A DNA stretch of 64,000 nucleotides from an uncultured Fibrobacter sp. (GCF_947166265.1 NZ_CAMVDO010000001.1:186001-250000), one strand, 5' to 3'. Counted from the first letter of the stretch, positions 1 to 64,000 are shown. Notes: generated by a model not told the origin, from the sequence alone. A program made the numbers and translations.

Positions 1-404
1 TCCTGTAAGGAGCAATTTCTAAAAATGACCTCCGTTTCCTCGCATCCGACCGAAAGCACCTTGCCACCGTGGGCGACCGCCACCCCGGTCATTACTTTGT
101 GCGACCGGCCGTTCAGCTCCTGAAGCATTTCTAAGGCTTCCGCTTCATCGTGCGGCTTTCCCAGGGGGCGGTTATCCAGGAACACAAGCGTATCGAAACC
201 CAGAACAATTTCGGACGGGCGCTTCCGCGAAACCGAGAGCGCCTTGATCGAGGCGATTTCCTTCGGGAAATCCAGCGGGTTCGTCGAAGCAGGCTTTTCT
301 TCTTCGTTCGAGACAACCACTTCAAAATCCACGCCGATCAGTTGCAGAATCTCTCTGCGCCGAGGCGAACCACTCGCTAAAATCACTTTCGTTTTTCCCA
401 TCAT
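1..404 (-). CDS. maf: Maf-family nucleotide pyrophosphatase, 3' end cut by window edge
   Basis: Maf proteins hydrolyse non-canonical or modified nucleoside triphosphates to monophosphates in the cytoplasm (house-cleaning; some affect septum formation). The visible 134 residues start MMGKTKVILASGSPRRREIL, containing the family signature SGSPRR followed by the conserved Glu. The next conserved motif region, ALSVSRKRPSEIVLGFDTLV, shows the expected GFDT/ADT-type aspartate, followed by LGKPHDEAEALEML. All are in the expected order. The start is one of two adjacent ATGs (404 or 401) with AAGGA six bases upstream. The C-terminal third lies off the window. It is downstream of lptD on the same strand with 76 bp between, so possibly co-transcribed. 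Family assignment is firm; substrate is not known. Confidence 0.93.
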   Translation of the reverse strand, partial: MMGKTKVILASGSPRRREILQLIGVDFEVVVSNEEEKPASTNPLDFPKEIASIKALSVSRKRPSEIVLGFDTLVFLDNRPLGKPHDEAEALEMLQELNGRSHKVMTGVAVAHGGKVLSVGCEETEVIFRNCSLQ

Positions 405-480
405 AGCATCCTTTTTTACTCAGAGGGAGCTTTCTGCGACCGCCCTCACTGCTCAAAGCACCACAGGTGCGCCCTCATCG

Positions 481-2946
481 CTAATTCGTTTCCGTGCTAC
501 CCGCGTTCAGCTTGATGTCCGGCAGATCCCTCACGTAAATCGAGAAACTCCAGCCCGCGGCAGGTCCCGTCGGGGTCCAGCTAAAGTCAAGTTGCCAGCA
601 ATGCAACACTCGGTTGAACGTAAAGCTATGCGTCACGAAACGGCCTTCGTTATAGTTGTAGCGCGTACTGTAAGTCATTTCCCAGTTGCGCGTCGGTTGC
701 AGGCTCGCGCTGATTCCCGTAGAATGCGACACCTGATCCTGGAACAAGTCCTTCGCTACACGCGTACTGCTAAAACTGTAGCTGTAGTCGAAGCCAAAAG
801 TCCACTTGAGCATTTCGTACTTGCCCATCTGCGAAGGGAGGCCCCCATTGAATTCGCCGCTCCAGCTAAAGCGCTTCGAAAAATCGTAACCCCAGTAAGT
901 GAGTTCCGGCACCTGCACCTTGTTCGGGTCATCGCTGAACTTGTGGTAAACGCTATGCCGCGTATAGATAGTGAACAAGTAGTCCGGCAAGATCTGGAAA
1001 CCGAACGAAGACGTAATGTCCGAGAACTGCAACGAGTCCGCCGCAAAGTTATACGAAACATTATGACGCGTCGTCAGGAGGCGGCGTGTACCGTACTGAT
1101 CCTCGACCGCCTTCGCCGTATCGCCCTTGGTGGTATCGGCAGCATGGCCCACCACCTTGAGGTACTTGATATCGAAGTCGTTGTTCAGTCCGAAGCCGAC
1201 CGTTTTCTGCTCTATCTGATAAGGAGTCTGCCCCAGGAGAGGGTGCGGAGCAAACTTTTTCACCGTATCGATTTCGGGCGCATACGTATAGGACACGCTC
1301 GGCGAAAGCACATGCCTTGCACCCGTGAAGCGTCCAATTTCAGGCACCCAAATGCCGTAAAGCTTGGTGTCCGCCGTAATGCTGTAATTGTGGTTATAGG
1401 CGACCTGACCGTATTCGTCATGTTCAGGGTCCAGGCTCATGTAACGCCTACGGTACTTGAGGGAATCCTCGGGATTGATCCAGCCCGTTCCCGTCCAGTA
1501 ACCCGTGAAGGTCGCACGCGGCGTGAGGTTGATGACATCGAAAATCGATCCCGAATAATCTACGGAATAGGTACCCGTGTAACCCACGTATTCCGCCGTC
1601 GTATCTTTCACGTTCACCGTATCGCGGGCACGACGCGTGTAATAGTTGAAACGGTTATTGAAGCTATAGTTGAACTTTTCCATGTAGCTGATAAACGAAC
1701 CGTCTTCGTAAGCTTCTTCGTCCTCGTCGTACTCGAACGTAAAAAGCTGTCCGCTCATACGGTACTGGATATCGGGAATTTCGCGTTCCATCATGTCGGT
1801 CACCAGGTTGTGGCTCTGGCGCGCCTTCACGGTCAAGCTCTTGTTGGTACCGAACTTGCCCGAATAAGTGAGCTGGGCATTCGCCTGCTGGTTCAAGATG
1901 GTTTCGGCATCGAGGGCCTTGTCCTTACGAATGCTCTGGCTAGAAACAAACGAACCCGAGCCGCTCAACGTCTGCTTTCCGTCGGGAGTCAAGTTCTGGT
2001 TATGCGCAAAGCGGATATCGTAGCCACTGTTCGCCATGTCAAACTCTTCGAGGTACGCCGTATAGGAAAGGTTTCCGTCGAGCACGTAACGTTTCTTGTA
2101 GCGGACTTCGCCCGTGAGAGTCGAACGTTCAAAACGGGCCTCGTCACCTTCGATAATGTCGCCCTTGACCGTTGCATCCCAGTAATCATTCGGTGCGTAG
2201 TAGAAGCCGATATTGCTCATGTAGTAGCCCTGCTTCTGGTCACCGCCGAACTTGGGAGTCAAAAGACCCGACTTACGTCCGCTCTTCAGGGGAGCAACAA
2301 TCATCGGAAGCACCGCCACCGGCACATCGGCAATATTCAGCACCACCGGGCGCGCGGTAATGGTCTCCTTGGGCTTCACCACCATGCGGCGTCCGTAAAA
2401 GTAGAAGTGCTGGTGCGTCGAGTCGTTACAGGTACTAAAGTCACCGCGCGCAATCTGAATTCGCTGATCCGGGAGTCTACGAACCTCCATACCATTCAAC
2501 TGCTGGTTGTCCTGATACGTGGTCGCATAATAGATTTCGCCGATCCGGCTTTTCATGTTGTATTTGAGCCGCATTCCCGAAAGCGACGGATTCTTGGACT
2601 CACGCAAAATCGGATCGCCACTTGCAGCCAGGATACTGTTTTCCTGGTCGAACAAGATGGTGTCGGCATCCAGGGTCGCCGTGCGGTACTTGAGCTGTGC
2701 GCTGTTATTCAAGTTGAAAGTCGACTTGTCCACATCGTAAACGAGGTCCACCGCACGGTATTCAATCGTGTCCACCCCAGTCGTATCGTTCATCCAGTCG
2801 ACTTCGGTGGTATCCTCTTCGACCTGCTCGCGCTCTTCGAGTTCAAAGCGGGTCATCTCCTGACCGAAAGCGGTCGGAGCGGCTAAGGCAACAAGCCATA
2901 ATGCCAAAAATGCCCACAGATTACGATGGGTTCCAGATAAAATCAC
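481..2946 (-). CDS. lptD: LptD-like LPS assembly outer-membrane protein
   Basis: Likely the outer-membrane beta-barrel that, with LptE, inserts lipopolysaccharide into the outer leaflet. From the GTG at 2946 the protein is 821 aa. It opens with a clean signal peptide (core FLALWLVALAAPTAFG), then an OstA/LptA-like beta-jellyroll (about residues 60-200, with LKYRTATLDADTILFD and the MRLKYNMKSRIGEIYY strand), then the barrel with many Tyr-rich alternating strands and the conserved RKSGLLTPKFG segment. A second in-frame GTG at 2982 would add 12 residues. I prefer 2946 because a TATATT box sits nine bases upstream of it and 2982 lies upstream of that box. E. coli LptD is of similar size (784 aa). 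No LptE is visible nearby. Maf follows downstream. Confidence 0.88.
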   Translation of the reverse strand: MILSGTHRNLWAFLALWLVALAAPTAFGQEMTRFELEEREQVEEDTTEVDWMNDTTGVDTIEYRAVDLVYDVDKSTFNLNNSAQLKYRTATLDADTILFDQENSILAASGDPILRESKNPSLSGMRLKYNMKSRIGEIYYATTYQDNQQLNGMEVRRLPDQRIQIARGDFSTCNDSTHQHFYFYGRRMVVKPKETITARPVVLNIADVPVAVLPMIVAPLKSGRKSGLLTPKFGGDQKQGYYMSNIGFYYAPNDYWDATVKGDIIEGDEARFERSTLTGEVRYKKRYVLDGNLSYTAYLEEFDMANSGYDIRFAHNQNLTPDGKQTLSGSGSFVSSQSIRKDKALDAETILNQQANAQLTYSGKFGTNKSLTVKARQSHNLVTDMMEREIPDIQYRMSGQLFTFEYDEDEEAYEDGSFISYMEKFNYSFNNRFNYYTRRARDTVNVKDTTAEYVGYTGTYSVDYSGSIFDVINLTPRATFTGYWTGTGWINPEDSLKYRRRYMSLDPEHDEYGQVAYNHNYSITADTKLYGIWVPEIGRFTGARHVLSPSVSYTYAPEIDTVKKFAPHPLLGQTPYQIEQKTVGFGLNNDFDIKYLKVVGHAADTTKGDTAKAVEDQYGTRRLLTTRHNVSYNFAADSLQFSDITSSFGFQILPDYLFTIYTRHSVYHKFSDDPNKVQVPELTYWGYDFSKRFSWSGEFNGGLPSQMGKYEMLKWTFGFDYSYSFSSTRVAKDLFQDQVSHSTGISASLQPTRNWEMTYSTRYNYNEGRFVTHSFTFNRVLHCWQLDFSWTPTGPAAGWSFSIYVRDLPDIKLNAGSTETN

Positions 2947-3267
2947 GTTGCGGCAAATATAGGAAATAGTAGAAAGAGGCACGAACGTGGCATCCAGGCC
3001 CTTCGGTAAACTCAGGGTAAACTCCGGGCTTTGCCCGTAGTCGATATACGATACTTGGCAACTTGTTGCCTTAGTAGAGTTAGGTTCGTAGGAGCAGGAT
3101 CTCTAGCCGATTTTTAAGACGGGGCATATAAAAACGTTCCAAAGGTCACTTTTATACGCCCTATTTTACGTTGTACAAAATGTTTTTCTATAAAAAACGT
3201 CACCCCCGATTTAATCGAGGGTGGCATCTGCAATATTAGCGATCAATCCGCAACTAAAGGCGGCCAA
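2947..3267. other. Intergenic region upstream of lptD
   Basis: About 320 bp without a supported gene. It holds the probable lptD -10 box (2956-2961, minus strand) near one end and the terminator of the PDZ gene (3192-3223) at the other. In between is a short direct repeat around 3007-3025 (GGTAAACTC twice). I see no RNA gene or other recognisable element. Confidence 0.6.
3192..3223 (-). terminator. Rho-independent terminator of the PDZ-protein gene
   Basis: Read on the minus strand, a hairpin pairs CACCCTCGAT with ATCGGGGGTG around a TAA loop, and is followed by ACGTTTTTTAT. It lies 45 bp after the stop codon of the gene ending at 3268. Confidence 0.8.
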
Positions 3268-4077
3268 TTACTTGAGCACGGCGTTCTTGCCAGAGACAGA
3301 ACCGTTGAGGTCGATGCGGACCAGGTAACGGCCACTCGGAACATTTTCGCCATTCCAACGTACCGTGTTGAAGCCCGGCTGGGCGTTGTCGGCACGGAGA
3401 TTTGCCACTTCAGCACCATCGGAGTTCAAGATGGTGACGATAGCAGTACCGGCAGACTTGGCATCAAAGCTCACTGCCTTACGGCTAAAGCCCTTGAGCA
3501 TTGCCGAAGCAGGCTTGTTCACATTCTTGGATGCCTTGGGAGCAAATTCATCGGCACGTTCCACATAAATGCCGTTCAGTTCCTTGGCGTTCACCTTTTC
3601 GTCTTCAGCAACGAGAGAGCCACGCTTGAGGACCGCCACCAGCTGTTTGGCACCTTCGGTCGCGCTTGCGTAAGTTTCAAGTTCCTGGGAGTTGAATTCC
3701 TTCTTGTCACCGTACCAAGCTTCGACACTTTCGCTCTGCAGATCCTTCACGGTAATCTGGGCACGGCGAAGCGTTGCCGTCATCGTATCGACTCCGCTTA
3801 CAAAGGTGAGTTCGAGCGGCTTGTTCACCTGGCCACGGAGCTGTTCCTTGGACTTTTCAATGTCGTTACCCTTGAGGCTCACCCCGTCGACGGCGATAAT
3901 CACATCGCCAGCCTGGAGCTTGGTTTCCGCTGCAGGAGTACCCGGAATGACTTCCGCCACCTTGACGCCGTCGCGGGTCTGGTAAATCGTCACGCCGATA
4001 CCGCCGAATTCTTCGTCGGCCATGATCGGAGCAGCAAGCATTGCAGCAACAAGAGAAGCCTTGATAAACTTGTTCAT
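3268..4077 (-). CDS. Secreted PDZ-domain protein with T9SS-like C-terminal module
   Basis: The 269-aa product starts MNKFIKASLVAAMLAAPIMA, a typical signal peptide. The start at 4077 is set by AGGAG seven bases upstream; a longer frame exists but lacks such a site. Residues about 25-105 form a PDZ domain (GIGVTIYQTRDGVKVAEVIP, LQAGDVIIAVDGVSLKG) without any attached protease domain. The C-terminal ~70 residues (TAIVTILNSDGAEVANLR, FNTVRWNGENVPSGRYLVRI) resemble FlgD-like or type IX secretion sorting domains. It is probably a periplasmic or surface binding protein; the ligand is unknown. It has its own promoter and terminator, so is probably monocistronic. Confidence 0.8.
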   Translation of the reverse strand: MNKFIKASLVAAMLAAPIMADEEFGGIGVTIYQTRDGVKVAEVIPGTPAAETKLQAGDVIIAVDGVSLKGNDIEKSKEQLRGQVNKPLELTFVSGVDTMTATLRRAQITVKDLQSESVEAWYGDKKEFNSQELETYASATEGAKQLVAVLKRGSLVAEDEKVNAKELNGIYVERADEFAPKASKNVNKPASAMLKGFSRKAVSFDAKSAGTAIVTILNSDGAEVANLRADNAQPGFNTVRWNGENVPSGRYLVRIDLNGSVSGKNAVLK

Positions 4078-4106
4078 AAATTCTCCTTGTAAATCCATTC
4101 GACCTA

Positions 4107-4134
4107 AATATATAATATTTAATCGTTTCGGCAA
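4107..4134 (-). promoter_or_regulatory. Promoter of the PDZ-protein gene
   Basis: On the minus strand TTGCCG (4129-4134) and TATATT (4107-4112) are separated by 16 bp, about 30 bp upstream of the start codon at 4077. This is a good sigma-70-type match. Confidence 0.65.
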
Positions 4135-4172
4135 CTGAATTTGTCAAGAAAACATTCCAAAATGCCGAACCC

Positions 4173-4201
4173 TTGACAAAAACGCCAAAATTTACTATAT
4201 A
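4173..4201 (+). promoter_or_regulatory. Strong promoter of the tandem AAA+ gene
   Basis: TTGACA (4173-4178), a 17-bp spacer and TATATA (4196-4201) match the sigma-70 consensus almost perfectly. The predicted transcript start near 4208 leaves an untranslated leader of about 150 nt before the ATG at 4360. Confidence 0.8.
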
Positions 4202-4275
4202 TGGGCTATGGTTGCGCACCAAAATCGCGCATTTATCAATTTTCAATAAAAAATTTTCCATAAAATTCTTTGAGA

Positions 4276-4361
4276 CCCCATGAAAAAATTTTTGGGGATA
4301 TTGTACCCTCTCGAAACCGGGTATGAGTTTCCAAAATTTTTTTCAAAAAAAGGTAACTCAT
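4276..4361 (+). promoter_or_regulatory. Structured mRNA leader overlapping the AAA+ start codon
   Basis: Two inverted repeats lie in the leader. CCCC (4276-4279) can pair with GGGG (4294-4297). ATGAGTT (4323-4329) is perfectly complementary to AACTCAT (4355-4361), which contains the first bases of the start codon and lies directly after the weak ribosome site AGGT. The loop is very A/T rich. A hairpin hiding the start site is visible; a role in regulating translation is inferred. Confidence 0.5.
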
Positions 4362-6645
4362 GAATAAGAAAAACTATTTCCAAAACATCGCCCAACAACT
4401 CAACTGCAAAGCAGCTCCCGCCGAAAATGCAGGTCCGAGCTTCGCTCTGCTCAAAATCATGGAGTACTGGGTCCGTTTTCTGCAGACGGACTCCGACTAC
4501 CTGAACATCGAGCCGATCGTCGCTCTGATGAACTTTGAAACGCAGACCGAACTCGTCTACGCACTCGCTAAGATCGAAGAGCAAAATCTGCGGCTTCCCG
4601 CCTCCGTCGCGTCTAAGGTAAATTACTGCGGGCCTCACGGTCGCCAGTTTCTAAAGAAGTACCCGAGCGCAGACTACCACTTCGAGGTGAAGCACTGCAT
4701 CAACAACATCAAGCATCTCACCCGCGACGTATTCACCGAAGAAGAATGGAAAAAGTTCAAGAACACTGTCATTCCGCTGTTCCTGAAGTTCGCATGGAAC
4801 GAGCTCAACAAGGGTGTCGCCGAAAACGACACCACCATGGAACGAATCGAAAAATTGCAAAATCTGTCCCACCTGCAAGATGACGAAATCGAAATCATCT
4901 TGTATCTCTGGCTGCAGGAATACGACGAAATGGAAGTCACGGCTAAAAAGAAGGGCCCCTCCACGGGAAATCGAAGCCGCTATATGGAAAAGGACTTCGA
5001 TTTGATTTCTGTCGCGACCGGACTCTCCAAGCAGAGAGTGTCCGATTTGCTCAACGGCGAATCGCTCCTCGCAAAGCTCGGTCTCATTAACGAAGAAGTC
5101 GATCTCGAACGCGACATCATTTTCCATTTGAATGGACAAAGCGAAATCACTAGGATTAGCAACGTCGAAATGGCCGAAGCCCCCAAAATTCCGTTCAAGA
5201 CACTCGCCAAGGACCGCCCCGAAGCAGAAACACTCGTGTATCTGCTCAAGAATCACGATTACAAGAAGCCACTCAACATTCTATTCTACGGTCGTGCAGG
5301 TACAGGAAAATCGGAACTCGCGAAGGCGCTCGCCCAGGAAGTCGGGCTTCCGATGTATGTCACCAAGACAAGCGACAAGAGCGAACGTTACGGAAACGAT
5401 CTCACCAATCTTTCCGACACCATACTCCGTCGCCGTGTGCGCGCTATCCGTTTCATTGCCATCAACAACGAAAATGCGAAAACCATCATTTTGGTCGACG
5501 AAGCGGACCAGATGCTGAACAGTTTTGAAAAGGGCGCGCTCAACATGCTCATGGAAGACGTCCACACCCCGATCATCTGGATATCTAACTCCATGGACCA
5601 TGTCGAAGAAAGCACCTGTCGCCGGTTCGACTATTCGATGGAATTCCAGAATTTCACGGCAGAAAAACGCGCCGTGCAGTTGCAGTCTGTGCTGGAAACA
5701 TTCCACGTTCCGCATCTGATCAGCGAAGAAGAAGTGAAGTCCATTGCCGCGGAATACCCCGTGACAGTAGGCGGCTACACCAAAGCCGTCCAGAACGCCA
5801 TTCCCGCGGCAAAGCAGAAAAAAGTCAATCCCGTAGACATTATCCGCAGGACGCTCGACGCCCACGCCAATCTGCTGAACATCTCCTGCGACAACACTCG
5901 CGACAAGACGACACACTCCCCTGCGTACACACTCTCCGGACTCAACATAGACCAGAATATCACCGACATTTTGGAAATCGCCACAAATTTCAACGGAATC
6001 TGGGACCATCTCGACGGGAGTTCCGCCGCACAGTCGCTAAACATTCTCCTGTATGGCGCTCCGGGTACCGGCAAGACCGAATTCGTACGGTATCTCGCCC
6101 GCAGTCTGAACAGGAATCTGGTCATCAAGCGAGCAAGCGATTTGCTCGGAAAGTACGTCGGCGAAACTGAAGCAAACATCAAGGCGGCATTCAGCGAAGC
6201 CGAAGAGAGCAAGGCAATACTCTTCTTCGACGAAGCGGACAGTTTTCTCAGCGACCGCAACAATGCCGAGCGCAATTTCGAAGTGCAGCAGGTCAACGAA
6301 CTGCTGACGCAGATGGAAAATTTCAACGGCATTTTCATTGCCGCAACAAATTTCAACGGACGTCTCGACAATGCATCCCGTCGCCGGTTCGCCATCAAGG
6401 TCAAGTTCGACTATCTCACCCGCGAAGGCATCGAAACTGTTTGGGATTCGTTCTTCCCGAAGCTCGAATGTCCCGAGTACGTCAAGCGCATGACGAATCT
6501 CGCTCCGGGCGACTTCGGCGCCGTCTACAACCAGCTGCGTTACATGCCCGCACACAGGCTCTCCGCCGACTGCATCGCAAAAGCGCTCGAACGTGAAATC
6601 GAGGCGAAAGAAGGAGTTGAAAATAAAAGAAGGATGGGATTCTAA
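4360..6645 (+). CDS. Tandem AAA+ ATPase with novel N-terminal region
   Basis: The 761-aa protein has two AAA+ modules. The first has Walker A GRAGTGKS (about 311-318) and Walker B IILVDEAD (376-383). The second has Walker A GAPGTGKT (566-573), Walker B ILFFDEAD (620-627), sensor-1 region IFIAATNFNG and the Arg-rich SRRRF (673-677). The second domain is a classic FtsH/Cdc48-like AAA; the first is more divergent but keeps its catalytic motifs. The N-terminal 270 residues match nothing I recognise, apart from a helix-turn-helix-like stretch around 219-232 (ATGLSKQRVSDLLN). No protease domain, signal peptide or membrane segment is seen. It is probably a remodelling or unfolding machine. It has a strong promoter and a structured leader, and shares a terminator with the convergent gene at 6732. 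Confidence 0.82.
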   Translation: MNKKNYFQNIAQQLNCKAAPAENAGPSFALLKIMEYWVRFLQTDSDYLNIEPIVALMNFETQTELVYALAKIEEQNLRLPASVASKVNYCGPHGRQFLKKYPSADYHFEVKHCINNIKHLTRDVFTEEEWKKFKNTVIPLFLKFAWNELNKGVAENDTTMERIEKLQNLSHLQDDEIEIILYLWLQEYDEMEVTAKKKGPSTGNRSRYMEKDFDLISVATGLSKQRVSDLLNGESLLAKLGLINEEVDLERDIIFHLNGQSEITRISNVEMAEAPKIPFKTLAKDRPEAETLVYLLKNHDYKKPLNILFYGRAGTGKSELAKALAQEVGLPMYVTKTSDKSERYGNDLTNLSDTILRRRVRAIRFIAINNENAKTIILVDEADQMLNSFEKGALNMLMEDVHTPIIWISNSMDHVEESTCRRFDYSMEFQNFTAEKRAVQLQSVLETFHVPHLISEEEVKSIAAEYPVTVGGYTKAVQNAIPAAKQKKVNPVDIIRRTLDAHANLLNISCDNTRDKTTHSPAYTLSGLNIDQNITDILEIATNFNGIWDHLDGSSAAQSLNILLYGAPGTGKTEFVRYLARSLNRNLVIKRASDLLGKYVGETEANIKAAFSEAEESKAILFFDEADSFLSDRNNAERNFEVQQVNELLTQMENFNGIFIAATNFNGRLDNASRRRFAIKVKFDYLTREGIETVWDSFFPKLECPEYVKRMTNLAPGDFGAVYNQLRYMPAHRLSADCIAKALEREIEAKEGVENKRRMGF

Positions 6646-6663
6646 AATGTTCGGACATAGCAC

Positions 6664-6697
6664 AAAAGCCGCCGGCATTTTCGCCGACGGCTTTTTT
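6664..6697. terminator. Bidirectional terminator between convergent genes
   Basis: AAAGCCG-CCGGC pairs with GCCGA-CGGCTTT with one small mismatch. A-runs and T-runs on both sides allow it to end both the AAA+ gene (plus) and the gene at 6732 (minus). Confidence 0.8.
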
Positions 6698-6731
6698 CAT
6701 AATTCAATTTTACCCGCAAATTAGGCAGGCA

Positions 6732-7970
6732 TCATCCTTTAATATAGCGGATTTTATCTTCGGTTCTAAGCCCCTGATAATCACCTTCGAACCTATTGCC
6801 ACCCACATTCTTTTTAGAAAAGCAGACAGAATCGTTTCGGTTCATTTCGAACATATCGCCCGCACGAAACCCCTGAAGGGCTGAATCATGCATCAACACA
6901 TACTCCACCTTTTCCTGATAAGTGTACATGTTCGTGAACTTGTCCGGATCACATAGGTGCAGAAGCCCGTTGCGGACCTGTGCCGAAGAATCCTTTCTGA
7001 CTTTCAAGATATAATCCACCAGAGCGGCTTTCACTTCGGCCACCGTGTTGAACTTCGGGCGCCTCGGCCAGGACAAGAAGCGTTCAAAAATGGAATAAAT
7101 CAACTTCAGGTCCCTTCGCATTCCAAGCACCTGGACATTCCACACCCCCATATCAGGATAAGCCGGAGTTTCAAGATCCATCAATTGTCCATACGCGCCA
7201 CAACCGAGAGCAACATTGTTCGCCCCCAAGGACCAAAGCCAATAAAGATGGCACGCAATCATCAAATAGACCTTGTTCTTTTCAATGAACGAATCTCGCC
7301 ATTCCTGATAAGCCTTCAGTTCCTCCGAATACAATGTCTTTCGCTCCTCATATTCCTTCAAACGGGAGTCGTAGCGCTCCATGTATTCGTTATACCTCTT
7401 TTCGAAATTTTCCATGCGAACCCGATTCTTTTCATCGCGTTCTTTGACATCCTGCTCATATTTGAGCATTTTCGCCTGGTATTCTTCGTCGGTATCCTTC
7501 TTTTTGCGCTTGGGGACCACTATTTCCTTATAGTCCCCCGGTCTTACTGGCGGATTGAACATAGGTTCGATCGGTTCCTCCGGCTTTTCAAGCAAATTTT
7601 CATCTAAAAATTTGCAAACATCGTCCCTATACTGTACACACTTTGTATTGTAGCCATCGAAATAACGCTTGTATTCCTCCTGCGACATCCCACTGTTCTT
7701 GATCGATCTTGCAGAGAAACTAAACCGGACGAATGTCTGCCCCAAGATCAGCTCCAAAAAAGACGGAACTGGAGTACCATCGGCAGCATTCAAAGTTTCA
7801 AATTCAACAGAACCATCTTCACGCTCAACGGGCGGTTTCGAGAAATCGACTAGACGATCTTCCAAAACGGTCTTCGACAAAAAAGCGTCGAACAACTTAT
7901 AAACCGTTTCCTGCCCCGGAACAGCAAAACGTCCCGACACTTTAGCATTAACATTGTTGGATTCGCCCAT
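6732..7970 (-). CDS. Stand-alone McrB-N-like protein with charged coiled-coil insertion
   Basis: The 412-aa protein has no ATPase motifs. Its C-terminal part (LMIACHLYWLWSLGANNV, LIYSIFERFLSWP, VRNGLLHLCDPDKFTNMYTY) resembles the N-terminal region of many McrB-like AAA ATPases, where a Leu/Trp helix and an (R)xxLLHLxxPDxFexI motif recur. That likeness is from memory of the family, not a search. Residues about 20-70 (YKLFDAFLSKTVLEDRLVDF) also recur in the neighbour ending at 8035. Residues about 128-230 are an insertion of strongly charged predicted coiled coil rich in Glu, Lys, Arg and Tyr that the neighbour lacks. The start ATG at 7970 has GAGAGG upstream. It is convergent with the AAA+ gene. 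Function unknown; a sensor or adaptor for the nearby ATPase is a hypothesis. Confidence 0.7.
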   Translation of the reverse strand: MGESNNVNAKVSGRFAVPGQETVYKLFDAFLSKTVLEDRLVDFSKPPVEREDGSVEFETLNAADGTPVPSFLELILGQTFVRFSFSARSIKNSGMSQEEYKRYFDGYNTKCVQYRDDVCKFLDENLLEKPEEPIEPMFNPPVRPGDYKEIVVPKRKKKDTDEEYQAKMLKYEQDVKERDEKNRVRMENFEKRYNEYMERYDSRLKEYEERKTLYSEELKAYQEWRDSFIEKNKVYLMIACHLYWLWSLGANNVALGCGAYGQLMDLETPAYPDMGVWNVQVLGMRRDLKLIYSIFERFLSWPRRPKFNTVAEVKAALVDYILKVRKDSSAQVRNGLLHLCDPDKFTNMYTYQEKVEYVLMHDSALQGFRAGDMFEMNRNDSVCFSKKNVGGNRFEGDYQGLRTEDKIRYIKG

Positions 7971-8034
7971 TTTGACCTCTCATTTGAAACATATATAAAA
8001 TTTTCAAAAAAAAAGCAAGGAAAAAAGGGGGTGG

Positions 8035-8955
8035 CTACCCCATTTCCACACCACAGAGCCGATCCATGATATAGCGGATCCTGTCCTCGGTACGGTCTGC
8101 ACGATAGACAATATTGTCTTCCACACGGCCAATGCGCTTAGAATAGTAGACACTATCTTGTTCCTGCAGCGTACTGAAACTGCTTGACTTATAATAGCGC
8201 AGCAACGATGAATGATGCTCAATCCATTCCATTTTCATTTCGTAATCATAGATATTGATATACTTATCAGGATCGCACAGATGCAGCATGCCGTTTCGAA
8301 CCGGAGCATTCAAATCAATTCGCGTTTTAAAGACGAAGTCAACCATAGCGGACTTGATTTCGTCTACATTCTTGAATTCAGGCTTGTTCGGCCAAGTCAT
8401 AAAACGATGCAGAATGGAATAGACCAGCAGCAGCTCCTTTTTCAGACCCATCGCAGAAATGTAGGCATCCCACAGCCCCTCTTCCGGATTATAGCCATTC
8501 AGAACGCCCATCCAGTCTTCCTTGATACCGGCAAGTTTGCCGAACTTGCCGCACGACGTCTTGACCCCGGACATACCCAGAGACCACAGCCAGTGCAGAT
8601 GAGCAATCAAAACGAGCTCACCCTTATGAGCAGCCTTCCAATCGGCATTCTTGAGAAATTCCCGCAGAACGGCTGCTGGAGCATTGATGATAAACTCAAC
8701 GCTCTTTTTATATGCTTCGTCACCCTTTTTACCGCAGAGCAGTTTCGAAAACAAAACCGGCTGACCGTTTTCGTCTTCAAGCGTCGCGAACTCTACCTGA
8801 CCATAGTAGTCAACAGCGTATTTCGAGAAATCAATCGCCTTACCTTCGAGAATGGTCTTTGCGATAAACGCATCGAACAGGTTGTAGACGACTTCCCTGT
8901 CTTCGTCGAAGAAGCGCTGAAAAGAACGGATGTTGTTGGTGTTTGTTGTTTCCAT
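8035..8955 (-). CDS. Stand-alone McrB-N-like protein, paralogue of the 6732 product
   Basis: The 306-aa protein starts METTNTNN at 8955, chosen because TAGGAG lies eight bases upstream. Its beginning (VVYNLFDAFIAKTILEGKAI) and end (VRNGMLHLCDPDKYINIYDY, RTEDRIRYIMD) align clearly with the product of 6732-7970, but it lacks the charged coiled-coil insertion. Shared landmarks are HLxWLWSLG, a xMTWPNKPEFK block and RNGxLHLCDPDK. Like its paralogue it has no Walker motifs, signal peptide or membrane segment. The gap to the paralogue is 64 bp, but each gene seems to have its own A/T-rich leader. A promoter of very good quality lies at 9120-9148. Function unknown. Confidence 0.7.
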   Translation of the reverse strand: METTNTNNIRSFQRFFDEDREVVYNLFDAFIAKTILEGKAIDFSKYAVDYYGQVEFATLEDENGQPVLFSKLLCGKKGDEAYKKSVEFIINAPAAVLREFLKNADWKAAHKGELVLIAHLHWLWSLGMSGVKTSCGKFGKLAGIKEDWMGVLNGYNPEEGLWDAYISAMGLKKELLLVYSILHRFMTWPNKPEFKNVDEIKSAMVDFVFKTRIDLNAPVRNGMLHLCDPDKYINIYDYEMKMEWIEHHSSLLRYYKSSSFSTLQEQDSVYYSKRIGRVEDNIVYRADRTEDRIRYIMDRLCGVEMG

Positions 8956-9119
8956 AATGGATCTCCTATTAAAAAAACTTTTTTTGAAAAAATTTTTGAG
9001 AGTTATAAGGGGTTTTGAGTAGATATAGTGGTAAAACCCCGAAATTTTCAAATTTCAGACAAATTAAAAAGCGGCGATTTTTATTAAAAAATTAAAATAC
9101 CAAACCCATAAGCTAGATA

Positions 9120-9148
9120 AATATAGTAAAAATTGCCATATTTGTAAA
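9120..9148 (-). promoter_or_regulatory. Promoter of the McrB-N-like gene at 8035
   Basis: On the minus strand TTTACA (9143-9148), 17-bp spacer, TATATT (9120-9125). The spacer is almost the same as that of the promoter at 10910-10938, suggesting shared control. The leader to the start codon is about 155 nt, and its last part is A/T rich. Confidence 0.75.
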
Positions 9149-9157
9149 GGGGGCTAA

Positions 9158-9221
9158 TTGTCAGGAATTGTCATTTAGACAAAATCTCCATTTATAACGA
9201 TATAGAAAAAAAATGGAGATT
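9158..9221 (+). promoter_or_regulatory. Promoter with overlapping palindromes upstream of the caspase-like gene
   Basis: TTGTCA (9168-9173), 17-bp spacer and TTTATA (9191-9196) form a promoter. TTGTC/GACAA (9168-9181) is an inverted repeat over the -35 box, and TTGTCA is also repeated ten bases upstream (9158). An 11-bp perfect inverted repeat pairs 9183-9193 with 9211-9221, covering the -10 box on one side and the GGAG ribosome site on the other. These look like operators; if transcription starts near 9203, the left arm would not be in the mRNA. Confidence 0.5.
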
Positions 9222-9224
9222 ATT

Positions 9225-9785
9225 ATGAATTCCTGTACAGTCATCTTTTCTAACATGGGCGACACAGACACTCTGGTTCTCAAGCACATCTGGGAAGGGC
9301 TCCCGAATGTGAAAGTCATTGAGGTCAACAACCACAATGGTCCCTGGGCCAAAAAAGTGGATTCCGCCATTCTCGCCGAAAAAGACACACTTATATTATG
9401 CGGCCACGGCTACCCCAGCGGACTCCTGTCGCCGCAAATGCACGGCGAACAGTTTCTCGTTTCCGAAAGGAACGTGCGCTACATCAAGGCGAAACACGTC
9501 ATCGGAATCTGGTGTTACGCATCGTCGTTCGCCAAGAGTGTCAACCTGAACGGATTTTTCTCGTCGATGTTCATCAGCAACCCCATCGAGGCGCACATCA
9601 ATGGTTGCACCCGCTCCGATGCGGCAACCATCACCCGCGAAGAAATTCTGTTCGGCCAGCGTCTGAACCAACTCATCGCAAGCGACACTCCCATGGGCGA
9701 ATGGAAGGACAAACTGATCGAACAGGCCGATATGAACATCGATATCGTGAAGTTTAATTACAAGGGACTGACATACTTGGGGTAA
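9225..9785 (+). CDS. Small protein with caspase-like His/Cys pair
   Basis: The 186-aa product starts MNSCTVIFSN at 9225, six bases after GGAG; an ATG at 9213 lies inside that site. The sequence has the layout of a minimal caspase-fold (clan CD) domain: a hydrophobic strand then His in TLILCGHGYPSG (His61), and a second strand then Cys in VIGIWCYASSFAK (Cys97). After that comes GFFSSMFISNPIEAH. The GHG and strand-Cys spacing suits a catalytic dyad, but no search was possible and the family could be catalytically dead or different. No signal peptide or membrane segment. It is divergent from the 8035 gene and convergent with the DUF285 gene, and has an operator-like upstream region. Confidence 0.6.
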   Translation: MNSCTVIFSNMGDTDTLVLKHIWEGLPNVKVIEVNNHNGPWAKKVDSAILAEKDTLILCGHGYPSGLLSPQMHGEQFLVSERNVRYIKAKHVIGIWCYASSFAKSVNLNGFFSSMFISNPIEAHINGCTRSDAATITREEILFGQRLNQLIASDTPMGEWKDKLIEQADMNIDIVKFNYKGLTYLG

Positions 9786-9799
9786 AACTCCCCTGCAAC

Positions 9800-9858
9800 A
9801 TTCCGGCCTGAACAGCCGGAATAAAAAAAGCCCGCTGGAATGAACGCCAGCGGTTTTT
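9800..9858. terminator. Double hairpin terminator between convergent genes
   Basis: ATTCCGGC/GCCGGAAT (9800-9822) is a perfect inverted repeat. A second hairpin, CCGCTGG/CCAGCGG (about 9831-9853), is followed by TTTTTT on the plus strand and by CTTTTTTT on the minus strand, so it can end both the caspase-like gene and the DUF285 gene. Confidence 0.8.
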
Positions 9859-9879
9859 TAGTATTATATATAATGTTAG

Positions 9880-10758
9880 TTAAAAATCATAATCACTGCC
9901 GAACATATACTCTTTACTAACCACTTTCGACATATTCCACTTGCTGATGTCACCCTTGTAATGTGAATTATAGAACATAGATCTCATACTTGTCACGTTC
10001 GACACATCCCACTGGCTGATGTCGCCTTCAAATACAGAGTCATAAAACATCAAACTCATATCCGTTACCTTAGATACATCCCACTTGCTGATGTCGCCAT
10101 TGAACGCGGACGTACCAAACATTTCCTTCATATTCTCCACATTCGACACATCCCACTTACTGATATCGCCGTTGAAAATAGATTCAGAAAACATCAGATT
10201 CATATCCGTCACCTTAGATACATTCCACTGACTGATATCACCGTTAAAACGCGAACTTTCAAACATTGACGCCATGTACATTACATTCGACACATCCCAC
10301 TTGCTAATGTCTCCATGGAACCTGGTGTACATAAACATTCTATCCATAACCAACACGTTTGACACATTCCATTGGCTAACGTCACCATCAAACATAGAAC
10401 TGCAGAACATGCCGTTCATACTTTGTACACTGGATACATCCCACTTGCTAATATCGCCATTGAATCGAGAATGGCTGAACAATCCGAACATATTCTCCAC
10501 GTTGGACACGTCCCACCGGCTAATGTCACCATTGAACATGCTCCTCTTTTCCGCCTTTCTATTTAGCTCAGCAAAATCAACTGGGCCAACATCTTCATCA
10601 CGGTCATAACAACCGAGCACAGGATCGAACAACCCGCTCATGTCCGTCACCTGCGATACGTCAATAAAATTCAAATCGCATTCGGGACCATTTTCTTCAA
10701 CAGCCTTGTCGATGAGTTGAATGAGATGCTTTCTATCGCGAGCGATAACCTTAACCAT
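9880..10758 (-). CDS. DUF285 (BspA-type) repeat protein, cytosolic
   Basis: The 292-aa protein has an N-terminal cap ([37 protein letters not shown]) and then about nine tandem 24-residue repeats of the form [20 protein letters not shown]. These are DUF285/BspA-type repeats, which form a leucine-rich-repeat-like solenoid. Many family members are surface proteins, but this one has no signal peptide, lipobox or sorting domain, so it is probably cytosolic. The repeats are also visible as 72-bp DNA repeats. The start at 10758 has AAGGAG upstream. Its promoter (10910-10938) nearly copies that of the 8035 gene. Role unknown; a recognition scaffold is possible. Confidence 0.85.
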
Positions 10759-10909
10759 AGTGCGACTCCTTTTTTTGAATTTTTTTTGGAAAAAAGATTG
10801 AAATTTGGGGGATACAGTGAAAAACTCGAAAAATCCTAAAATTTTTCTCTAACAAAAACCAACAATTTATATTAAACAATTAAAAAATCAAACTCATAAA
10901 AGCCGAGCA

Positions 10910-10938
10910 AATATAGTAAAAAAAGCCATATTTGTAAA
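10910..10938 (-). promoter_or_regulatory. Promoter of the DUF285 gene
   Basis: On the minus strand TTTACA (10933-10938), 17-bp spacer and TATATT (10910-10915). The whole element differs from the 9120-9148 promoter in only a few spacer positions, and the downstream leader is also related (A/T rich with a CAAAAAAAG run before the ribosome site). Confidence 0.75.
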
Positions 10939-10954
10939 GTCAGAATTTGACATT

Positions 10955-10980
10955 AGAAAAGCCCCCTCAGAGAGGGGGCT
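10955..10980 (-). terminator. Terminator of the 11085-15531 operon
   Basis: AGCCCCCTC pairs perfectly with GAGGGGGCT around AGA (10960-10980). On the minus strand the stem is followed by TTTTCT. It lies about 100 bp after the stop codon at 11085. Confidence 0.8.
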
Positions 10981-11084
10981 AAAGGTTGCCAAATTGAATT
11001 CAATTAAACATCCATAAATTCTACATCAGAAAAAATTTCAAATTTAGATTTTCTCGAAGCCGGATTGCCTACATCATTATTATC

Positions 11085-12311
11085 TTATTTCTGTTCATCT
11101 GAATTGTACCCAACCTTCAAAACAGCCATGATTCCGTTCAGATGGGACTGAACCCTAGTTGAAATACCCGACTTAGCCTCATCCGGGATATTCCATTTGA
11201 GCAAGGCATCGTCCAACAGCCCCTGCATTGCATCGAAGATACATGACAAAACGAATTCACTTGACCTATCGGGAAAAACATTACGCATCAAACCAAGAAG
11301 GTTTAAGATATAATGGACGTCTTTTGCTTGGAATCCCACTTCGGGGTCTCTTTTGGAAAGTATTTTCCAATAGTTCAACCCTATCCGAGGCCACCCCGTC
11401 AACGTTCCATAGAATTCATCAATCCCTTCGGAGAAGGTATGCTTATAATACCTTTCATCATTAATCGCAACACCAACTGCGAAATGGAACAAAAGAACAC
11501 TAGATAGAACAAAGTGACGACCGGGCTTTGCTTCGGACAAAGCCAAGTTCCTTTTTTCGGCATCAGGCCACTTTTCAGTCCGTTCATAATCATCGATGCC
11601 GAACCACCCTTTTTCCCTATCCTCAAAGATATTCTTAATATCTTCTTTGTATTCATGCTGCAAATAATCCTCAATAACGGGGGTCTTTGTATTTAACAAA
11701 ATAGACAGCATTTTTTGAGTATTTTCATTTGCACAGTCGACGATACGTGATTTTACATCATTGGAAATGTCTAGGCGGAACAGTTCTTCTTGTAGCAATC
11801 TCTGCAACACATCAAAGATACTTGCGAGTTGAAACCGGTAATTAAGAAAAGGGATCACCAGACCATAACGATCCAAGAGTTCATTCAAGCCATCGAGCTT
11901 TTTCTGTGAATATTTTGCCGAAAATTCTTGCCATATATCCAAACCAAAATCAGGCCATCCTGAATGGTCAAGAAATTCTTGAAATTTGTCAGAGTCCATG
12001 AACTCTTCATATGCGGCTTCATTGGGAGATTTATAACCGTTGTGGTTCATATCGTCCTTAATCGTGATGTAGGCCATCAACTGATACAGGAAAATGCTTG
12101 AAAAGACGAAATGCCTCAGCGGATCAGTTTCAGCACGATTATCAATTTTAGATTTCGCATCAGCGGCATTAAAATCACGCAGCCAAGGGCAGCGTCCATT
12201 TTCATATTCATAATCCTTCTGGAATATGAAGCGGAGATCGTCCATGTACTCGTTGCGCAGATAGTTCTGAATATAATCCCTGGTTAATTGTTCTAGGTAA
12301 TTTTGATTCAT
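11085..12311 (-). CDS. Unknown protein with internal duplication (operon gene 3)
   Basis: I do not recognise this 408-aa soluble protein. It consists of two related halves of about 200 residues: YLRNEYMDDLRFIF...RHFVFSSIFLYQLMAYITIKDD in the first corresponds to YLQHEYKEDIKNIF...RHFVLSSVLLFHFAVGVAINDE in the second. The later SIFDVLQRLLQEELFRLDI likewise matches CIFDAMQGLLDDALLKWNI. It is predicted all-helical. The hydrophobic segment after RHFV could be a buried or membrane-associated helix; there is no signal peptide. It is the last gene of a three-gene operon (32-bp gap after the 12344 gene, ribosome site AAGGG). Function unknown. Confidence 0.75.
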   Translation of the reverse strand: MNQNYLEQLTRDYIQNYLRNEYMDDLRFIFQKDYEYENGRCPWLRDFNAADAKSKIDNRAETDPLRHFVFSSIFLYQLMAYITIKDDMNHNGYKSPNEAAYEEFMDSDKFQEFLDHSGWPDFGLDIWQEFSAKYSQKKLDGLNELLDRYGLVIPFLNYRFQLASIFDVLQRLLQEELFRLDISNDVKSRIVDCANENTQKMLSILLNTKTPVIEDYLQHEYKEDIKNIFEDREKGWFGIDDYERTEKWPDAEKRNLALSEAKPGRHFVLSSVLLFHFAVGVAINDERYYKHTFSEGIDEFYGTLTGWPRIGLNYWKILSKRDPEVGFQAKDVHYILNLLGLMRNVFPDRSSEFVLSCIFDAMQGLLDDALLKWNIPDEAKSGISTRVQSHLNGIMAVLKVGYNSDEQK

Positions 12312-12343
12312 TTTTGCCCTTCTTTCCGTTGTTCAGTCCCTTA

Positions 12344-13798
12344 CTAGTTCTTTCCTTTCTTAGAATTTTCGCGCTGATCCATCAAAACGTAATGCAAATC
12401 CAAAGTATTCAAATCATTCAGAATTGCATTACGCATTTTTTTCGAACACAATTCACTAGAATACTTTTTCAGCAAGTCGTTTTTCCAAGTTCGTTCGGCC
12501 CTAGGATTCAACTTTGTTGCAGTAGCCCTTTCAAATTCATGATAGATTTGCGTCATTTCTCTAAAGGCAGGCAATTCATTCTTATGTTTTTTCATTTTTT
12601 CTGCCAAAGAGACTATATGATCTATAGAAATATCACCCTTATATTGAGTACGAAGAGGAACAACCTTTTTTCCATCCGCATTATAAGTATACAATTCAAA
12701 TACTTTTGAATTTTTCAAGACAACCATTACGCGTTTATCGTTCAAGAAGCACATTTTCTCAACATCTTCAAAACGATAGGCTTCGTCTTTTCCCAATACG
12801 ACCATATCACGCAATCCAGACACCATCCATTCATTAAACGCTTTGTCTTTCGCCTTATGGAATATGGCCGTAATCAATCTAACTGGAAACAGCAAATCAA
12901 CACTTGCTGGGTAATAACGACTCTGCGTTTTCAAACGGTTCTTAAAAATATTAAACAGTTCTTTCTGAGAGAACTCTTCAAGGACACCATCTGCCGTGCT
13001 TATCTCTCTTGAAACACGTACTTTCTTTTCTTTAGTAATCTTTTGCGGAGTAACTTCAGGATATGTTATTTCCTTTACACTTTTCGTTCGTTTCTCATCA
13101 GTTTCATATCCTTCGACATCAAATTCTTCATTCAAGAACGAATCGAACTGATTAAAACCGCTGCCAATATCAGTCCACTTTTTACGATTTACCTGTTTTT
13201 GCTCATTTATAAAAACAATAACATCAACATATGCTTTTGATATATCCTTTTTCGACTTACTTTTGTATGCGGAAATAACATTTTCAAAAGAACCCGATCC
13301 ATTTTTTTCATTATAGCCATCGTGCAACTGATTTATATAGGAGCGATACGATGCTATAGAAGCCGCAGTTGACAGGATTTCTTTTTCATCAAGCCAGACG
13401 CCAAAGGCTTTCTTCAAATACTCAAAGTCAACTACATCATTCTTATCAATTGCCTTAACGGTCGCGGAAGACTTTGATTTGGGATTGGAAGTCACCTTAT
13501 TTGATGAGCCCTTCTTAAAATCCATATACGACTTCGCTGCACTTTTTAAAGAAGCCAAAATTTTGCGAATACTTCCATTCACAATTAATCCTCGAGGCGC
13601 CGGACGAGAATGCCGCTCATCATCTGCAGAATACTTCAGTTTTTCCAACAGACTTGTTCCCTGATCAGTTATAAATTCTTTATCCAGATCAAGCTTTAAC
13701 TCACTCTCAATCTTTCCACAGCGAGACAAGACACTAGAGACAACTCGACTGTTATGTCCTTTGCTTTCAAGCCACTTTTTAAACTGATTTTCCTGCAT
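12344..13798 (-). CDS. Unknown basic protein with repeated SAM-like domain (operon gene 2)
   Basis: The 484-aa product is Lys-rich and not assigned to a family. A helical module at residues 5-95 (FKKWLESKGHNSRVVSSVLS, ending with a KSAAKSYMDF helix) recurs near residues 130-235 (FGVWLDEKEILSTAASIASY, then FNQFDSFLNEEF). A third copy sits in the neighbouring ATPase (FFKWLTKQVKPNVLNSYKTG). Its layout resembles the N-terminal core-binding (SAM-like) domain of tyrosine recombinases, which is an inference. The C-terminal 200 residues (SQKELFNIFKNRLKTQSRYY, VMVVLKNSKVFELYTYN) are distinct. There is no catalytic motif I recognise. It follows the ATPase gene by 44 bp with AAGGAAAA as ribosome site. 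Confidence 0.72.
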   Translation of the reverse strand: MQENQFKKWLESKGHNSRVVSSVLSRCGKIESELKLDLDKEFITDQGTSLLEKLKYSADDERHSRPAPRGLIVNGSIRKILASLKSAAKSYMDFKKGSSNKVTSNPKSKSSATVKAIDKNDVVDFEYLKKAFGVWLDEKEILSTAASIASYRSYINQLHDGYNEKNGSGSFENVISAYKSKSKKDISKAYVDVIVFINEQKQVNRKKWTDIGSGFNQFDSFLNEEFDVEGYETDEKRTKSVKEITYPEVTPQKITKEKKVRVSREISTADGVLEEFSQKELFNIFKNRLKTQSRYYPASVDLLFPVRLITAIFHKAKDKAFNEWMVSGLRDMVVLGKDEAYRFEDVEKMCFLNDKRVMVVLKNSKVFELYTYNADGKKVVPLRTQYKGDISIDHIVSLAEKMKKHKNELPAFREMTQIYHEFERATATKLNPRAERTWKNDLLKKYSSELCSKKMRNAILNDLNTLDLHYVLMDQRENSKKGKN

Positions 13799-13842
13799 GG
13801 TATTTTCCTTTTTGTTTTATAATTCTAAATCATATTCAAAAT

Positions 13843-15531
13843 TTATCCCTGGAAAGCAGCCTGTTTCCAGTCGTCAGATTCATCATCACCGGCATACAGA
13901 GCCTTGTACGTGTTGATGAACAGCCTAAAGTTGAGTGATTTGCCTTCCATCCGCGGGTCGTTCAGGAATTCCTTGGAACTAATCCAGTCAAAAACCTTCT
14001 TTTTCTTTGCTTTGTCGGAGATGTCGCGCCCAGCAGCATCGGTTATCTTGAAATTATTCAAAAGGCCTTTTAGCCTATCCAAAATTTCGGAATTTGTGAG
14101 CAGGACCTCTATTGACGTAGCTCGGGTTACAAGAGCTTCATCCAATTTCTTGATTTCACTCTTTTTCATATTCGAGATAATGATTACCGAGCCATTGAAG
14201 AAGAAATGGTTTGGCATTCCCATGCGACCATCATGCTTCTTAGACCAACGTTCCAAGCATTCGGCAACTTCATCATTATCCATGCAATCTGTCGTATCTA
14301 CAACATCCTTGCTATCGGAACCCCAAAACACTTCGCGGACGTCGTCGGAATCCAAGGCGCTCTTGAGCACGGAACGCCCCTCCACATTCTGCAAAACGGA
14401 ATCACAGTCGTCAAATACGCAAATTTTGTTCTGATTCTTGTAAAGAAACTTATAGACATTAATCGGCGTACACTTCGTCTTCAGGATATTGTAATCCACC
14501 GGGCGCTTATGGCCATAGGCCTCCAGCACACTGCTGACCGCATAGGTCTTGCCGATTCCGCCATTTCCCGAAATAAACAAAGCCTTTCCAATACCCTTAG
14601 CAATGACGGATACCGCTTTTTTCATGGCGTTAAAGGACTTTGAAGGATCGGCAAAGATTTCCTGTTCCGCCTTTTTGTCCAATTTGGGAAGGACTTTCTC
14701 ACGAGCAGGATTCTTCTCCAGAGAAATCTTCTTGGGCGGTTCCTCAACCTCAGTGACTTCCTGAACCTTTGCCTTTTTTGACTTGCTCGAACTTGTCTTT
14801 TTTACAGGAACAGCCGCCTTCGGCTCCTCTTTCTTCACCTTTCGAGCAGGTTTCTCTGCTACAGCTTTTTTCGGGACCTCTTTTTTCGGTTCCTGGGTTT
14901 TCATGAATTCGGCCAACTTACGAACGGATGCACGGGCCGCACCAGACGACTGATCCCCTACATTCGCTTTCGCACCACCCGCATAATAGTCAGGTAGCAC
15001 AGTTTCGGCGAGAGGCGCAAAATCGTCAAATTCCATTCGAGCCTCATTGAGAACCTTGCGTAAGCCCGTCTTATAACTGTTAAGTACATTCGGCTTAACC
15101 TGCTTGGTAAGCCACTTGAAGAATTTCTTTTGCAATGAAGTTTCGGTCATTAGAACACGGGGTAGCCTGCGAACTGGCCGAGGTTGTTCTACTACATCCC
15201 CAACATCTTCGGAGGTCTCCGTTTCTTCGTCAGAGTCATCTTCCGGTTCGTATTCTCCGGCATGCGTAGATGATTTAGTTCTACCATTCTTTTGCGAAGA
15301 CATTTCTGCCAACAGAGCGTCGATGTCGCCTTCGAACAGTTCAACATCGGCCGGAGCATGATACTGGCCTGTTGCCTTAAGATACTTGTATATTTTGAGG
15401 TGATCCTTTATTTTAGATTCCGACCAGTATGTTTTTAGCTCTTTCCAAAGCACTTTGTAAATACTCGAAATATCCTTGCCAGCTTCATACAAAGCCACAA
15501 TCGCCTCAACAGGCCCCGAAAAATCACTCAT
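13843..15531 (-). CDS. Phage-type AAA ATPase with shared SAM-like domain (operon gene 1)
   Basis: The 562-aa protein has an N-terminal region (1-85) possibly DNA-binding, an acidic linker (about 90-115), one copy of the FFKWL helical module (137-210) shared with its operon partner, a Lys/Ala/Glu-rich disordered linker (210-275) and an ATPase domain (about 295-540). Walker A is GNGGIGKT (322-329), Walker B is ICVFDDCD (370-377), sensor-1 is VIIISNM (449-455), with conserved Arg in ALVTRATS. The spacing and the YKFLYKNQNKICVFDDCDSV block resemble ATPases found in tailed phages. It is the first gene of a three-gene operon that ends at 10955-10980. Its start has a weak AAGG ribosome site. Role unknown; motor of a defence or mobile-element system is possible. 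Confidence 0.78.
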   Translation of the reverse strand: MSDFSGPVEAIVALYEAGKDISSIYKVLWKELKTYWSESKIKDHLKIYKYLKATGQYHAPADVELFEGDIDALLAEMSSQKNGRTKSSTHAGEYEPEDDSDEETETSEDVGDVVEQPRPVRRLPRVLMTETSLQKKFFKWLTKQVKPNVLNSYKTGLRKVLNEARMEFDDFAPLAETVLPDYYAGGAKANVGDQSSGAARASVRKLAEFMKTQEPKKEVPKKAVAEKPARKVKKEEPKAAVPVKKTSSSKSKKAKVQEVTEVEEPPKKISLEKNPAREKVLPKLDKKAEQEIFADPSKSFNAMKKAVSVIAKGIGKALFISGNGGIGKTYAVSSVLEAYGHKRPVDYNILKTKCTPINVYKFLYKNQNKICVFDDCDSVLQNVEGRSVLKSALDSDDVREVFWGSDSKDVVDTTDCMDNDEVAECLERWSKKHDGRMGMPNHFFFNGSVIIISNMKKSEIKKLDEALVTRATSIEVLLTNSEILDRLKGLLNNFKITDAAGRDISDKAKKKKVFDWISSKEFLNDPRMEGKSLNFRLFINTYKALYAGDDESDDWKQAAFQG

Positions 15532-15560
15532 AGCAAATAACCTTCATCCTTAGAAAACTT

Positions 15561-15587
15561 ATAAAGAAGGGGCGAATTTATCGCCCC
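15561..15587 (-). terminator. Terminator after the Fib_succ_major gene
   Basis: GGGGCGA and TCGCCCC (15569-15587) form a 7-bp perfect stem, followed on the minus strand by TTCTTTAT. It separates the 15604 gene from the downstream operon. Confidence 0.65.
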
Positions 15588-15603
15588 TATATCTTGGCAG
15601 ATA

Positions 15604-16620
15604 TTAATCAGCGTTCTTGATACAACGGAGGAAATAGTGATTCGACTTGTTTTCCAACGAGGGACGATTTTCCCAACCAGTCGTAATAAAAACAACTGCA
15701 GAATCAGAGCCGGTTTCATTCACAGTCCACAACCACACTGGACGTGAGACTGAATCGTCTTCTTCATATGGAACACCATCCTCAAACAAGCCGCCCATCA
15801 ATTTTTCAGCATCTTCTTCGAGCTTCGCCATCTTATTCTTTATATTTTCTTTTAACACCATAAATTCCGAAACAGATGGAATATGCCACCCTATCGGGGC
15901 GATGCCCTGATATTTAGTCCCCTTGAACGGATCATTGGAGTTCCAGGAAGATTCGTATCCTTCAGTTACCATTTTATCATAAAGCGGCAATGCAATCTTG
16001 TTCATGCAACTAGGCATATTCATCACAGCTGCCCATGTGTATTTCAAGGATTCACCCTCTTTTAGGAATCTTTCAGGAAGACCATCATCCAAATTTTCAA
16101 GGTTCCCTTCTACTGTAGCCCATCCTCCTTCAAATCGCAAATTTTCAGCCATCCAAACTTGGTTGCCGATTTTAAAGCATTTGTATTTTTGTCCATCGCG
16201 AATGTCCGTAAACATGCCAAACTGGGGTTTGCCTTCTACTGCAGGTTCCCAGTCAATATCAGAAGAAGTCTTCGCTGTTTCGTGAACAAACTTATCAGCA
16301 TTTTTCTGCTTTATTCGCGCTTCATTATTTTTCAACCATGCTTTTACATTACTCAATGAGCCGTCATACCACTGGGATGTCATCAAGTAAACCTTCCCAT
16401 CAGGGCGTTTTATTGGTGCAGATTGATAATACCTAATTTTTTGATTATCTTCATTAACTTCTGACTGCAATTTCAGAAAAGGAATTGTGTCAGCCTCACT
16501 TCTAAGCCCAAAAATTCTTCTCGCATTCTCTGCGTCAAGCAGTTTTGCAAACTCAGCATCATCCAACTTTGCAACTGCCGGAATTAAATCATTTTGAACT
16601 AGTTTGCCAATTTTTTCCAT
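15604..16620 (-). CDS. Cytosolic Fibrobacter major paralogous domain protein
   Basis: The 338-aa product starts MEKIGKLVQND at 16620, with AGGAG nine bases upstream. The C-terminal two thirds is a Fib_succ_major (TIGR02145-type) domain: DIRDGQKYKCFKIGNQVWMA, a GWHIPSVSEF landmark, and the closing FLRCIKNAD. In Fibrobacter these domains are mostly on secreted lipoproteins. Here there is no signal peptide or lipobox, and the N-terminal 130 residues (LDDAEFAKLLDAENARRIFG) form an unknown helical domain. It belongs to the accessory block and is divergent from the ADP-ribosylglycohydrolase. Ligand or activity unknown. Confidence 0.82.
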   Translation of the reverse strand: MEKIGKLVQNDLIPAVAKLDDAEFAKLLDAENARRIFGLRSEADTIPFLKLQSEVNEDNQKIRYYQSAPIKRPDGKVYLMTSQWYDGSLSNVKAWLKNNEARIKQKNADKFVHETAKTSSDIDWEPAVEGKPQFGMFTDIRDGQKYKCFKIGNQVWMAENLRFEGGWATVEGNLENLDDGLPERFLKEGESLKYTWAAVMNMPSCMNKIALPLYDKMVTEGYESSWNSNDPFKGTKYQGIAPIGWHIPSVSEFMVLKENIKNKMAKLEEDAEKLMGGLFEDGVPYEEDDSVSRPVWLWTVNETGSDSAVVFITTGWENRPSLENKSNHYFLRCIKNAD

Positions 16621-16767
16621 TTTATCTCCTATGGTTATAAATTCCTTCACTAATATACATTTTTTTTACAAAAACAATAAAAATTCTTTTTCTTCCCCTA
16701 AAAGCCTTCTTTTATATCGCAAAAAAAGCGAGTTTAGTCAAAAAGTAATGCACTCATCCCCCTCCCC

Positions 16768-16798
16768 TTTACAAAATCCCCATAAAAAGCGATATTAT
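16768..16798 (+). promoter_or_regulatory. Promoter of the ADP-ribosylglycohydrolase gene
   Basis: TTTACA (16768-16773), 17-bp spacer, GATATT (16791-16796), with TATTAT overlapping. The start codon at 16823 and its AGGAG site follow closely. Confidence 0.65.
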
Positions 16799-16822
16799 AG
16801 GAGTAAAAAAATAGGAGAATTT

Positions 16823-17641
16823 ATGATAGGTGCAATTATCGGTGATACGGTGGGGTCGATTTACGAGTTTGACAACATCAAGACGAAAGATTTTGAGCTG
16901 ATCAAGGACGGCATTTCGCCCACAGACGACAGCATTTTGACATTCGCGACGGCGGATTGGATTATGCGCGGGGGCGAAGCATGGAAATACTATGTGGCAT
17001 ACGCGAGCAAGTACGATTGTCCGGTTGGCGGATACGGCGGCAGTTTCACCAGGTATGTCATCGATGCCCGCGCTACGGGACAGGGCAAGCCCTACGACAG
17101 TTGCGGTAACGGTTCTGCGATGCGCATCTCGCCGGTGGGTTGGGCATTCAACACTAAAGAAGAAATTCTTGCCAAGGCGAAGGAATCCGCGGAATGTACG
17201 CACAATCACCCCGAAGGCATCAAGGGTGCGCAGGCGACGGCACTTGCCATTTTTATGGCACGCAAGGGAGCTAGCAAAGACGAAATCAAGACGACCATGG
17301 AAAGCGAATTCGGCTACGATTTGAATTTTACGCTAGACGAGCTGCGTCCAGAATACAGTTGGGCTTACCCCGGAGCGGCCCTTTGCCAAGGAACAGTCCC
17401 GCAGGCGATCCGCTGCGTACTCGAAGCCACGGACTACGAAGACGCCATCCGCAACGCCGTTTCACTCGGCGGGGACAGCGACACTCTCGCCTGCATCGCA
17501 GGGGGAATCGCAGAACCCGTGTTCGGCGTTCCGAAAAAATTGTATACCATCGGGATGAATATTTTAAAGCATTACTTCCCGGAGCCGCACAAGCTCGTGA
17601 TCGATTTTGAGAAGAAATTCGGGAACCGAATTCTAGAATAA
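16823..17641 (+). CDS. ADP-ribosylglycohydrolase (DraG/ARH family)
   Basis: The family removes ADP-ribose from proteins, nucleic acids or small molecules using two metal ions. The 272-aa protein is close to the usual length of compact bacterial members. It begins MIGAIIGDTVGSIYE with the conserved GDxxGxxyE. It has the metal-binding TDDS at 34-37, a GNGSAMRISPVGW block, the NHPEGIKGAQATALAIFMA helix, and the C-terminal metal motif GGDSDTLACIAGGIAE. The start at 16823 follows AGGAG; a longer upstream frame is not supported. It stands beside accessory genes and has its own promoter. Its ADP-ribosylated target is unknown; no ADP-ribosyltransferase is visible in the window. Confidence 0.9.
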   Translation: MIGAIIGDTVGSIYEFDNIKTKDFELIKDGISPTDDSILTFATADWIMRGGEAWKYYVAYASKYDCPVGGYGGSFTRYVIDARATGQGKPYDSCGNGSAMRISPVGWAFNTKEEILAKAKESAECTHNHPEGIKGAQATALAIFMARKGASKDEIKTTMESEFGYDLNFTLDELRPEYSWAYPGAALCQGTVPQAIRCVLEATDYEDAIRNAVSLGGDSDTLACIAGGIAEPVFGVPKKLYTIGMNILKHYFPEPHKLVIDFEKKFGNRILE

Positions 17642-17663
17642 ATGCAACTTTTTCGCAAGAAGG

Positions 17664-17757
17664 GAGATCCCCGCCTGCGCGGGGATGACAAACAAGAAAA
17701 GAGGGGATGACATTCAAGAATACGGTGATGACATTTAAAGAGCGCGGGGATGACACG
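17664..17757. repeat. Cluster of GGGGATGACA palindromic repeats
   Basis: Three degenerate copies of a small element ending GGGATGACA, GGTGATGACA or GGGGATGACA. The first has the palindromic core CCCCGCCTGCGCGGGG. The same element occurs at 19935, 20656, 34520, 37620 and 60271. It belongs to the widespread REP-like class. Confidence 0.7.
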
Positions 17758-17774
17758 CAGCCGAGCGAGCAGCG

Positions 17775-18899
17775 TTACTCGAACATCATGCCTTCGTCTT
17801 CATCGCTTTCGCCGTCGTCGTAGTCATCCATAGACTTGTCGCCGCCGGGGACGATGATAAGGCCGAGCGTCACGGGGTCGCCCTTCATGTTCAAGTAGGC
17901 TTCGAGCCACAAGTTCGTGGAAAGGCGGAGCAAGCGCAGGTCGAGCATAGTGCCGCCCTTGTGGATGCTTTTCGGATTCAGGTTAAAGAAAAGGAACTTC
18001 TTGTTAATGTACTCGAAGCGGTCGTTTTCGTAGTTAATCGCCCAGTCAGAATTGCCGTCGTTTTCCTGACGGTAGGTGCAGCGGTCATTGTCGATGTCAC
18101 ATTCGAAACTTGCACTTTCGTGGTAGCGTTTGTTCCATTCGCGGCTAAAGGCGCAGCTCTGCACGCGGCCCGCCCCGTTGCGTTGCTTGTTCAGCTGGTC
18201 GTTGATAACCACGTAGTCCATCTTCTGATTTTTCACCTGTTCGTAGACATTCATCAAGATGATGTACGCTTCGATATCCTTGGGGCATTTTCCCGTCAGG
18301 TTCACGTCCTCGTGGGCTTTCAGGAGTGTCTGCTGCAGGTCTATGTCAATGGCATCGGGAATTTCGCTTTCCTTAATCTTGTCGAGCACCTTCTTGGGCG
18401 GGACAAAGACTACCTTGTCGCCTTTCTTGATGGCATAACCGAGCTGGTCGCGCACGTAATCCAAGCACTGCTGCACGTGAATATGCACCGTATTGGATCC
18501 GCCCGACACAAAGTCCACGCCAAAGCGCACATTCCATTCGCCAGCGGTGTTGCCGACATTCTTGTCGATTTCGCAGAAGGGATCTTCGCGGATACCGTCG
18601 ATAAACACGACCTTCGCATTGAGTTTCGTCACAAGCGATTCTTCTTTATCGATGACGCCCCCCAAGCTCCAGAAGTTCGGATTCAGGCGAAGTACTTCGG
18701 CAAAGGCCTTGTCGCCATCGAGCGCAGGGAGCAAGGAATCGTTGCGGGCATTCTTTTCCTTGAGGAGTTCGGAATATTCCGTGGTTACGGTCATGTTGCT
18801 AAAACCATTACGTGCCTGCGGAGCGGGAAACGCAAACGCAAGCGACGTCGCAAACAGGCTAAAAGCCGAGACAAGAGCAAATAGGGAAAAACGTTTCAT
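17775..18899 (-). CDS. Exported protein of unknown function with acidic C-terminus
   Basis: The 374-aa product starts MKRFSLFALVSAFSLFATSLAFA, a Sec signal peptide with no lipobox. I recognise no domain. The mature part has several short Cys-containing segments (NVGNTAGEWNVRFGVDFVSG, a CAFSREWNKRYHE region, CDIDNDRCTY) and ends in an Asp/Glu-rich tail (about 25 residues). It is likely periplasmic or surface exposed. The ATG at 18899 follows a GTG at 18902; a TATTTT box eight bases upstream and no ribosome site suggest a leaderless mRNA. It is divergent from nrnA and does not form an operon. Confidence 0.7.
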   Translation of the reverse strand: MKRFSLFALVSAFSLFATSLAFAFPAPQARNGFSNMTVTTEYSELLKEKNARNDSLLPALDGDKAFAEVLRLNPNFWSLGGVIDKEESLVTKLNAKVVFIDGIREDPFCEIDKNVGNTAGEWNVRFGVDFVSGGSNTVHIHVQQCLDYVRDQLGYAIKKGDKVVFVPPKKVLDKIKESEIPDAIDIDLQQTLLKAHEDVNLTGKCPKDIEAYIILMNVYEQVKNQKMDYVVINDQLNKQRNGAGRVQSCAFSREWNKRYHESASFECDIDNDRCTYRQENDGNSDWAINYENDRFEYINKKFLFFNLNPKSIHKGGTMLDLRLLRLSTNLWLEAYLNMKGDPVTLGLIIVPGGDKSMDDYDDGESDEDEGMMFE

Positions 18900-18907
18900 C
18901 ACCGTAT

Positions 18908-18965
18908 AAAATACAAAAAATGATCGAGCATAGAGATCGCCGCGCGGAGTTTAGTTTACTATATT
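18908..18965. promoter_or_regulatory. Divergent leaderless-type promoters
   Basis: Plus strand: TATATT at 18960-18965, exactly seven bases before the nrnA ATG. Minus strand: TATTTT at 18908-18913, eight bases before the ATG at 18899. Neither gene has a ribosome-binding site, so transcription probably starts at or next to the start codon. Confidence 0.55.
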
Positions 18966-18972
18966 CCCTTAC

Positions 18973-19932
18973 ATGACAATCGAAGATTTTTTGAAAGAAG
19001 CCAAAACCGTAGCTATTTTCGGACATGTTCGCCCGGACGGCGACTGCGTAGGTTCCACTACGGGAATCTACAACTACATCCAGGACAACTATCCGAGCAT
19101 TCATGCGGACCTGTACCTCGAAAACTTTCCCGAAAGTTACAAGATTTTACGCGGGGCAAGCGACGCCAAGCCTCTCTACACCTCCGAAAATAACGCAGGC
19201 CTCCCCTATGACCTCGTATTCCTAATGGATACGCCGAGTTTCGAGCGCGTGGGTGCAAACGGAGCCGAATGCCTGCAGACCGCCAAGAAGAGCATCAATA
19301 TCGACCACCACATTTCTAACCCGCTGAACCTCTGCACCCTGAACCTAGTAGAACCCGAGGCAAGTTCCGCAAGCGAAGTCCTGTACGTGAACCTCGACAA
19401 GGAAAAAGTCAGCCGCGAGACCGCCAATTCCCTGTACCTCGGGATTGTGCACGACACGGGCGCCTTCAAGTTCAGCTGTACCGGCAAGCGCACCATGCAG
19501 GTGGTCGGCGACTTGATCGAAAAGGGAATCGACTTTGCGAAAATCGTCAACGAGACGTACTACACGCGCACCTACAAGCAGACGCTCGTGACCGGATTCG
19601 TAATGGAAAACTGCAAGCTCGGGCTCGGCGGTAAAGTGGTCTACGCCCACATCACCCCCGAAGACATGCAGCGTTTCGACGTGACGCCGGTGGAACTGTC
19701 CAACGTCATCGACACCATCCGCGAAGTCGGCGGCACCGAAGTGGCCTTGTTCCTCTACCCCGTCAACGGCAAGTATAAGATTAGCCTGCGCAGCAACTAC
19801 ATCGTGGACGTGAACGCCATCGCACGTGAATTCGGCGGAGGCGGCCACACCCGTGCCGCCGGCGGTGACACCAACGACACCCCCGAAGCGGCGATTGAAA
19901 AGATTCTTGGGCTAATCGAAAAGCAACTTTAG
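18973..19932 (+). CDS. nrnA: DHH-DHHA1 phosphoesterase, NrnA-like (nanoRNase/pAp phosphatase)
   Basis: NrnA degrades very short RNA oligonucleotides and dephosphorylates 3'-phosphoadenosine 5'-phosphate in the cytoplasm. The 319-aa protein has the DHH metal-binding motifs in order: FGHVRPDGDCVGS (motif I, usually HxxPDGD), VFLMDTPSFERVG (motif II), INIDHHISN (the DHH motif, around residue 115) and, in the C-terminal DHHA1 domain, EFGGGGHTRAAGG. Length fits the family. It has no ribosome site but a TATATT box seven bases before ATG. Whether it prefers nanoRNA, pAp or cyclic dinucleotides cannot be told from sequence. Confidence 0.9.
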   Translation: MTIEDFLKEAKTVAIFGHVRPDGDCVGSTTGIYNYIQDNYPSIHADLYLENFPESYKILRGASDAKPLYTSENNAGLPYDLVFLMDTPSFERVGANGAECLQTAKKSINIDHHISNPLNLCTLNLVEPEASSASEVLYVNLDKEKVSRETANSLYLGIVHDTGAFKFSCTGKRTMQVVGDLIEKGIDFAKIVNETYYTRTYKQTLVTGFVMENCKLGLGGKVVYAHITPEDMQRFDVTPVELSNVIDTIREVGGTEVALFLYPVNGKYKISLRSNYIVDVNAIAREFGGGGHTRAAGGDTNDTPEAAIEKILGLIEKQL

Positions 19933-19967
19933 ATCGCTTCGGGGTTTCACCCCTCGCGATGACGTTA

Positions 19968-20633
19968 TTAAAACAAGAACAGCGCAATAGCGAGGGCAAT
20001 AAACACGCAGCCGCTAAACCAGTTGATGTTGCGGTTCGCCTTTGGTGAATTTCGCAGGAATTTCTTGACGGAACCCGCCAACACCGCCACCGTGCCAAAA
20101 ACAATCAACGTTGCCAAAATGAATTCCGCCCCCAAAATGGCCGTCTGCAGGCTCGGATGAATCGGACGTTCCGTCTTGACGGCAGGCGGAATGAACGACA
20201 GCAAGAAAAGCACCGCTTTCGGATTCGTGAGATTCATGACAATGCCGCGAAGGTAGAGCTTTTTAAAGCTAATTTCATTCGCAATCGCATCCCTGGATTC
20301 CGTCACTTCGCCATTCTGGCTCGTTCCAGAATGACAAATTTCCTCGTCCAATTTCACCACCCCCGTACGTACCCGAAAACTCTTGTAGGCTAGGTAAAGC
20401 AGGTACGCCGCACCAAGGCACTGCATCACGAAAAAGGCCCTCGGACTCGCGGCAATCAGGGCAGACACGCCAGCAACCAACAGACAAATCTGCACGACAA
20501 TTCCCGAGCAAAGCCCTAAAATGATGCAAAAGCCAGCCCGCACCCCATGCGTCGCACTTTGCGCAAGCACAAACAAATTATCTGGACCGGGAGCAACGCC
20601 CACCACCAGCGCCGCTATAAAGAATTCAAGCAT
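19968..20633 (-). CDS. LysE/RhtB-family amino-acid exporter with repeat-derived insertion
   Basis: The 221-aa integral membrane protein begins MLEFFIAALVVGVAPGPDNL, with the family PGP motif, and has about six transmembrane segments. Members export amino acids or their analogues. Residues about 97-118 (ICHSGTSQNGEVTESRDAI), in the cytoplasmic loop after the third segment, are encoded by 20291-20336. That DNA matches the dispersed REP-like repeat (CCAGAATGACA). So the repeat seems to have inserted in frame in a tolerant loop. The other conserved block, RGIVMNLTNPKAVLFLLSF, is intact, so it is likely still functional. Substrate unknown. No ribosome site is obvious at 20633. Confidence 0.85.
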   Translation of the reverse strand: MLEFFIAALVVGVAPGPDNLFVLAQSATHGVRAGFCIILGLCSGIVVQICLLVAGVSALIAASPRAFFVMQCLGAAYLLYLAYKSFRVRTGVVKLDEEICHSGTSQNGEVTESRDAIANEISFKKLYLRGIVMNLTNPKAVLFLLSFIPPAVKTERPIHPSLQTAILGAEFILATLIVFGTVAVLAGSVKKFLRNSPKANRNINWFSGCVFIALAIALFLF

Positions 20634-20655
20634 AGTAATCAGTTGGCTGAGCCTA

Positions 20656-20700
20656 GAGATCCTTCGACTACGCCCCTACGGGGCTCCGCTCAGGATGACA
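20656..20700. repeat. REP-like repeat (GATCC...GGATGACA)
   Basis: GAGATCCTTCGACT, a palindromic CCCCTACGGGG and the closing CAGGATGACA. It is related to the elements at 17664-17757 and 60271-60320 and lies between two minus-strand genes. Confidence 0.65.
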
Positions 20701-20718
20701 CCGTGTGTCTGTTTTAAA

Positions 20719-21234
20719 CTACAATTTCTCTAAGAAACTGTCGACGTCAAGTTCGTCAAGGTCTTTCTGCAAATCGGCAAGCGCATCGTCAGAAATCGAC
20801 TCGGCATCCTTTCTCGATTCAGCATCGCCACTGGGTCGCTGAGGTATACCTTCCGCCATATTCGCCGAGAGGTTTTCTGCAGCGCTTTCAAATTCCGAGG
20901 GAGCAGAACCTTCGCGCGGACTAGGCAGACTGTCGCTTTTTTCCAGGGCGCGTTCTTCCGCCAAGGATTCCGACGCATCGACCATTTTCTTGAGAGCCTC
21001 TGCCACGGCACCCATCGCACCGCCATTGCTGACAACGGCGTCAATGGCACGGCTGAGTTTCTTGCGGAGTCCGGCAAATTCTTCACGATCGAGTTCCGCG
21101 ACCTCTCCATGATAGTACATCAAGGGCGTCTTGCAGCGGGCGCAGCAAAACACCATCATGTTCGCGCCATCTCCCTGGATTTGCGCATCAAAAGATGTAC
21201 CGCAGTGCGGGCAATCGATATGGAATTCACTCAT
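20719..21234 (-). CDS. Zinc-ribbon protein with acidic low-complexity tail
   Basis: The 171-aa protein has a zinc-ribbon-like N-terminus with two CxxC knuckles: CPHCGTSF (about 9-16) and FCCARCKTPLMYYH (29-43). After a short helical part (LRKKLSRAIDAVV) come about 90 acidic, Ser-rich disordered residues and a short Leu/Asp helical end (DLQKDLDELDVDSFLEKL). It is probably cytoplasmic and could bind nucleic acid or protein. There is no known family. Start: TACATT seven bases before ATG at 21234, consistent with a leaderless mRNA. Confidence 0.7.
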   Translation of the reverse strand: MSEFHIDCPHCGTSFDAQIQGDGANMMVFCCARCKTPLMYYHGEVAELDREEFAGLRKKLSRAIDAVVSNGGAMGAVAEALKKMVDASESLAEERALEKSDSLPSPREGSAPSEFESAAENLSANMAEGIPQRPSGDAESRKDAESISDDALADLQKDLDELDVDSFLEKL

Positions 21235-21395
21235 ACCCTATAATGTAGAAAAATTTGACTACCCAAAGCCAAGCATACCACAATATTTTATCTTTACGCC
21301 GTCCATCGCGCTTTGTGTACTTTTACGTTTTTTGTTTATTTAGCTCAGGATGACACAACATTTTCCGACTGTCTATTTCCTACTTCTAACTCACT

Positions 21396-22544
21396 ATGCT
21401 TTGCCAGTGGCTTTATCATTTAACCAGCATTGATCTTTTCGACGGTCGTCTGTTCCGTGCAGGTGCAGCCGCCATGCTTTCCATTATCTTAGTCATGTGC
21501 TTTATGCCGATTTACATCCGTAAGCTCCAAAGCCTTGACGCTACCAGCGACTTCGACAAGGACGGCAAATCAAAATCCCCTCCGATTATGGGAGGCCTCT
21601 TGCTCGTTGTTGTCGTCGAAATCGTTTCGCTCCTGGTCTGCAAAATGAATGGCTACACGATATCCACCCTGGTGATTCTCGCCGCGTTCTCGGCGGTGGG
21701 CGCCATCGACGATATCGCAAAGGTCAAGGCCAAGCGCCTAGTCAAGCTCGGAAAAATCAAGGCCGCCGACTATATGGACAAGGCCGACGGCATTTCCAGC
21801 AGCCTGCGCCTGTTCCTCTATTTCCTGTTCAGCCTCGTGGTCGCCATATTCTGCTACAAGTTCATCCCCGAACTCAAGGGTGACCTCACGATACCGTTCC
21901 TCCCCATCGACGTTTTCCAACTGCATCTCCCCAACTGGATTTTCGTTGCCTTCATGACGTTCGTGATTGCGGCCTCTGCCAACGGCACAAACTTTACCGA
22001 CGGTCTCGACAGCCTCGTTTCGGTTCCGATTCTCACGAGCATGGTGTTTGTTGGTCTTGTCGCTTACGTGAGCGGCAACTTCATCTTCAGCCAGTACCTG
22101 AGCGTTCCGTACCTGCCCGGCTGCGACGAACTGTTCCCCCTTGCAACCGCCATTGCAGGTTCCCTACTCGCTTACCTGTGGTTTAACAGTCCTCCCGCCG
22201 AAATCTATATGGGCGATGCCGGTTCCGTGGGCTTCGGCGCTGCGATCGGCATTATGTTCATCCTGGTTCAGGCAGGGCTTTTCCTCCCCATCGTGTGCAT
22301 CATCATCATTGCCGAAGCTTGCTCCGTTTTGCTCCAGATTACTTGGTTCAAAATCACCAAGAAAACATCCGGCGAAGGCAAGCGCATTTTCCTTTGCGCA
22401 CCACTCCACCATCATTACCAAAAGAAGTGGGAAGGCCGTTTCCCGAGCAAGCCGCTGATGAATTCCAAGATCGTCTGGCGTATGCACCTGGTGAGCATCT
22501 TTGCCCTCATCTTCAGCATGGTGGTATTCTTCGGGATAAGGTAG
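21396..22544 (+). CDS. mraY: MraY-like phospho-N-acetylmuramoyl-pentapeptide transferase
   Basis: MraY makes lipid I from UDP-MurNAc-pentapeptide and undecaprenyl phosphate in the inner membrane. The 382-aa protein has about ten transmembrane segments and the catalytic motifs in order: PPIMGGLLL, GAIDD(IAKV), NGTNFTDGLDSL, AEIYMGDAGSVGFG and the C-terminal PLHHHYQKK. These mark MraY rather than WecA-type enzymes. It stands alone here and is not embedded in a division and cell-wall (dcw) cluster. The extra residues relative to E. coli MraY (360 aa) are partly in the loop around SVPYLPGCDELFP. No clear ribosome site precedes ATG 21396. Whether the genome has a second copy cannot be told from this window. 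Confidence 0.9.
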   Translation: MLCQWLYHLTSIDLFDGRLFRAGAAAMLSIILVMCFMPIYIRKLQSLDATSDFDKDGKSKSPPIMGGLLLVVVVEIVSLLVCKMNGYTISTLVILAAFSAVGAIDDIAKVKAKRLVKLGKIKAADYMDKADGISSSLRLFLYFLFSLVVAIFCYKFIPELKGDLTIPFLPIDVFQLHLPNWIFVAFMTFVIAASANGTNFTDGLDSLVSVPILTSMVFVGLVAYVSGNFIFSQYLSVPYLPGCDELFPLATAIAGSLLAYLWFNSPPAEIYMGDAGSVGFGAAIGIMFILVQAGLFLPIVCIIIIAEACSVLLQITWFKITKKTSGEGKRIFLCAPLHHHYQKKWEGRFPSKPLMNSKIVWRMHLVSIFALIFSMVVFFGIR

Positions 22545-22565
22545 GGGAAGAATCCCCCTGATTCC

Positions 22566-22655
22566 AGCCTCGACTCAGCCTAAGCCGCACGCTCACAGGT
22601 CCTCGCCTTCGGCTGCGGAAAGTTCGCTTAGCGGTTAGGCTTTCGCCGAGTCTTA
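22566..22655 (+). other. Structured intergenic element after mraY
   Basis: An outer inverted repeat (GACTCaGCCTAA at 22571 and TTAGGC...GAGTC near 22635-22653) encloses an inner stem-loop (GCCGCA / TGCGG with a TTCGGC stretch). The structure is visible by eye; no known RNA family is recognised and it is followed by unrelated sequence and the terminator at 22731. The strand is a guess. Confidence 0.35.
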
Positions 22656-22730
22656 CATCACCCCCTCTCCTAGGGAACACCCCTAAAACCCCTTAAATTA
22701 GTGATAACAACAGTTTGATTAAAAATGTTA

Positions 22731-22760
22731 AAAGCTGCAAAAAATTGTTTGCAGCTTTTT
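22731..22760. terminator. Terminator-like hairpin upstream of the GH45 operon end
   Basis: AAGCTGCAAA pairs with TTTGCAGCTT and is flanked by A-runs and T-runs, so it could work in both directions: as the end of the mraY transcript and, on the minus strand, the end of the GH45 operon. Confidence 0.7.
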
Positions 22761-22838
22761 ATTTATTTCGATTTTCAAATGTCTATGGTTTTAGCATTGG
22801 GTAAATTTTGACACGGCTCGCGAAAAGCAAGCATCACA

Positions 22839-24458
22839 TCAATATCTCTCTATTAGCACATCAGGGCATTCCACTTCGACATAATTGAGTAACGGAGAGC
22901 TCGCTGCATGCATGAAATCGGCGAGGAATAAGCACCCCTGCATAGCCTCAGTATCGTTTTCAAAGGAGCCCTTGCATTTTTCCTTAAGGCAAGAGAGCGT
23001 TTTTGTTGGATCGTAACCAGAGTCCTTTTCACAATCGCCTAGAAGACCGCCATATTTCATCCCCTGAGCCCCCCAACCCATGCTAGAGCAACCTTCGAAG
23101 AACTCCCCCATTCCTCCTCCTGGAATCTTGATATCAAATTGGCCTTGAGTAATGCTAAAGTCTGTTGTCATGACGATAAGTTTCTTATCTGCAATGGCTT
23201 TATGATTAGCATCAGTGGAGTATTTACCCGCACCATTAAAAGTAAGCTGATAGCATTTACCGCAGGCACCTCCATCGATTTCAGAAACAGCGGCAAAAGC
23301 AAATCCAATTCCTTCACAGCCATCAATCGTAAACGGGCTTTGGCTCATGCAAGTCATTTGATTGCCACCTTCACAAACACTAAGTTCATTCCAATTCGTA
23401 TTTGGAGTCCTACCCTTGTCAGTACATTGTTTTGAATTGTAGCTAGTTACTTCTGGCCAAGAGCAAGTAGGTTTGCAGCAGTCCCAATAACGGCTAGCAA
23501 AGCCACTACCTCTCGCACCATTTTTTTTCACAGTGATATTTGGACAGGTAGATGGCCCCGAGGCCGTCGCAGTTACAGTCGGACATATCACATCAACAAC
23601 AGTGCTGTCGGCATTCATAACTTTAAGAGTCGGCGTTTGCGTCTCACCCTTTGCTGTGAAGGTGTGGGTAAAAGACATGCCTGTTTCAGAGTCATTCCAA
23701 ACATAGTCGGTAATTTTTGATGCAGATGTACACCCCGACACCGTCCAAACCGCATTCGGTTGTGCGGCATAGTCAATCTCCGCAGCAGAAGTCGAGCATT
23801 CACAATATGAGATTGGATCACCGTTCACCAGCAGCGGAGAACATTCTATCACTGATTGTTTCAAGCCCATTGTCACGGTCAACAACGCTAGGTGCTTACC
23901 CGATGTTGCATAGGTGACCGGAGAAGAGGTCATGCCCGTACCATCACCGTCGCTACCGAAATTCCATGAATAGGATGCGCCAAGGAAATCCTGCATCGAA
24001 CCTTCCGACAAATTCGGGGTAAAGTTCCACGCAACAGAACCGTTCTTCTCTATCGTTGCCTTAGCCGGAGCACAACTACCAAGACCCGTCACAACCACAG
24101 CTGCAGAAGAAGAACTTACCGGGTCAGTTCTTCCTACCGAAGACGAGGAACTTTTAATCACCCAACCGGCACTACTCTTGGGAATCGCTATTTCACTGCT
24201 ACTATTCACCAATGATTCCGAAGAAGCTAAGTCAATATGAGAAGACGATGACGACCCTTCAACAATGAAATTACCGCGAGACGAAGAAGAAGACTTGAAC
24301 AAACCCGTATTCAAAGCCTGCAATTCTTTCAATTCATCGATCTGATCGTCGATCTCATCAACGTAATCGGTGCAAGCAGCAAGCAAGGCGAAAGACGATA
24401 GACCAAAGACGAATGACAATTTCGCCCAATTCTTAATTCCAAATTTCGACTTCATCAT
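22839..24458 (-). CDS. GH45 endoglucanase lipoprotein with polyserine linkers
   Basis: GH45 enzymes cut internal beta-1,4 bonds of cellulose and related glucans by an inverting mechanism. The 539-aa protein has a lipoprotein signal (FGLSSFALLAAC, Cys29), Ser-rich linkers (about 55-120), two PKD-like modules (about 130-210 and 225-300) and a C-terminal GH45 domain (about 305-539). The GH45 signature ASRYWDCCKPTCSW is clear; Asp326 corresponds to the catalytic Asp. FDIKIPGGGMG (Asp442) corresponds to the second catalytic Asp of fungal GH45. Many cysteines flank these, as in the family. It is anchored to the membrane, probably cell-surface. Start at 24458 (GGAGG upstream). It overlaps the operon of the CsgG-like 24470 gene by 11-nt spacing, implying co-expression. 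Confidence 0.9.
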   Translation of the reverse strand: MMKSKFGIKNWAKLSFVFGLSSFALLAACTDYVDEIDDQIDELKELQALNTGLFKSSSSSRGNFIVEGSSSSSHIDLASSESLVNSSSEIAIPKSSAGWVIKSSSSSVGRTDPVSSSSAAVVVTGLGSCAPAKATIEKNGSVAWNFTPNLSEGSMQDFLGASYSWNFGSDGDGTGMTSSPVTYATSGKHLALLTVTMGLKQSVIECSPLLVNGDPISYCECSTSAAEIDYAAQPNAVWTVSGCTSASKITDYVWNDSETGMSFTHTFTAKGETQTPTLKVMNADSTVVDVICPTVTATASGPSTCPNITVKKNGARGSGFASRYWDCCKPTCSWPEVTSYNSKQCTDKGRTPNTNWNELSVCEGGNQMTCMSQSPFTIDGCEGIGFAFAAVSEIDGGACGKCYQLTFNGAGKYSTDANHKAIADKKLIVMTTDFSITQGQFDIKIPGGGMGEFFEGCSSMGWGAQGMKYGGLLGDCEKDSGYDPTKTLSCLKEKCKGSFENDTEAMQGCLFLADFMHAASSPLLNYVEVECPDVLIERY

Positions 24459-24469
24459 TCCTCCGCCTC

Positions 24470-25402
24470 CTAGAACGCAACGCTTAGGCAAACACCAATA
24501 GCACCGACAATAGCAAGCCCTACACCCACCGTGCGAAGATTCTGCCCCGATTCAGCATCATCTCGATTTTTCTCAAGTTCACCGACAGTATCGCCACCCT
24601 TATCAGCAGCCTTTTTTGCCTGGCTATTCCCAACAACGGCAAGTACCACGCCAGTCACTGTCGCTACAGCGCTAATACCCAGCGGAAGCCAATGGATTTC
24701 GCTTGTTTCGGCAGCATCTACATTAGCAGGAACGCTTTCGCCCACTTTATCTTTTTCATCGAGTTCATCATAAGCATCTTGTGCAAGAACCCGCACAGAA
24801 TCGCTTTTATTCGGTTCATTCGCTTGAGCAATCAATGTGTAAGGATTGTCTTCCGGTTCACGAACAATCGTCTCGACAGTATCTCTTTTCTCAGGAATTT
24901 CCTGTACTACAGGAACAGGTTGAGACATTTCTTTGACGATTCTGAAAAATTCAGGCGACTGTTTTTTTATCAATTCCAACAGTTCTTTCAAGTTGGTTCC
25001 CTGACCATTAAAACTTGCAACAAGTTTATTGCCAGCCGTTTCATATAGTTCCGCAGACAGCGTGAGTTCACCATCAAAGTTACCAACCCGCATTTGGCAA
25101 ACAAAATCCGCAGAAATATTCTTTCCCGTTTCTACAAGGCAACTACCTTCGCAATCTTCAATCGCTTTACCCGGAGGCAACATCTGTTGGATGTTTTCTC
25201 GAGTCATAATTGTATAATTCTGGGTTGCAGGAAGTTCCTTGACGGCTTGTTCTCGCAACACATTCGTCAAATACTGACGGTCTGTTAAAGATACCGATTC
25301 TTTTGCGATGCCATCGGCCCCCGTTTCAAGGACTGCCACATGAGTTGCAAATGCTTCAGCAACTAGCATAAAGCATATAATAATAAATAGGAAAATCCTC
25401 AT
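24470..25402 (-). CDS. Exported protein with CsgG-like N-terminal region
   Basis: The 310-aa protein starts MRIFLFIIICFMLVAEAFA, a signal peptide (no lipobox seen). Residues about 30-140 (TDRQYLTNVLREQAVKEL, YTIMTRENIQQMLPP, CEGSCLVETGKNISADFVCQ) resemble the conserved sensing domain common in CsgG/LpoB-type proteins and other secretion-related outer membrane factors. A predicted membrane pair lies near the C-terminus (WLPLGISAVATVTGVVLAVV and TVGVGLAIVGAIGVCLSVAF). It lies immediately upstream of the GH45 gene (11-nt gap), forming a two-gene operon, so might help export or anchor the enzyme, which is inference. TATATT seven bases before ATG suggests a leaderless start. Confidence 0.65.
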   Translation of the reverse strand: MRIFLFIIICFMLVAEAFATHVAVLETGADGIAKESVSLTDRQYLTNVLREQAVKELPATQNYTIMTRENIQQMLPPGKAIEDCEGSCLVETGKNISADFVCQMRVGNFDGELTLSAELYETAGNKLVASFNGQGTNLKELLELIKKQSPEFFRIVKEMSQPVPVVQEIPEKRDTVETIVREPEDNPYTLIAQANEPNKSDSVRVLAQDAYDELDEKDKVGESVPANVDAAETSEIHWLPLGISAVATVTGVVLAVVGNSQAKKAADKGGDTVGELEKNRDDAESGQNLRTVGVGLAIVGAIGVCLSVAF

Positions 25403-25409
25403 ATAAAGA

Positions 25410-25455
25410 AATATAGCTTTTGTGTAAACGAAAGCCAACAATACATTTCTATATT
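25410..25455. promoter_or_regulatory. Divergent leaderless-type promoters
   Basis: Minus-strand TATATT (25410-25415) is exactly seven bases from the ATG at 25402. Plus-strand TATATT (25450-25455) is exactly seven bases from the ATG at 25463. No ribosome-binding sites are visible on either side. Confidence 0.6.
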
Positions 25456-25462
25456 ATACAAC

Positions 25463-26800
25463 ATGAACAACGTGATCGAAACTTTGAATGCAGCGGGGCA
25501 GCAAGAACTTGCTGCGAAATTGGAATCTTTGAGCGGTGATGCCCGCAAGGCCCTGGAGCGCGACATTGCAAGCCAGGACTGGGAAGAACTGAAGGCGCTT
25601 TACACCGAAAAATCGAACGCCTCGCTCGACGATAACGTGTCGGGCGACTTGAAGCCGATGCCGTTCAAGATTGCAACCGACGACTTGCGTTACGACTTTT
25701 GGAAAGAAACCGGAGAAATACTCCTCGGCAAGGGTCAGGTGGCAGCATTCCTCGTTGCAGGCGGACAGGGTTCCCGCCTCGGATTTGACGGTCCGAAGGG
25801 CATGTTCGATATCGGCCTTCCGAGTCACAAGAGCCTGTTCCAGTTGCAGGCAGAACGCTTGCAGAACTTGGCCGCCCAGGTAGGCCACGCGATTCCGTGG
25901 TGCATCATGACAAGTCCGCTGAATCACGAAGCTACGGTCAACTTCTTTACCGATCACAACTTTTTCGGGTACGCCCGCGAAAACATTCGTTTCTTTGAGC
26001 AGGGCACAATCTGCGCCTTGACCCCCGAAGGTAAGGCCGTTATCGATAACGACCGACTGGCTCTCGTTCCCGATGGAAACGGTGGATGCTTCAGGGCGCT
26101 CGCCCAGAGCGGCACACTCGCCTGGTTAATTGAAAAGGGTGTCCGCTACGTATTCCTCTACAGCGTCGATAACGCCCTCTGCCGCATTTGCGACCCGGCT
26201 TTTATCGGAGCGCTCGCTAGCGAAGGACGCAGCATGTCGGCATCCAAGGTGGTGCACAAGGCCGGTCCGAACGAAAAGGTGGGCATTTTCGCCCTGCAAA
26301 ACAACAAGCCCGGCGTGGTGGAATACAGCGACCTGCCCGAAAACTACCGCGACATGACGAACGCCGACGGGAGCCTCACTTTTGACGGAGGCAACATCGC
26401 CATTCACTTGTTCAAAATTGACGGTCTCCGCAAGTTGCAGACAAGCAAACTCCCGTGGCACACGGCCCGCAAGACCGTTTGCGGTATCGAAAAGTGCTGG
26501 AAGTTCGAGCAGTTCCTGTTCGATGCCTTTCCGCAGCTGGGCACGATGATGCCCTTTGGCGTGGTACGCGAAGAAGAATTCAGCCCGGTGAAGAACGCCG
26601 AAGGAAACGATTCCCCGAAAACGGCCCGCGAAATGATCGGCCGACTCCACCGCGAATGGCTTCGCAAGGCGCACGTCGAAGTAAATCCGAACAAGTTGTA
26701 CGAAGTTTCGCCCACGTTGAGCTACGCCGGCGAAGGACTCAGCCGCCGCGTATTCGAACGCGAACTCGGAAGAAACATTCTGGAATTTGACGAAGAGTAA
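25463..26800 (+). CDS. UAP/AGX-type UDP-sugar pyrophosphorylase
   Basis: This family couples UTP to a hexose- or N-acetylhexosamine-1-phosphate to form a UDP-sugar. The 445-aa product has the nucleotide-binding signature LVAGGQGSRLGFDGPKGMFD, then PWCIMTSPLNHEATV, FFEQGTICAL and LVPDGNGGCFRAL, matching the eukaryote-like UAP1/AGX pattern rather than bacterial GalU. Catalytic Arg/Lys residues of the first motif are present. Substrate is likely GlcNAc-1-P or glucose-1-P; not decidable here. It overlaps the following acyltransferase gene by 14 nt, so the two are probably co-translated. TATATT lies seven bases before the ATG. Confidence 0.88.
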   Translation: MNNVIETLNAAGQQELAAKLESLSGDARKALERDIASQDWEELKALYTEKSNASLDDNVSGDLKPMPFKIATDDLRYDFWKETGEILLGKGQVAAFLVAGGQGSRLGFDGPKGMFDIGLPSHKSLFQLQAERLQNLAAQVGHAIPWCIMTSPLNHEATVNFFTDHNFFGYARENIRFFEQGTICALTPEGKAVIDNDRLALVPDGNGGCFRALAQSGTLAWLIEKGVRYVFLYSVDNALCRICDPAFIGALASEGRSMSASKVVHKAGPNEKVGIFALQNNKPGVVEYSDLPENYRDMTNADGSLTFDGGNIAIHLFKIDGLRKLQTSKLPWHTARKTVCGIEKCWKFEQFLFDAFPQLGTMMPFGVVREEEFSPVKNAEGNDSPKTAREMIGRLHREWLRKAHVEVNPNKLYEVSPTLSYAGEGLSRRVFERELGRNILEFDEE

Positions 26801-27680
26801 AACATACAAGATTCTGGTGAACGTTTTGTTGAGAGTGCCGAACATATTCTATTCGGCACTTTTTGCAGTTGCATTTCCTGTCTACAAGGCGCTCCACACC
26901 AAACGGGCGTACGGGCGCACCGAAAAGCACCTCGCAAACGCGAAGGCCTATTTAAAAGCGAACGTAACCGCACGAGACGTTTTCAAGGGAATCTTCTGGA
27001 ATGCCCTCGATTCCTACCGGGGACTCGCCCGTTTCAAAAGCGTCGAACGTCGCATTGTCTACGAGAACGAAGACATTATCCGCAACGCCGTTGCGGAATG
27101 CACAAAGGCGGGCAAGCCGATTGCAGGCATCAGCATTCACCAGGGCGCATTCGAACTTTTGCACCGTAGCCTCTGCCGCTACAGCGAACACGTTCACCTG
27201 ATTACCGACTCCGTAGGCGACGAAGCCTTCCGCGAAGTGCTCAAAGACCTCCGCAGCGACCCGCACCTCACCGAATACCACCCCGAAGAAACCGGCAAGC
27301 TCATTCGCGACCTGTTCAACACCAAAGGAATTCTTGCGATGGTATTCGACCAAGGCAAGAACACCAAGGGAAATTCCGTCGAACTTTTTGGACAAAGTAG
27401 CACTCTCTACCTGCGGCTGATACAGAAAGTGAATCAGATGGGGGCAGGCGTCGTGACTTTCCGCACCTGGACCGAACACTCCCCAAAGGGACGTATCGTC
27501 ATCCGGTTCGAAAGCTACTATCCGCCAAGATTCGATTCCATCCAGATGCACCAGGCGCCTAGCGAATCGCAAAAAAACGAGCGCAGCGCACTCGTTTCAA
27601 GCATTGCTAAAGAAACTGAAAAGTGGATTTCCGAGCACCCCGAACAATGGAGCTGGAACTACCACGGAAACTTTCGGTAA
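26787..27680 (+). CDS. LpxL/HtrB-like acyltransferase
   Basis: These inner-membrane enzymes transfer a fatty acyl chain to lipid A precursors or similar glycolipids. The 297-aa protein has an N-terminal membrane-anchor segment (LVNVLLRVPNIFYSALFAVA), the HX4E motif HQGAFE (about residue 118-123), and the later AMVFDQGKNTKGNSVELFG and ARFKSVERRIVYEN blocks. These features match the LpxL/LpxM group, with weaker overall resemblance than for E. coli. The start is a TTG at 26787 overlapping the preceding gene; a GTG at 26817 is an alternative. Acyl donor and target unknown. The overlap with the UAP-type gene suggests coupled envelope glycolipid work. Confidence 0.8.
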   Translation: MTKSKTYKILVNVLLRVPNIFYSALFAVAFPVYKALHTKRAYGRTEKHLANAKAYLKANVTARDVFKGIFWNALDSYRGLARFKSVERRIVYENEDIIRNAVAECTKAGKPIAGISIHQGAFELLHRSLCRYSEHVHLITDSVGDEAFREVLKDLRSDPHLTEYHPEETGKLIRDLFNTKGILAMVFDQGKNTKGNSVELFGQSSTLYLRLIQKVNQMGAGVVTFRTWTEHSPKGRIVIRFESYYPPRFDSIQMHQAPSESQKNERSALVSSIAKETEKWISEHPEQWSWNYHGNFR

Positions 27681-27716
27681 TTCAAAAATAAATTCCGTAA
27701 AGGAATTCAGGGAACC

Positions 27717-28571
27717 CTAACTACCGAACAGAGTGTCCTTGATGCGCTGGAAAGTCGATTCTTCGTCTTCGTCATTGCGCACCATGACGACAACTTTAGA
27801 CGTTGCATAATGGTCCGTAAAGTTGATTACCTTTTCGCGTTCCTCGGTCACCGACAACGCAGCAAGTCCAATATCCGCCTTGCCCGAACGAACCGATTCT
27901 ATAATATCATCGAAATCCATATCCAGAATTTCGAGCGGACGTTCCATATAGTCGGCAATGTAACGTGCTATTTCAATGTCGATTCCCACAACATGGCCGT
28001 CGCGACGGTACTCAAACGGAGGAAACTCCGCATTCGTTGCCACCTTCAAAACAGGCCCCGTTGTAGAATCCGCCTGGACACGGAAATTGCCCGAGCCACC
28101 GATATAGGAATTAAAAATCGAATCAAAGACACCCATTGCTCGCATCTGGATTAGGGCGACATTCACCGTATCGAGCAGGCCCCATTTTTCCTTAGCCACA
28201 ACCCCTGCATACGATTCCTCCTTAAAGGTTTCGTTCAAAATCCGCAAGGACGGATTCTTGTCGACAAAAACCTTCGCTGGAGCGTCGTCACTCAGCACGG
28301 CATCGAGTTCACCACGGCGCAAAGCCTCTACGGCTTCTGCAAGCGTCGTAAAAACTTGAGCGTGAATTCGGCTAGAATCGTCACCGTATTCCGCCGCATA
28401 CACCTCTCCCGTTGTCCCTTCGAGAACCCCGACCTTCTTATGGCTCAGGTCGTTTATCGAGAACACTCGATTCGCGGGAATTTCTGACTTGTTGCAACCC
28501 ACCAGAACCCCAATTACAAGGAGGGCTGCAGAAATCAAAAGACTCTTCATTGTTAGATTTTTAGCTTTCAT
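27717..28571 (-). CDS. SBP_bac_3-like lipoprotein with permuted domain order (copy 1)
   Basis: The 284-aa lipoprotein starts MKAKNLTMKS with lipobox LVGCNK; RBS AGGAG. Its parts match the amino-acid-type solute-binding fold (SBP_bac_3), but in swapped order. Residues about 40-165 (HKKVGVLEGTTGEVYAAEYG, AVEALRRGELDAVLSDD, SYAGVVAKEKW) match the C-terminal half of ordinary members. Residues about 175-270 (LKVATNAEFPPFEYRRDGHV, GIDIEIARYIADYMERPLEI, GKADIGLAALSVTEEREKVI, NFTDHYATSK) match the N-terminal half. This looks like circular permutation. A partner ABC permease is not seen in the window. It is 8 nt downstream of its paralogue at 28580, so probably co-transcribed. Ligand unknown. Confidence 0.72.
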   Translation of the reverse strand: MKAKNLTMKSLLISAALLVIGVLVGCNKSEIPANRVFSINDLSHKKVGVLEGTTGEVYAAEYGDDSSRIHAQVFTTLAEAVEALRRGELDAVLSDDAPAKVFVDKNPSLRILNETFKEESYAGVVAKEKWGLLDTVNVALIQMRAMGVFDSIFNSYIGGSGNFRVQADSTTGPVLKVATNAEFPPFEYRRDGHVVGIDIEIARYIADYMERPLEILDMDFDDIIESVRSGKADIGLAALSVTEEREKVINFTDHYATSKVVVMVRNDEDEESTFQRIKDTLFGS

Positions 28572-28579
28572 GTTCTCTC

Positions 28580-29419
28580 CTAATACCCAAACAGCATTTC
28601 CTTTATGCGCGAAAAAAATGATTTTTCCTGGCCACTACGCACAACCACAATTATCCTAGACGTTGCATAGTAATCCGTAAAGTTGATAATCTGCCGACGT
28701 TCCTCGGACACCGAAAGCGCTGAAAAGCCCAAGTCCACCTTGCCATCCCGAACAGCTCCAATAATATTCTCGAAGTCCATATCGATAATTTCTACCGGGC
28801 GTTCCAAATGCTTTGCGACATAACGAATGATTTCAACATCGATGCCCATCATTTGCTTCTTGTCATCGTAAAATACGAACGGCGGAAATTTCGCACAGGT
28901 CGCCACCTTCAGAACAGGCCCCTTGACGGATTCCTGCTTGACGCGGTATTTCTTATTTCCACCAACATAAGATGCAAAAATAGAGTCGTAAACACCCATG
29001 GCACGCAACTGGATCAGGGCAAGATTGACCGAATCAAGCAACCCCAGATTTTCTTTCGCAACAACCCCCGCATACGATTCCTCCATAAAGGATTCGTCCA
29101 ATATCTGAATCGACGGGTCCTTACTAGCGACGACCTTGGCAGGGACATCGTCACTCAGAGCGGCATCGAGCGAACCCTGCTCCAGGGCCTCCACCATTTC
29201 CGAAAGCGTCGAGAAGGACTGCAATTGCATTTTGGCAGAATCTCCGCCAAAATTAGACGCATAAGCCTCGGCCGTGGTCCCCTTAATGACACCAACCCTC
29301 TTGTTTCCAAGGTCATTAACCGAAAACACCTTGTTTTCTAAAACATCGTTTTTTCCACACCCCACAAGCGCCAATGTCACTAAAAGCGCACAAAGAGTTA
29401 AAAAAAACGTTTTTACCAC
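28580..29419 (-). CDS. SBP_bac_3-like lipoprotein with permuted domain order (copy 2)
   Basis: The 279-aa protein starts with GTG at 29419 (RBS GAGG six bases upstream), lipobox LALVGCGK. It is a clear paralogue of the product of 27717-28571, with the same unusual order: first KRVGVIKGTTAEAYASNFGG, EALEQGSLDAALSDD and YAGVVAKENLGLLDSVN, then LKVATCAKFPPFVFYDDKKQ, GIDVEIIRYVAKHLERPVEI, GKVDLGFSALSVSEERRQII and NFTDYYATSR. It is the upstream gene of a two-gene operon. Both end with a similar short tail ((Q/S)RIKxxLFG). No transporter genes adjoin. Role unknown; ligand sensing in the periplasm is a reasonable guess. Confidence 0.72.
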   Translation of the reverse strand: MVKTFFLTLCALLVTLALVGCGKNDVLENKVFSVNDLGNKRVGVIKGTTAEAYASNFGGDSAKMQLQSFSTLSEMVEALEQGSLDAALSDDVPAKVVASKDPSIQILDESFMEESYAGVVAKENLGLLDSVNLALIQLRAMGVYDSIFASYVGGNKKYRVKQESVKGPVLKVATCAKFPPFVFYDDKKQMMGIDVEIIRYVAKHLERPVEIIDMDFENIIGAVRDGKVDLGFSALSVSEERRQIINFTDYYATSRIIVVVRSGQEKSFFSRIKEMLFGY

Positions 29420-29557
29420 AATAACCTCATTATTTTATTACAATATTAGAAAGATTTTTAAAGATTTAAAGTAAAATCTATGTAAAACAACCAACACCCC
29501 CGTCAAAACGCTGAATTTTACAGAATTTCCGAAAAAAACTATCTTTATGATGTGCAT

Positions 29558-29727
29558 GGGCGAAAGCCGGGCACGGTCGTGAGAGCGCGAACCCAGAGTA
29601 AGTACCGACTTATTTGCTGTTCGCGCGGAGCTATGTGAGCGACAAGTGCTCGGGCGAAAGCCGGGCATGGTCGCGAGAGCGCGAGCCCAGAGTAAGAACC
29701 GACTTATTTGCAGCTCGCGCGGGATTA
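29558..29727. repeat. Two tandem copies of a structured ~94-bp repeat
   Basis: Two copies (starting 29558 and 29652, period 94) share GGGCGAAAGCCGGGC, a 5' arm GCGCGA(A/G)C, the core TAAG-ACCGACTTATTTGC and a 3' arm G(T/C)TCGCGC. In the first copy the arms are GCGCGAAC/GTTCGCGC, in the second GCGCGAGC/GCTCGCGC, a compensatory change. The core equals that of the 42066-42382 repeats. Function unknown. Confidence 0.85.
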
Positions 29728-29733
29728 TAAATT

Positions 29734-30204
29734 ATGTCGTTGAATCAAGAAGAAGAATTTCAGCTCGAGTGGATCAAGAACCACCACATGGAAGACAAGG
29801 ACGCCCAAATGCAGAAGGAGGCTGCAGATGCCGCCGCCGAACGTCCCGCGCGGTCCCCGCGCGGGCGCAAGATGCGCCGTAATCCCAGCGCCTGGGAACT
29901 CCCCATCCCCGAAGATGAAATCGACCTCCACGGCATGACATCCGACGAGGCGGCAGAAGCCGTCGAACGGCGCATCGATGACCTGATGATTGCAGGCCTC
30001 AAGGTACTCCGGGTCATCCACGGCGGCGGAAACCCCAGCTACGGGAACGTCAAGCGGATCATCGACCGCAAGGTCCGTTCCGAATGGAGCAACCGCATCC
30101 AACTCTACAAAGTCGAACCCGACAACGCGGGTTCGAGCATCATGATACTCGGAAAACCCCGTCCAGCCCCCGAAGGACGCCCCCAAAAGGCACGCAAAAA
30201 GTAA
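29734..30204 (+). CDS. Smr-domain protein
   Basis: Smr domains (MutS2 C-terminal type) are DNA or RNA nicking or binding modules. The 156-aa protein has a charged N-terminal helical extension (about 1-55) and a C-terminal Smr domain (about 63-150) with the key DLHGMTSDEAAEAVERRID (xDLHG), then LRVIHGGGNPSYGN (the GxG loop) and a conserved K(V)IDRK region. The protein is cytoplasmic and basic at the end (RPQKARKK). It begins immediately after the structured 94-bp repeat, with no good ribosome site. Family is clear; substrate and role (DNA repair versus ribosome rescue) are not. Confidence 0.88.
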   Translation: MSLNQEEEFQLEWIKNHHMEDKDAQMQKEAADAAAERPARSPRGRKMRRNPSAWELPIPEDEIDLHGMTSDEAAEAVERRIDDLMIAGLKVLRVIHGGGNPSYGNVKRIIDRKVRSEWSNRIQLYKVEPDNAGSSIMILGKPRPAPEGRPQKARKK

Positions 30205-30284
30205 AAAAAGAACCTTTTTTCACTTTTTTTGCTCCGTTACCCTTTAAAATTTCCGCACTTTTAGCTATAATTGGACCACCGAAC

Positions 30285-30358
30285 CGGAATATAGCTCAGC
30301 CTGGTAGAGCGCTTGCTTCGGGAGCAAGAGGTCGTGAGTTCGAATCTCGCTATTCCGA
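30285..30358 (+). tRNA. tRNA-Pro (anticodon CGG)
   Basis: Acceptor stem CGGAATA pairs with TATTCCG (30285-30291 / 30351-30357) with discriminator A. The D arm (TAGCTCAGCCTGGTAGAGC), an anticodon stem-loop CTTGC-TTCGGGA-GCAAG with anticodon CGG, and a T arm with GTTCGAATC are all in place. CCA is not encoded. No intron. Its T-arm and 3' end are repeated downstream (see the repeat entry). Confidence 0.95.
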
Positions 30359-30656
30359 TAAGACAAAAAGACACCTTCTAGGGTGTCTTTTTTGTCTTAT
30401 ATGAATTTGGCGGGATTGAGAACGAACGACGAAGTCGTGAGTTCGATTACGCTCTAAGTGAATGAAGTGAAACGCAGAGCGGAAGCCTTGACCGGCAACA
30501 ACGTTGCCGGCAAGCCCGAAGGGCGAAACGGGAATAACAAGACCGTTTCGGCAATCTCGCTATTCCGATAAGACAAAAAGACACCTTCTAGGGTGTCTTT
30601 TTTGTCTTATATGAATTTGGCGGGATTGAGAACGAGCGACGAAGTCGTGAGTTCGA
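30331..30656 (+). repeat. Repeated 3' part of tRNA-Pro with terminator
   Basis: GTCGTGAGTTCGA, the T-arm of tRNA-Pro (30331-30343), recurs at 30434-30446 and at 30644-30656. AATCTCGCTATTCCG with the following 43-bp hairpin and ATGAATTTGGCGGGATTG occurs at 30343-30446 and again at 30553-30656 (104 bp, one visible mismatch). Between 30447 and 30552 lies an unrelated insertion with internal palindromes, right inside the T-loop sequence. The third copy is also interrupted there. Confidence 0.85.
30358..30400 (+). terminator. Terminator of tRNA-Pro, near-perfect palindrome
   Basis: ATAAGACAAAAAGACACC pairs with GGTGTCTTTTTGTCTTAT around TTCTAG, with a T-run inside the descending arm. A second copy is at 30568-30610. 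The palindrome could also serve as a site for something else. Confidence 0.8.
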
Positions 30657-30697
30657 CTAACTTGCCCCATGAGCGTAGCGAATTTTGGGCAAGTTAG
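30657..30697. repeat. Inverted repeat CTAACTTGCCC / GGGCAAGTTAG
   Basis: An 11-bp perfect inverted repeat around 19 bp of spacer, directly after the third tRNA-Pro T-arm copy. It is unrelated to the tRNA and looks like a small inserted element. Confidence 0.6.
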
Positions 30698-30848
30698 AGA
30701 TTACGCCGCAGGCGTAACCCGAAGGGCAAAATGTGAAATGAAATGAACATTTTGTCTTATCTCGCTTTGCTGAGGAAGGTAAAAGCCGAAGCCATGCGAG
30801 GTTTTTGTCTTATCTCGCTCCACGCATCCACCACCGTTTTTCACCCCA

Positions 30849-30889
30849 GTACAGGCGGCCTCACTCCGTTCCACTATTTTAGCCTGTAC
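30849..30889. repeat. GTACAGGC...GCCTGTAC palindromic element
   Basis: 8-bp inverted repeat with ATTTTAGCCTGTAC on the right side. A longer version occurs at 51333-51373. Occurs just after the stop codon side of the MFS gene. Confidence 0.6.
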
Positions 30890-30911
30890 AAACCCAATTT
30901 TCCGCGGCAAT

Positions 30912-32222
30912 CTACAAATTTTTTCCCCGTCTCTTCACCCGAGCCACCGCCAGCTTCTTCTTTTTCGCTCGACGTCTTTCCCTGCGAAGTTTCCGACGAA
31001 GTTCCGCCATTTTCTCCACCTGCTGCAGAATATCCTTAATCCGCTCCGTCGCAAAGGCATTATGCAACTTCTTACGCGTCACATAATCCAGCAAGCAAAC
31101 ACAAAGCAGCAGGCAGCCTACAAACAAAGCCAAAGCAACGGGCCACACCGTTACAGAAGTCTTGCTCGCCACAAACCCAAAGGCCGCAGGCATCAGAATA
31201 GACCCCACATAAGAACCCGCCATCTGAATACTAATGGCACGCCCCGAAAGCTTTTCTCCAAAACGCGCAGGCGTCGCATGAATCAGCGACGGATACACAG
31301 GAGCGCACCCAAAACCAAGTAAGCAAATGCAAACCGGAGTAAACCAGAGCGGAAGCGGCAACACAAGCACAAAACAGCCAAGCACCACAAGCGCAATGCC
31401 CGCATGAATCAGGCGCAAGTCCGTAAACTTGATCGCAAAAAATCCACTCAGAATACGCCCGACCATGACACTTGCAAACATAAGCGAAACCGCAAGCGCT
31501 CCAATTTCAGGTTCAAAGCCTCGCGCAACCAAATAAGTACCGCACCAAAGGCTTGTGGAAATTTCAAGCGACGAATAAAAGAAGAACACCCAGAACGAAA
31601 GTTTCATTCCAGGAACCTTCAAAGCCGCGCGTAACGAAACATCAGCAGCACCGGATTCCTGCGGTGACGAATCGCGTGCTTCCGTCTTTTTCCAAACCGG
31701 AAGCGTCAAGAGCATCATCACGGCAATGAGTGCAAGCAGCAAGGCGACAAGGTAATAAGCGCCCCGCCATCCATGTTCCGTCACCACCGACAAAGACAGC
31801 AGCGCAGGCCCTAGGCAAGCGCCCACACCCCAACTCGCATGCAGCCAACTCGTATGTTTCGACTCAAGATAAATGGCCGCAAAATTGTTCAGCGATACAT
31901 CAATTGCCCCGGCACCGATTCCCATGGGTACCGCCCACAGGCACATCACCCAAAAAGCACTCGAAAAGCCATAACCGACCGATGCTACCGCGGTAAGGGC
32001 GATACTCACAAAGACTAGCTTACCCGTCCCGAGAATCCGCATCAGCCCCGGTGTATGCAAACTCGAAATAATCGTCCCGGCACTCACGATAATCGACAAA
32101 AGCCCTGCCGCCGAAAGCGGAGCCTTCAAATCCAACTGCATTAAGGGCCAAGCCACCCCCAGCACCGTATCCGGGAGTCCTAGGCCAATAAAGGCCGCAT
32201 AGATGACAACAAGTAAAAGCAA
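30912..32222 (-). CDS. Major facilitator superfamily transporter
   Basis: The 436-aa protein has about twelve transmembrane segments, starting LLLVVIYAAFIGLGLPDTVLG (the family loop motif GxPDxxxG-like), and the N-terminal half includes IGAGAIDVSLNNFAAIYLES and LHASWGVGACLGPALLS. The second half is of the FucP/sugar-like class, but substrate cannot be given. The last 50 residues are strongly basic and predicted coiled coil (LRRKLRRERRRAKKKKLAVA), which is unusual for MFS. The start is TTG at 32222 because the preceding frame has a stop, giving an 18-bp gap from the TPR gene. It is probably the tail of the TonB operon transcript or follows it. Confidence 0.85.
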   Translation of the reverse strand: MLLLVVIYAAFIGLGLPDTVLGVAWPLMQLDLKAPLSAAGLLSIIVSAGTIISSLHTPGLMRILGTGKLVFVSIALTAVASVGYGFSSAFWVMCLWAVPMGIGAGAIDVSLNNFAAIYLESKHTSWLHASWGVGACLGPALLSLSVVTEHGWRGAYYLVALLLALIAVMMLLTLPVWKKTEARDSSPQESGAADVSLRAALKVPGMKLSFWVFFFYSSLEISTSLWCGTYLVARGFEPEIGALAVSLMFASVMVGRILSGFFAIKFTDLRLIHAGIALVVLGCFVLVLPLPLWFTPVCICLLGFGCAPVYPSLIHATPARFGEKLSGRAISIQMAGSYVGSILMPAAFGFVASKTSVTVWPVALALFVGCLLLCVCLLDYVTRKKLHNAFATERIKDILQQVEKMAELRRKLRRERRRAKKKKLAVARVKRRGKNL

Positions 32223-32239
32223 GCGCTACACCGGAAAAA

Positions 32240-33292
32240 TCATTTTTTTTCGCGAATACGCTTGTACAGACTTTCGGCCTTTTCGGTATCGCCGGCGTTC
32301 GAGAAAACGTGACCTACATTTTCGGCTCCGATACGTCCTTGGGAATTTCCCGCAAGCCACGCTTTCATATAACATTCAAAAGCTTCGTCGTAGCGTTTTT
32401 GGGTAAAGTAAATTTGTCCTAAATCAAGATTCAAATCAGCCTTTCCCTTGCTATGCCGGAGGCCTTCTTCGAGCGTGAAGATCGCCATCCACGGAGAATT
32501 ATTCTGCACATACATTTGCGCGAGGTAGCGGCGGGCAGAAACATTTTCCGGATCCATCAAAATTCCGTTTTCCATCTCGTTCAGGGACTGCCGCGTAGAA
32601 TCCATGCTGCGGTAATAGTAGGCCATGGTAAAGTGCACATCGGCGCCTGCGGTAGCCGTCATCTGGAGAGCATTCTGAAGCGTCTTGATGGCATATTCAT
32701 AGTCGCCGAGTTTTTCGTAGACTTCGGCAAGGCCGTACCACGCATCCATTCGGTCCGGATTCAGCTGCAGGGCTCGTTCAAAATTTTTCTGCGCAAGCGT
32801 CCAGTCGCGCCCCTTCAAGTAACATTCCGCCAAAGCAAAATGCACATGGTCCGATTCCACGCCAAGTTCGACAGCACGGTTGTAAGCAGCAATGGCCTCG
32901 CCTACGTCGCCCCCCAAATAATAGAGGTCACCCAGGAGCATCCAAGCCTTTTCAAATGTCGGCAGCAGTTCCACGGTGCGCTTGTAGGCCACCATTGCAA
33001 CCTGCTTGCGGTCGAGTTGCACCAAGGCGTTTCCCAGGTTGAACCAGGCGAAAGGTTCGTAGCGGCCCTCATCAATCGCGGCACGATACAGCGGCACCGC
33101 TTCCTTGAATTTTCCCTGATCGTACAACTCATTAGCCTTGAAGAAATAATCTTCAGCAGCGAAAAGAGGAATCGCATAAAATAAAATCAAGACGAGAGAC
33201 AAGAGACGAGAGACGAGAGAATTCCGTCTCAAACTTCTTTCGTCTTTCGTCTGTAGGGCGAAGCCCGTTCTTTCGTCTAATCTAGTTGACAA
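32240..33292 (-). CDS. TPR-repeat protein at end of the TonB operon
   Basis: The 350-aa protein has a hydrophobic N-terminal segment (LSLVLILFYAIPLFAAEDYF), then about seven tetratricopeptide repeats (e.g. AFWNLGN-type ARGN, QGKFKEAVPLYRAA, PDRMDAWYGLAEVYEKLGDY). The DNA for the first 40 residues (about 33185-33280) is low-complexity CTCGTC-type repeat, so part of the N-terminus may not be translated. The formal start is TTG at 33292, overlapping the TonB stop. A TPR protein at the end is standard for DUF3450/TtpC-type TonB operons. It is likely periplasmic and supports assembly or activity of the complex. Confidence 0.75.
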   Translation of the reverse strand: MSTRLDERTGFALQTKDERSLRRNSLVSRLLSLVLILFYAIPLFAAEDYFFKANELYDQGKFKEAVPLYRAAIDEGRYEPFAWFNLGNALVQLDRKQVAMVAYKRTVELLPTFEKAWMLLGDLYYLGGDVGEAIAAYNRAVELGVESDHVHFALAECYLKGRDWTLAQKNFERALQLNPDRMDAWYGLAEVYEKLGDYEYAIKTLQNALQMTATAGADVHFTMAYYYRSMDSTRQSLNEMENGILMDPENVSARRYLAQMYVQNNSPWMAIFTLEEGLRHSKGKADLNLDLGQIYFTQKRYDEAFECYMKAWLAGNSQGRIGAENVGHVFSNAGDTEKAESLYKRIREKK

Positions 33293-33971
33293 AGCGGAAC
33301 TCCTTTGTGGCTTTCTGCGCCACGGGGAAACCGCCCAGCTGCGCGGGGCTAAACTTCCACTGTCTTACGGCCTTCAGGGCTTCGTTGTCAAATCCATATC
33401 CGGGCGGCTCCTGCGTAAGCACCTGAGCCTGCGCCACGTCGCCATACACGTCAATCACAATCAAGACCTTCACGTAACCCGAAACGCCCATACGTTTCGC
33501 CTTTTCGGGAAACTTCGGCTGGATTTCACGCAACACCTGCGCCTGTTCATCCACCTCGCCAGCTTCGTAAACGACATTCTCCATCGAGCCCGTTCCCACA
33601 GCCACGCCGTCACCTGCAGCACCGCGCGCAAGCGAGAGATCCATCTGGAAATTCTGACTACGGGACACGCCCATGTTCGCCGAGATCTTGAACGGGTTCG
33701 GGTTCATCACGGTCCGCAGCACCTTCTGCTTGACTTCGGGCTTCTTTTCGCTCACTAAAACCTCGACTTCCGTCACCGATTCCAGTTCCTTTTCCGTCTT
33801 GACGCCCTTATCGAAGAACAACGTATTGATGACCGGAATCGCAAGGAAGAACACCGCGCTCACCACAAAGGAAAGCACCAATGCCAGCGGGAAGCGGAAA
33901 TATTTAGCGAAAAAATCAAGCATAAGACTACGAGGTATGGGGTCGGGCATCGCCCTTTGAGGTATGAGCAC
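33282..33971 (-). CDS. tonB: TonB-family energy transducer
   Basis: TonB spans the periplasm and couples the ExbB/ExbD motor to outer-membrane receptors. The protein has an N-terminal membrane anchor (LALVLSFVVSAVFFLAIPVI), a linker (about 45-130) and a C-terminal domain with the family pattern SGYVKVLIVIDVYGDVAQAQ and ALKAVRQWKFSPAQLGGFPV. The first ATG with a membrane-anchor-friendly start is at 33923 (MLDFFAKYFRF); 33971 gives 16 extra residues, with GTG. Neither has a clear ribosome site. The gap to exbD is about 120 bp and contains a dispersed repeat (33953-34080). Confidence 0.85.
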   Translation of the reverse strand: MLIPQRAMPDPIPRSLMLDFFAKYFRFPLALVLSFVVSAVFFLAIPVINTLFFDKGVKTEKELESVTEVEVLVSEKKPEVKQKVLRTVMNPNPFKISANMGVSRSQNFQMDLSLARGAAGDGVAVGTGSMENVVYEAGEVDEQAQVLREIQPKFPEKAKRMGVSGYVKVLIVIDVYGDVAQAQVLTQEPPGYGFDNEALKAVRQWKFSPAQLGGFPVAQKATKEFRFVN

Positions 33972-34080
33972 GGACCTACGGTCCTTTGAGCTTTCAGTAT
34001 CGCGCCATTGGCACCATCTTTAGCCCAGAGCCTTGCTTGCAAGGCGACCTCATCGCTCAAAGCGAGTGAAACGAGCGTAC
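33953..34080. repeat. Dispersed TTTGAGGTATGAG / GCTCAAAGCGAG repeat
   Basis: TTTGAGGTATGAG and GCTCAAAGCGAGTGAAACGA frame the element between exbD and tonB. Related copies occur at 47089-47102 with 47165-47192 and in the region 421-485. It resembles small non-coding insertion elements. Confidence 0.6.
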
Positions 34081-34090
34081 TAAGTTCCTC

Positions 34091-34495
34091 TTACTCCTCC
34101 TTATTTGCCGAGATGGAGACCTTGCGTACCTTGGCCAAATTACATTCATCAAGAATGTCCACCACTACCCCATTAGGAGCATCGCGGTCACTCACGATAA
34201 TCACCGGACGGTCAGGCGCCTCGGCCATCATCTGGCGCAGCACCGTGTTGAGCGTCGTCAAGTTCACCTGAGTTTCGTTAATGTGAATCGTGCCCTGACG
34301 CGTCACGCCAATCAAGATGCTTTCCTTCGCCAAGTCCTTCGCCGAACTGGCCTTGGGCTTAGTCACGTCAACGCCCGTCTCGCGGGTAAAAGTCGAGGTT
34401 ACGATAAAGAAGATGAGCAGGATAAACACCATGTCGAGCATCGGCGACACATCTATCTTGCCTGCATCCTGCGAACGTTTACGAATAAAACTCAT
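34091..34495 (-). CDS. exbD: ExbD-family TonB motor protein
   Basis: The 134-aa protein has the single transmembrane segment of ExbD/TolR with the conserved Asp (KIDVSPMLDMVFILLIFFIV). The C-terminal periplasmic domain follows (ILIGVTRQGTIHI, DRPVIIVSDRDAP). Its start (34495) overlaps the stop codon of the upstream exbB gene, so translation is coupled. It is part of the six-gene TonB operon. Assignment is firm; which receptors it serves is unknown. Confidence 0.95.
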   Translation of the reverse strand: MSFIRKRSQDAGKIDVSPMLDMVFILLIFFIVTSTFTRETGVDVTKPKASSAKDLAKESILIGVTRQGTIHINETQVNLTTLNTVLRQMMAEAPDRPVIIVSDRDAPNGVVVDILDECNLAKVRKVSISANKEE

Positions 34496-35202
34496 TAATT
34501 CACCTCAGAAATTTCACTATGGATCCCGTCGTTCGCTTCGCTCACTCCAGGATGACCTTCATCAGCGGAAAACACATAAGACTCGTACTTAAGGGCTTCG
34601 CTCCACGCCTGTTTTTCGACGTTTTCAACGCGGCTCGCCAAGAAATTGTAGGCAAGCATCAGCGGAAAAGCCACCAAAAGACCCGCCTGCGTCGTGAGCA
34701 AAGCTTCGGAAATACCGTCGGCCAACAGCACCGGGTTTCCGAAACCGAAAAGCTGAATCGTCTCGAAAGTATGCACCATGCCGGACACCGTACCCAAAAG
34801 GCCAAGCATCGGGGCAATCGCCGCACAAGTAGAAATCGTCCGTAACGACCGGGACAGGCTCACCGAAATGCGGTGGCGCGTTTCTTCCATCGCATTGCGA
34901 ACCGCAACAGGCCCCTGATCGCGGAAGTTGCGAACATCCGAAGCTAGCGCATAGAAATATCCGTAGCGGCGGCGTTCCAGTTTCTTGAAGGCGGCCTCTT
35001 CACCGTTCTTTTTTAATGTACGCCAGAATCCGCCGAGGCCGTTTATGTTTCCGCCTCTCAGCATAAAGTAATAACCGTAGCGTTCAATCATCAGAAACCA
35101 GCCGAACCACCCCAGAATAAATATAGGGGCAAGCACCCAGCCACCGCGAAACACGATAGCCATGGCCGCTTCGATGACCGATATTTGATTGACGGCTTCC
35201 AA
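34495..35202 (-). CDS. exbB: ExbB-family TonB motor protein
   Basis: The 235-aa protein has the MotA/TolQ/ExbB pattern: IFILGWFGWFLMIERYG, an RHRISVSLSRSLRTI region, and CAAIAPMLGLLGTVSGMVHTF and LLTTQAGLLVAFPLMLAYNF. The last about 20 residues (HPGVSEANDGIHSEISEVN) are encoded by DNA matching the dispersed CAGGATGACC repeat (about 34520-34555), so the C-terminus seems to have been rewritten by a repeat. The stop overlaps the exbD start. It pairs with the larger TtpC-like protein upstream. Confidence 0.92.
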   Translation of the reverse strand: MEAVNQISVIEAAMAIVFRGGWVLAPIFILGWFGWFLMIERYGYYFMLRGGNINGLGGFWRTLKKNGEEAAFKKLERRRYGYFYALASDVRNFRDQGPVAVRNAMEETRHRISVSLSRSLRTISTCAAIAPMLGLLGTVSGMVHTFETIQLFGFGNPVLLADGISEALLTTQAGLLVAFPLMLAYNFLASRVENVEKQAWSEALKYESYVFSADEGHPGVSEANDGIHSEISEVN

Positions 35203-36690
35203 CTACTTTTCCTTGATCCAGAGGGCGTTCAGCACGGTGAGACCGGCACTTTCCATGCGGGTGCGCAGGGCATCGGCGCGGTTCATCAAGAAGGTATGAA
35301 TCAGCTGCAGCGGAATTGCAACGATAAGGCCCGCTTCCGTCGTGACAAGAGCAATCGAGATACCGCCCGCCAAAAGCTTCGGGTCAGAAGTACCATGCAT
35401 CGTAATCACGTCGAAAAGTTCGATCATACCCATCACCGTACCCAAGAGACCGAGCAACGGAGCGGTCGCCGCAAACACGGAAATCCAGGTGAGGCCTGAT
35501 TCCAGTTTCGGGACATCGGCGCTAAACAATTCTTCGAGTGCCTTCTCGGCTCCTTCGCGGCCCGCGTAATTCTTGGCAAGCACCGTCTTGAGCACCTTGC
35601 CCACCTTGCCGTGAACCTTTGCCGACAGCTGACGGGCCGTATCGATATCGCCCTTCTTCAAGGCCTTGATGCAGCGCCTTGTCGAAAGTCCACCGAAGCC
35701 CACCACCATGAGCCACACGAAACGCCACAAGGCAACCAACAAGCCAAGTGCAAACAGCGTCACAATCGGATACATCAGGATGCCGCCATTCTTGAAGAAT
35801 TCGCGGAGTTCATCCTTCCATGTCTTTTCCTGATGGTTCGCCATTTCCGAAGAAAGCTCCGTACTCAAGAGCACATCGACAGGCACCATCGAATAAGCGG
35901 AATCCTTCGAGCTTGTAAAGGCCTTGCTGATTTCGGACTTCGTATCGGGAGTCAAATTTTCTTGCCAGCTAAAGGCACGCTTCTTTTCGCCCGCCACCGG
36001 GAGCATCAGCGCCGCCGGATGCAAGCCGTTGATATCGACAGCATTTGCCATCTGCATCGCATAGAGGCCACCCAGTCGCAAGCGGTTTCCCTTTGCCACG
36101 GCAGATCCGAAAACGAGTTCCGCATTTTCCAGCTGGATTTCACGGGTAAAGGCAAGTTCGCCTTTCGCCACGTTCAAGAGCGCCGTCGCAATACGTACCG
36201 GGTCGTCGCGGTAGAGGCCCATTTCCTTCTTCACCTTGTTCTGCGCTTCGACGCGCTCCGCAATCTTGAAGGGGATTCCCTGTTCCGCAAACTTCGAAAG
36301 CGTTTCCAGGCGTTCGGGGCCTGCCGCAAGCGACAGATATTCGGCACGGGCCTTTTCCGCCTGCAACTTGACCTGCGCCAAGTCCTCGCGGGCCACACGC
36401 ACGTCCTCGAACAGACGCGCACGATCCGACATCAGGGCGTCGACCTTTTCCTTGCTTTCGTTATACTTTTCGTTAAAGAGTTCGCGTTCCTGGTTCGCCG
36501 TTTCGCGGTCCTTCCAGCGAGCAGCGACAGCCATGTCACGTTTCTTGCGGGCTTCTTCGAGGTCCGCCTTAGCACTGTTGAGCGCGGCACGCTTCTTCAC
36601 CGCATCGATATCGGCATTCTGCTGCGCAAAAGAAAGAGGCGCGAGCATTGCGAATGCAGCGATTAATAAAGGCTTAAGTGCGCTTTTCAT
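35203..36690 (-). CDS. TtpC-like MotA/TolQ/ExbB protein with large periplasmic domain
   Basis: The 495-aa protein starts with a signal peptide (MKSALKPLLIAAFAMLAPLS) then a charged coiled-coil periplasmic region (about 25-150; EARKKRDMAVAARWKDRETA) and a middle domain. The C-terminal part (about 300-495) is a MotA/TolQ/ExbB unit (GGILMYPIVTLFALGLLVAL, FAATAPLLGLLGTVMGMIEL, LVTTEAGLIVAIPLQLIHTF). This is the TtpC layout known in Vibrio, where it supports a TonB2-type complex. It starts directly after the DUF3450 stop (TAGATG) and 0 nt from exbB. It is a fusion of sensor/motor function, known for this operon type. Confidence 0.88.
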   Translation of the reverse strand: MKSALKPLLIAAFAMLAPLSFAQQNADIDAVKKRAALNSAKADLEEARKKRDMAVAARWKDRETANQERELFNEKYNESKEKVDALMSDRARLFEDVRVAREDLAQVKLQAEKARAEYLSLAAGPERLETLSKFAEQGIPFKIAERVEAQNKVKKEMGLYRDDPVRIATALLNVAKGELAFTREIQLENAELVFGSAVAKGNRLRLGGLYAMQMANAVDINGLHPAALMLPVAGEKKRAFSWQENLTPDTKSEISKAFTSSKDSAYSMVPVDVLLSTELSSEMANHQEKTWKDELREFFKNGGILMYPIVTLFALGLLVALWRFVWLMVVGFGGLSTRRCIKALKKGDIDTARQLSAKVHGKVGKVLKTVLAKNYAGREGAEKALEELFSADVPKLESGLTWISVFAATAPLLGLLGTVMGMIELFDVITMHGTSDPKLLAGGISIALVTTEAGLIVAIPLQLIHTFLMNRADALRTRMESAGLTVLNALWIKEK

Positions 36691-37485
36691 CTACTGGGCC
36701 TCCTTCGGAATGGCGACAGGAATCGTCACAAGCCTCGGAGCGGTCTTTCCTTCGGCAACTTTCATCACATCCTTAAGTATCGAACGCATCGCTAAATCTT
36801 CGGACACGTTTTTCCAGGCATAACCGCCATCGCCTGTCCGATTAAGCCACAGCACGTCGTTACCGTCGTTACTCACAAACACCGACGCGACTGCACCATA
36901 GCGCAAATAAGTTCCCGGAACGCTGCGGGCATCCACCTGCAGGAATCCCTTGTAGACTTCGGTCGTGTAACCGAGACGGATGCGGTCATAAAAGACTTCG
37001 AGCGCACGGTTCAGGCCGTCATCCGCTTCGATGAGCCCCTTATGCAGCTGGTTCGCAATTTCCTGGACGCTCTTGACCGTTTCTTCATTGCGGTAAGGAA
37101 AATCCGACTCGAACACCGGCACCAGCGAATCGATCACCTTCGCAAGCGATTCACCATACTTGGCCTTACGGTTTTCAAAGTACTTGACCGTTCCCATAGC
37201 CTTCTGACGGGCATCGGCAAGGTTCTTGAGTTCAGCCTTCAGGGAATCGATTTCGGCCTTCAAGGTCTTGTTCTGCGAAGCAAGGGCCTGCACCTTCTTG
37301 CGCCCGACCTCGACAAACTCGGAATGGCGTTTCTTTTCGGCGTCGTGAAGCGACTTCTCGCGAGCGGTTTCCGCCTCCACCGCCTTGATTTGGCGACGAA
37401 CGCTTTCCACAGTCTCCTGGGCCTGCGATACGGCTCCCGCAAGGCACAGACAAAGGAAAATCCTAGTCAACAAGTGTAATTTCAT
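36691..37485 (-). CDS. DUF3450 coiled-coil protein, first gene of TonB operon
   Basis: The 264-aa protein has a signal peptide (MKLHLLTRIFLCLCLAGAVS) and a long coiled coil (about 25-110), then a conserved beta-rich part (YLRYGAVASVFVSNDGNDVL, LWLNRTGDGGYAW). It corresponds to DUF3450, which typically precedes the ttpC-exbB-exbD-tonB-TPR order. Start at 37485 is supported by TATTTT seven bases upstream and an N-terminus that fits a signal peptide; longer frames do not. It is the leading gene of the operon, followed by TAG-ATG abutment with the TtpC-like gene. Confidence 0.82.
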   Translation of the reverse strand: MKLHLLTRIFLCLCLAGAVSQAQETVESVRRQIKAVEAETAREKSLHDAEKKRHSEFVEVGRKKVQALASQNKTLKAEIDSLKAELKNLADARQKAMGTVKYFENRKAKYGESLAKVIDSLVPVFESDFPYRNEETVKSVQEIANQLHKGLIEADDGLNRALEVFYDRIRLGYTTEVYKGFLQVDARSVPGTYLRYGAVASVFVSNDGNDVLWLNRTGDGGYAWKNVSEDLAMRSILKDVMKVAEGKTAPRLVTIPVAIPKEAQ

Positions 37486-37650
37486 AGGGCTAAAAATACA
37501 AAGAACCGCAGCCACTAGACCACGGTTCCATGTGAGATAAATGCGAAAATCCGCTAAAAACAGGAGATTCCCACCAAGGTGGCCATGCGCACTAAGCAAC
37601 AAGTTGCTAAGTGCTGTCCGCCCGCCTTCGCGGGAATGACGCAAGCGAAA

Positions 37651-38388
37651 TTACTTCTTGGAATCCTTGAAGTACTGCGGAGTGTTCTTGGCGCCGGCCT
37701 TCTTAAGAGCCTTGATCAAGCGGGTATAACCTTCATTGGTAGCCCAGTCAAGCACAGAGTAGCCCTGACCGCACTTGGCGTTCACGTCTACACCCTTGTT
37801 GATGAGGAACATCATGGCGTCGTACTGGCCGTTCTTTACGGTCCAGTGGATCGGCAAGTAACCGTCTGCACTGCGGGAGTCGAGCGGAGCACCGGCATCG
37901 GCCAGAACTTCGAGCATATCGACCTTACCGGTCTTTGCGGCGAGAAGCACAGCGGTACCGAGAGACTGCATTTCAGCACCTTCGGACTTGAGCTGAGTCA
38001 GAAGACGGTTCACGACTTCCTTGTTGCCCATCATCACGGCATTGTCGATCACGGCTTCGCCGTTGCCATTCTTAACATCGGCCTTGGCTCCATGACTGAA
38101 CAAATAATCGAGAACCACCATGTTGCCCTTATTGGCGGCAATAGCCACGGCGTTGTTGCCATTGTCTGCCGGAGCGTCGATTTCAAAAGAAGCCTGCAGG
38201 AAAAGAGTCATCTTGGCAGTGTCGCCACTTGCGGCAAACGACACGAACTGGTTCGGCGTAAAGGGAATCTGCTGCTTGGTCAGGTACTTACGCACGGACT
38301 GCGGATCGTTCGGATCCATCTTATCGTTACAGCCGGTAACGGACATCATCAAAGCGGCCGCACAAAGAGCCAACAACTGCTTTTTCAT
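37651..38388 (-). CDS. Ankyrin-repeat lipoprotein
   Basis: The 245-aa lipoprotein (lipobox SVTGCNDK) contains about five or six ankyrin repeats: NGNNAVAIAANKGNMVVLDY, KNGNGEAVIDNAVMMGNKEV, LGTAVLLAAKTGKVDMLEVL, DGYLPIHWTVKNGQYDAMMF and CGQGYSVLDWATNEGYTRLI. The family mediates protein-protein interaction; in the periplasm the partner is unknown. It stands apart between the TonB operon and the glucan genes. Start ATG at 38388 has no strong ribosome site visible. No toxin-like domain. Confidence 0.85.
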   Translation of the reverse strand: MKKQLLALCAAALMMSVTGCNDKMDPNDPQSVRKYLTKQQIPFTPNQFVSFAASGDTAKMTLFLQASFEIDAPADNGNNAVAIAANKGNMVVLDYLFSHGAKADVKNGNGEAVIDNAVMMGNKEVVNRLLTQLKSEGAEMQSLGTAVLLAAKTGKVDMLEVLADAGAPLDSRSADGYLPIHWTVKNGQYDAMMFLINKGVDVNAKCGQGYSVLDWATNEGYTRLIKALKKAGAKNTPQYFKDSKK

Positions 38389-38510
38389 AAAAATCTACTC
38401 CAAAAGAGGTTTTTTCTTATTTTTGGTCTAAAAATAAACAATTTTTGCGTATTTAACAAAAAAAAACTCTATTTAGAACTTTTTTTTACCAAATTTTGGG
38501 AAAGAAAGCT

Positions 38511-39788
38511 TCAGATCTTTTTTGTTTCGATCGTAAAGGGCAGATCGCCGGCAAAAGTTTCGACATCCACGGTGAGCGTCATCGAGACGCCCTTGCCCCT
38601 GCGCTCCACGACAAGGCGATTATCCTCGCAACGGATATCCAGGCTCCCGTCGCGAAGGACAGAATTTTTCTTGCGCATATCGACCATCTGCCGAATAAAT
38701 TCATACATCGGCTTCTTCTGCATTTCGCCCAGATTTTCCCAGGGAACGCTACGGCGATTATCGGGGTCCTTGCCGCCTTTCATCGAAAGTTCCTCGCCGT
38801 AGTAAATGCAAGGGGCGCCCGGCATAAAGAAGAGGAGCGCATAGGCGAGCTTGATGCGTTCGATGCTGGTGCGCGGCTGCGACCCGAGACGGGTCGTATC
38901 GTGGCTTCCGAGCAAGTTCATGGGGATGTCGCCACGGCCTTCCACGAAGGCCCCGCGCACCCGTTCACAGAATTCCGCAACATCAATCGGATTCTCGTCG
39001 AAAAGGAACTGCATCACCGCCTTGCGGAAAACGTAGTTCATCACACCGTCGAACAGGTCGCCTTTCAGCCAACGCAGAGGGTCGTCCCAGATTTCACCGA
39101 CAATATAGGCATCAGGGTTCACCGCCTTCACGCGACGGCGGAACTCCTGCCAGAAACTGTCATCGTCAATTTCGTTCGGAACATCGAGGCGCCAACCGTC
39201 AATGCCACGTTTCATCCAGTACTCGCCCACCGAGAACAGGTATTCGCGCACATCGGGGCAGTCCGTGTTGAACTTCGGAAGTGCCGGGAAATTCCACCAA
39301 CATTCGTAATTGGGTTTCCCCGAATAGGCGTTCAACGGCCAACCCTTTACATGGAACCAGTCCACATACGGCGAATTCGGCCCCAGTTCCATAAGGCTAT
39401 TGAACTGGAAGAATCCTCGCGAGCAATGGTTGAATACGCCATCCAGAATCACGCGAATTTTCAGCTTGTGCGCCTTCTTCACAAGCCGGTCAAAATCTTC
39501 GAGCGTACCGAGCACCGGGTCAATCTCGAAGTAGTCCACCGTGTGGTAACGATGATTCGAATTGCTCTTGAAAATCGGGCAAAGGTAAATCGCGTTTACG
39601 CCGAGGCCCGCAATGTACTCTAGTTTATCTTCAATACCCGCAAGGTTTCCGCCAAACATGTTTTCGCGAGTGGGCTTACTTCCCCACTCCACGAACTTGC
39701 CTACGGCATGGTAACGCTCCGAACGGCAAAAGCGGTCCGGAAAAATCTGATAGAAAATGGCGTCTTTAACCCAAGCAGGAGCGAACAT
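38511..39788 (-). CDS. GH13 alpha-amylase-type glucan hydrolase
   Basis: GH13 enzymes cut or rearrange alpha-1,4 (and 1,6) glucans. The 425-aa protein starts MFAPAWVKDAIFYQIFPDRF at 39788, right after the malQ stop (TAGGATG). It has region II GWRLDVPNEID (nucleophile Asp), region III VGEIWDD (acid/base Glu) and region IV LLGSHDTTRLG (transition-state Asp). Region I includes VILDGVFNHCSRG. It resembles the neopullulanase/cyclomaltodextrinase subfamily but lacks the N-terminal domain often seen, and it has no signal peptide, so it probably acts on internal glycogen or imported maltodextrin. It is coupled to malQ. Confidence 0.9.
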   Translation of the reverse strand: MFAPAWVKDAIFYQIFPDRFCRSERYHAVGKFVEWGSKPTRENMFGGNLAGIEDKLEYIAGLGVNAIYLCPIFKSNSNHRYHTVDYFEIDPVLGTLEDFDRLVKKAHKLKIRVILDGVFNHCSRGFFQFNSLMELGPNSPYVDWFHVKGWPLNAYSGKPNYECWWNFPALPKFNTDCPDVREYLFSVGEYWMKRGIDGWRLDVPNEIDDDSFWQEFRRRVKAVNPDAYIVGEIWDDPLRWLKGDLFDGVMNYVFRKAVMQFLFDENPIDVAEFCERVRGAFVEGRGDIPMNLLGSHDTTRLGSQPRTSIERIKLAYALLFFMPGAPCIYYGEELSMKGGKDPDNRRSVPWENLGEMQKKPMYEFIRQMVDMRKKNSVLRDGSLDIRCEDNRLVVERRGKGVSMTLTVDVETFAGDLPFTIETKKI

Positions 39789-39789
39789 C

Positions 39790-41763
39790 CTAGATCTTCC
39801 ACATCGGGCGGCGCTTGCGCACATCCACGAGCATTCGGATATCGGAGCTAAGCGAAGCATAGTCCATCAGTTCGTCGACCGAGCAAGGCATGCGGTAGCA
39901 CCAGTTGGCACCACCCACCGTACCCGGCACGTTCACGCGTTCCGATTCCGGAGAGCACTTGGAAAGGCTTGCCGAAAGAGCAAAGTAATCCTGCACCGGC
40001 AAGATGCAGAACAAGCTATTCGCCGTGAACACATGCGTCAAAATGGCACGGGCGACTGAGGGCGTAATCTCGGCAGGAGCATTTCCCGGCAGGTGCGCAT
40101 GGGACCAGTACAGGTCGCGGTCGAAATCGCTTTCCTGCCACAGTCCACGCAGGTTCGAGGTATCGTGGCAGCTCGTGGCGCACACGGACAAGCGCGGGTA
40201 TTCGTCCATTTCGTAGTACGGAGAATACGGAGCATTCCAGTTGCGAGCCCAGCGTTCAATACGCAGCGAAAGAATGTTGAGTTTCTTGAGAACGGACGGT
40301 ACGCAAGGCGGCACGGCACCCAGGTCTTCGGCACAAACCAGCATGTCGGTTTCCTGCGAAAGCACCGTCAAAAGCTTCGTCGCGTTCGCCTCCCACAGGC
40401 TGTTCTGCGCATTTTCGTTATCCTTGATAATGTTGCGCAGCCTATCCTGTTCGTATTCAGGCAAGGTAAAGAACACCGGAGCATTGTACCAGTACCAGTA
40501 GGGGTAGAACGTGTTTTCGTCACCCGACGGCACGAACACGCGGTTCCAATACACCTTGAGCAGCTTGTCCTTGACTTCCTGCGGTTCAGGCATTCCAAGA
40601 ATCGCCTTTTCCGAAGAATATTCCTCTTTCAAGATCAAGCGATCCGGATGACCTTCCAGCTGCGTAAAGCAAACAGGAACCAGTCGTTCGGTATCGTCGC
40701 CCAGGAACTCACGCAGCTGGTCTATGCCGTAATTCGGACGGCGCAGGTATTCAAGCGTTTCACGAATGAACCCGGACTGAGAAAGCTTGTCCCAAGTAAG
40801 CGGAACACACGGATTGAAATATCCCAAAATGCCAGTCACTTCTTTCTGCGGAATCGACCAGATACGGAAGAAGCCGAGCACGTGGTCAATGCGGTAGGCG
40901 TGGTAGAACTTGCTTGCCTGAGCAAGGCGACGGCGCCACCATACAAAGTCATCTTTTTCGATTACATCCCAGCGGTAAGTCGGGAAACCCCAGTTCTGAC
41001 CGCTGTAGCTGAACATGTCAGGAGGTGCGCCGGCACGGTCGTCGAGCGAAAAATACTTGCGGTCGGCCCAGACATCCGCACTATCCTCGTTGATAAGAAT
41101 CGGGATATCGCCCTTCAGGCGAATCCCCATCTTGGAGATTTCTGCAACGGCAGTACCGAACTGCTTTTCGGCTTCGAACTGCATCCATGCCTGGAAGAGA
41201 TTATCCTTTTCGAACTTCTTCCAGAGCTTTTCAATATCCTTTGCAGAAGGATCGCGGTAGTCATTCCAGTCCTTCCAGCTGCATTCGTTATTCAGCGACT
41301 TCAGGGTGCAATACACGCAGTACGACTTCGCCCAGGCATTGTCATCAATCCAGCGCTGCAACACCTTGTCCTTTTTCAAATCGTCATAACGATTATCAAA
41401 AATCTTGCGGAGGATAAAGCGCTTCCACGTCGAAATATGGTAATAGTCAATCTTACCCAGCTTTTCAAAATCAGCCTTGGCGTCCTGAATTTCCTCTTCG
41501 TACTCCGAAGAACCTTCCACCGACTGCACATTGATAAACACCGGATTCAGGGCAAAGGCGCTCCTCGCACTGTAGGGGCTGGACTCAGCGCCCGTGTCAT
41601 TCACCGGCAAAAGTTGAATAATATTGAAGTCGCAGTAGGCCGTCCAGCGTGCAAACGGAATCAGGTCCAAAAATTCACCGATACCGATGCTCTGCTTGCT
41701 GTAAAGGCTAAAGAGGGGAACGGCTACGCCGCTCTGGAAATTAGAAATGTCACCGTAACGCAT
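39790..41763 (-). CDS. malQ: 4-alpha-glucanotransferase (GH77, MalQ type)
   Basis: MalQ transfers maltosyl or longer units between alpha-1,4 glucans (maltodextrin and glycogen metabolism). The 657-aa protein has the GH77 markers: FNIIQLLPVNDTGAESSPYS, GDIPILINEDSADVWADR, YRIDHVLGFFRIW (nucleophile Asp), CAEDLGAVPP (acid/base Glu) and SCHDTSNLRG. It is longer than short GH77 forms, with an extended C-terminal part. No signal peptide, so cytoplasmic. It is the upstream gene of a pair with the GH13 gene (1-nt gap). The start ATG at 41763 has a TAAATT box close upstream. Confidence 0.93.
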   Translation of the reverse strand: MRYGDISNFQSGVAVPLFSLYSKQSIGIGEFLDLIPFARWTAYCDFNIIQLLPVNDTGAESSPYSARSAFALNPVFINVQSVEGSSEYEEEIQDAKADFEKLGKIDYYHISTWKRFILRKIFDNRYDDLKKDKVLQRWIDDNAWAKSYCVYCTLKSLNNECSWKDWNDYRDPSAKDIEKLWKKFEKDNLFQAWMQFEAEKQFGTAVAEISKMGIRLKGDIPILINEDSADVWADRKYFSLDDRAGAPPDMFSYSGQNWGFPTYRWDVIEKDDFVWWRRRLAQASKFYHAYRIDHVLGFFRIWSIPQKEVTGILGYFNPCVPLTWDKLSQSGFIRETLEYLRRPNYGIDQLREFLGDDTERLVPVCFTQLEGHPDRLILKEEYSSEKAILGMPEPQEVKDKLLKVYWNRVFVPSGDENTFYPYWYWYNAPVFFTLPEYEQDRLRNIIKDNENAQNSLWEANATKLLTVLSQETDMLVCAEDLGAVPPCVPSVLKKLNILSLRIERWARNWNAPYSPYYEMDEYPRLSVCATSCHDTSNLRGLWQESDFDRDLYWSHAHLPGNAPAEITPSVARAILTHVFTANSLFCILPVQDYFALSASLSKCSPESERVNVPGTVGGANWCYRMPCSVDELMDYASLSSDIRMLVDVRKRRPMWKI

Positions 41764-41888
41764 GGCACAAATTTAGTTAATTCGGAATTCGGATTTTCAA
41801 ATTCAGAATTATTTTTCAACAGTCCATTTCAATTATTTGCGAAAATGCAGAATGATGATTTTCAAAATATTTTATTATACTTACAAAC

Positions 41889-42056
41889 ATGAGTTACGAA
41901 TGTAGACATCTGCGAAACACCTTCTGCAACAAGCGCAAAAAGGAATGCGACCCCGGTGCCCCCGGCTGCGTACTGCGCGGACGATTCGTATTTCCCTTCA
42001 GCGAATCCGCTAACAGAAAAACCCCCGACAAAGTCGAGGGTAAAAATCAGAAATAA
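41889..42056 (+). CDS. Small Cys-rich protein of unknown function
   Basis: The 55-aa frame starts MSYECRHLRNTFCN and contains five Cys in a C-x7-C-x6-C-x6-C pattern, including CDPGAPGCVLRG. The spacing suggests a small metal-binding or disulfide domain. The last 20 residues overlap the hairpin ACCCCCGAC-AAA-GTCGAGGGT, which could be a minus-strand terminator. ATG lies about 12 bases after a TATTAT box. Very small, so it might be chance, but the clustered Cys and conserved-looking GCVL motif make it a credible real gene. It lies immediately before the 95-bp repeats. Confidence 0.5.
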   Translation: MSYECRHLRNTFCNKRKKECDPGAPGCVLRGRFVFPFSESANRKTPDKVEGKNQK

Positions 42057-42065
42057 TTTTTTTTG

Positions 42066-42382
42066 CGCAGTCTGTACTGTGAGCCACAAACGACTCGTCT
42101 TAACGAGTCGTGGTGGCGAGAGTGCGAGCCAATCGTAAGAACCGACTTATTTGCAGCTCGCGCAGTCTGTATAGTGAGCCACAAACGACTCGTCTTAACG
42201 AGTCGTGGTGGCGAGAGCGCGAGCCAATCGTAAGAACCGACTTATTTGCAGTTCGCGCGGTCTGTATAGTGAGCCACAAACGACTCGTCTTAACGAGTCG
42301 TGGTGGCGAGAGCGCGAGCCAATCGTAAGAACCGACTTATTTGCAGCTCGCGCGGTCTGTATAGTGAGCCACAAACGACTCA
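42066..42382. repeat. Tandem 95-bp structured repeats (3 full, 1 partial)
   Basis: TCTGTA starts a new unit at 42071, 42166, 42261 and 42356 (period exactly 95). Each unit has a perfect hairpin ACGACTCGT-CTTA-ACGAGTCGT, the arms GCGCGAGC and GCTCGCGC (with small variation, e.g. GTTCGCGC in copy 2), and the core AAGAACCGACTTATTTGC. The last unit ends after about 27 bp. The same core is at 29558-29727. It lies between the small ORF and an acyl-CoA carboxyltransferase gene. Function unknown. Confidence 0.92.
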
Positions 42383-42391
42383 CGATATTTA

Positions 42392-44011
42392 CTACAGCGG
42401 AATGTTCGCGTGCTTCTTCCAATGGCGCTTCTGTTCCTTGGTCTTCAAGGCGTCAAAAGCGGCAATCAGGCGCTTGCGAACATCGGCCGGGTGAATCACT
42501 TCGTCGACCACGCCCATAGAAGCGGCAACGTAGGGGTTCATCAGCTCTTCTTCGTACTTGGCAATGCACTGGGCGCGAGCGGCCACCGGATCCGGGGCAG
42601 CGGCGATTTCCTTCTTGTTGATGATTTCCACAGCACCTTCGGCACCCATCACGGCCACCTGAGCAATCGGAAGGGCGAACACGTAGTCGGCACCCACGTC
42701 CTTGCTGTTCATGGCAATGTAGGCGCCACCGAAAGCCTTACGCAGAATGAGCGTCACCTTCGGCACGGTCGCTTCGGCAAAGGCGTAAAGGAGCTTTGCA
42801 CCGTGGCGGATAATGCCCGAGTATTCCTGCTTGGAACCCGGCATGTAACCCGGAACATCAGCGAGGGCGAGGAGCGGAATGTTGAACGCGTCGCAGAAGC
42901 GAACAAAGCGGCCTGCCTTGTCGGAACCGTCCACGTCCAAGGAACCAGCGAGCACCTTCGGCTGGTTAGCCACGATACCGATGGCTTCACCGTTCAGGCG
43001 AGCAAAGCCGATCACCACGTTCTTGCCCCAGTCGCTCTGCACTTCAAAGAAGCTGTCGGCATCGGCAAAGGCGGCAATCACGGACTTCACGTCGTAAGCC
43101 TGCTTGTAGTTATCCGGAACGATGTCCTGGATAGAGGCGCTGTTGTCGAAGGATGCGGCAACTTCGGTCGATTCGGACTTGGAGAACAGCTTCTTGAAGA
43201 AACCTTCGTCGTTCTTGGCGGCTTCGGCAATCTTGCAGTTGCATTCGGCAGATTCCTTGCGGTTGCTCTGCGGCAAGTAGCTGAGGAGCTTGCGGACACC
43301 TTCGAGGCACTTCTTGTCGTCTTCGTACATGAAGTGAGCCACGCCGGACTTGGAAGTATGCACCGGAGCGCCACCAAGTTCAGCGGCGGTGATGTTTTCA
43401 CCCATCACCTGCTTCACAACAGCCGGGCCCGTGAGGAACATCTGGCTCGTGTTCTGGGTCATGAAAATGAAGTCGCTAAGAGCCGGAGAATAGCAGGCGC
43501 CACCAGCGCAGGGGCCCATGATCACAGCAATCTGCGGAATCACGCCAGAAGCCCAAACGTTACGGGCCATGATGGCGCTATAGCCTGCGAGCGAGAACAC
43601 GCCTTCGTCAATACGGGCTCCACCGCTATCGTTCATGGCGACAAACGGGGCACCGGCTTCGACAGCCATGTCCATCACGCGGCAAATCTTTTCGGCGTGG
43701 CACTGGCCCAAGGAGCCACCACCCACCGTAAAGTCCTGGGAGGATGCAAACACCAGACGGCCATTCACCTTGCCGTAACCGGTTACGACGCCGTCACCCA
43801 GGACGACCTTGCTTTCCTTGAGCACGCGGTTGCTCGACTTGCGGAGCGCACCGACTTCAACAAACGTACCTTCGTCGAACAGCATCTCCATGCGTTCGCG
43901 GGCCGTGCACTTTCCGGACTGGTGCTGCTTATCGACACGGGCAGCCCCACCTGCCGCCTGGGCCTGAGCCAGGTAGCTATCCAGCTTAGCGATATACTTT
44001 TCGTTCCACAT
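42392..44011 (-). CDS. Acyl-CoA carboxyltransferase beta-like subunit
   Basis: The 539-aa protein belongs to the carboxyltransferase family used by propionyl-CoA/acetyl-CoA carboxylases and methylmalonyl-CoA decarboxylases. It has the two CoA carboxyltransferase domains: N-terminal ARERMEMLFDEGTF, SSQDFTVGGGSLGQ, NDSGGARIDEGV and IPQIAVIMGPCAGGACYSPA, and C-terminal FARLNGEAIGIVANQP, LADVPGYMPG, LRKAFGGAYIAMNS. In Fibrobacter it probably serves succinate/propionate metabolism. It could form a decarboxylase or carboxylase; biotin-carrier and other subunits are not in the window. AGGAG ribosome site upstream. The 95-bp repeats follow the stop codon. Confidence 0.92.
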   Translation of the reverse strand: MWNEKYIAKLDSYLAQAQAAGGAARVDKQHQSGKCTARERMEMLFDEGTFVEVGALRKSSNRVLKESKVVLGDGVVTGYGKVNGRLVFASSQDFTVGGGSLGQCHAEKICRVMDMAVEAGAPFVAMNDSGGARIDEGVFSLAGYSAIMARNVWASGVIPQIAVIMGPCAGGACYSPALSDFIFMTQNTSQMFLTGPAVVKQVMGENITAAELGGAPVHTSKSGVAHFMYEDDKKCLEGVRKLLSYLPQSNRKESAECNCKIAEAAKNDEGFFKKLFSKSESTEVAASFDNSASIQDIVPDNYKQAYDVKSVIAAFADADSFFEVQSDWGKNVVIGFARLNGEAIGIVANQPKVLAGSLDVDGSDKAGRFVRFCDAFNIPLLALADVPGYMPGSKQEYSGIIRHGAKLLYAFAEATVPKVTLILRKAFGGAYIAMNSKDVGADYVFALPIAQVAVMGAEGAVEIINKKEIAAAPDPVAARAQCIAKYEEELMNPYVAASMGVVDEVIHPADVRKRLIAAFDALKTKEQKRHWKKHANIPL

Positions 44012-44055
44012 TTTGTAAAGAACTCCTGTACTGTAAGATTTTCGTAGCCAAAATT

Positions 44056-44088
44056 AGAAAAAGCCGTTGAGCTAGTCAACGGCTTTTG
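44056..44088 (-). terminator. Terminator of the AIPR gene
   Basis: Minus-strand hairpin AAAGCCGTTGA-CTAG-TCAACGGCTTT with flanking T-run. It lies downstream of the stop codon at 44137 and upstream of the carboxyltransferase gene. Confidence 0.85.
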
Positions 44089-44136
44089 TTTCTTTTTGTT
44101 TAAATAATAAAGATGGAAGAAGTTTGTAGGAATCGA

Positions 44137-46032
44137 TTAGATGAAAGCTTCGATTCCGCCGCGGCACTTTTCCCAAGTGGGGTTCTTCTTGCACAGGAGA
44201 TCCATCATCTTGTCGTAAGTGGCGGTATTGCTGAAGCCCTTCCACAGGCGGCGTTCCACCGATTCGCCGCTATCCTTGTCGATAGTGGTGATGGTGTCGT
44301 AATAAGCCGGATTGTCCTTGAACTCGGAAATCAGGATTCCCTTCAAGTCGTCGGTGTAAATGCGGGCCGCGTACTTGAGGATAGAATCGTTGAAATTGAG
44401 TTCGTTTTCCACGAGCCATTCGAAATCCTGGATCGGATCACCGTAGATGAGCCAGTGCTTCAGGGCGAGAGCGACCACCAGGTCCTTCACGGCGCTACGG
44501 AAGATGAACTTGTCTTCGAGGCGGCCGTTCCAGGTGATGCGAGTCAGCGGGTTATCGTCGTTCGCTTCGATAGAAACGCCCTTACCCGGGGTCACGCGGC
44601 GAATCTTGATCGGCAAACGGCTAAGCAGCTGCCATGCCTTGGTGAAGGCGATAGTCTTACGGACAAAGTCCTTTTCCTTTTCGGGGGCGACGCGCACAAA
44701 AGCACCGAAGCAACGCTGGTACAGGGTTTCCTTATCGAAAATGCAATCGCTGCTGCGGCATTCGCTGAGCTTGCCATCCATCATGAAAAGGGTCTTCGCC
44801 AGTTCGGGGCGCATACGCACTTCGAGCTTACGGGTACGGGCCTTCAGGCGAACGCCATCCTTATAAACGTAGGTAAAGCCTTCTTCCTGATAGCGCTGCC
44901 AAATGAAGAACTGCAGGTCGTCAGCGGCACGCAGATGGTAGCTGAACACCGGGTTCTGGCGGTTGTTGGCCATGGTCACCTGGTTCAAGAAGTTGTCGGC
45001 ACCGGGGTACGGCACCACGACCTTCACGAGCACCTGCGGGTTCACCGGCTTCTTGCTCTTCTTGGCGTACTGTTCGTAGGTGAACAGGGACTGGGCACCG
45101 TTAATAATCTTCGGACGTTCAATGAACAGCACCTTCTTGCCGTCGCGTTCCTTGAGGCGAAGGTCATCGCCCGTAAGCGTCATACCGTTATGGAGGAACG
45201 GGAAGTCATCCACGTTCACATTCTGGTCATCGTTACGTTCCATAGTTTGGAATGCATCGATAAGGGCTGCATTCGTGTGCGTGAGGTTACCGAGGTAAGT
45301 ACGGATGTTACTGGAGACGATTGCCATGTTGTGCTTCGTCTTGAGGCGCTTACCCAGGTTCACGTGATAGTCAAAAATGGTGCGGATGGGGCAGAAACCG
45401 AGGAACAGTTCACCGTGATCGGAGGTCAGGTGAAGCGGGTCGGAATCCATCACAATTTCAAGCTTGTCGTCGGCGCTGCGGAAATCGCGGGTCAGGTCGT
45501 CATGTTCGGCAATGATTTCGAGCTTCGCCTTGACGTCGTTCTTCCAAATCAGGAGCTTGCGACGCATATCCTTGAGCGTGCGTTCCAGTTCGGAATCGGT
45601 GATGTCGCGGCTTGCACGGGTACGGAGCACCGTAATTTCGAGCGTTTCCATGTAGGGGCGGCTTGCCGGGGAATCGGAATCATCGTCGCCTTCTTCGTCG
45701 TCGCTAATCTTATTGATTGCCCAAGGATCAGCTTCTTCGCGCAGCGACATGAAGAACGGGTTAGGAGGATCGCTCGTACGGAAAACGGCAATCTGCAGCT
45801 GCTTGAGGTCGGAGGTCAGGTGAGCAACAACCTTTTCGAGCGGAGTATCTTCATCGAGGAAGATGAAGAATTCCATAAAGCCCTGGGAATATTGGAAACC
45901 ATGGAAGCAGCCGTTTTCATCAAGGTTTAGATGCCGGAGTGCCTTAATTCGGTCAGTAGGATCGTTCGGATTGAGACTCAAGAGGCTAGCCACAAATGCT
46001 AGACGGCGTTCCTGCGATTTGGTTAGTTCCAT
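44137..46032 (-). CDS. AIPR-like (abortive infection phage resistance) protein
   Basis: The 631-aa protein matches the AIPR pattern: NIRTYLGNLTHTN (about 242-254), FPFLHNGMTLTGDDL (277-291), IERPKIINGAQSLFTYEQY (about 304-322) and later NNRQNPV. AIPR proteins were named for abortive phage resistance in lactococci. Between residues about 100-125 there is a very acidic low-complexity insert (DDEEGDDDSDSP). It is cytoplasmic with no known catalytic motif. The N-terminal 200 residues are alpha/beta-like and unassigned. It has its own terminator and GAGG ribosome site, so is probably monocistronic. Phage-defence role is known for the family, inferred for this gene. Confidence 0.75.
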   Translation of the reverse strand: MELTKSQERRLAFVASLLSLNPNDPTDRIKALRHLNLDENGCFHGFQYSQGFMEFFIFLDEDTPLEKVVAHLTSDLKQLQIAVFRTSDPPNPFFMSLREEADPWAINKISDDEEGDDDSDSPASRPYMETLEITVLRTRASRDITDSELERTLKDMRRKLLIWKNDVKAKLEIIAEHDDLTRDFRSADDKLEIVMDSDPLHLTSDHGELFLGFCPIRTIFDYHVNLGKRLKTKHNMAIVSSNIRTYLGNLTHTNAALIDAFQTMERNDDQNVNVDDFPFLHNGMTLTGDDLRLKERDGKKVLFIERPKIINGAQSLFTYEQYAKKSKKPVNPQVLVKVVVPYPGADNFLNQVTMANNRQNPVFSYHLRAADDLQFFIWQRYQEEGFTYVYKDGVRLKARTRKLEVRMRPELAKTLFMMDGKLSECRSSDCIFDKETLYQRCFGAFVRVAPEKEKDFVRKTIAFTKAWQLLSRLPIKIRRVTPGKGVSIEANDDNPLTRITWNGRLEDKFIFRSAVKDLVVALALKHWLIYGDPIQDFEWLVENELNFNDSILKYAARIYTDDLKGILISEFKDNPAYYDTITTIDKDSGESVERRLWKGFSNTATYDKMMDLLCKKNPTWEKCRGGIEAFI

Positions 46033-46296
46033 TTTTTCCTCAGTTTAGTTATTTACAATAGCAAAAAGCGGGTGCAAACAGGGGCACCTTATTAAAGCTA
46101 TCGCTTTTCTACCCTAAAAATAGCATCAAAACGCCCTTCTGAGCAAAAAAAAGACAATTTTTTTCAATTTTTTTCATAAAATAGTCCAATTTGTAGTGAA
46201 CATTTGTGTAAAAATGATACTTTTTTACTTTTTTTGTACAGGAATGCATCTTTTTCAATCAAAAATGCTATGATTTACATCATAGGAGATGTTCAT

Positions 46297-47049
46297 ATGA
46301 ATTTGCTAGAAGTTATTCACAAAGCTAAGACCGAAAAAGCCACCTCGTTAGACCTTTCCCAGAAGGAAATCCGCATCCTTCCCCAGGAACTTTTTGAACT
46401 AGAAGATCTCGAAGAACTGGTCCTCGATCGCAATATGCTCGTGGAACTTCCCGACGACATTTCCAGACTCAAAAACCTGAAAAAACTCTCCGTGAGCGAA
46501 AACGACCTGATGGAACTCCCGGAAACCATCGGCGAACTCACAAAGCTGGAACACCTCTACCTGGGCTACAATTCCCTCTCCGAACTTCCGGACTCTGTAG
46601 GGAACCTCACCAAGCTCCAGACCGTGAACATCGCCAAGAACCAGCTCTTGGACCTCACAAACGAAGTCGGCAAGTGGACAAACGTCACCAAGCTCTCCCT
46701 TCACGACAACATGCTTTCCGAAGTCCCGGCAACCCTCGGCAAGCTTAAAAAGCTCCGTAAGCTCTACCTGGACAACAACGACCTGACAAGCATCCCGGCC
46801 TCGCTTGGCCACCTGGAATCGCTCGAAGTCCTGATGGTGTCGGGCAACAACCTGGGCGCAATCCCCTCTGAATTTTCGAACCTTAAAAAGCTCAAGGAAC
46901 TGGTGCTCGACGCAAACCAGCTCGCCACCCTCCCCGAAAGCCTCGCCGAATGCGACAGCCTCGAAACCATATCTGTCGTGGAAAACCCGCTCGAAGGCGG
47001 AATCCCGCGTGTGCTTTTGGACAAGAAGGGCCTGAGCATAGACCAGTAG
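46297..47049 (+). CDS. Leucine-rich repeat protein
   Basis: The 250-aa protein is almost all LRR of the typical 23-residue form (LTKLEHLYLGYNSLSELPDS, LKKLRKLYLDNNDLTSIPAS; about nine repeats). It has a short N-terminal helix (MNLLEVIHKAKTEKATSLDL) and a closing cap. No signal peptide, so cytoplasmic; LRR solenoids bind proteins. Start at 46297 follows TAGGAG. Strand alternates with AIPR at 44137-46032 (divergent, 264 bp apart). Unknown partner. The two LRR-like proteins (this and the DUF285 gene) are otherwise unrelated. Confidence 0.9.
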   Translation: MNLLEVIHKAKTEKATSLDLSQKEIRILPQELFELEDLEELVLDRNMLVELPDDISRLKNLKKLSVSENDLMELPETIGELTKLEHLYLGYNSLSELPDSVGNLTKLQTVNIAKNQLLDLTNEVGKWTNVTKLSLHDNMLSEVPATLGKLKKLRKLYLDNNDLTSIPASLGHLESLEVLMVSGNNLGAIPSEFSNLKKLKELVLDANQLATLPESLAECDSLETISVVENPLEGGIPRVLLDKKGLSIDQ

Positions 47050-47069
47050 GCCGGCGCAGAGCGCCGTTG

Positions 47070-47200
47070 AGCTATGAGGTCGCTACGCTTTGAGGTGTGA
47101 GAGGAGATTCGCTTTGTTATTTGAAATAAAAAAGCAAAAAGAACGAACGCACAAATGCTCATGGCTCAAAGCGAGCACAGCGAGCGTGCTCATCGCCTTA
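47070..47200. repeat. Dispersed repeat overlapping the S41 gene start
   Basis: TTTGAGGTGTGAG (47089) and GCTCAAAGCGAGCACAGCGA (47165) are related to the element at 33953-34080. The second half lies inside the coding region of the S41 protease's signal peptide. Confidence 0.6.
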
Positions 47201-48424
47201 TTCCTCGCTGCCTGTAGTGACTTTTTCCATCCGGTCGAGAGCACTCCCGAACCGACGGAATACAGCTATAACTATTGGCTACTCACGCGCACATACCTGT
47301 ACGAAGACGAACTGCCGCTGCTGGACGAAGAGGGCGATTCCGTAAACGAACTCTACAACAAGCTTTCGGATCCTTTCACACGGTACGTCCCTCCCGCCAA
47401 AAGCGAACAAACAAGGAATCACCTCAATACAAGCATCATTCCGGGTGACGTCGGCATGGAATACTCCGCATATTACAACATGGAGTACCCGATTGTCATC
47501 TACCGAGTCTACAAGAACGGCCCCGCCGGACGAGCAGGAGTTCCACGTTTCGGCAACATCTTGAGTGTAAACGGCGTCGAACTTAAGGGTGAAAACGCCT
47601 TCAACACTTACGACTCCTTGCTGACCTACAACACAGAAATCTCCATGGTTGTCGCATCGAACAGCGACACCACCCTGTATAAGATGACTAAAGAGGACAT
47701 CTACGCCCCAACCGTATTCATAGACACCCTGAATAACATACCCTTCATTACCATCACAGGTTTCAAGCTCAACACCGCCGACCAGAAAAACGGAACCCTC
47801 GGTGAACTCCGTGCATACCTAGAAGAAACCCGCGGAACGACACAACCGAGGATTCTCGACCTGCGTAGCAATCCGGGCGGACACGTCAGCCAATGTATCG
47901 CCATGGCAGACCTGTTTATCGAAAAAGGTGTCATATCAACCCGTTCCTGGCGAAGCATCGCCCCCGACGGAAACCCGACCTACAAGAAAGTAACGGAAAC
48001 GGCAAAAGAAGGCGATGCCGGCGAAGGCGGAAAATTCATAGCCCTAGTCAACAAGGGGAGCGCAAGTTGCGCCGAAATTTTCGCAGCCGCCATTCAAGAA
48101 GGAGCAAACATCCCTATCGTCGGAGACACGACCTACGGCAAAGGCATTGGACAAAGCTCCTGGAATACAATGGCCGGAGGCCTTGCCATCATCACGAACC
48201 TCGATTTCTTGACGCCCAAAAACAATTCATACCACAAGACAGGCGTCATTCCAGATTACCCTTGCGAACCGGCAACCATCCAGTGCGGATTAGAAGCCCT
48301 GGAACATTTTTACGGAAAGAAATCCAACAAGGCAAGGGTTTTAGAACCCGTTACCCTGCGACGCTCCCTGGATATGGGAGGGGCAATCTTGCAGGGTGAC
48401 AGTATTTTCTATTTAAAGAACTAA
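47114..48424 (+). CDS. S41-family C-terminal processing protease lipoprotein (copy 1)
   Basis: The 436-aa protein has a lipobox (ALFLAACS, Cys34), a PDZ-like region (about 130-200; GPAGRAGVPRFGNILSVNGV) and an S41 catalytic domain with NKGSASCAEIFAAA (catalytic Ser about residue 320) and TYGKGIGQSS (catalytic Lys). The start is TTG at 47114, seven bases after AGGAG; an earlier TTG at 47090 lacks such a site. Its signal peptide is partly encoded by a dispersed repeat. It is followed 9 nt later by a paralogue. Substrate unknown; envelope processing is likely. Confidence 0.85.
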   Translation: MLFEIKKQKERTHKCSWLKASTASVLIALFLAACSDFFHPVESTPEPTEYSYNYWLLTRTYLYEDELPLLDEEGDSVNELYNKLSDPFTRYVPPAKSEQTRNHLNTSIIPGDVGMEYSAYYNMEYPIVIYRVYKNGPAGRAGVPRFGNILSVNGVELKGENAFNTYDSLLTYNTEISMVVASNSDTTLYKMTKEDIYAPTVFIDTLNNIPFITITGFKLNTADQKNGTLGELRAYLEETRGTTQPRILDLRSNPGGHVSQCIAMADLFIEKGVISTRSWRSIAPDGNPTYKKVTETAKEGDAGEGGKFIALVNKGSASCAEIFAAAIQEGANIPIVGDTTYGKGIGQSSWNTMAGGLAIITNLDFLTPKNNSYHKTGVIPDYPCEPATIQCGLEALEHFYGKKSNKARVLEPVTLRRSLDMGGAILQGDSIFYLKN

Positions 48425-48433
48425 CGAGGATTT

Positions 48434-49861
48434 ATGAAGCGAATCATTCATTTCCTTCTTGCAGTTTCTACCGTCGGACTTTTAGCGGCGTGCTCCCAAG
48501 TTGTAAGCAGTGACGACAGCCAGGAATGGTCTTTGGTTCCGAGTCAGGACTCGACAACGAACATGACCATTTACGAAGCGGAACTGCTCGATAATTACAT
48601 CCTGCTCGACCTTTATTATATGTACGGTCACAAGCGTAACGAACTGGACGAAAACTACAAGGTCTATTTGAACAAGGGAACAAAACAGAACCAGGGCAAT
48701 AAAGGATACTGCACCGCCGAATTCTACGACGTATGCTATATGTACAGCCAAGTCAAGGACAACTACACCCAATATTACGACCCTTACGTAGCAAGTGAAG
48801 TCCTGAAAAGAACGAACTATTCAGACATCGTGGTTGGAGTCGGGGCAGAAGTCGAGACCGTCGAAGATAGCGACACCCAATTTTTAAGAATTTCCCAGGT
48901 TTACCCGCATTCTCCAAGTGAAAAGGCGGGACTCTTGGAAGGCGACATCATTTACACCATCGACGGTGTTTCCATTAGAACCGAAAAGAACTTCAACGCC
49001 ATGTGCACCGGAAACAAAGGCGACATTCTCAAGTTCATTGTCGGACGTGATGCAGACACGATTGTCGCCGCCGTGGAACTAGAAGAATATTACACGCCGA
49101 CCGTTCGACTCCACTACGAAGATTCCATACCGGTCATCGAAATTCAGGAATTCACCCCCCAGACCATCAGCGACTCCGGAACCTACGGAGAATTTATCAC
49201 CGCCCTGCAAAAGACCAAGGACGCTAAATCGACCATCATCGACTTGCGAAATAATCCAGGCGGAAGCACGAGGCAGTGCAACGACATTTCTTCGGAATTT
49301 CTCGCAAAGGGAGACACGATCCTTTCCGACGTACAGACAATGGTCGATTCCGTCTTCGAAAATGAAGAATGGACATACATTCAGGCTTTCGATACAATTA
49401 CCTACACCGCTGGCAGTGACGGACTCGCCAAGGACCGCTACATAGTCCTGCTAGCCGACACCGCCTCTGCAAGTTGCGCAGAAGTCGTACTCGCCTCCAC
49501 CATCACAAATAAGAAATCCCCCATTGTAGGGCAACTTTCCTACGGGAAAGGAATCGGTCAGTCGTTCTATACCACCTATAATAACGGACTCGCCCTAGTG
49601 ACTACGACTGAAGGTTTCGACAAGAACTGGAAAAGTTTCCACGATCTAGGAATACTCCCCGACTACGAAATAGACGACCCCGACGAGCAAATGGCAAAGG
49701 CCGTGGAACTCGCCAAGAAAGCAAAAGCTAAACGTTCTGCAGGTTACGGGACTAAAAAGCTAGGGCATTTTGCCAAGGCCTTGCCCGAAGAACCCAAGAA
49801 CGGCATTTCCAGCTTCAGGGAAATGAAGCTGAGATACAACGACATCGACAAAAGAAAATAA
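48434..49861 (+). CDS. S41-family C-terminal processing protease lipoprotein (copy 2)
   Basis: The 475-aa lipoprotein (signal MKRIIHFLLAVSTVGLLAAC, Cys20) is a paralogue of the product of 47114-48424. PDZ region: EVETVEDSDTQFLRISQVYP, EKAGLLEGDIIYTIDGVSIR. Catalytic motifs: ADTASASCAEVVLAS (Ser) and LSYGKGIGQSFYTT (Lys). The last 60 residues (LAKKAKAKRSAGYGTKKLGH) are basic and absent from copy 1. It abuts the M23 gene tail-to-tail with no intergenic base. RBS ACGAGGA. Confidence 0.88.
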   Translation: MKRIIHFLLAVSTVGLLAACSQVVSSDDSQEWSLVPSQDSTTNMTIYEAELLDNYILLDLYYMYGHKRNELDENYKVYLNKGTKQNQGNKGYCTAEFYDVCYMYSQVKDNYTQYYDPYVASEVLKRTNYSDIVVGVGAEVETVEDSDTQFLRISQVYPHSPSEKAGLLEGDIIYTIDGVSIRTEKNFNAMCTGNKGDILKFIVGRDADTIVAAVELEEYYTPTVRLHYEDSIPVIEIQEFTPQTISDSGTYGEFITALQKTKDAKSTIIDLRNNPGGSTRQCNDISSEFLAKGDTILSDVQTMVDSVFENEEWTYIQAFDTITYTAGSDGLAKDRYIVLLADTASASCAEVVLASTITNKKSPIVGQLSYGKGIGQSFYTTYNNGLALVTTTEGFDKNWKSFHDLGILPDYEIDDPDEQMAKAVELAKKAKAKRSAGYGTKKLGHFAKALPEEPKNGISSFREMKLRYNDIDKRK

Positions 49862-51175
49862 CTAAAGATTTCGCATACGCACCATCACATCGGTGGTGTC
49901 GTTTGCCTTTACGGCGGGGGCGGCGAGAGTCGCCTCTATTTGCGAGCGGATTTCAGCCACTTCCTTATGCAGGCGGGCCAGGCGTTCGCCTTCGAGCTTC
50001 GGGGCGGCAATCATCGTCTTGGACGCCGGATTGATCCAGGCGCCTTTTTCGTTCTTGAAGCCAAGATGCAGATGCGGACCGGTGCTGCGGCCAGTGGAGC
50101 CCACGCGGCCAATGCACTGACGGGCAGAAACCTTTGCACCGACACCTACCCCGCGGGCAGAAAGGTGCATGTACCAGCTTTCGGAATTGTCCCTGTGGCG
50201 AATGGCAATCTTGTTGCCGCTGAACTGGTCGAAACCGGAAACGGTGACGATACCTTCGGCGACGGCGTAAACGGGAGTGCCCGTAGGACTACCGTAGTCG
50301 ATACCATAATGTGTCTTGCGCTGGCCGGTAATCGGATGGATGCGGCTACCGAACGGGCTCGTGACATGCAGGCGGTCGAGAGGATAGCGGAGACCATCGT
50401 AAACCAAGGCCTCGCCCTTTTCGGTGTAATGGGCGTTAAAGGAACTCTTTGGATCCGGATCTTCGTAGCGGAAAGCCTCGTGGTGGCCGACGATACGTCC
50501 ATCGAATTCCGCATAGACGACCTTTCCGGAAATCCAGATGGAATCCTGGTAGAAGGTCTCTTCGAGGAGGATGCGGAACTTGTCGCCGGCACGGGCCAAG
50601 GGGAAAGCCACCTTGCACTGGAGCACCCCACTCACGATTCCCACCATACGGCCGGGAATACCCACCCTGAAAAGGGTTCCGTTCAGGGTGCTACCTTCGG
50701 TAAGCGCTCCTTCAAAAATGGACTGGCGACGAGTCACCGGCTTTTCGATCAGCTTATAGACATAACCCGAATCGGTACGGCTAAGCATGTGGACCGTTGC
50801 CGGGTTCGGGGCATAACGGAACTTCTGGACACTCCCCGCCGAATCGAGAGCGGCGTAGAACACCTGCCCCACGCGAAGCTTCGAAAGTTCCACGCTATCC
50901 TGCAAGGCAAGCACAATCTTTCCGCGTTCGCGTTCATTAATCTGCATGCGGACAAGCACCTGAAAAAGGCCGTCACCCGCACGGACCGTATCGTTTTGCA
51001 CGTTCCAGTTGCCGGGAAGCGTTTGAACTTGGTCGATAGCCGCGGAAAGCGAATCAATTTTTGCGCGAAGCCGATCGCCCTCCGCTTTTAGATTCTGAAT
51101 CTTTTCCTCTTCATTACAACCGAATAGAGACAACGCCAAAAACGCGGACAAGACTAAAAACACGAAACGGTTCAC
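49862..51175 (-). CDS. M23-family endopeptidase-like lipoprotein
   Basis: The 437-aa lipoprotein starts at GTG 51175 (NRFVFLVLSAFLALSLFGC, Cys20) with GAGG upstream; a GTG four residues earlier and an ATG-less longer frame are less likely. After a short coiled coil it has a domain of OapA-like type (about 60-130), a middle region, then an M23/LytM domain (about 285-395): the active-site motifs are SRIHPITGQRKTHYGIDYGS (HxxxD, zinc ligands) and RSTGPHLHLGF (HLH). The peptidase cuts peptidoglycan cross-bridges. It is tail-to-tail with the S41 gene. Its promoter region contains GTACAG palindromes (51248-51373). Confidence 0.88.
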   Translation of the reverse strand: MNRFVFLVLSAFLALSLFGCNEEEKIQNLKAEGDRLRAKIDSLSAAIDQVQTLPGNWNVQNDTVRAGDGLFQVLVRMQINERERGKIVLALQDSVELSKLRVGQVFYAALDSAGSVQKFRYAPNPATVHMLSRTDSGYVYKLIEKPVTRRQSIFEGALTEGSTLNGTLFRVGIPGRMVGIVSGVLQCKVAFPLARAGDKFRILLEETFYQDSIWISGKVVYAEFDGRIVGHHEAFRYEDPDPKSSFNAHYTEKGEALVYDGLRYPLDRLHVTSPFGSRIHPITGQRKTHYGIDYGSPTGTPVYAVAEGIVTVSGFDQFSGNKIAIRHRDNSESWYMHLSARGVGVGAKVSARQCIGRVGSTGRSTGPHLHLGFKNEKGAWINPASKTMIAAPKLEGERLARLHKEVAEIRSQIEATLAAPAVKANDTTDVMVRMRNL

Positions 51176-51247
51176 AGGCACCTCAAAATGATAATGCTCC
51201 AAATATAGAATATGAATATCGGGATTTGGATTCCCCCTCAGGCGACC

Positions 51248-51373
51248 GTACAGACCAAAAACAGTTTTCACCCTCGTTTAGACTGTACATTTCGCAAATT
51301 ACACACAAACTAATTACGCATTTTTACCATTAGTACAGGCTAAAATGGGGATTACCTCATAATTAGCCTGTAC
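51248..51373. repeat. GTACAG...CTGTAC palindromic elements
   Basis: GTACAG (51248-51253) and CTGTAC (51283-51288) form one loose inverted repeat. GTACAGGCTAA (51333-51343) and TTAGCCTGTAC (51363-51373) form a perfect 11-bp pair. The second shares ATTTTAGCCTGTAC (in reverse orientation) with 30849-30889. Confidence 0.7.
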
Positions 51374-51405
51374 TCACGTTTTTTTACCACAGTTTTCGCA
51401 TATAG

Positions 51406-51434
51406 ACAAAAGGCCCCGCGGTTTACCGCGGGGA
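51406..51434 (-). terminator. Terminator of the FKBP gene
   Basis: Minus-strand CCCCGCGGT-AA-ACCGCGGGG hairpin followed by CCTTTTGTC, 25 bp after the stop codon at 51460. Confidence 0.85.
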
Positions 51435-51459
51435 CCCTTCGCAAATTTATGTCAGCCGA

Positions 51460-52488
51460 TTACTGTGCAGCGGCCGGAGCAGCAGGAGCTGCGGCAGGTG
51501 CAGCCGGCTTAGCTTCGGCGGCCGGCTTGGCGGCTTCAGCAGGCTTTGCAGTCGGAGCGGCAGCTGGCTTGGCTTCTGCAGCGGGCTTGGCTTCAGCAGC
51601 GGGCTTAGCCTCTGCCTTCGGAGCAGCTGCGGGCTTTGCAGCCGGAGCGGCGGCGGGCTTGGCTTCAGCCTTGGCAGCCTTTACTTCAGCCTTTTTCACT
51701 TCGGCCTTCTTGACTTCGGGCTTTGCAGCCGGAGCGGCTTCAGCAGCGGGCTGTTCGGCAGAATGGGTGTCAATCAGTTCCATTTCGAAAACGAGGAGGC
51801 TGTTACCCGGAATCTGCGGGCCACGGCCACGCGGACCGTAAGCGAGGTCGCTCGGAATCCAAGCGGTGACCTTGCCGCCCACCTTCATGAGCTTGAGCAT
51901 TTCGGTCCAACCCGGAATCACGGCGCCGATCGGGAATTCAAGCGGTTCGCCACGGTCGACGGAGCTGTCGAACTTGGTGCCGTCGAGGAGCGTTCCGGTG
52001 TAGTGCACCTTCACGATGTCGCCATCGGCAGGAGTTGCACCCGTACCTTCGGTAATCACCTTGTACTGGAGGCCAGATTCGGTAGTCACGACGCCTTCGG
52101 CAGTCTTGTTCTTGGCGAGGAAAGCTTCACCAGCAGCCTTGTTGGCTTCGGCAGCGAGGCTATCCTTCTTGTTCTTTTCAGCCTGACGGGCCTGAGAAAG
52201 GTCGGTAAGCGTCTGGAAAATTACGGAGTCGTTCATCAGGAAATGAGCGGAATCGCTATTGTAACGTTCCTTGAAAGCCTGGATGAAGAGATCGAGATCC
52301 AGGTCGATGGAATCACGAGTCACAAGCTGGAAACGAGCCTGGTTACCGAAATGGGCACCGAGAGCATAGCTGTATTTATCCTTTTCCGTCACCAGAGCGG
52401 TCTTGGTCTTCGGACCCTGGCACATCTGATCACATCCAGTCAAAGCAAAGGCGAGAGCGCCCGCTGCAATAAACAATTTTTTGTTCAT
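51460..52488 (-). CDS. FKBP-type prolyl isomerase lipoprotein with Ala/Pro/Lys tail
   Basis: The 342-aa lipoprotein (FALTGCDQM, Cys19) has an N-terminal dimerisation-like helical region (about 35-125), an FKBP peptidyl-prolyl cis-trans isomerase domain (about 130-240; VKVHYTGTLLDGTKFDSSVD, VIPGWTEMLKLMKVGGK, IPGNSLLVFEMELID) and about 100 residues of Ala/Pro/Lys/Glu low complexity. The last part looks like a linker that could span peptidoglycan. FkpA/FklB-type enzymes assist folding in the periplasm. It has its own terminator. The start at 52488 has AAGAGGA upstream. Confidence 0.9.
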   Translation of the reverse strand: MNKKLFIAAGALAFALTGCDQMCQGPKTKTALVTEKDKYSYALGAHFGNQARFQLVTRDSIDLDLDLFIQAFKERYNSDSAHFLMNDSVIFQTLTDLSQARQAEKNKKDSLAAEANKAAGEAFLAKNKTAEGVVTTESGLQYKVITEGTGATPADGDIVKVHYTGTLLDGTKFDSSVDRGEPLEFPIGAVIPGWTEMLKLMKVGGKVTAWIPSDLAYGPRGRGPQIPGNSLLVFEMELIDTHSAEQPAAEAAPAAKPEVKKAEVKKAEVKAAKAEAKPAAAPAAKPAAAPKAEAKPAAEAKPAAEAKPAAAPTAKPAEAAKPAAEAKPAAPAAAPAAPAAAQ

Positions 52489-52615
52489 TTGTTCCTCTTT
52501 TGGTTAGACGTACAAAAAATAACAAAATCTTACGGCAAAAGACCAATTGTAACCCATTTTTACCAAAAGAATTTGGTATATTGCGTTTCGTTAACAAAAG
52601 AAGGAATTTGATTCT

Positions 52616-54442
52616 ATGTGCGGAATTGTCGGATATATCGGCCAGAACGAAGCTCTACCCATCTTGGTCGGCGGTCTTAAAAAACTGGAATATCGTGGCT
52701 ACGACAGCTCGGGCGTCGCCCTGATTGAAGACGGGAAAATTGAAACCGTCCGTGCCTCCGGAAAGATTGCAGCTCTCGAAGCCAAGCTCAAGGACAAGCC
52801 TCTCCACGGCCATATCGGCATCGCCCACACCCGCTGGGCAACCCATGGCGCCCCGACCGAACAGAACGCCCACCCGCACCAGAGCTTTGACGGCAACATT
52901 TCGATTGTGCACAACGGCATTATCGAAAACTATGCCATCCTGAAAAAGAAATTACAGGCCGAAGGAGTCGAATTCAAGTCCGAAACCGACACCGAAGTCG
53001 TCGCCCACCTGATTGCACACTACTACAAGGGTAACCTGAAGGAAGCCGTACTCAAGGCCATTGCGCTCATCGAAGGGACCTTCGGCCTTGCCGTTATTTG
53101 CAAGAGCGAACCCGGCACCCTCATCGGCGCCCGCCGCGGCTCTCCGCTTATTTTGGGCATCGGCCAGAACGAATTCTACCTCGCCTCCGACGTTTCGGCC
53201 ATCATCATGCACACGCAGAAAGTGGTGTACCTCGACGACAACGACATCGTCGAAATCAAGGAAAACGGCTACAATCTGCTGAACACGCATAGCCAGCCGG
53301 TGCAGCACGAAGTGCAGGACGTGGAATTCGATGCAGACTCCATTGCGAAGGGTGGTTTTGCGCATTTCATGCTCAAGGAAATTTTCGAGCAGCCCGAAGT
53401 GCTCCGCAACACGATGCGCGGACGCCTGCTGTACGCCGAAGGCAATGCCAAGCTTGCAGGCCTCGACACCAACATCAAGGAACTCCGCAACATTAACCGA
53501 ATCATCATTACCGCCTGCGGTACCAGCTACTACGCCGGTATGGTCGGCGAATACATGATCGAGGACTTGGCTGGCGTTCCTGTCGAAGTCGAATATGCCT
53601 CGGAATTCCGTTACCGTAACCCGATTATCAAGCCGGGTACGCTCGTTCTTGCCATTAGCCAGTCCGGCGAAACCGCCGACACCCTGGCCGCCCTCAAGGA
53701 AGCCCAGCAGAAGGGTGCTACCGCACTCGCCATTTGTAACGGCGTGGGTTCTACCATCGCCCGTACGAGCGACGGCGGCGTTTACCTGCACGCAGGCCCC
53801 GAAATCGGCGTGGCAAGTACCAAGGCATTCACAAGTCAGGTGACCGTGCTCGCCATGATTGCGCTTTTGCTCGGTCGCCAGCGCAGACTTTCGTTCGAAG
53901 CCGGTTCCGACATCGTGAAAGCAATGCAGGAACTCCCCGAACTAGTTGAAAAGACTTTGCAGCTGAGCGACCAGATCGCAGGCATCGCCCAGAAGTACGT
54001 GAAGGCAAACAACTTCCTTTACCTGGGACGCCACTTCAACTACCCCGTCGCCATGGAAGGCGCACTGAAGCTCAAGGAAATCAGCTACATTCACGCCGAA
54101 GGCTACCCCGCCGCCGAAATGAAGCACGGCCCGATCGCCTTGATCGACGAAAATATGCCGGTCGTGGTGATTGCCCCGAAGGATGCCCTGTTCGACAAGG
54201 TCATCAGCAACGTACGTGAAATCAAGGCTCGCGGCGGCAAGGTCATCGCCATTTCTACCGACGACTGCCACCCGCTCGACGAAATTGCCGACCACCTTAT
54301 CAAGGTACCGAAGACGACCCCGATGCTCATGCCGATTGTCACCTGCGTACCGTTGCAGCTGCTCGCCTACCACATCGCCGTGCTTCGCGGAAACGACGTG
54401 GACCAGCCACGCAACCTCGCGAAGAGCGTGACCGTCGAATAA
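52616..54442 (+). CDS. glmS: Glutamine-fructose-6-phosphate aminotransferase
   Basis: GlmS makes glucosamine-6-phosphate from fructose-6-phosphate and glutamine, the first step to UDP-GlcNAc. The 608-aa protein has the N-terminal catalytic Cys (MCGIVGYIG), the RGYDSSGVAL motif and the HTRWATHGAP motif of the glutaminase domain. Two SIS domains follow (ITACGTSYYAGMVGEYMIED, SQSGETADTLAAL, LGRHFNYPVAMEGALKLKEI). The end is the canonical LAKSVTVE. Length is as in E. coli (609). A TATATT box lies at 52577-52582, and AAGGAA acts as ribosome site. No glmS ribozyme was recognised upstream, where only about 125 bp is available. Confidence 0.97.
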   Translation: MCGIVGYIGQNEALPILVGGLKKLEYRGYDSSGVALIEDGKIETVRASGKIAALEAKLKDKPLHGHIGIAHTRWATHGAPTEQNAHPHQSFDGNISIVHNGIIENYAILKKKLQAEGVEFKSETDTEVVAHLIAHYYKGNLKEAVLKAIALIEGTFGLAVICKSEPGTLIGARRGSPLILGIGQNEFYLASDVSAIIMHTQKVVYLDDNDIVEIKENGYNLLNTHSQPVQHEVQDVEFDADSIAKGGFAHFMLKEIFEQPEVLRNTMRGRLLYAEGNAKLAGLDTNIKELRNINRIIITACGTSYYAGMVGEYMIEDLAGVPVEVEYASEFRYRNPIIKPGTLVLAISQSGETADTLAALKEAQQKGATALAICNGVGSTIARTSDGGVYLHAGPEIGVASTKAFTSQVTVLAMIALLLGRQRRLSFEAGSDIVKAMQELPELVEKTLQLSDQIAGIAQKYVKANNFLYLGRHFNYPVAMEGALKLKEISYIHAEGYPAAEMKHGPIALIDENMPVVVIAPKDALFDKVISNVREIKARGGKVIAISTDDCHPLDEIADHLIKVPKTTPMLMPIVTCVPLQLLAYHIAVLRGNDVDQPRNLAKSVTVE

Positions 54443-54470
54443 TCAAACCAACCTTTAAATTCGAAAATTT

Positions 54471-54500
54471 AGCCCCGGCATAGAAACCGGGGCTATTTTT
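54471..54500 (+). terminator. glmS terminator
   Basis: AGCCCCGG-CATAGAAA-CCGGGGCT followed by ATTTTT, about 30 bp after the stop codon. Confidence 0.9.
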
Positions 54501-54540
54501 CGCAATCTCCTGCACTAAAAATGCAGTGCCAGACCAGGAA

Positions 54541-54584
54541 TGTGAACCGAAGCCGTACAGATTCGTACGGCGAGAAAGTTCACA
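54541..54584. other. Nested hairpin between glmS and the phosphate transporter gene
   Basis: TGTGAAC (54541-54547) pairs with GTTCACA (54578-54584), enclosing the inner perfect pair CCGTAC/GTACGG around AGATTC. No T-run follows. A possible regulatory RNA or a repeat; it cannot be assigned. Confidence 0.4.
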
Positions 54585-54619
54585 TGACGCCGTATGGCGA
54601 CGTTTATAGGTGAATTTTC

Positions 54620-56323
54620 CTACGAGAATTTCTTGTTCGTGTGAGCTTCTACCACGTTCACCACGTAGTCGCCGAGCTTTTCGCAGTCGTTCACCACATC
54701 CATGTAGTGCACGCCCATCTGGTAGCTGTACTTTTGCGATTCGATATCGGCAATGTTTTTCTCCTTGAGGAGCTTGCGATAATCGTTGATTTCGTTCTCC
54801 ATATTCAGCGTACGGTTTGCGTCAGCAGTTACCACATCGCCAATGACATCAATCATATTTGTAAGCGCCTTGTCGCACAGCTGCATCATGTGCTTGATGC
54901 GGTTGTACTGTTCTTCGGTAAAGTCGTCGGAACTTCTAAACTTGCGGTTGATGGCGCGGGCCATATTGTAGCAAGCGTCGCCGATACTTTCGATTTCAGA
55001 AATTTCGCGGAGCATCGACTGGATATTCGTCTTACTTTCGGGGCTCAAGCGGCCTTCGGAAACCTGGTTCAGGTACTTGGCAATTTCGATTTCCATGTTG
55101 TCGCTGATGCCTTCGTACTTCTCGATGCGGGCAAAGAGCTTCACGAAATCGTTTTCATCCTTCATCTCGAGCAGGTCAGGCACCATGCGGAACATTTTCT
55201 GCGTGCGGGCTGCAAACAGGTTGATTTCCTTACGGGCTTCGAAAAGCGAAAGTTCTGCGGTACTCATAAGGCCCGCACTGATAAACTTGACCTTGAAATC
55301 TTCGCCATCTTCCTTTTCGCGGATAATCTTGCAGATGATTTTTTCCATCGGCTTAATGAACCAGATGAGGATAAGCACGTTGCAGAGGTTGAATGCCGTA
55401 TGGAAGGCAGAAAGCGCGTAAGTCACACGAACACCCGCCTGCGCAACTTCTTCTTCGGTATGCGGCACGAACGTCGGGTCGAACCCTACAATGCTACACA
55501 CCATGTTCACGAACGGGCGGAATACAATCAGAATCCACACCACGCCGAACACGTTGAACAGCATGTGGGCCAAGGCCGCACGTCTCGCCTGCGTACTTGC
55601 CGAAAGGGCCGCGAGGTTCGAAGTAACAGTCGTTCCGATGTTTTCACCCATCACAAGCGCAATGCCCTGATATATCGGAAGCACGCCGCTACTGCAGAGC
55701 AAGAGCGTAATCGCCATGATGGCGGCAGACGACTGCACGCACATGGTAAGGATGCTACCCAACAGCAAGAACAGGAGTGTGCTGAAGATACCCCAACCGC
55801 CGGTCGTCGAAAAGAAGTTGATGACCGCCTGATTGTGGGCCAAGTCCATCGCCACCGCATTTTCGCGCAGCGTGGTAAGGCCCAGGAACATGAACGCGAA
55901 ACCGAACACGAATTCGCCGATGCTCTTGGTCGAGTTCTTCTTGGTGTAAGAAAGGATGATGCCGAGGGCGAAGAAGGGCCACACCACCGAGCTCATGTTG
56001 AACTGGAACCCGAATATGGACATGATCCAGGCCGTGGCCGTTGTACCGATGTTTGCGCCCATGATAACAGGAATGGCCTGACTCAATGTGAGCAGGCCAG
56101 CATTAACGAAGCTTACGGTAAGGACGGTCGTAGCGGTAGAAGACTGCACCGAGGCTGTCACAAAGGTACCTGTGAGAAGGCCTCCGATGCGGTGCTTGGT
56201 CATGGTTCCAAGGACAGCACGCAGGTGACCGCCCGTGAGTTTCTGCAAGCCTTCGCTCATGGTCTTCATGCCGAACATGAGGAGCGCAAGGCAACCAATC
56301 ATTTTAAGAATCATAAGTGTCAT
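54620..56323 (-). CDS. Na/phosphate cotransporter with PhoU-like C-terminus
   Basis: The 567-aa protein is a NptA/YjbB-type transporter. The membrane half (about 1-330) has two repeated motifs, TASVQSSTATTVLTVSFVN and CVQSSAAIMAITLLLCS (the QSS signature), and the GANIGTTATAW and GENIGTTVTSN motifs. The C-terminal half (about 350-567) has PhoU-like helices. It exports or imports inorganic phosphate with sodium. Start at 56323 has TAGGA upstream. The probable -10 TATATT is at 56423-56428 (minus), giving a leader of about 90 nt. Confidence 0.92.
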   Translation of the reverse strand: MTLMILKMIGCLALLMFGMKTMSEGLQKLTGGHLRAVLGTMTKHRIGGLLTGTFVTASVQSSTATTVLTVSFVNAGLLTLSQAIPVIMGANIGTTATAWIMSIFGFQFNMSSVVWPFFALGIILSYTKKNSTKSIGEFVFGFAFMFLGLTTLRENAVAMDLAHNQAVINFFSTTGGWGIFSTLLFLLLGSILTMCVQSSAAIMAITLLLCSSGVLPIYQGIALVMGENIGTTVTSNLAALSASTQARRAALAHMLFNVFGVVWILIVFRPFVNMVCSIVGFDPTFVPHTEEEVAQAGVRVTYALSAFHTAFNLCNVLILIWFIKPMEKIICKIIREKEDGEDFKVKFISAGLMSTAELSLFEARKEINLFAARTQKMFRMVPDLLEMKDENDFVKLFARIEKYEGISDNMEIEIAKYLNQVSEGRLSPESKTNIQSMLREISEIESIGDACYNMARAINRKFRSSDDFTEEQYNRIKHMMQLCDKALTNMIDVIGDVVTADANRTLNMENEINDYRKLLKEKNIADIESQKYSYQMGVHYMDVVNDCEKLGDYVVNVVEAHTNKKFS

Positions 56324-56492
56324 AGGACATTCCTACGGAACGCCACTACCGGATCATCGTCGCTGCCTTTCAGCTAGTTCGGGCTCATGGCGGTGAATTG
56401 TTTATTGTAAAGAGTACGTAAAAATATAGTAAAGTACCAGCATTTTCCCATTCCATAAAGGGCTATAAAAAAGGAATATATTTATTACAAGC

Positions 56493-56521
56493 AAAGCCCC
56501 CATCAATTGACGGGGGCTTTT
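56493..56521 (-). terminator. Terminator of the large surface protein gene
   Basis: AAAGCCCCC pairs with GGGGGCTTT around GTCAATTGAT, 12 bp after the stop codon at 56532, with flanking T-run on the minus strand. Confidence 0.85.
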
Positions 56522-56531
56522 GTCTCAAAAA

Positions 56532-59500
56532 CTAGCGGATATTTACAATTCTTGTCTGTTTTCCGCTACGGACAATGTAGCGGCCCGCCCGCGAAACCGA
56601 TAGGTTCACCGTAGTCCCATGGGCACGTGCAGTCGCCACCAGGCGCCCCCGCATATCGAGCAGCATCACCGGGCGATTTTCGACAAGACCCGTCACAGAG
56701 ACATTCCGCGCCGAAACCTCTACCAGCATCAAAGGCGCCACCGGTTTCACGACCACCACAGGAGTCGTTTCTCCCTCGCCCCCCTGCCCCGAGGAATCAC
56801 CCGCGAAGATTACATCTTCAAGGAAAACCACCTCATACGGAGCATCGGAATCTCCATAGAAATCCTTGACAGCCTGTTCGGCGCAGGTCGATGTCGTATC
56901 ATGCTTCAACTTGGGAAGACATTCGCCAAAGATCCATTCCGTATCGCTAAGATATTCATGGTCGGCAACGGTCTCTTCAAAAGTCTGTGCGAAAACATTC
57001 CTGTAGAAACTCGACGTATCCGAAACAAGACGTTTCTTGTACGCATCGACTTTCAGCCGAGAATTATAGTAGAAACCGTCAACCGTATGCTGCGATGAAA
57101 GTTCATACGCAAGGGCTCCCACATTTGCACCCCACAAGGTATCCGTATAGTTATAGGTATACGCAATCGTCACAAAGTCAGCAATCGCAGCAATTCCGCC
57201 CGTATAATCCACCTTAGCATCATTCCTGATAACACCCCTATTGTAATCATGCTGGAGTGTTGCGCCCGTCACATAGCCCGCAATTCCACCAGCAAAGGCG
57301 CTATTCGACGGATGCACCTTAACGGGACCATAATTGAACGATTGTACAAAACCGCTAACGCGATTCGGTTGTTCGTTATACATCATGATTACACCCTTCA
57401 TTCGACCTGTAATTCCACCCGCATAAATTTCGTTTCCCGAAAGCGCATGGACACGGCCCCAGTTTCCCAAGTCCGTCACAACCATCGACGAATCTATATA
57501 ACCCGCAATACCGCCCACCATCAGCACACCCACATTTGCAGAACCTTCCACCAGGCCCGAATTCAAGTCAGAACTCAAGGTCGTCCAACGGACACGGCCC
57601 GCAATACCACCTGCATAAACGGAATCTTTTCCAAACGCGAGTACCATTCCCTGGTTAGAGCTCTTGCTGATGGTGCCCGCTGAGCCATTATAAACCTTAT
57701 CCATAAACCCGACAAGACCGCCGGCTATCTTGCCAGACACTCGACCGGAATTGAAGCATTCGCTCACTACACCACCATAAGCTTCGCCGACAATTCCTCC
57801 CGCAAGGCTATCCGAGTAAACCGCCGTATTTTCATTCCTAGACTTAATGGCATACCGCTTTCCACTCCAACGGTTATGGGCAACAAGTCCACCAACCGCG
57901 CCGCCACCGCGCACCACACTGTTGCGGATAGTCACATTGTACACACAGCCTGCATTTTCAATAACGACACCCGCCGCCGAAAGACCATTTTCATTCACAA
58001 AGCGGCTGTTCGCAATCGTCAAATTCTGTACCACCGAAGCGGTATCTAGAGAATAGAACATGGCACGCGTCATATTCAGACCGTAGATCGTATGCCCCTT
58101 GCCATCAAAGTTCATCGTGACCCCTTGATAGTTCGTATCAATCGTAATCGCACGCTGCATTACATGCATCGAATCGCGACCCATCACAATGTCATTTGCA
58201 AGTTCGACCTTGAAAACCTTCGCTCCAAGAGCACTACCCAATTCCAAGAAAGCCCGGAGTTCCGCCGCAGTAGAAATCACATAAACGACCGTATCATCAA
58301 CAATCTTCGATTGCGGAATCACGTACTCACTGACATCAAAGAAAACAGAATCGTTCTTATACAAGCTATCGAACGTGAACACCGGATACCCACCGCGGCG
58401 TACCCATAATTTTCTATTCACCGTTTCTCCGTTCGACGTATTCAGCGCCGCCACCATTTCGTCACTTTGCAGTTCTGCAGTCTTTTTCTTACAATTCGTA
58501 CATTCCACCAGGTCGTTGTACAAGACTTGACCCAACGCCCCCACATTAGAAAGGGTGCCGTCGTAATAGGTGTTACGCGGAGAAACCATGGCGTTGATGT
58601 AACCCGTTATACCACCGATGGAATCCCCCTTTATGCTAGGAGCCGCACTATAGGCATTCTGGATATAGAAATCTGCATAAGTATAGCTCCCCGCTATTCC
58701 ACCAACGTAGCTTCCGCCATAAGAGAGTTTTCCCTTCGCCGAGACACTTCCTCGGTTGTAGACATCGGCAATCATCATCTCGTTTGCGCAACCGACAATG
58801 CCACCCACATTCAGTACTTCCGCAATGGTCGACGTATCCGCAACGCTACCCGTCACATTACCGTAGTTGTAAGAACGGCGCAGTGCATAATTAAGGTTGT
58901 ACGGACGATCCGCCCATCCCAAGACACCGCCTACATAAGTCCTGAATACACTTTCCGCATAAACATTTCCGCGGTTACCCAACTTGTCAAATCCCTGATA
59001 ACTAGAATTCATCTGTTCATAACCGATAACGCCACCGACATACGTTCGCAGTTCGCCTCCGTAGCCGTAAGCCTTGACCGACCCCTTATTCAACGCGTTG
59101 TTTATGGGAACATAATGATTTTCACCAAAGATTCCCCCAACGGCGAACTCGCCTTTTTTAAGGTAGCCTTCGACCATTGCAGTCACATTACCTTCATTCA
59201 AGAAATCGCGGAGTTCACCCGTTTCGTACCGATGAAGATGCTTGCTGCCAATAACACCACCCACATAAGAATAAATCGACCAAGATGCAGTCGTATCGCT
59301 ATTGAAAGAAAGCTTGGACGACACGTCGCCATAGTTTTGCAAATTGGCAACCGAGCCGAGTACATAGCCCGCGACACCGCCCACATACACTTCCCTATGA
59401 GCCGTTACCACTTCAACCGCGCCGCGATTGACACAGCCTTCTATGGCATAGCCGGGTTTCGATTCCGCGTACCCAACGATACCTCCAATATAAATATCAT

Positions 59501-60215
59501 ACGAGAAATCCGTTCTGCCAGTCACCTTTTCCGAATAGATGACCTTCGCCGAATTGGAACAGCCAAGAATGCGGCCTCTAGAAGAGCCAACAATGCCGCC
59601 CACATAGGAGGCCCCCGTAACAGAGCCTCCCTCGACGCTACTATTGAAAATGGCCGTAAGTTCATCGTCCGACGAAATCATGCGGCCCGCGATACCACCG
59701 GCATAATAAGCAGACACTACCTTCGTATTGGTCACTTTCACATTCTGCACAACACCGCGCAGCAAGTCGACAATGGCGCCAACTTCATAAGTCGTATCGC
59801 TACCGAAGGAGCTGTTTGCCACATTGACGTTGCGAACTTCACCCACATTAATTCCGATGGTTTCGAACATGGAATTCTCTGCATTCAAGCCATAAACGGT
59901 ATGCCCGCGGCCATCAAAGAGCCCCTGAAAGAGCGACTGGTTCTTATTTCGAACCCATTTTTTTGAACAAAGCTTCGACGTGTCCGAGCCAAAAACAATA
60001 TCGTTTTTCAAATAGGCTCGAAGCGTTTCGTCATACTGCTTCAGCACCGTTGCCGAATCCAGGAACCAGACAAGTTCTTCCGGAGTCGAGATTTCGTAGT
60101 AGTCCTGGCCGCCACTCTTGACCACCTTCGGTAACTTGGACGAACCCGACCACGCCGCAAAAGACACCTGCACAAAGACGAGCAAGGCAACTGCAAAGCA
60201 CCACTTTTTAAGCAT
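56532..60215 (-). CDS. Giant GLUG-like repeat surface protein with T9SS-like C-terminus
   Basis: The 1227-aa exported protein (signal peptide core AVALLVFVQVSFAA) has two halves that each open with the same module: STPEELVWFLDSATVLKQYD...FDGRGHTVYGLN near 45-120, and ISTAAELRAFLELGSALGAK...FDGKGHTIYGLN near 665-740. Between are many short repeats with VGGIVG, YAGGIAG or YVGGVAG patterns, like the GLUG motif family of surface adhesins. The end (MLLDMRGRLVATARAHGT, GRYIVRSGKQTRIVNIR) resembles a T9SS C-terminal sorting domain. Binding to plant material is plausible, not shown. AGGAGG ribosome site. A terminator follows. Confidence 0.88.
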   Translation of the reverse strand: MLKKWCFAVALLVFVQVSFAAWSGSSKLPKVVKSGGQDYYEISTPEELVWFLDSATVLKQYDETLRAYLKNDIVFGSDTSKLCSKKWVRNKNQSLFQGLFDGRGHTVYGLNAENSMFETIGINVGEVRNVNVANSSFGSDTTYEVGAIVDLLRGVVQNVKVTNTKVVSAYYAGGIAGRMISSDDELTAIFNSSVEGGSVTGASYVGGIVGSSRGRILGCSNSAKVIYSEKVTGRTDFSYDIYIGGIVGYAESKPGYAIEGCVNRGAVEVVTAHREVYVGGVAGYVLGSVANLQNYGDVSSKLSFNSDTTASWSIYSYVGGVIGSKHLHRYETGELRDFLNEGNVTAMVEGYLKKGEFAVGGIFGENHYVPINNALNKGSVKAYGYGGELRTYVGGVIGYEQMNSSYQGFDKLGNRGNVYAESVFRTYVGGVLGWADRPYNLNYALRRSYNYGNVTGSVADTSTIAEVLNVGGIVGCANEMMIADVYNRGSVSAKGKLSYGGSYVGGIAGSYTYADFYIQNAYSAAPSIKGDSIGGITGYINAMVSPRNTYYDGTLSNVGALGQVLYNDLVECTNCKKKTAELQSDEMVAALNTSNGETVNRKLWVRRGGYPVFTFDSLYKNDSVFFDVSEYVIPQSKIVDDTVVYVISTAAELRAFLELGSALGAKVFKVELANDIVMGRDSMHVMQRAITIDTNYQGVTMNFDGKGHTIYGLNMTRAMFYSLDTASVVQNLTIANSRFVNENGLSAAGVVIENAGCVYNVTIRNSVVRGGGAVGGLVAHNRWSGKRYAIKSRNENTAVYSDSLAGGIVGEAYGGVVSECFNSGRVSGKIAGGLVGFMDKVYNGSAGTISKSSNQGMVLAFGKDSVYAGGIAGRVRWTTLSSDLNSGLVEGSANVGVLMVGGIAGYIDSSMVVTDLGNWGRVHALSGNEIYAGGITGRMKGVIMMYNEQPNRVSGFVQSFNYGPVKVHPSNSAFAGGIAGYVTGATLQHDYNRGVIRNDAKVDYTGGIAAIADFVTIAYTYNYTDTLWGANVGALAYELSSQHTVDGFYYNSRLKVDAYKKRLVSDTSSFYRNVFAQTFEETVADHEYLSDTEWIFGECLPKLKHDTTSTCAEQAVKDFYGDSDAPYEVVFLEDVIFAGDSSGQGGEGETTPVVVVKPVAPLMLVEVSARNVSVTGLVENRPVMLLDMRGRLVATARAHGTTVNLSVSRAGRYIVRSGKQTRIVNIR

Positions 60216-60270
60216 AGATTTCCTCCTAACAAATTAGACGCAGTAAATATAAATTATTCCGCTTCGTTAG

Positions 60271-60320
60271 GAGATCCCCGCCGGAGTTTACCCCGCACTT
60301 GATGCAGGGCGGGGATGACA
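60271..60320. repeat. REP-like repeat with GATCCCCGC...GCGGGGATGACA arms
   Basis: GAGATCCCCGCC and GGCGGGGATGACA are inverted-repeat arms around about 20 bp with CCCCGCACTTGATGCAGGG. Same family as 17664-17757 and 20656-20700. Confidence 0.7.
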
Positions 60321-60327
60321 TCGCAGT

Positions 60328-60813
60328 CTAAAGGCTACGGACCATGGCGATGGCCTGGGAGGCGATTCCTTCGCCGCGACCGGTAAAGCCGAGTTTTTCG
60401 GTAGTCGTTCCCTTGATGCCAATCTGCTTCACGTCGAGGCCAAGCACACGGGCGATGTTCGCCTTCATCTGGTCCTTGTGCGGGTTCACCTTCGGGCGTT
60501 CGCACATCACGATGCTATCGATATTGATAATTTCGTAGCCAGCCTTCTTGACTTCTTCGCCGACCTTGCGCAAGAGTTCCAGGCTATCGGCACCCTTGAA
60601 GGCAGGGTCAGTATCCGGGAAGTACGTTCCGATATCGCCGAGGCCCGCGGCACCAAGCAAGGCGTCGCTAATGGCATGCAGCAACACGTCGGCATCGCTA
60701 TGGCCGAGCAGGCCCTTTTCGTAGGGAATATCGACCCCACCGATAATGCACTTGCGACCTTCCACCAACTTGTGAACGTCAAAACCGATACCCGAGCGAT
60801 AAATCTTGTCCAT
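60328..60813 (-). CDS. ispF: 2-C-methyl-D-erythritol 2,4-cyclodiphosphate synthase
   Basis: IspF performs the cyclisation step of the non-mevalonate isoprenoid pathway. The 161-aa protein has every expected motif: GIGFDVHKL (metal-binding Asp and His), [40 protein letters not shown], and [21 protein letters not shown] at the end. Length is normal. It is 28 bp downstream of corA on the same strand, so may share a transcript. Start at 60813 follows CAGG. Confidence 0.97.
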
Positions 60814-60841
60814 AAAATACCTGCCTAAAACTTAACAAAGA

Positions 60842-61777
60842 CTACTTGCGGCGCATCCAGAAGGCCATAAATACAAGCACCGAGAGAATACATACCGCGA
60901 TAATCAGCCAGAAGGCCATCGGCGAACCGACCGTTGCGTCGCCGTTCATGCCAAAGGGCAGCTTCACGTTCATGCCGAACAAGCTTGCGAAGAACGTCGG
61001 GAGCGAAATAGAAATCGTCACGATGGTGAGGTTTTTCATCAGCGTGTTCACGTTGTTGCTGATGACGCTTGCGCGGGCATCCATCATGGACGTCAAAATG
61101 TTGGCGTAGATTTCAGCCTGTTGCAGACTCTGGCGGTTTTCAATCACGATATCGTCCAGGAGTTCCCGTTCGCTTTCGGACCAGTTGAGGCTGCGGCCAA
61201 TCTGCAACTTTTTAAGGAGCGTATCGTTACTGTTCAGGGCGCTTACATAGTAAATCAAGCCCTTATTCAAGCTGAACATCGAAAGCAGGTACTTGTTTTC
61301 CATGGCCGTACGCAGTTTCTGTTCCAGCTCGTCGTTGATGCGGTTGATAATCTTCAAGTGTTCGTTAAAGTGGAAAATGGCATAGCTCAACACGCGAAGC
61401 ACAAAGGTGTTCAGGCTGTCAATTTTCGAAAATCGCTTTTCGTCCATTACCGGAATGTCGGAGTCGGTGAGCAAAAGCACCCAGTCCTTGAAGATAAATA
61501 TACCGAAAGATTCCACGCGGAACTGGAAGTTGTCGCTCGCGGAATAGTTCTTCGGCTTCTTAAACACGATGGTCGTAAAGTCGTCGTCGTACTCGATACG
61601 GGAAAGTTCGTCCGAGTCGAAAGCGGAGGCTATGGTATGTTCAGTGATTTCGTACTCTTTAACGAGCACACTACGTTGCTCTTGGCTCAATGAACCCATC
61701 ATCACGATGTCGGCTGCATCTTCGTTCGGGGCGCTAGCGAGGCGACCCGATTCGATCCTGTAGTACTTCTTGAGCAT
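60842..61777 (-). CDS. corA: CorA-family divalent cation transporter
   Basis: CorA takes up Mg2+ (and Co2+ or Ni2+). The 311-aa protein has an N-terminal cytoplasmic domain, a long helical stalk (INRINDELEQKLRTAMENKY) and two C-terminal transmembrane segments with the signature GMNVKLPFG (GMN). The end has a basic tail (MAFWMRRK). Homopentamer by analogy. Ribosome site AGGAG close to ATG 61777. It is upstream of ispF, spacing 28 bp. Confidence 0.95.
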   Translation of the reverse strand: MLKKYYRIESGRLASAPNEDAADIVMMGSLSQEQRSVLVKEYEITEHTIASAFDSDELSRIEYDDDFTTIVFKKPKNYSASDNFQFRVESFGIFIFKDWVLLLTDSDIPVMDEKRFSKIDSLNTFVLRVLSYAIFHFNEHLKIINRINDELEQKLRTAMENKYLLSMFSLNKGLIYYVSALNSNDTLLKKLQIGRSLNWSESERELLDDIVIENRQSLQQAEIYANILTSMMDARASVISNNVNTLMKNLTIVTISISLPTFFASLFGMNVKLPFGMNGDATVGSPMAFWLIIAVCILSVLVFMAFWMRRK

Positions 61778-61873
61778 AGGAGCCCCCTTTATCGAACGGG
61801 GGTAAATATAGCAAAAGAGTATAACGCGAATAAAGCGCTAAATCTTATTTTTTGCTAAAAAACTTGGCGAAAA

Positions 61874-62638
61874 TCAGTTCGTATCGGCCCCGAATTCCGG
61901 CAACAATTCATAGAATTTTTTCGTAAACATTCCGCGGAACCGCTCATAAGGCAACACTAGCACCACATTGCCACACGCACCACAGTTGACCGCATAGGTA
62001 TGCCACTGAAAGCCCAGCCCCTTCGAAGTCGGGAAAATCCAGTCAAAATCAGAAAAGCCCTGTTTTACGCCGCAATCGTGCTGATTGCTCGGCTCCGTCC
62101 GGGCCAATTCCCTTACATAGCGAATCATCACACTCTTAGGAAACGCAAAAACATCGTTATATTCCAAAGGACGCGACTCCCCCTTCAAAAAAACATACGT
62201 CGGGAAATTGCGCCAACCGTGGGCGGCCACCAATTCATAACCCGTAGACTCGACCATATATATCACCGTACTCTTTGTCTGGGACTTATAGACAATCCAG
62301 GTCGAGTCATAACCATTCCCCAGCAAAGAGGCGTCATCAACGTCGAAATCGGCTTTCAGGCGTTCGTCATCCTTGGCGGCGCACTCCAGGCAGATCCTTG
62401 CCGGATTTTCGCCTTTTCGAATTCGACCGTTACAGGACACCACGGAATCCATCCAGTCGCGAATCGGTTCCACGACAGAAGCCGCACCGCCCACAGGATA
62501 ATCAATAGCCAAGTACGTCAAATGATGATTGCAGCTAGCCCCCGCAGTCCACCGTTTCACGGCAACAGAATCGCTAAATTCGCCGGCACAAGCAGACGTC
62601 ACCCACAGAAGGAACAGAATAAAAGAAAAGTTTTTCAC
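61874..62638 (-). CDS. Exported DUF3298-like protein
   Basis: The 254-aa protein has a signal peptide (MKNFSFILFLLWVTSACAG). The C-terminal part (FDWIFPTSKGLGFQWHTYAV, NVVLVLPYERFRGMFTKKF) resembles the DUF3298 (RsiV/PdaC-like) fold, which binds ligands or peptidoglycan near the surface in other bacteria. The middle (TYVFLKGESRPLEYNDVFAF) fits the same family. Four or five cysteines could form disulfides. GTG start with GAGAGG. It is not clearly in an operon. Role unknown. Confidence 0.68.
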   Translation of the reverse strand: MKNFSFILFLLWVTSACAGEFSDSVAVKRWTAGASCNHHLTYLAIDYPVGGAASVVEPIRDWMDSVVSCNGRIRKGENPARICLECAAKDDERLKADFDVDDASLLGNGYDSTWIVYKSQTKSTVIYMVESTGYELVAAHGWRNFPTYVFLKGESRPLEYNDVFAFPKSVMIRYVRELARTEPSNQHDCGVKQGFSDFDWIFPTSKGLGFQWHTYAVNCGACGNVVLVLPYERFRGMFTKKFYELLPEFGADTN

Positions 62639-62698
62639 GATAGCCTCTCTTCTATTATCACATCCAAGGCTACTTTTGTAAAAAAGAAACGTAAAAAA

Positions 62699-63010
62699 TC
62701 ACAGATACCAATCGGGACGAACGCCGAGAACGTCTTCATCCGCCTCCAGTTCATCCGCCGGCACATTGCGCCCCACCACCAGGGCTGAATCAAACTCGGC
62801 CACACGAGCCCCCAACACATCCGTACCCAAGGTGTCGCCCACCATCAGCACACGGGAACCTTCTGGCAGACTCCGCTTGACTTTTTCCCAAATCGCTGGG
62901 AACGGTTTGCCTAAATAAAACGTCTCGCAGCCCGCGCCCCCGTTCGCGCTGCATACGGAATCGCGACGAAGCCTTTCGCTGAGCGCCCCCGGCTTCTGCA
63001 GAAGTAACAA
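62699..63010 (-). pseudogene. C-terminal fragment of a HAD-superfamily (NagD-like) hydrolase
   Basis: 103 codons from a TTG carry the end of a HAD hydrolase: YLGKPFPAIWEKVKR (lysine motif III) and RVLMVGDTLGTDVLGARVAE (motif IV with GDxxxTD). Motifs I and II with the nucleophile Asp are missing, and the frame opens at a stop just upstream (TAA). So it cannot be active and is probably a decayed remnant. Nearby are a hairpin (63009-63032) and a perfect palindrome. The downstream end looks intact. Confidence 0.78.
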
Positions 63011-63032
63011 ACCGGTCTTGAAAGACCGGTTT
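63009..63032. terminator. Terminator-like hairpin at the HAD fragment start
   Basis: AAACCGGTC and GACCGGTTT form a perfect stem around TTGAAA, followed by TTTACTTTTTT on the plus strand. No plus-strand gene is visible upstream, so its source is unclear. Confidence 0.55.
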
Positions 63033-63085
63033 TACTTTTTTAAAGACTCATTTAACAAAATGTATTATACAAAATGTTAAATAGT

Positions 63086-63120
63086 ATTATACCATTTGGT
63101 ATAATACCAAATGGTATAAT
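63086..63120. promoter_or_regulatory. 35-bp perfect palindrome (possible operator)
   Basis: ATTATACCATTTGGTAT, one central base, and ATACCAAATGGTATAAT are perfectly self-complementary (17+1+17). The core resembles operators bound by antitoxin or XRE-type repressors. A second symmetric pair TTTAACA/TGTTAAA lies just to the left (about 63049-63080). It lies between the broken gene pair and the HAD remnant. Confidence 0.6.
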
Positions 63121-63146
63121 CGCGTTCAAAATTCTATCTTAATAGG

Positions 63147-63197
63147 TTAATTACCTTTATAAAAAGCTTCTGCAGCAATAGATTCTACATCAACCAT
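63147..63197 (-). pseudogene. Truncated 16-codon reading frame (MVDVESIAAEAFYKGN)
   Basis: A very good ribosome site (GGAGGTGA) precedes ATG 63197, and the frame overlaps the stop of the broken upstream gene (translational coupling). It ends after 16 codons. It is probably the beginning of a partner gene that has lost its remainder, but it could be an intact micropeptide. Confidence 0.45.
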
Positions 63198-63464
63198 ATT
63201 TCACCTCCACCTTTTTTATGGGTGCAAGAAAATTTTCTGCATCAATATACAAATCCTTTAGCACAGGAATCAAATCAATATATTCTTCTATGAGTTCTGA
63301 ACTATGGCTGTATTTTGTCATAACAACGATATAACCATTATCCCAAGTTTCAACGCGCTCGTATCGTTCTAGGGAATACGGACCGATTATTCTTATGTTT
63401 CCGCTCCATAGGAAAACAAAATGTACCGGCTATCGTTTGACAAATATGCAGTTTCATTTTTCAT
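63190..63464 (-). pseudogene. Frameshifted small gene upstream of the truncated frame
   Basis: ATG 63464 opens MKNETAYLSNDSRYILFSYG and stops after AET. In the next frame the sequence continues naturally as IRIIGPYSLERYERVETWDN, then SELIEEYIDLIPVLKDLYID, LAPIKKVEV. The two pieces together would make a protein of about 90 residues. I cannot give a family; similar small proteins are known beside possible toxin-antitoxin genes, which is from memory. A sequencing error instead of a real frameshift is possible. Confidence 0.6.
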
Positions 63465-63491
63465 ATTTCAAGTCAAAATTGAATTTTTCAG

Positions 63492-64000
63492 CTAGTCCAT
63501 GATGCAACGAACGGGATACCCGTAGCCCTTATCGTAGTTGTTCAGGTACGCACTGTCGCCCTTGTAGTTCAGGCCCATGTAGTACGCGTAGTAGCTATTG
63601 CTCTCTGTAGAACTCCAGAAGTACGCGTCGAGGCCCTCGCTGAGGTAATTCCCATTGTTGTCCCTGCCGCCAGCAGGCAGCGCCGAGAACACGTAGGCGT
63701 CCGTTCCGTTGCCGATACTGATCCAGCCATTTGTTGATTTGAGCTTCACGCCTGCAGTACCAATACCGCCCACTGCAGTAAACAGAGTTTCGAATTCCTC
63801 TTTTGACGGGAGATGCCAGCCGGAGGGGCAGGCCGTCGTTGCCGCAGCCCAGGTGTATAGGCGACCATAAGTAGCACAGTGGGCGGGGTCGTCATTGTAG
63901 CACAAGCTGTTCTCTGCTTCGTAGTTCAGGTTCTGCGCCATCCAGATTTGCGAACCGACAACAACTGTCCTATAGGTTTGACTATCGCGGGCGTCCGTCA
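63492..64000 (-). CDS. Fibrobacter major paralogous domain protein, 5' end cut by window edge
   Basis: The visible 169 residues are the end of a Fib_succ_major (TIGR02145-type) domain: VVVGSQIWMAQNLNYE, CATYGRLYTWAAATTACPSG, WHLPSKEEFETLF, DAYFWSSTESNSY and the closing GYPVRCIMD. An ATG at 63941 exists, but the frame and the domain continue beyond the edge, so the real start is off the window. Usual members are secreted lipoproteins with several copies of this domain. Binding partner is not known. Confidence 0.93.
   Translation of the reverse strand, partial: TDARDSQTYRTVVVGSQIWMAQNLNYEAENSLCYNDDPAHCATYGRLYTWAAATTACPSGWHLPSKEEFETLFTAVGGIGTAGVKLKSTNGWISIGNGTDAYVFSALPAGGRDNNGNYLSEGLDAYFWSSTESNSYYAYYMGLNYKGDSAYLNNYDKGYGYPVRCIMD

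Follow-up and report, generated by a model that had tools for sequence, protein, structure and literature searches.

IetAS is an anti-phage system that consists of an AAA ATPase and a subtilisin-like protease. CHAT and other caspase-fold effectors occur in SAVED-CHAT, in TPR-CHAT/Csx29 and as the caspase-like proteases found with bacterial gasdermins, and the caspase-fold defence effectors known so far usually sit inside larger proteins. MoxR-vWA ternary conflict systems, in which AAA+ switches are combined with caspase-like outputs, were described by Kaur et al. (PMC7159879). Here we describe a locus in which a tandem AAA+ ATPase (A) and a small protein with a predicted caspase fold (D) form a two-gene core that, by the tests made, is a member of neither the IetAS nor the CHAT-type families.

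The window analysed is a 64-kb (64,000 nucleotides) stretch of DNA from an uncultured Fibrobacter sp., a rumen/gut bacterium. A preliminary description of positions 4173-10758, made from the sequence alone, had claimed five adjacent genes, and our reading of open reading frames in the window confirmed all five at 4360-10758. A (4360-6645, plus strand) encodes 761 amino acids, and D (9225-9785, plus strand) 186. B (6732-7970, minus strand, 412 aa) and C (8035-8955, minus strand, 306 aa starting METTNT) are paralogues, as had been proposed (approximately 38-42% identical), with B carrying a charged insertion. E (9880-10758, minus strand, 292 aa) is a DUF285 protein encoded by 72-bp repeats. A terminator-like hairpin lies between D and E (9832-9853; bidirectional, by pattern match only). 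In a Pfam scan, A matched PF00004 in two stretches (153 bits) and E matched DUF285 (357 bits), while nothing scored above the cut-off for B, C or D. Comparison with relatives gave dN/dS values of 0.08-0.22 for A, 0.14-0.23 for B and C (where computable) and 0.04-0.11 for D. This range (0.04-0.23) indicates purifying selection, and so genes A to D are maintained protein-coding genes rather than chance open reading frames.

A has an N-terminal region (residues 1-290; 4360-5229, plus strand) that contains no known domain and is the fastest-diverging part of the protein when identity is compared by region, followed by two PF00004 modules, in keeping with the double AAA+ ATPase with an unassigned N-terminus described earlier. 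Module 1 (5230-5859, plus strand) contains the Walker A motif GRAGTGKS, the Walker B motif IILVDEAD and an RRF motif, and module 2 (6043-6414, plus strand) contains the aromatic pore-loop motif KYVGETE. The Walker A, Walker B and arginine-finger motifs are intact in both modules across 11 relatives, and the aromatic pore loop of module 2 (Y/F-V-G) is kept in all 11 members of the A clade defined below. Judged by these motifs, A is probably a AAA+ machine of the protein-threading type. The nearest named model to A in PADLOC and NCBIfam is IetA, with which the locus shares a two-gene logic of AAA ATPase plus protease. However, A, with its two AAA modules, reaches 133 bits where the IetA cut-off is 510, D is predicted to have a caspase fold and not that of a subtilase, and a subtilase, the IetS partner, was absent among the neighbours scanned. 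IetA membership of A was ruled out by its score and by the type of partner, and PADLOC found nothing past single-AAA similarity. The MoxR-vWA systems resemble the locus in having an AAA+ switch and a caspase-like output, whereas A is a classical PF00004 tandem AAA protein and not a MoxR protein, and A has no vWA gene next to it in the window.

D was modelled with AlphaFold from a profile of 13 relatives (mean pLDDT 91.9, pTM 0.89). A Foldseek search with the model gave no match at an E-value of 0.001. When the Foldseek candidates were realigned, SAVED-CHAT ranked highest (Z 12.6 over 160 residues, 3.0 Å), and further matches were found to caspase-1 (Z 10.2), separase (10.1), gingipain (9.9), MALT1 (9.7), Csx29 (9.6) and legumain (approximately 9-10). 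Nearly all of the PDB matches listed belong to clan CD, the exception being the anti-sigma factor DdvA at rank 2, and the best viral model matching D is a caspase domain protein. His61, in a GHG motif (codon 9405-9407, plus strand), and Cys97, in a WC motif (codon 9513-9515, plus strand), are invariant in 30 bacterial and phage relatives. The confident model and its fold matches support the earlier suggestion of a caspase-like protein: D is predicted to adopt a caspase fold of the clan CD type, and the His-Cys dyad suggests that it is proteolytic. D shares this fold, the dyad and a defence setting with the CHAT and other caspase-fold effectors. In contrast to them, it stands as a lone protein of 186 aa beside a tandem AAA+ ATPase partner and comes from a family encoded mainly by phages. 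It also matched no known caspase-fold family (C14, C25, CHAT), and searches of Pfam (E ≤ 1) and NCBIfam (E ≤ 0.1) gave nothing for it. A lone caspase-fold domain of this size is unusual among defence effectors.

To follow the pair beyond the window, we examined a sample of 111 Fibrobacteraceae genomes, mostly MAGs. D is present in 14 of these and a single A clade (support 100/100) in 11, all of which also have D (hypergeometric probability 7.7e-13, ignoring relatedness). The D copies that match the A clade likewise form a single clade in the D tree (support 100/99); three genomes (G047, G048, G108) have D without the A clade. Beyond the copies listed here, no further D was found in the wider Fibrobacterota, the order of the Spirochaetales MAG or the family of the Bacteroidales MAG, and no D relative was matched on plasmids. 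The pair reaches another genus, and the LptD proteins of carriers are 96 to 73% identical to that of the window, with non-carriers interspersed between them, and so the carriers do not represent one strain cluster. The preliminary description would have been refuted had co-occurrence been confined to closely related Fibrobacter strains, and for A with D this is not the case. The co-occurrence may nevertheless partly reflect shared descent. A and D lie on different contigs in two genomes (G023, G067). At linked loci they have the same orientation, with variable genes between or beside them that are mostly on the opposite strand, and in G018 and G101 they are tandem same-strand neighbours with gaps of approximately 15 and 100 bp. 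The preliminary description had noted an absence of co-transcription, which is true for the window, but these two tandem arrangements, and the promoters and leaders shared by the accessory genes, qualify it. We consider it very probable that A and D are functional partners, and they may be in physical contact.

Comparison with colinear relatives showed that the block is part of a larger insertion. In relatives that lack the pair, a PDZ-protein gene (3268-4134 in the window) and the gene at 17775-18902 adjoin, with flanks within approximately 60 bp; in the window, 13.6 kb of inserted DNA (approximately 4150-17775) separates them. The island thus runs past the end at 10758 given in the preliminary description, with further cargo to approximately 17775. 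This includes a Fib_succ_major protein, an ADP-ribosylglycohydrolase-like gene (16631-17641, plus strand) and three closely spaced minus-strand genes (11085-15531; 408, 484 and 562 aa, with a P-loop in the last) whose relatives are also seen at other D loci. The ADP-ribosylglycohydrolase-like gene recurs near D in G037 and G067 and could be carried along with the module. In G101, which belongs to another genus, the same site has an insert of A and D alone; in G018 it has a DUF285 gene along with D and A, and in G056 a C5-methylase, an AAA_5 protein and an LlaJI-type endonuclease (L159:2417-6885), that is, a restriction-modification system. The presence of this system in a relative is consistent with a defence-type setting for the locus. 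A second site is used in G063, where A and D lie within an insertion (L089 3123-14681) that is missing in three relatives and in which D is 30 bp from the edge; A is 97% identical between G063 and G018 despite the different sites. In all, there are two genomic sites, each with pair-less relatives, and A and D are a movable module. In G037, the variable cargo includes a PP2C phosphatase, a kinase-like protein and a vWA protein. At the second site in G064 there is a zinc-ribbon protein with a Peptidase_C25 domain, gingipain-type and also of clan CD (L270:2391-4001).

Genes at such sites could be neighbours by virtue of the site alone, in which case A to E would merely share an insertion hotspot and A and D would not be functional partners. 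Unrelated genes occupy the site in G056, the accessory genes vary, and several genomes have D without A, all of which such sharing would explain. It would not explain why all 11 genomes of the A clade have D even where the two genes are unlinked (G023, G067), or why the insert in another genus consists of just A and D, and we regard it as highly improbable.

The preliminary description had also claimed individual promoters and leaders; these are real, and the leaders carry more weight than they were given there. The A promoter (4173-4201, plus strand; TTGACA-17-TATATA) begins exactly where that description had placed the start of the block, at the TTGACA box, and is of the type seen in accessory-gene promoters. 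Aligned with those of G063, G018, G078, G023, G019 and G033, it has a similar core in all seven carriers. C, and with it B, is preceded by a promoter (TTTACA-17-TATATT) and a conserved 5' leader (8956-9165, minus strand), and the leader and promoter region of E (10759-11000, minus strand) is homologous to that of C. This homology extends over approximately 200 bp upstream of both genes and is also seen in the leaders of C, E, F-like and H-like genes and of a 114-aa gene in other carriers. Approximately 250 kb of carrier loci contain 19 occurrences of the box CTT[TG][AT]CAA..TTTTTACTATATT, compared with a single one in approximately 790 kb of other Fibrobacteraceae loci; the loci compared had been picked for A or D. 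In the 64 kb window, the second half of the box is present at two positions, both of them inside the island; shuffles predict 0. The core promoter box is also present in viral contigs and is thus non-specific, and so only the long leader homology was used to link accessory genes. A sigma-70 scan, uninformative by itself, found 9 sites versus 9.1 expected. A structured RNA in the shared leader was considered and rejected (no Rfam match; RNAalifold -0.01 kcal/mol, 5 pairs). Since A and the accessory genes share a promoter type and the accessories share the leader of approximately 200 bp, the block looks co-regulated though it is not one operon. The long leader homology suggests a single regulon with swapping of accessory genes at repeated leaders, and leader pieces with no following gene (e.g. 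L085 16719-16822) would fit such turnover.

The accessory proteins are frequent companions of the pair. Relatives of C and B scoring above 150 bits were found in eight genomes, each with the A clade and D, and 8 of the 11 carriers have DUF285 genes near A or D, against a rough chance expectation of 1-10% per genome derived from approximate locus counts. The block is a two-gene core of A and D with B/C and E as frequent optional accessories. Of the five-part sensor, switch and effector system proposed in the preliminary description, the association of A with D therefore stands and the equal standing of the five parts does not. Its naming of B and C as McrB-N-like found no support either: there was no similarity to McrB-N in Pfam, NCBIfam, PADLOC or PDB sequences, no local AAA_5 protein aligned to the B/C profile, no McrC nuclease partner was found among the island proteins scanned, and the mostly helical model of C (pLDDT 81) had no match in the PDB above Z 2.6. 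These empty profile and fold searches lend the McrB-N identity no support, and failing to match any listed fold does not by itself make a fold new. A match to C in G016 (858-aa frame) was dismissed as a chance match to a beta-propeller-type protein. Elsewhere in the genome of the window, L001 (G000:C2:256568-260023) encodes a McrB-like AAA protein of 719 aa with an N-terminus unlike B/C and a 352-aa neighbour that is McrC-like by position. Many other Fibrobacter genomes encode short relatives of C (approximately 233 aa; L018-L034), which in the loci read lie next to helicase or type I methylase-like genes. B/C and E may act as accessory sensors, substrates or regulators.

Relatives of D were searched for in 50,697 phage records. 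All 15 Lak megaphage records carry one (37-40% identity), and beyond these there were an unverified fragment and four records with short, weak matches. In IMG/VR, 73 D loci were found on contigs with a median length of 134 kb, 27 of them of at least 200 kb, with long contigs favoured by having more genes. The viral carriers include many rumen phages of 100-425 kb. One IMG/VR contig of 415,750 bp (IMGVR_UViG_3300028832_000001; L196, L201) has two copies of D, separated by approximately 25 kb, which share 56% and 45% identity with the D of the window. The D family is mainly viral, and its prevalence in megaphages suggests that the module probably uses a viral-type enzyme. An A relative lies near D in only one of the 73 IMG/VR loci, and the lack of a neighbouring A-like ATPase in all other cases suggests that D can act alone. 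The D tree places bacterial copies at separate points among the phage rows, and the direction of transfer is an inference. No description of a caspase family of huge or jumbo phages was found in the limited body of literature searched.

This distribution raises the question of whether D has a selfish or phage-derived function, as a phage-satellite gene or anti-competitor protease, with A as its partner and the island a mobile element or satellite and not a host defence. Such an origin would account for the predominance of D in megaphages, for the nesting of bacterial D in the viral tree and for the TTGACA/TACTATATT promoter type common to the island and the D-carrying phages. It sits poorly with a minimal insert of just two genes and with the island proteins scanned by Pfam, among which no integrase or capsid gene was recognised, and we judge it improbable.

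D is also found next to AAA+ machinery outside the Fibrobacteraceae. Spirochaetales MAGs have an operon of a SpoVK-like AAA gene, ClpP and D with gaps of approximately 10 bp (L133:6365-9550; also L134 and L135), which makes a second and separate case of D paired with AAA+ machinery. Downstream of it are genes for a small protein and then a degenerate AAA-like protein. A, for its part, is one of a large set of paralogues found in nearly every Fibrobacteraceae genome, many of which lie elsewhere in the genomes with no D as neighbour. D-less paralogues (L099, L104, L105, L110, L113, L114, L120) are often near a conserved 296-aa gene that is DUF58-like by eye, and so the tandem AAA family has homes other than beside D. 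A ring ATPase with a pore loop beside a protease recalls the Clp-type pairs, the more so as the Spirochaetales operon even includes ClpP. The pair could thus perform regulated proteolysis not aimed at phages, with A as an unfoldase that hands substrates to D or remodels it and with the genes gained horizontally for another benefit. The KYVGETE pore loop and intact ATPase sites of A would suit such a role, as would the AAA-ClpP-D operon and the paralogues without D. However, the caspase-fold type of D is not known to form a compartment, and to our knowledge caspase-fold proteases are not compartmental. The patchy, mobile distribution of the pair and the restriction-modification alternative at the same site also argue against it, and we consider this explanation unlikely.

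We favour, at a probability of roughly 0.5, the reading that A and D are a movable module: A, a tandem-ring AAA+ ATPase, would control D, a minimal caspase-fold cysteine protease, or supply it with substrate, and phage defence is the likeliest job of the module. An antiviral purpose is somewhat probable, and there is about an even chance that A gates D. Infection would be sensed by A or would trigger it; by ATP-driven remodelling, A would then activate D or deliver its substrate, and D would cut a host or phage protein. C/B and E could serve as sensors, as substrates or as inhibitors, differing from one lineage to another. A wider scenario, which we offer tentatively and think rather doubtful, is that the D family is proper to megaphages and that bacteria captured it at least twice, each time wiring it to an AAA+ machine (the tandem AAA in Fibrobacteraceae, the SpoVK-like AAA with ClpP in Spirochaetales). 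Phage copies may then blunt or mimic the host module, in an arms race over one enzyme.

The natural two-gene versions in G101 and G018 make the proposed partnership of A and D directly testable, and the presence of the same enzyme in viral and bacterial copies offers a clean host-virus comparison. If the favoured reading is right, a compact AAA+/caspase-fold pair would be added to the prokaryotic conflict systems, and a caspase-fold protein for which the libraries searched contain no family model would prove to be common in megaphages.
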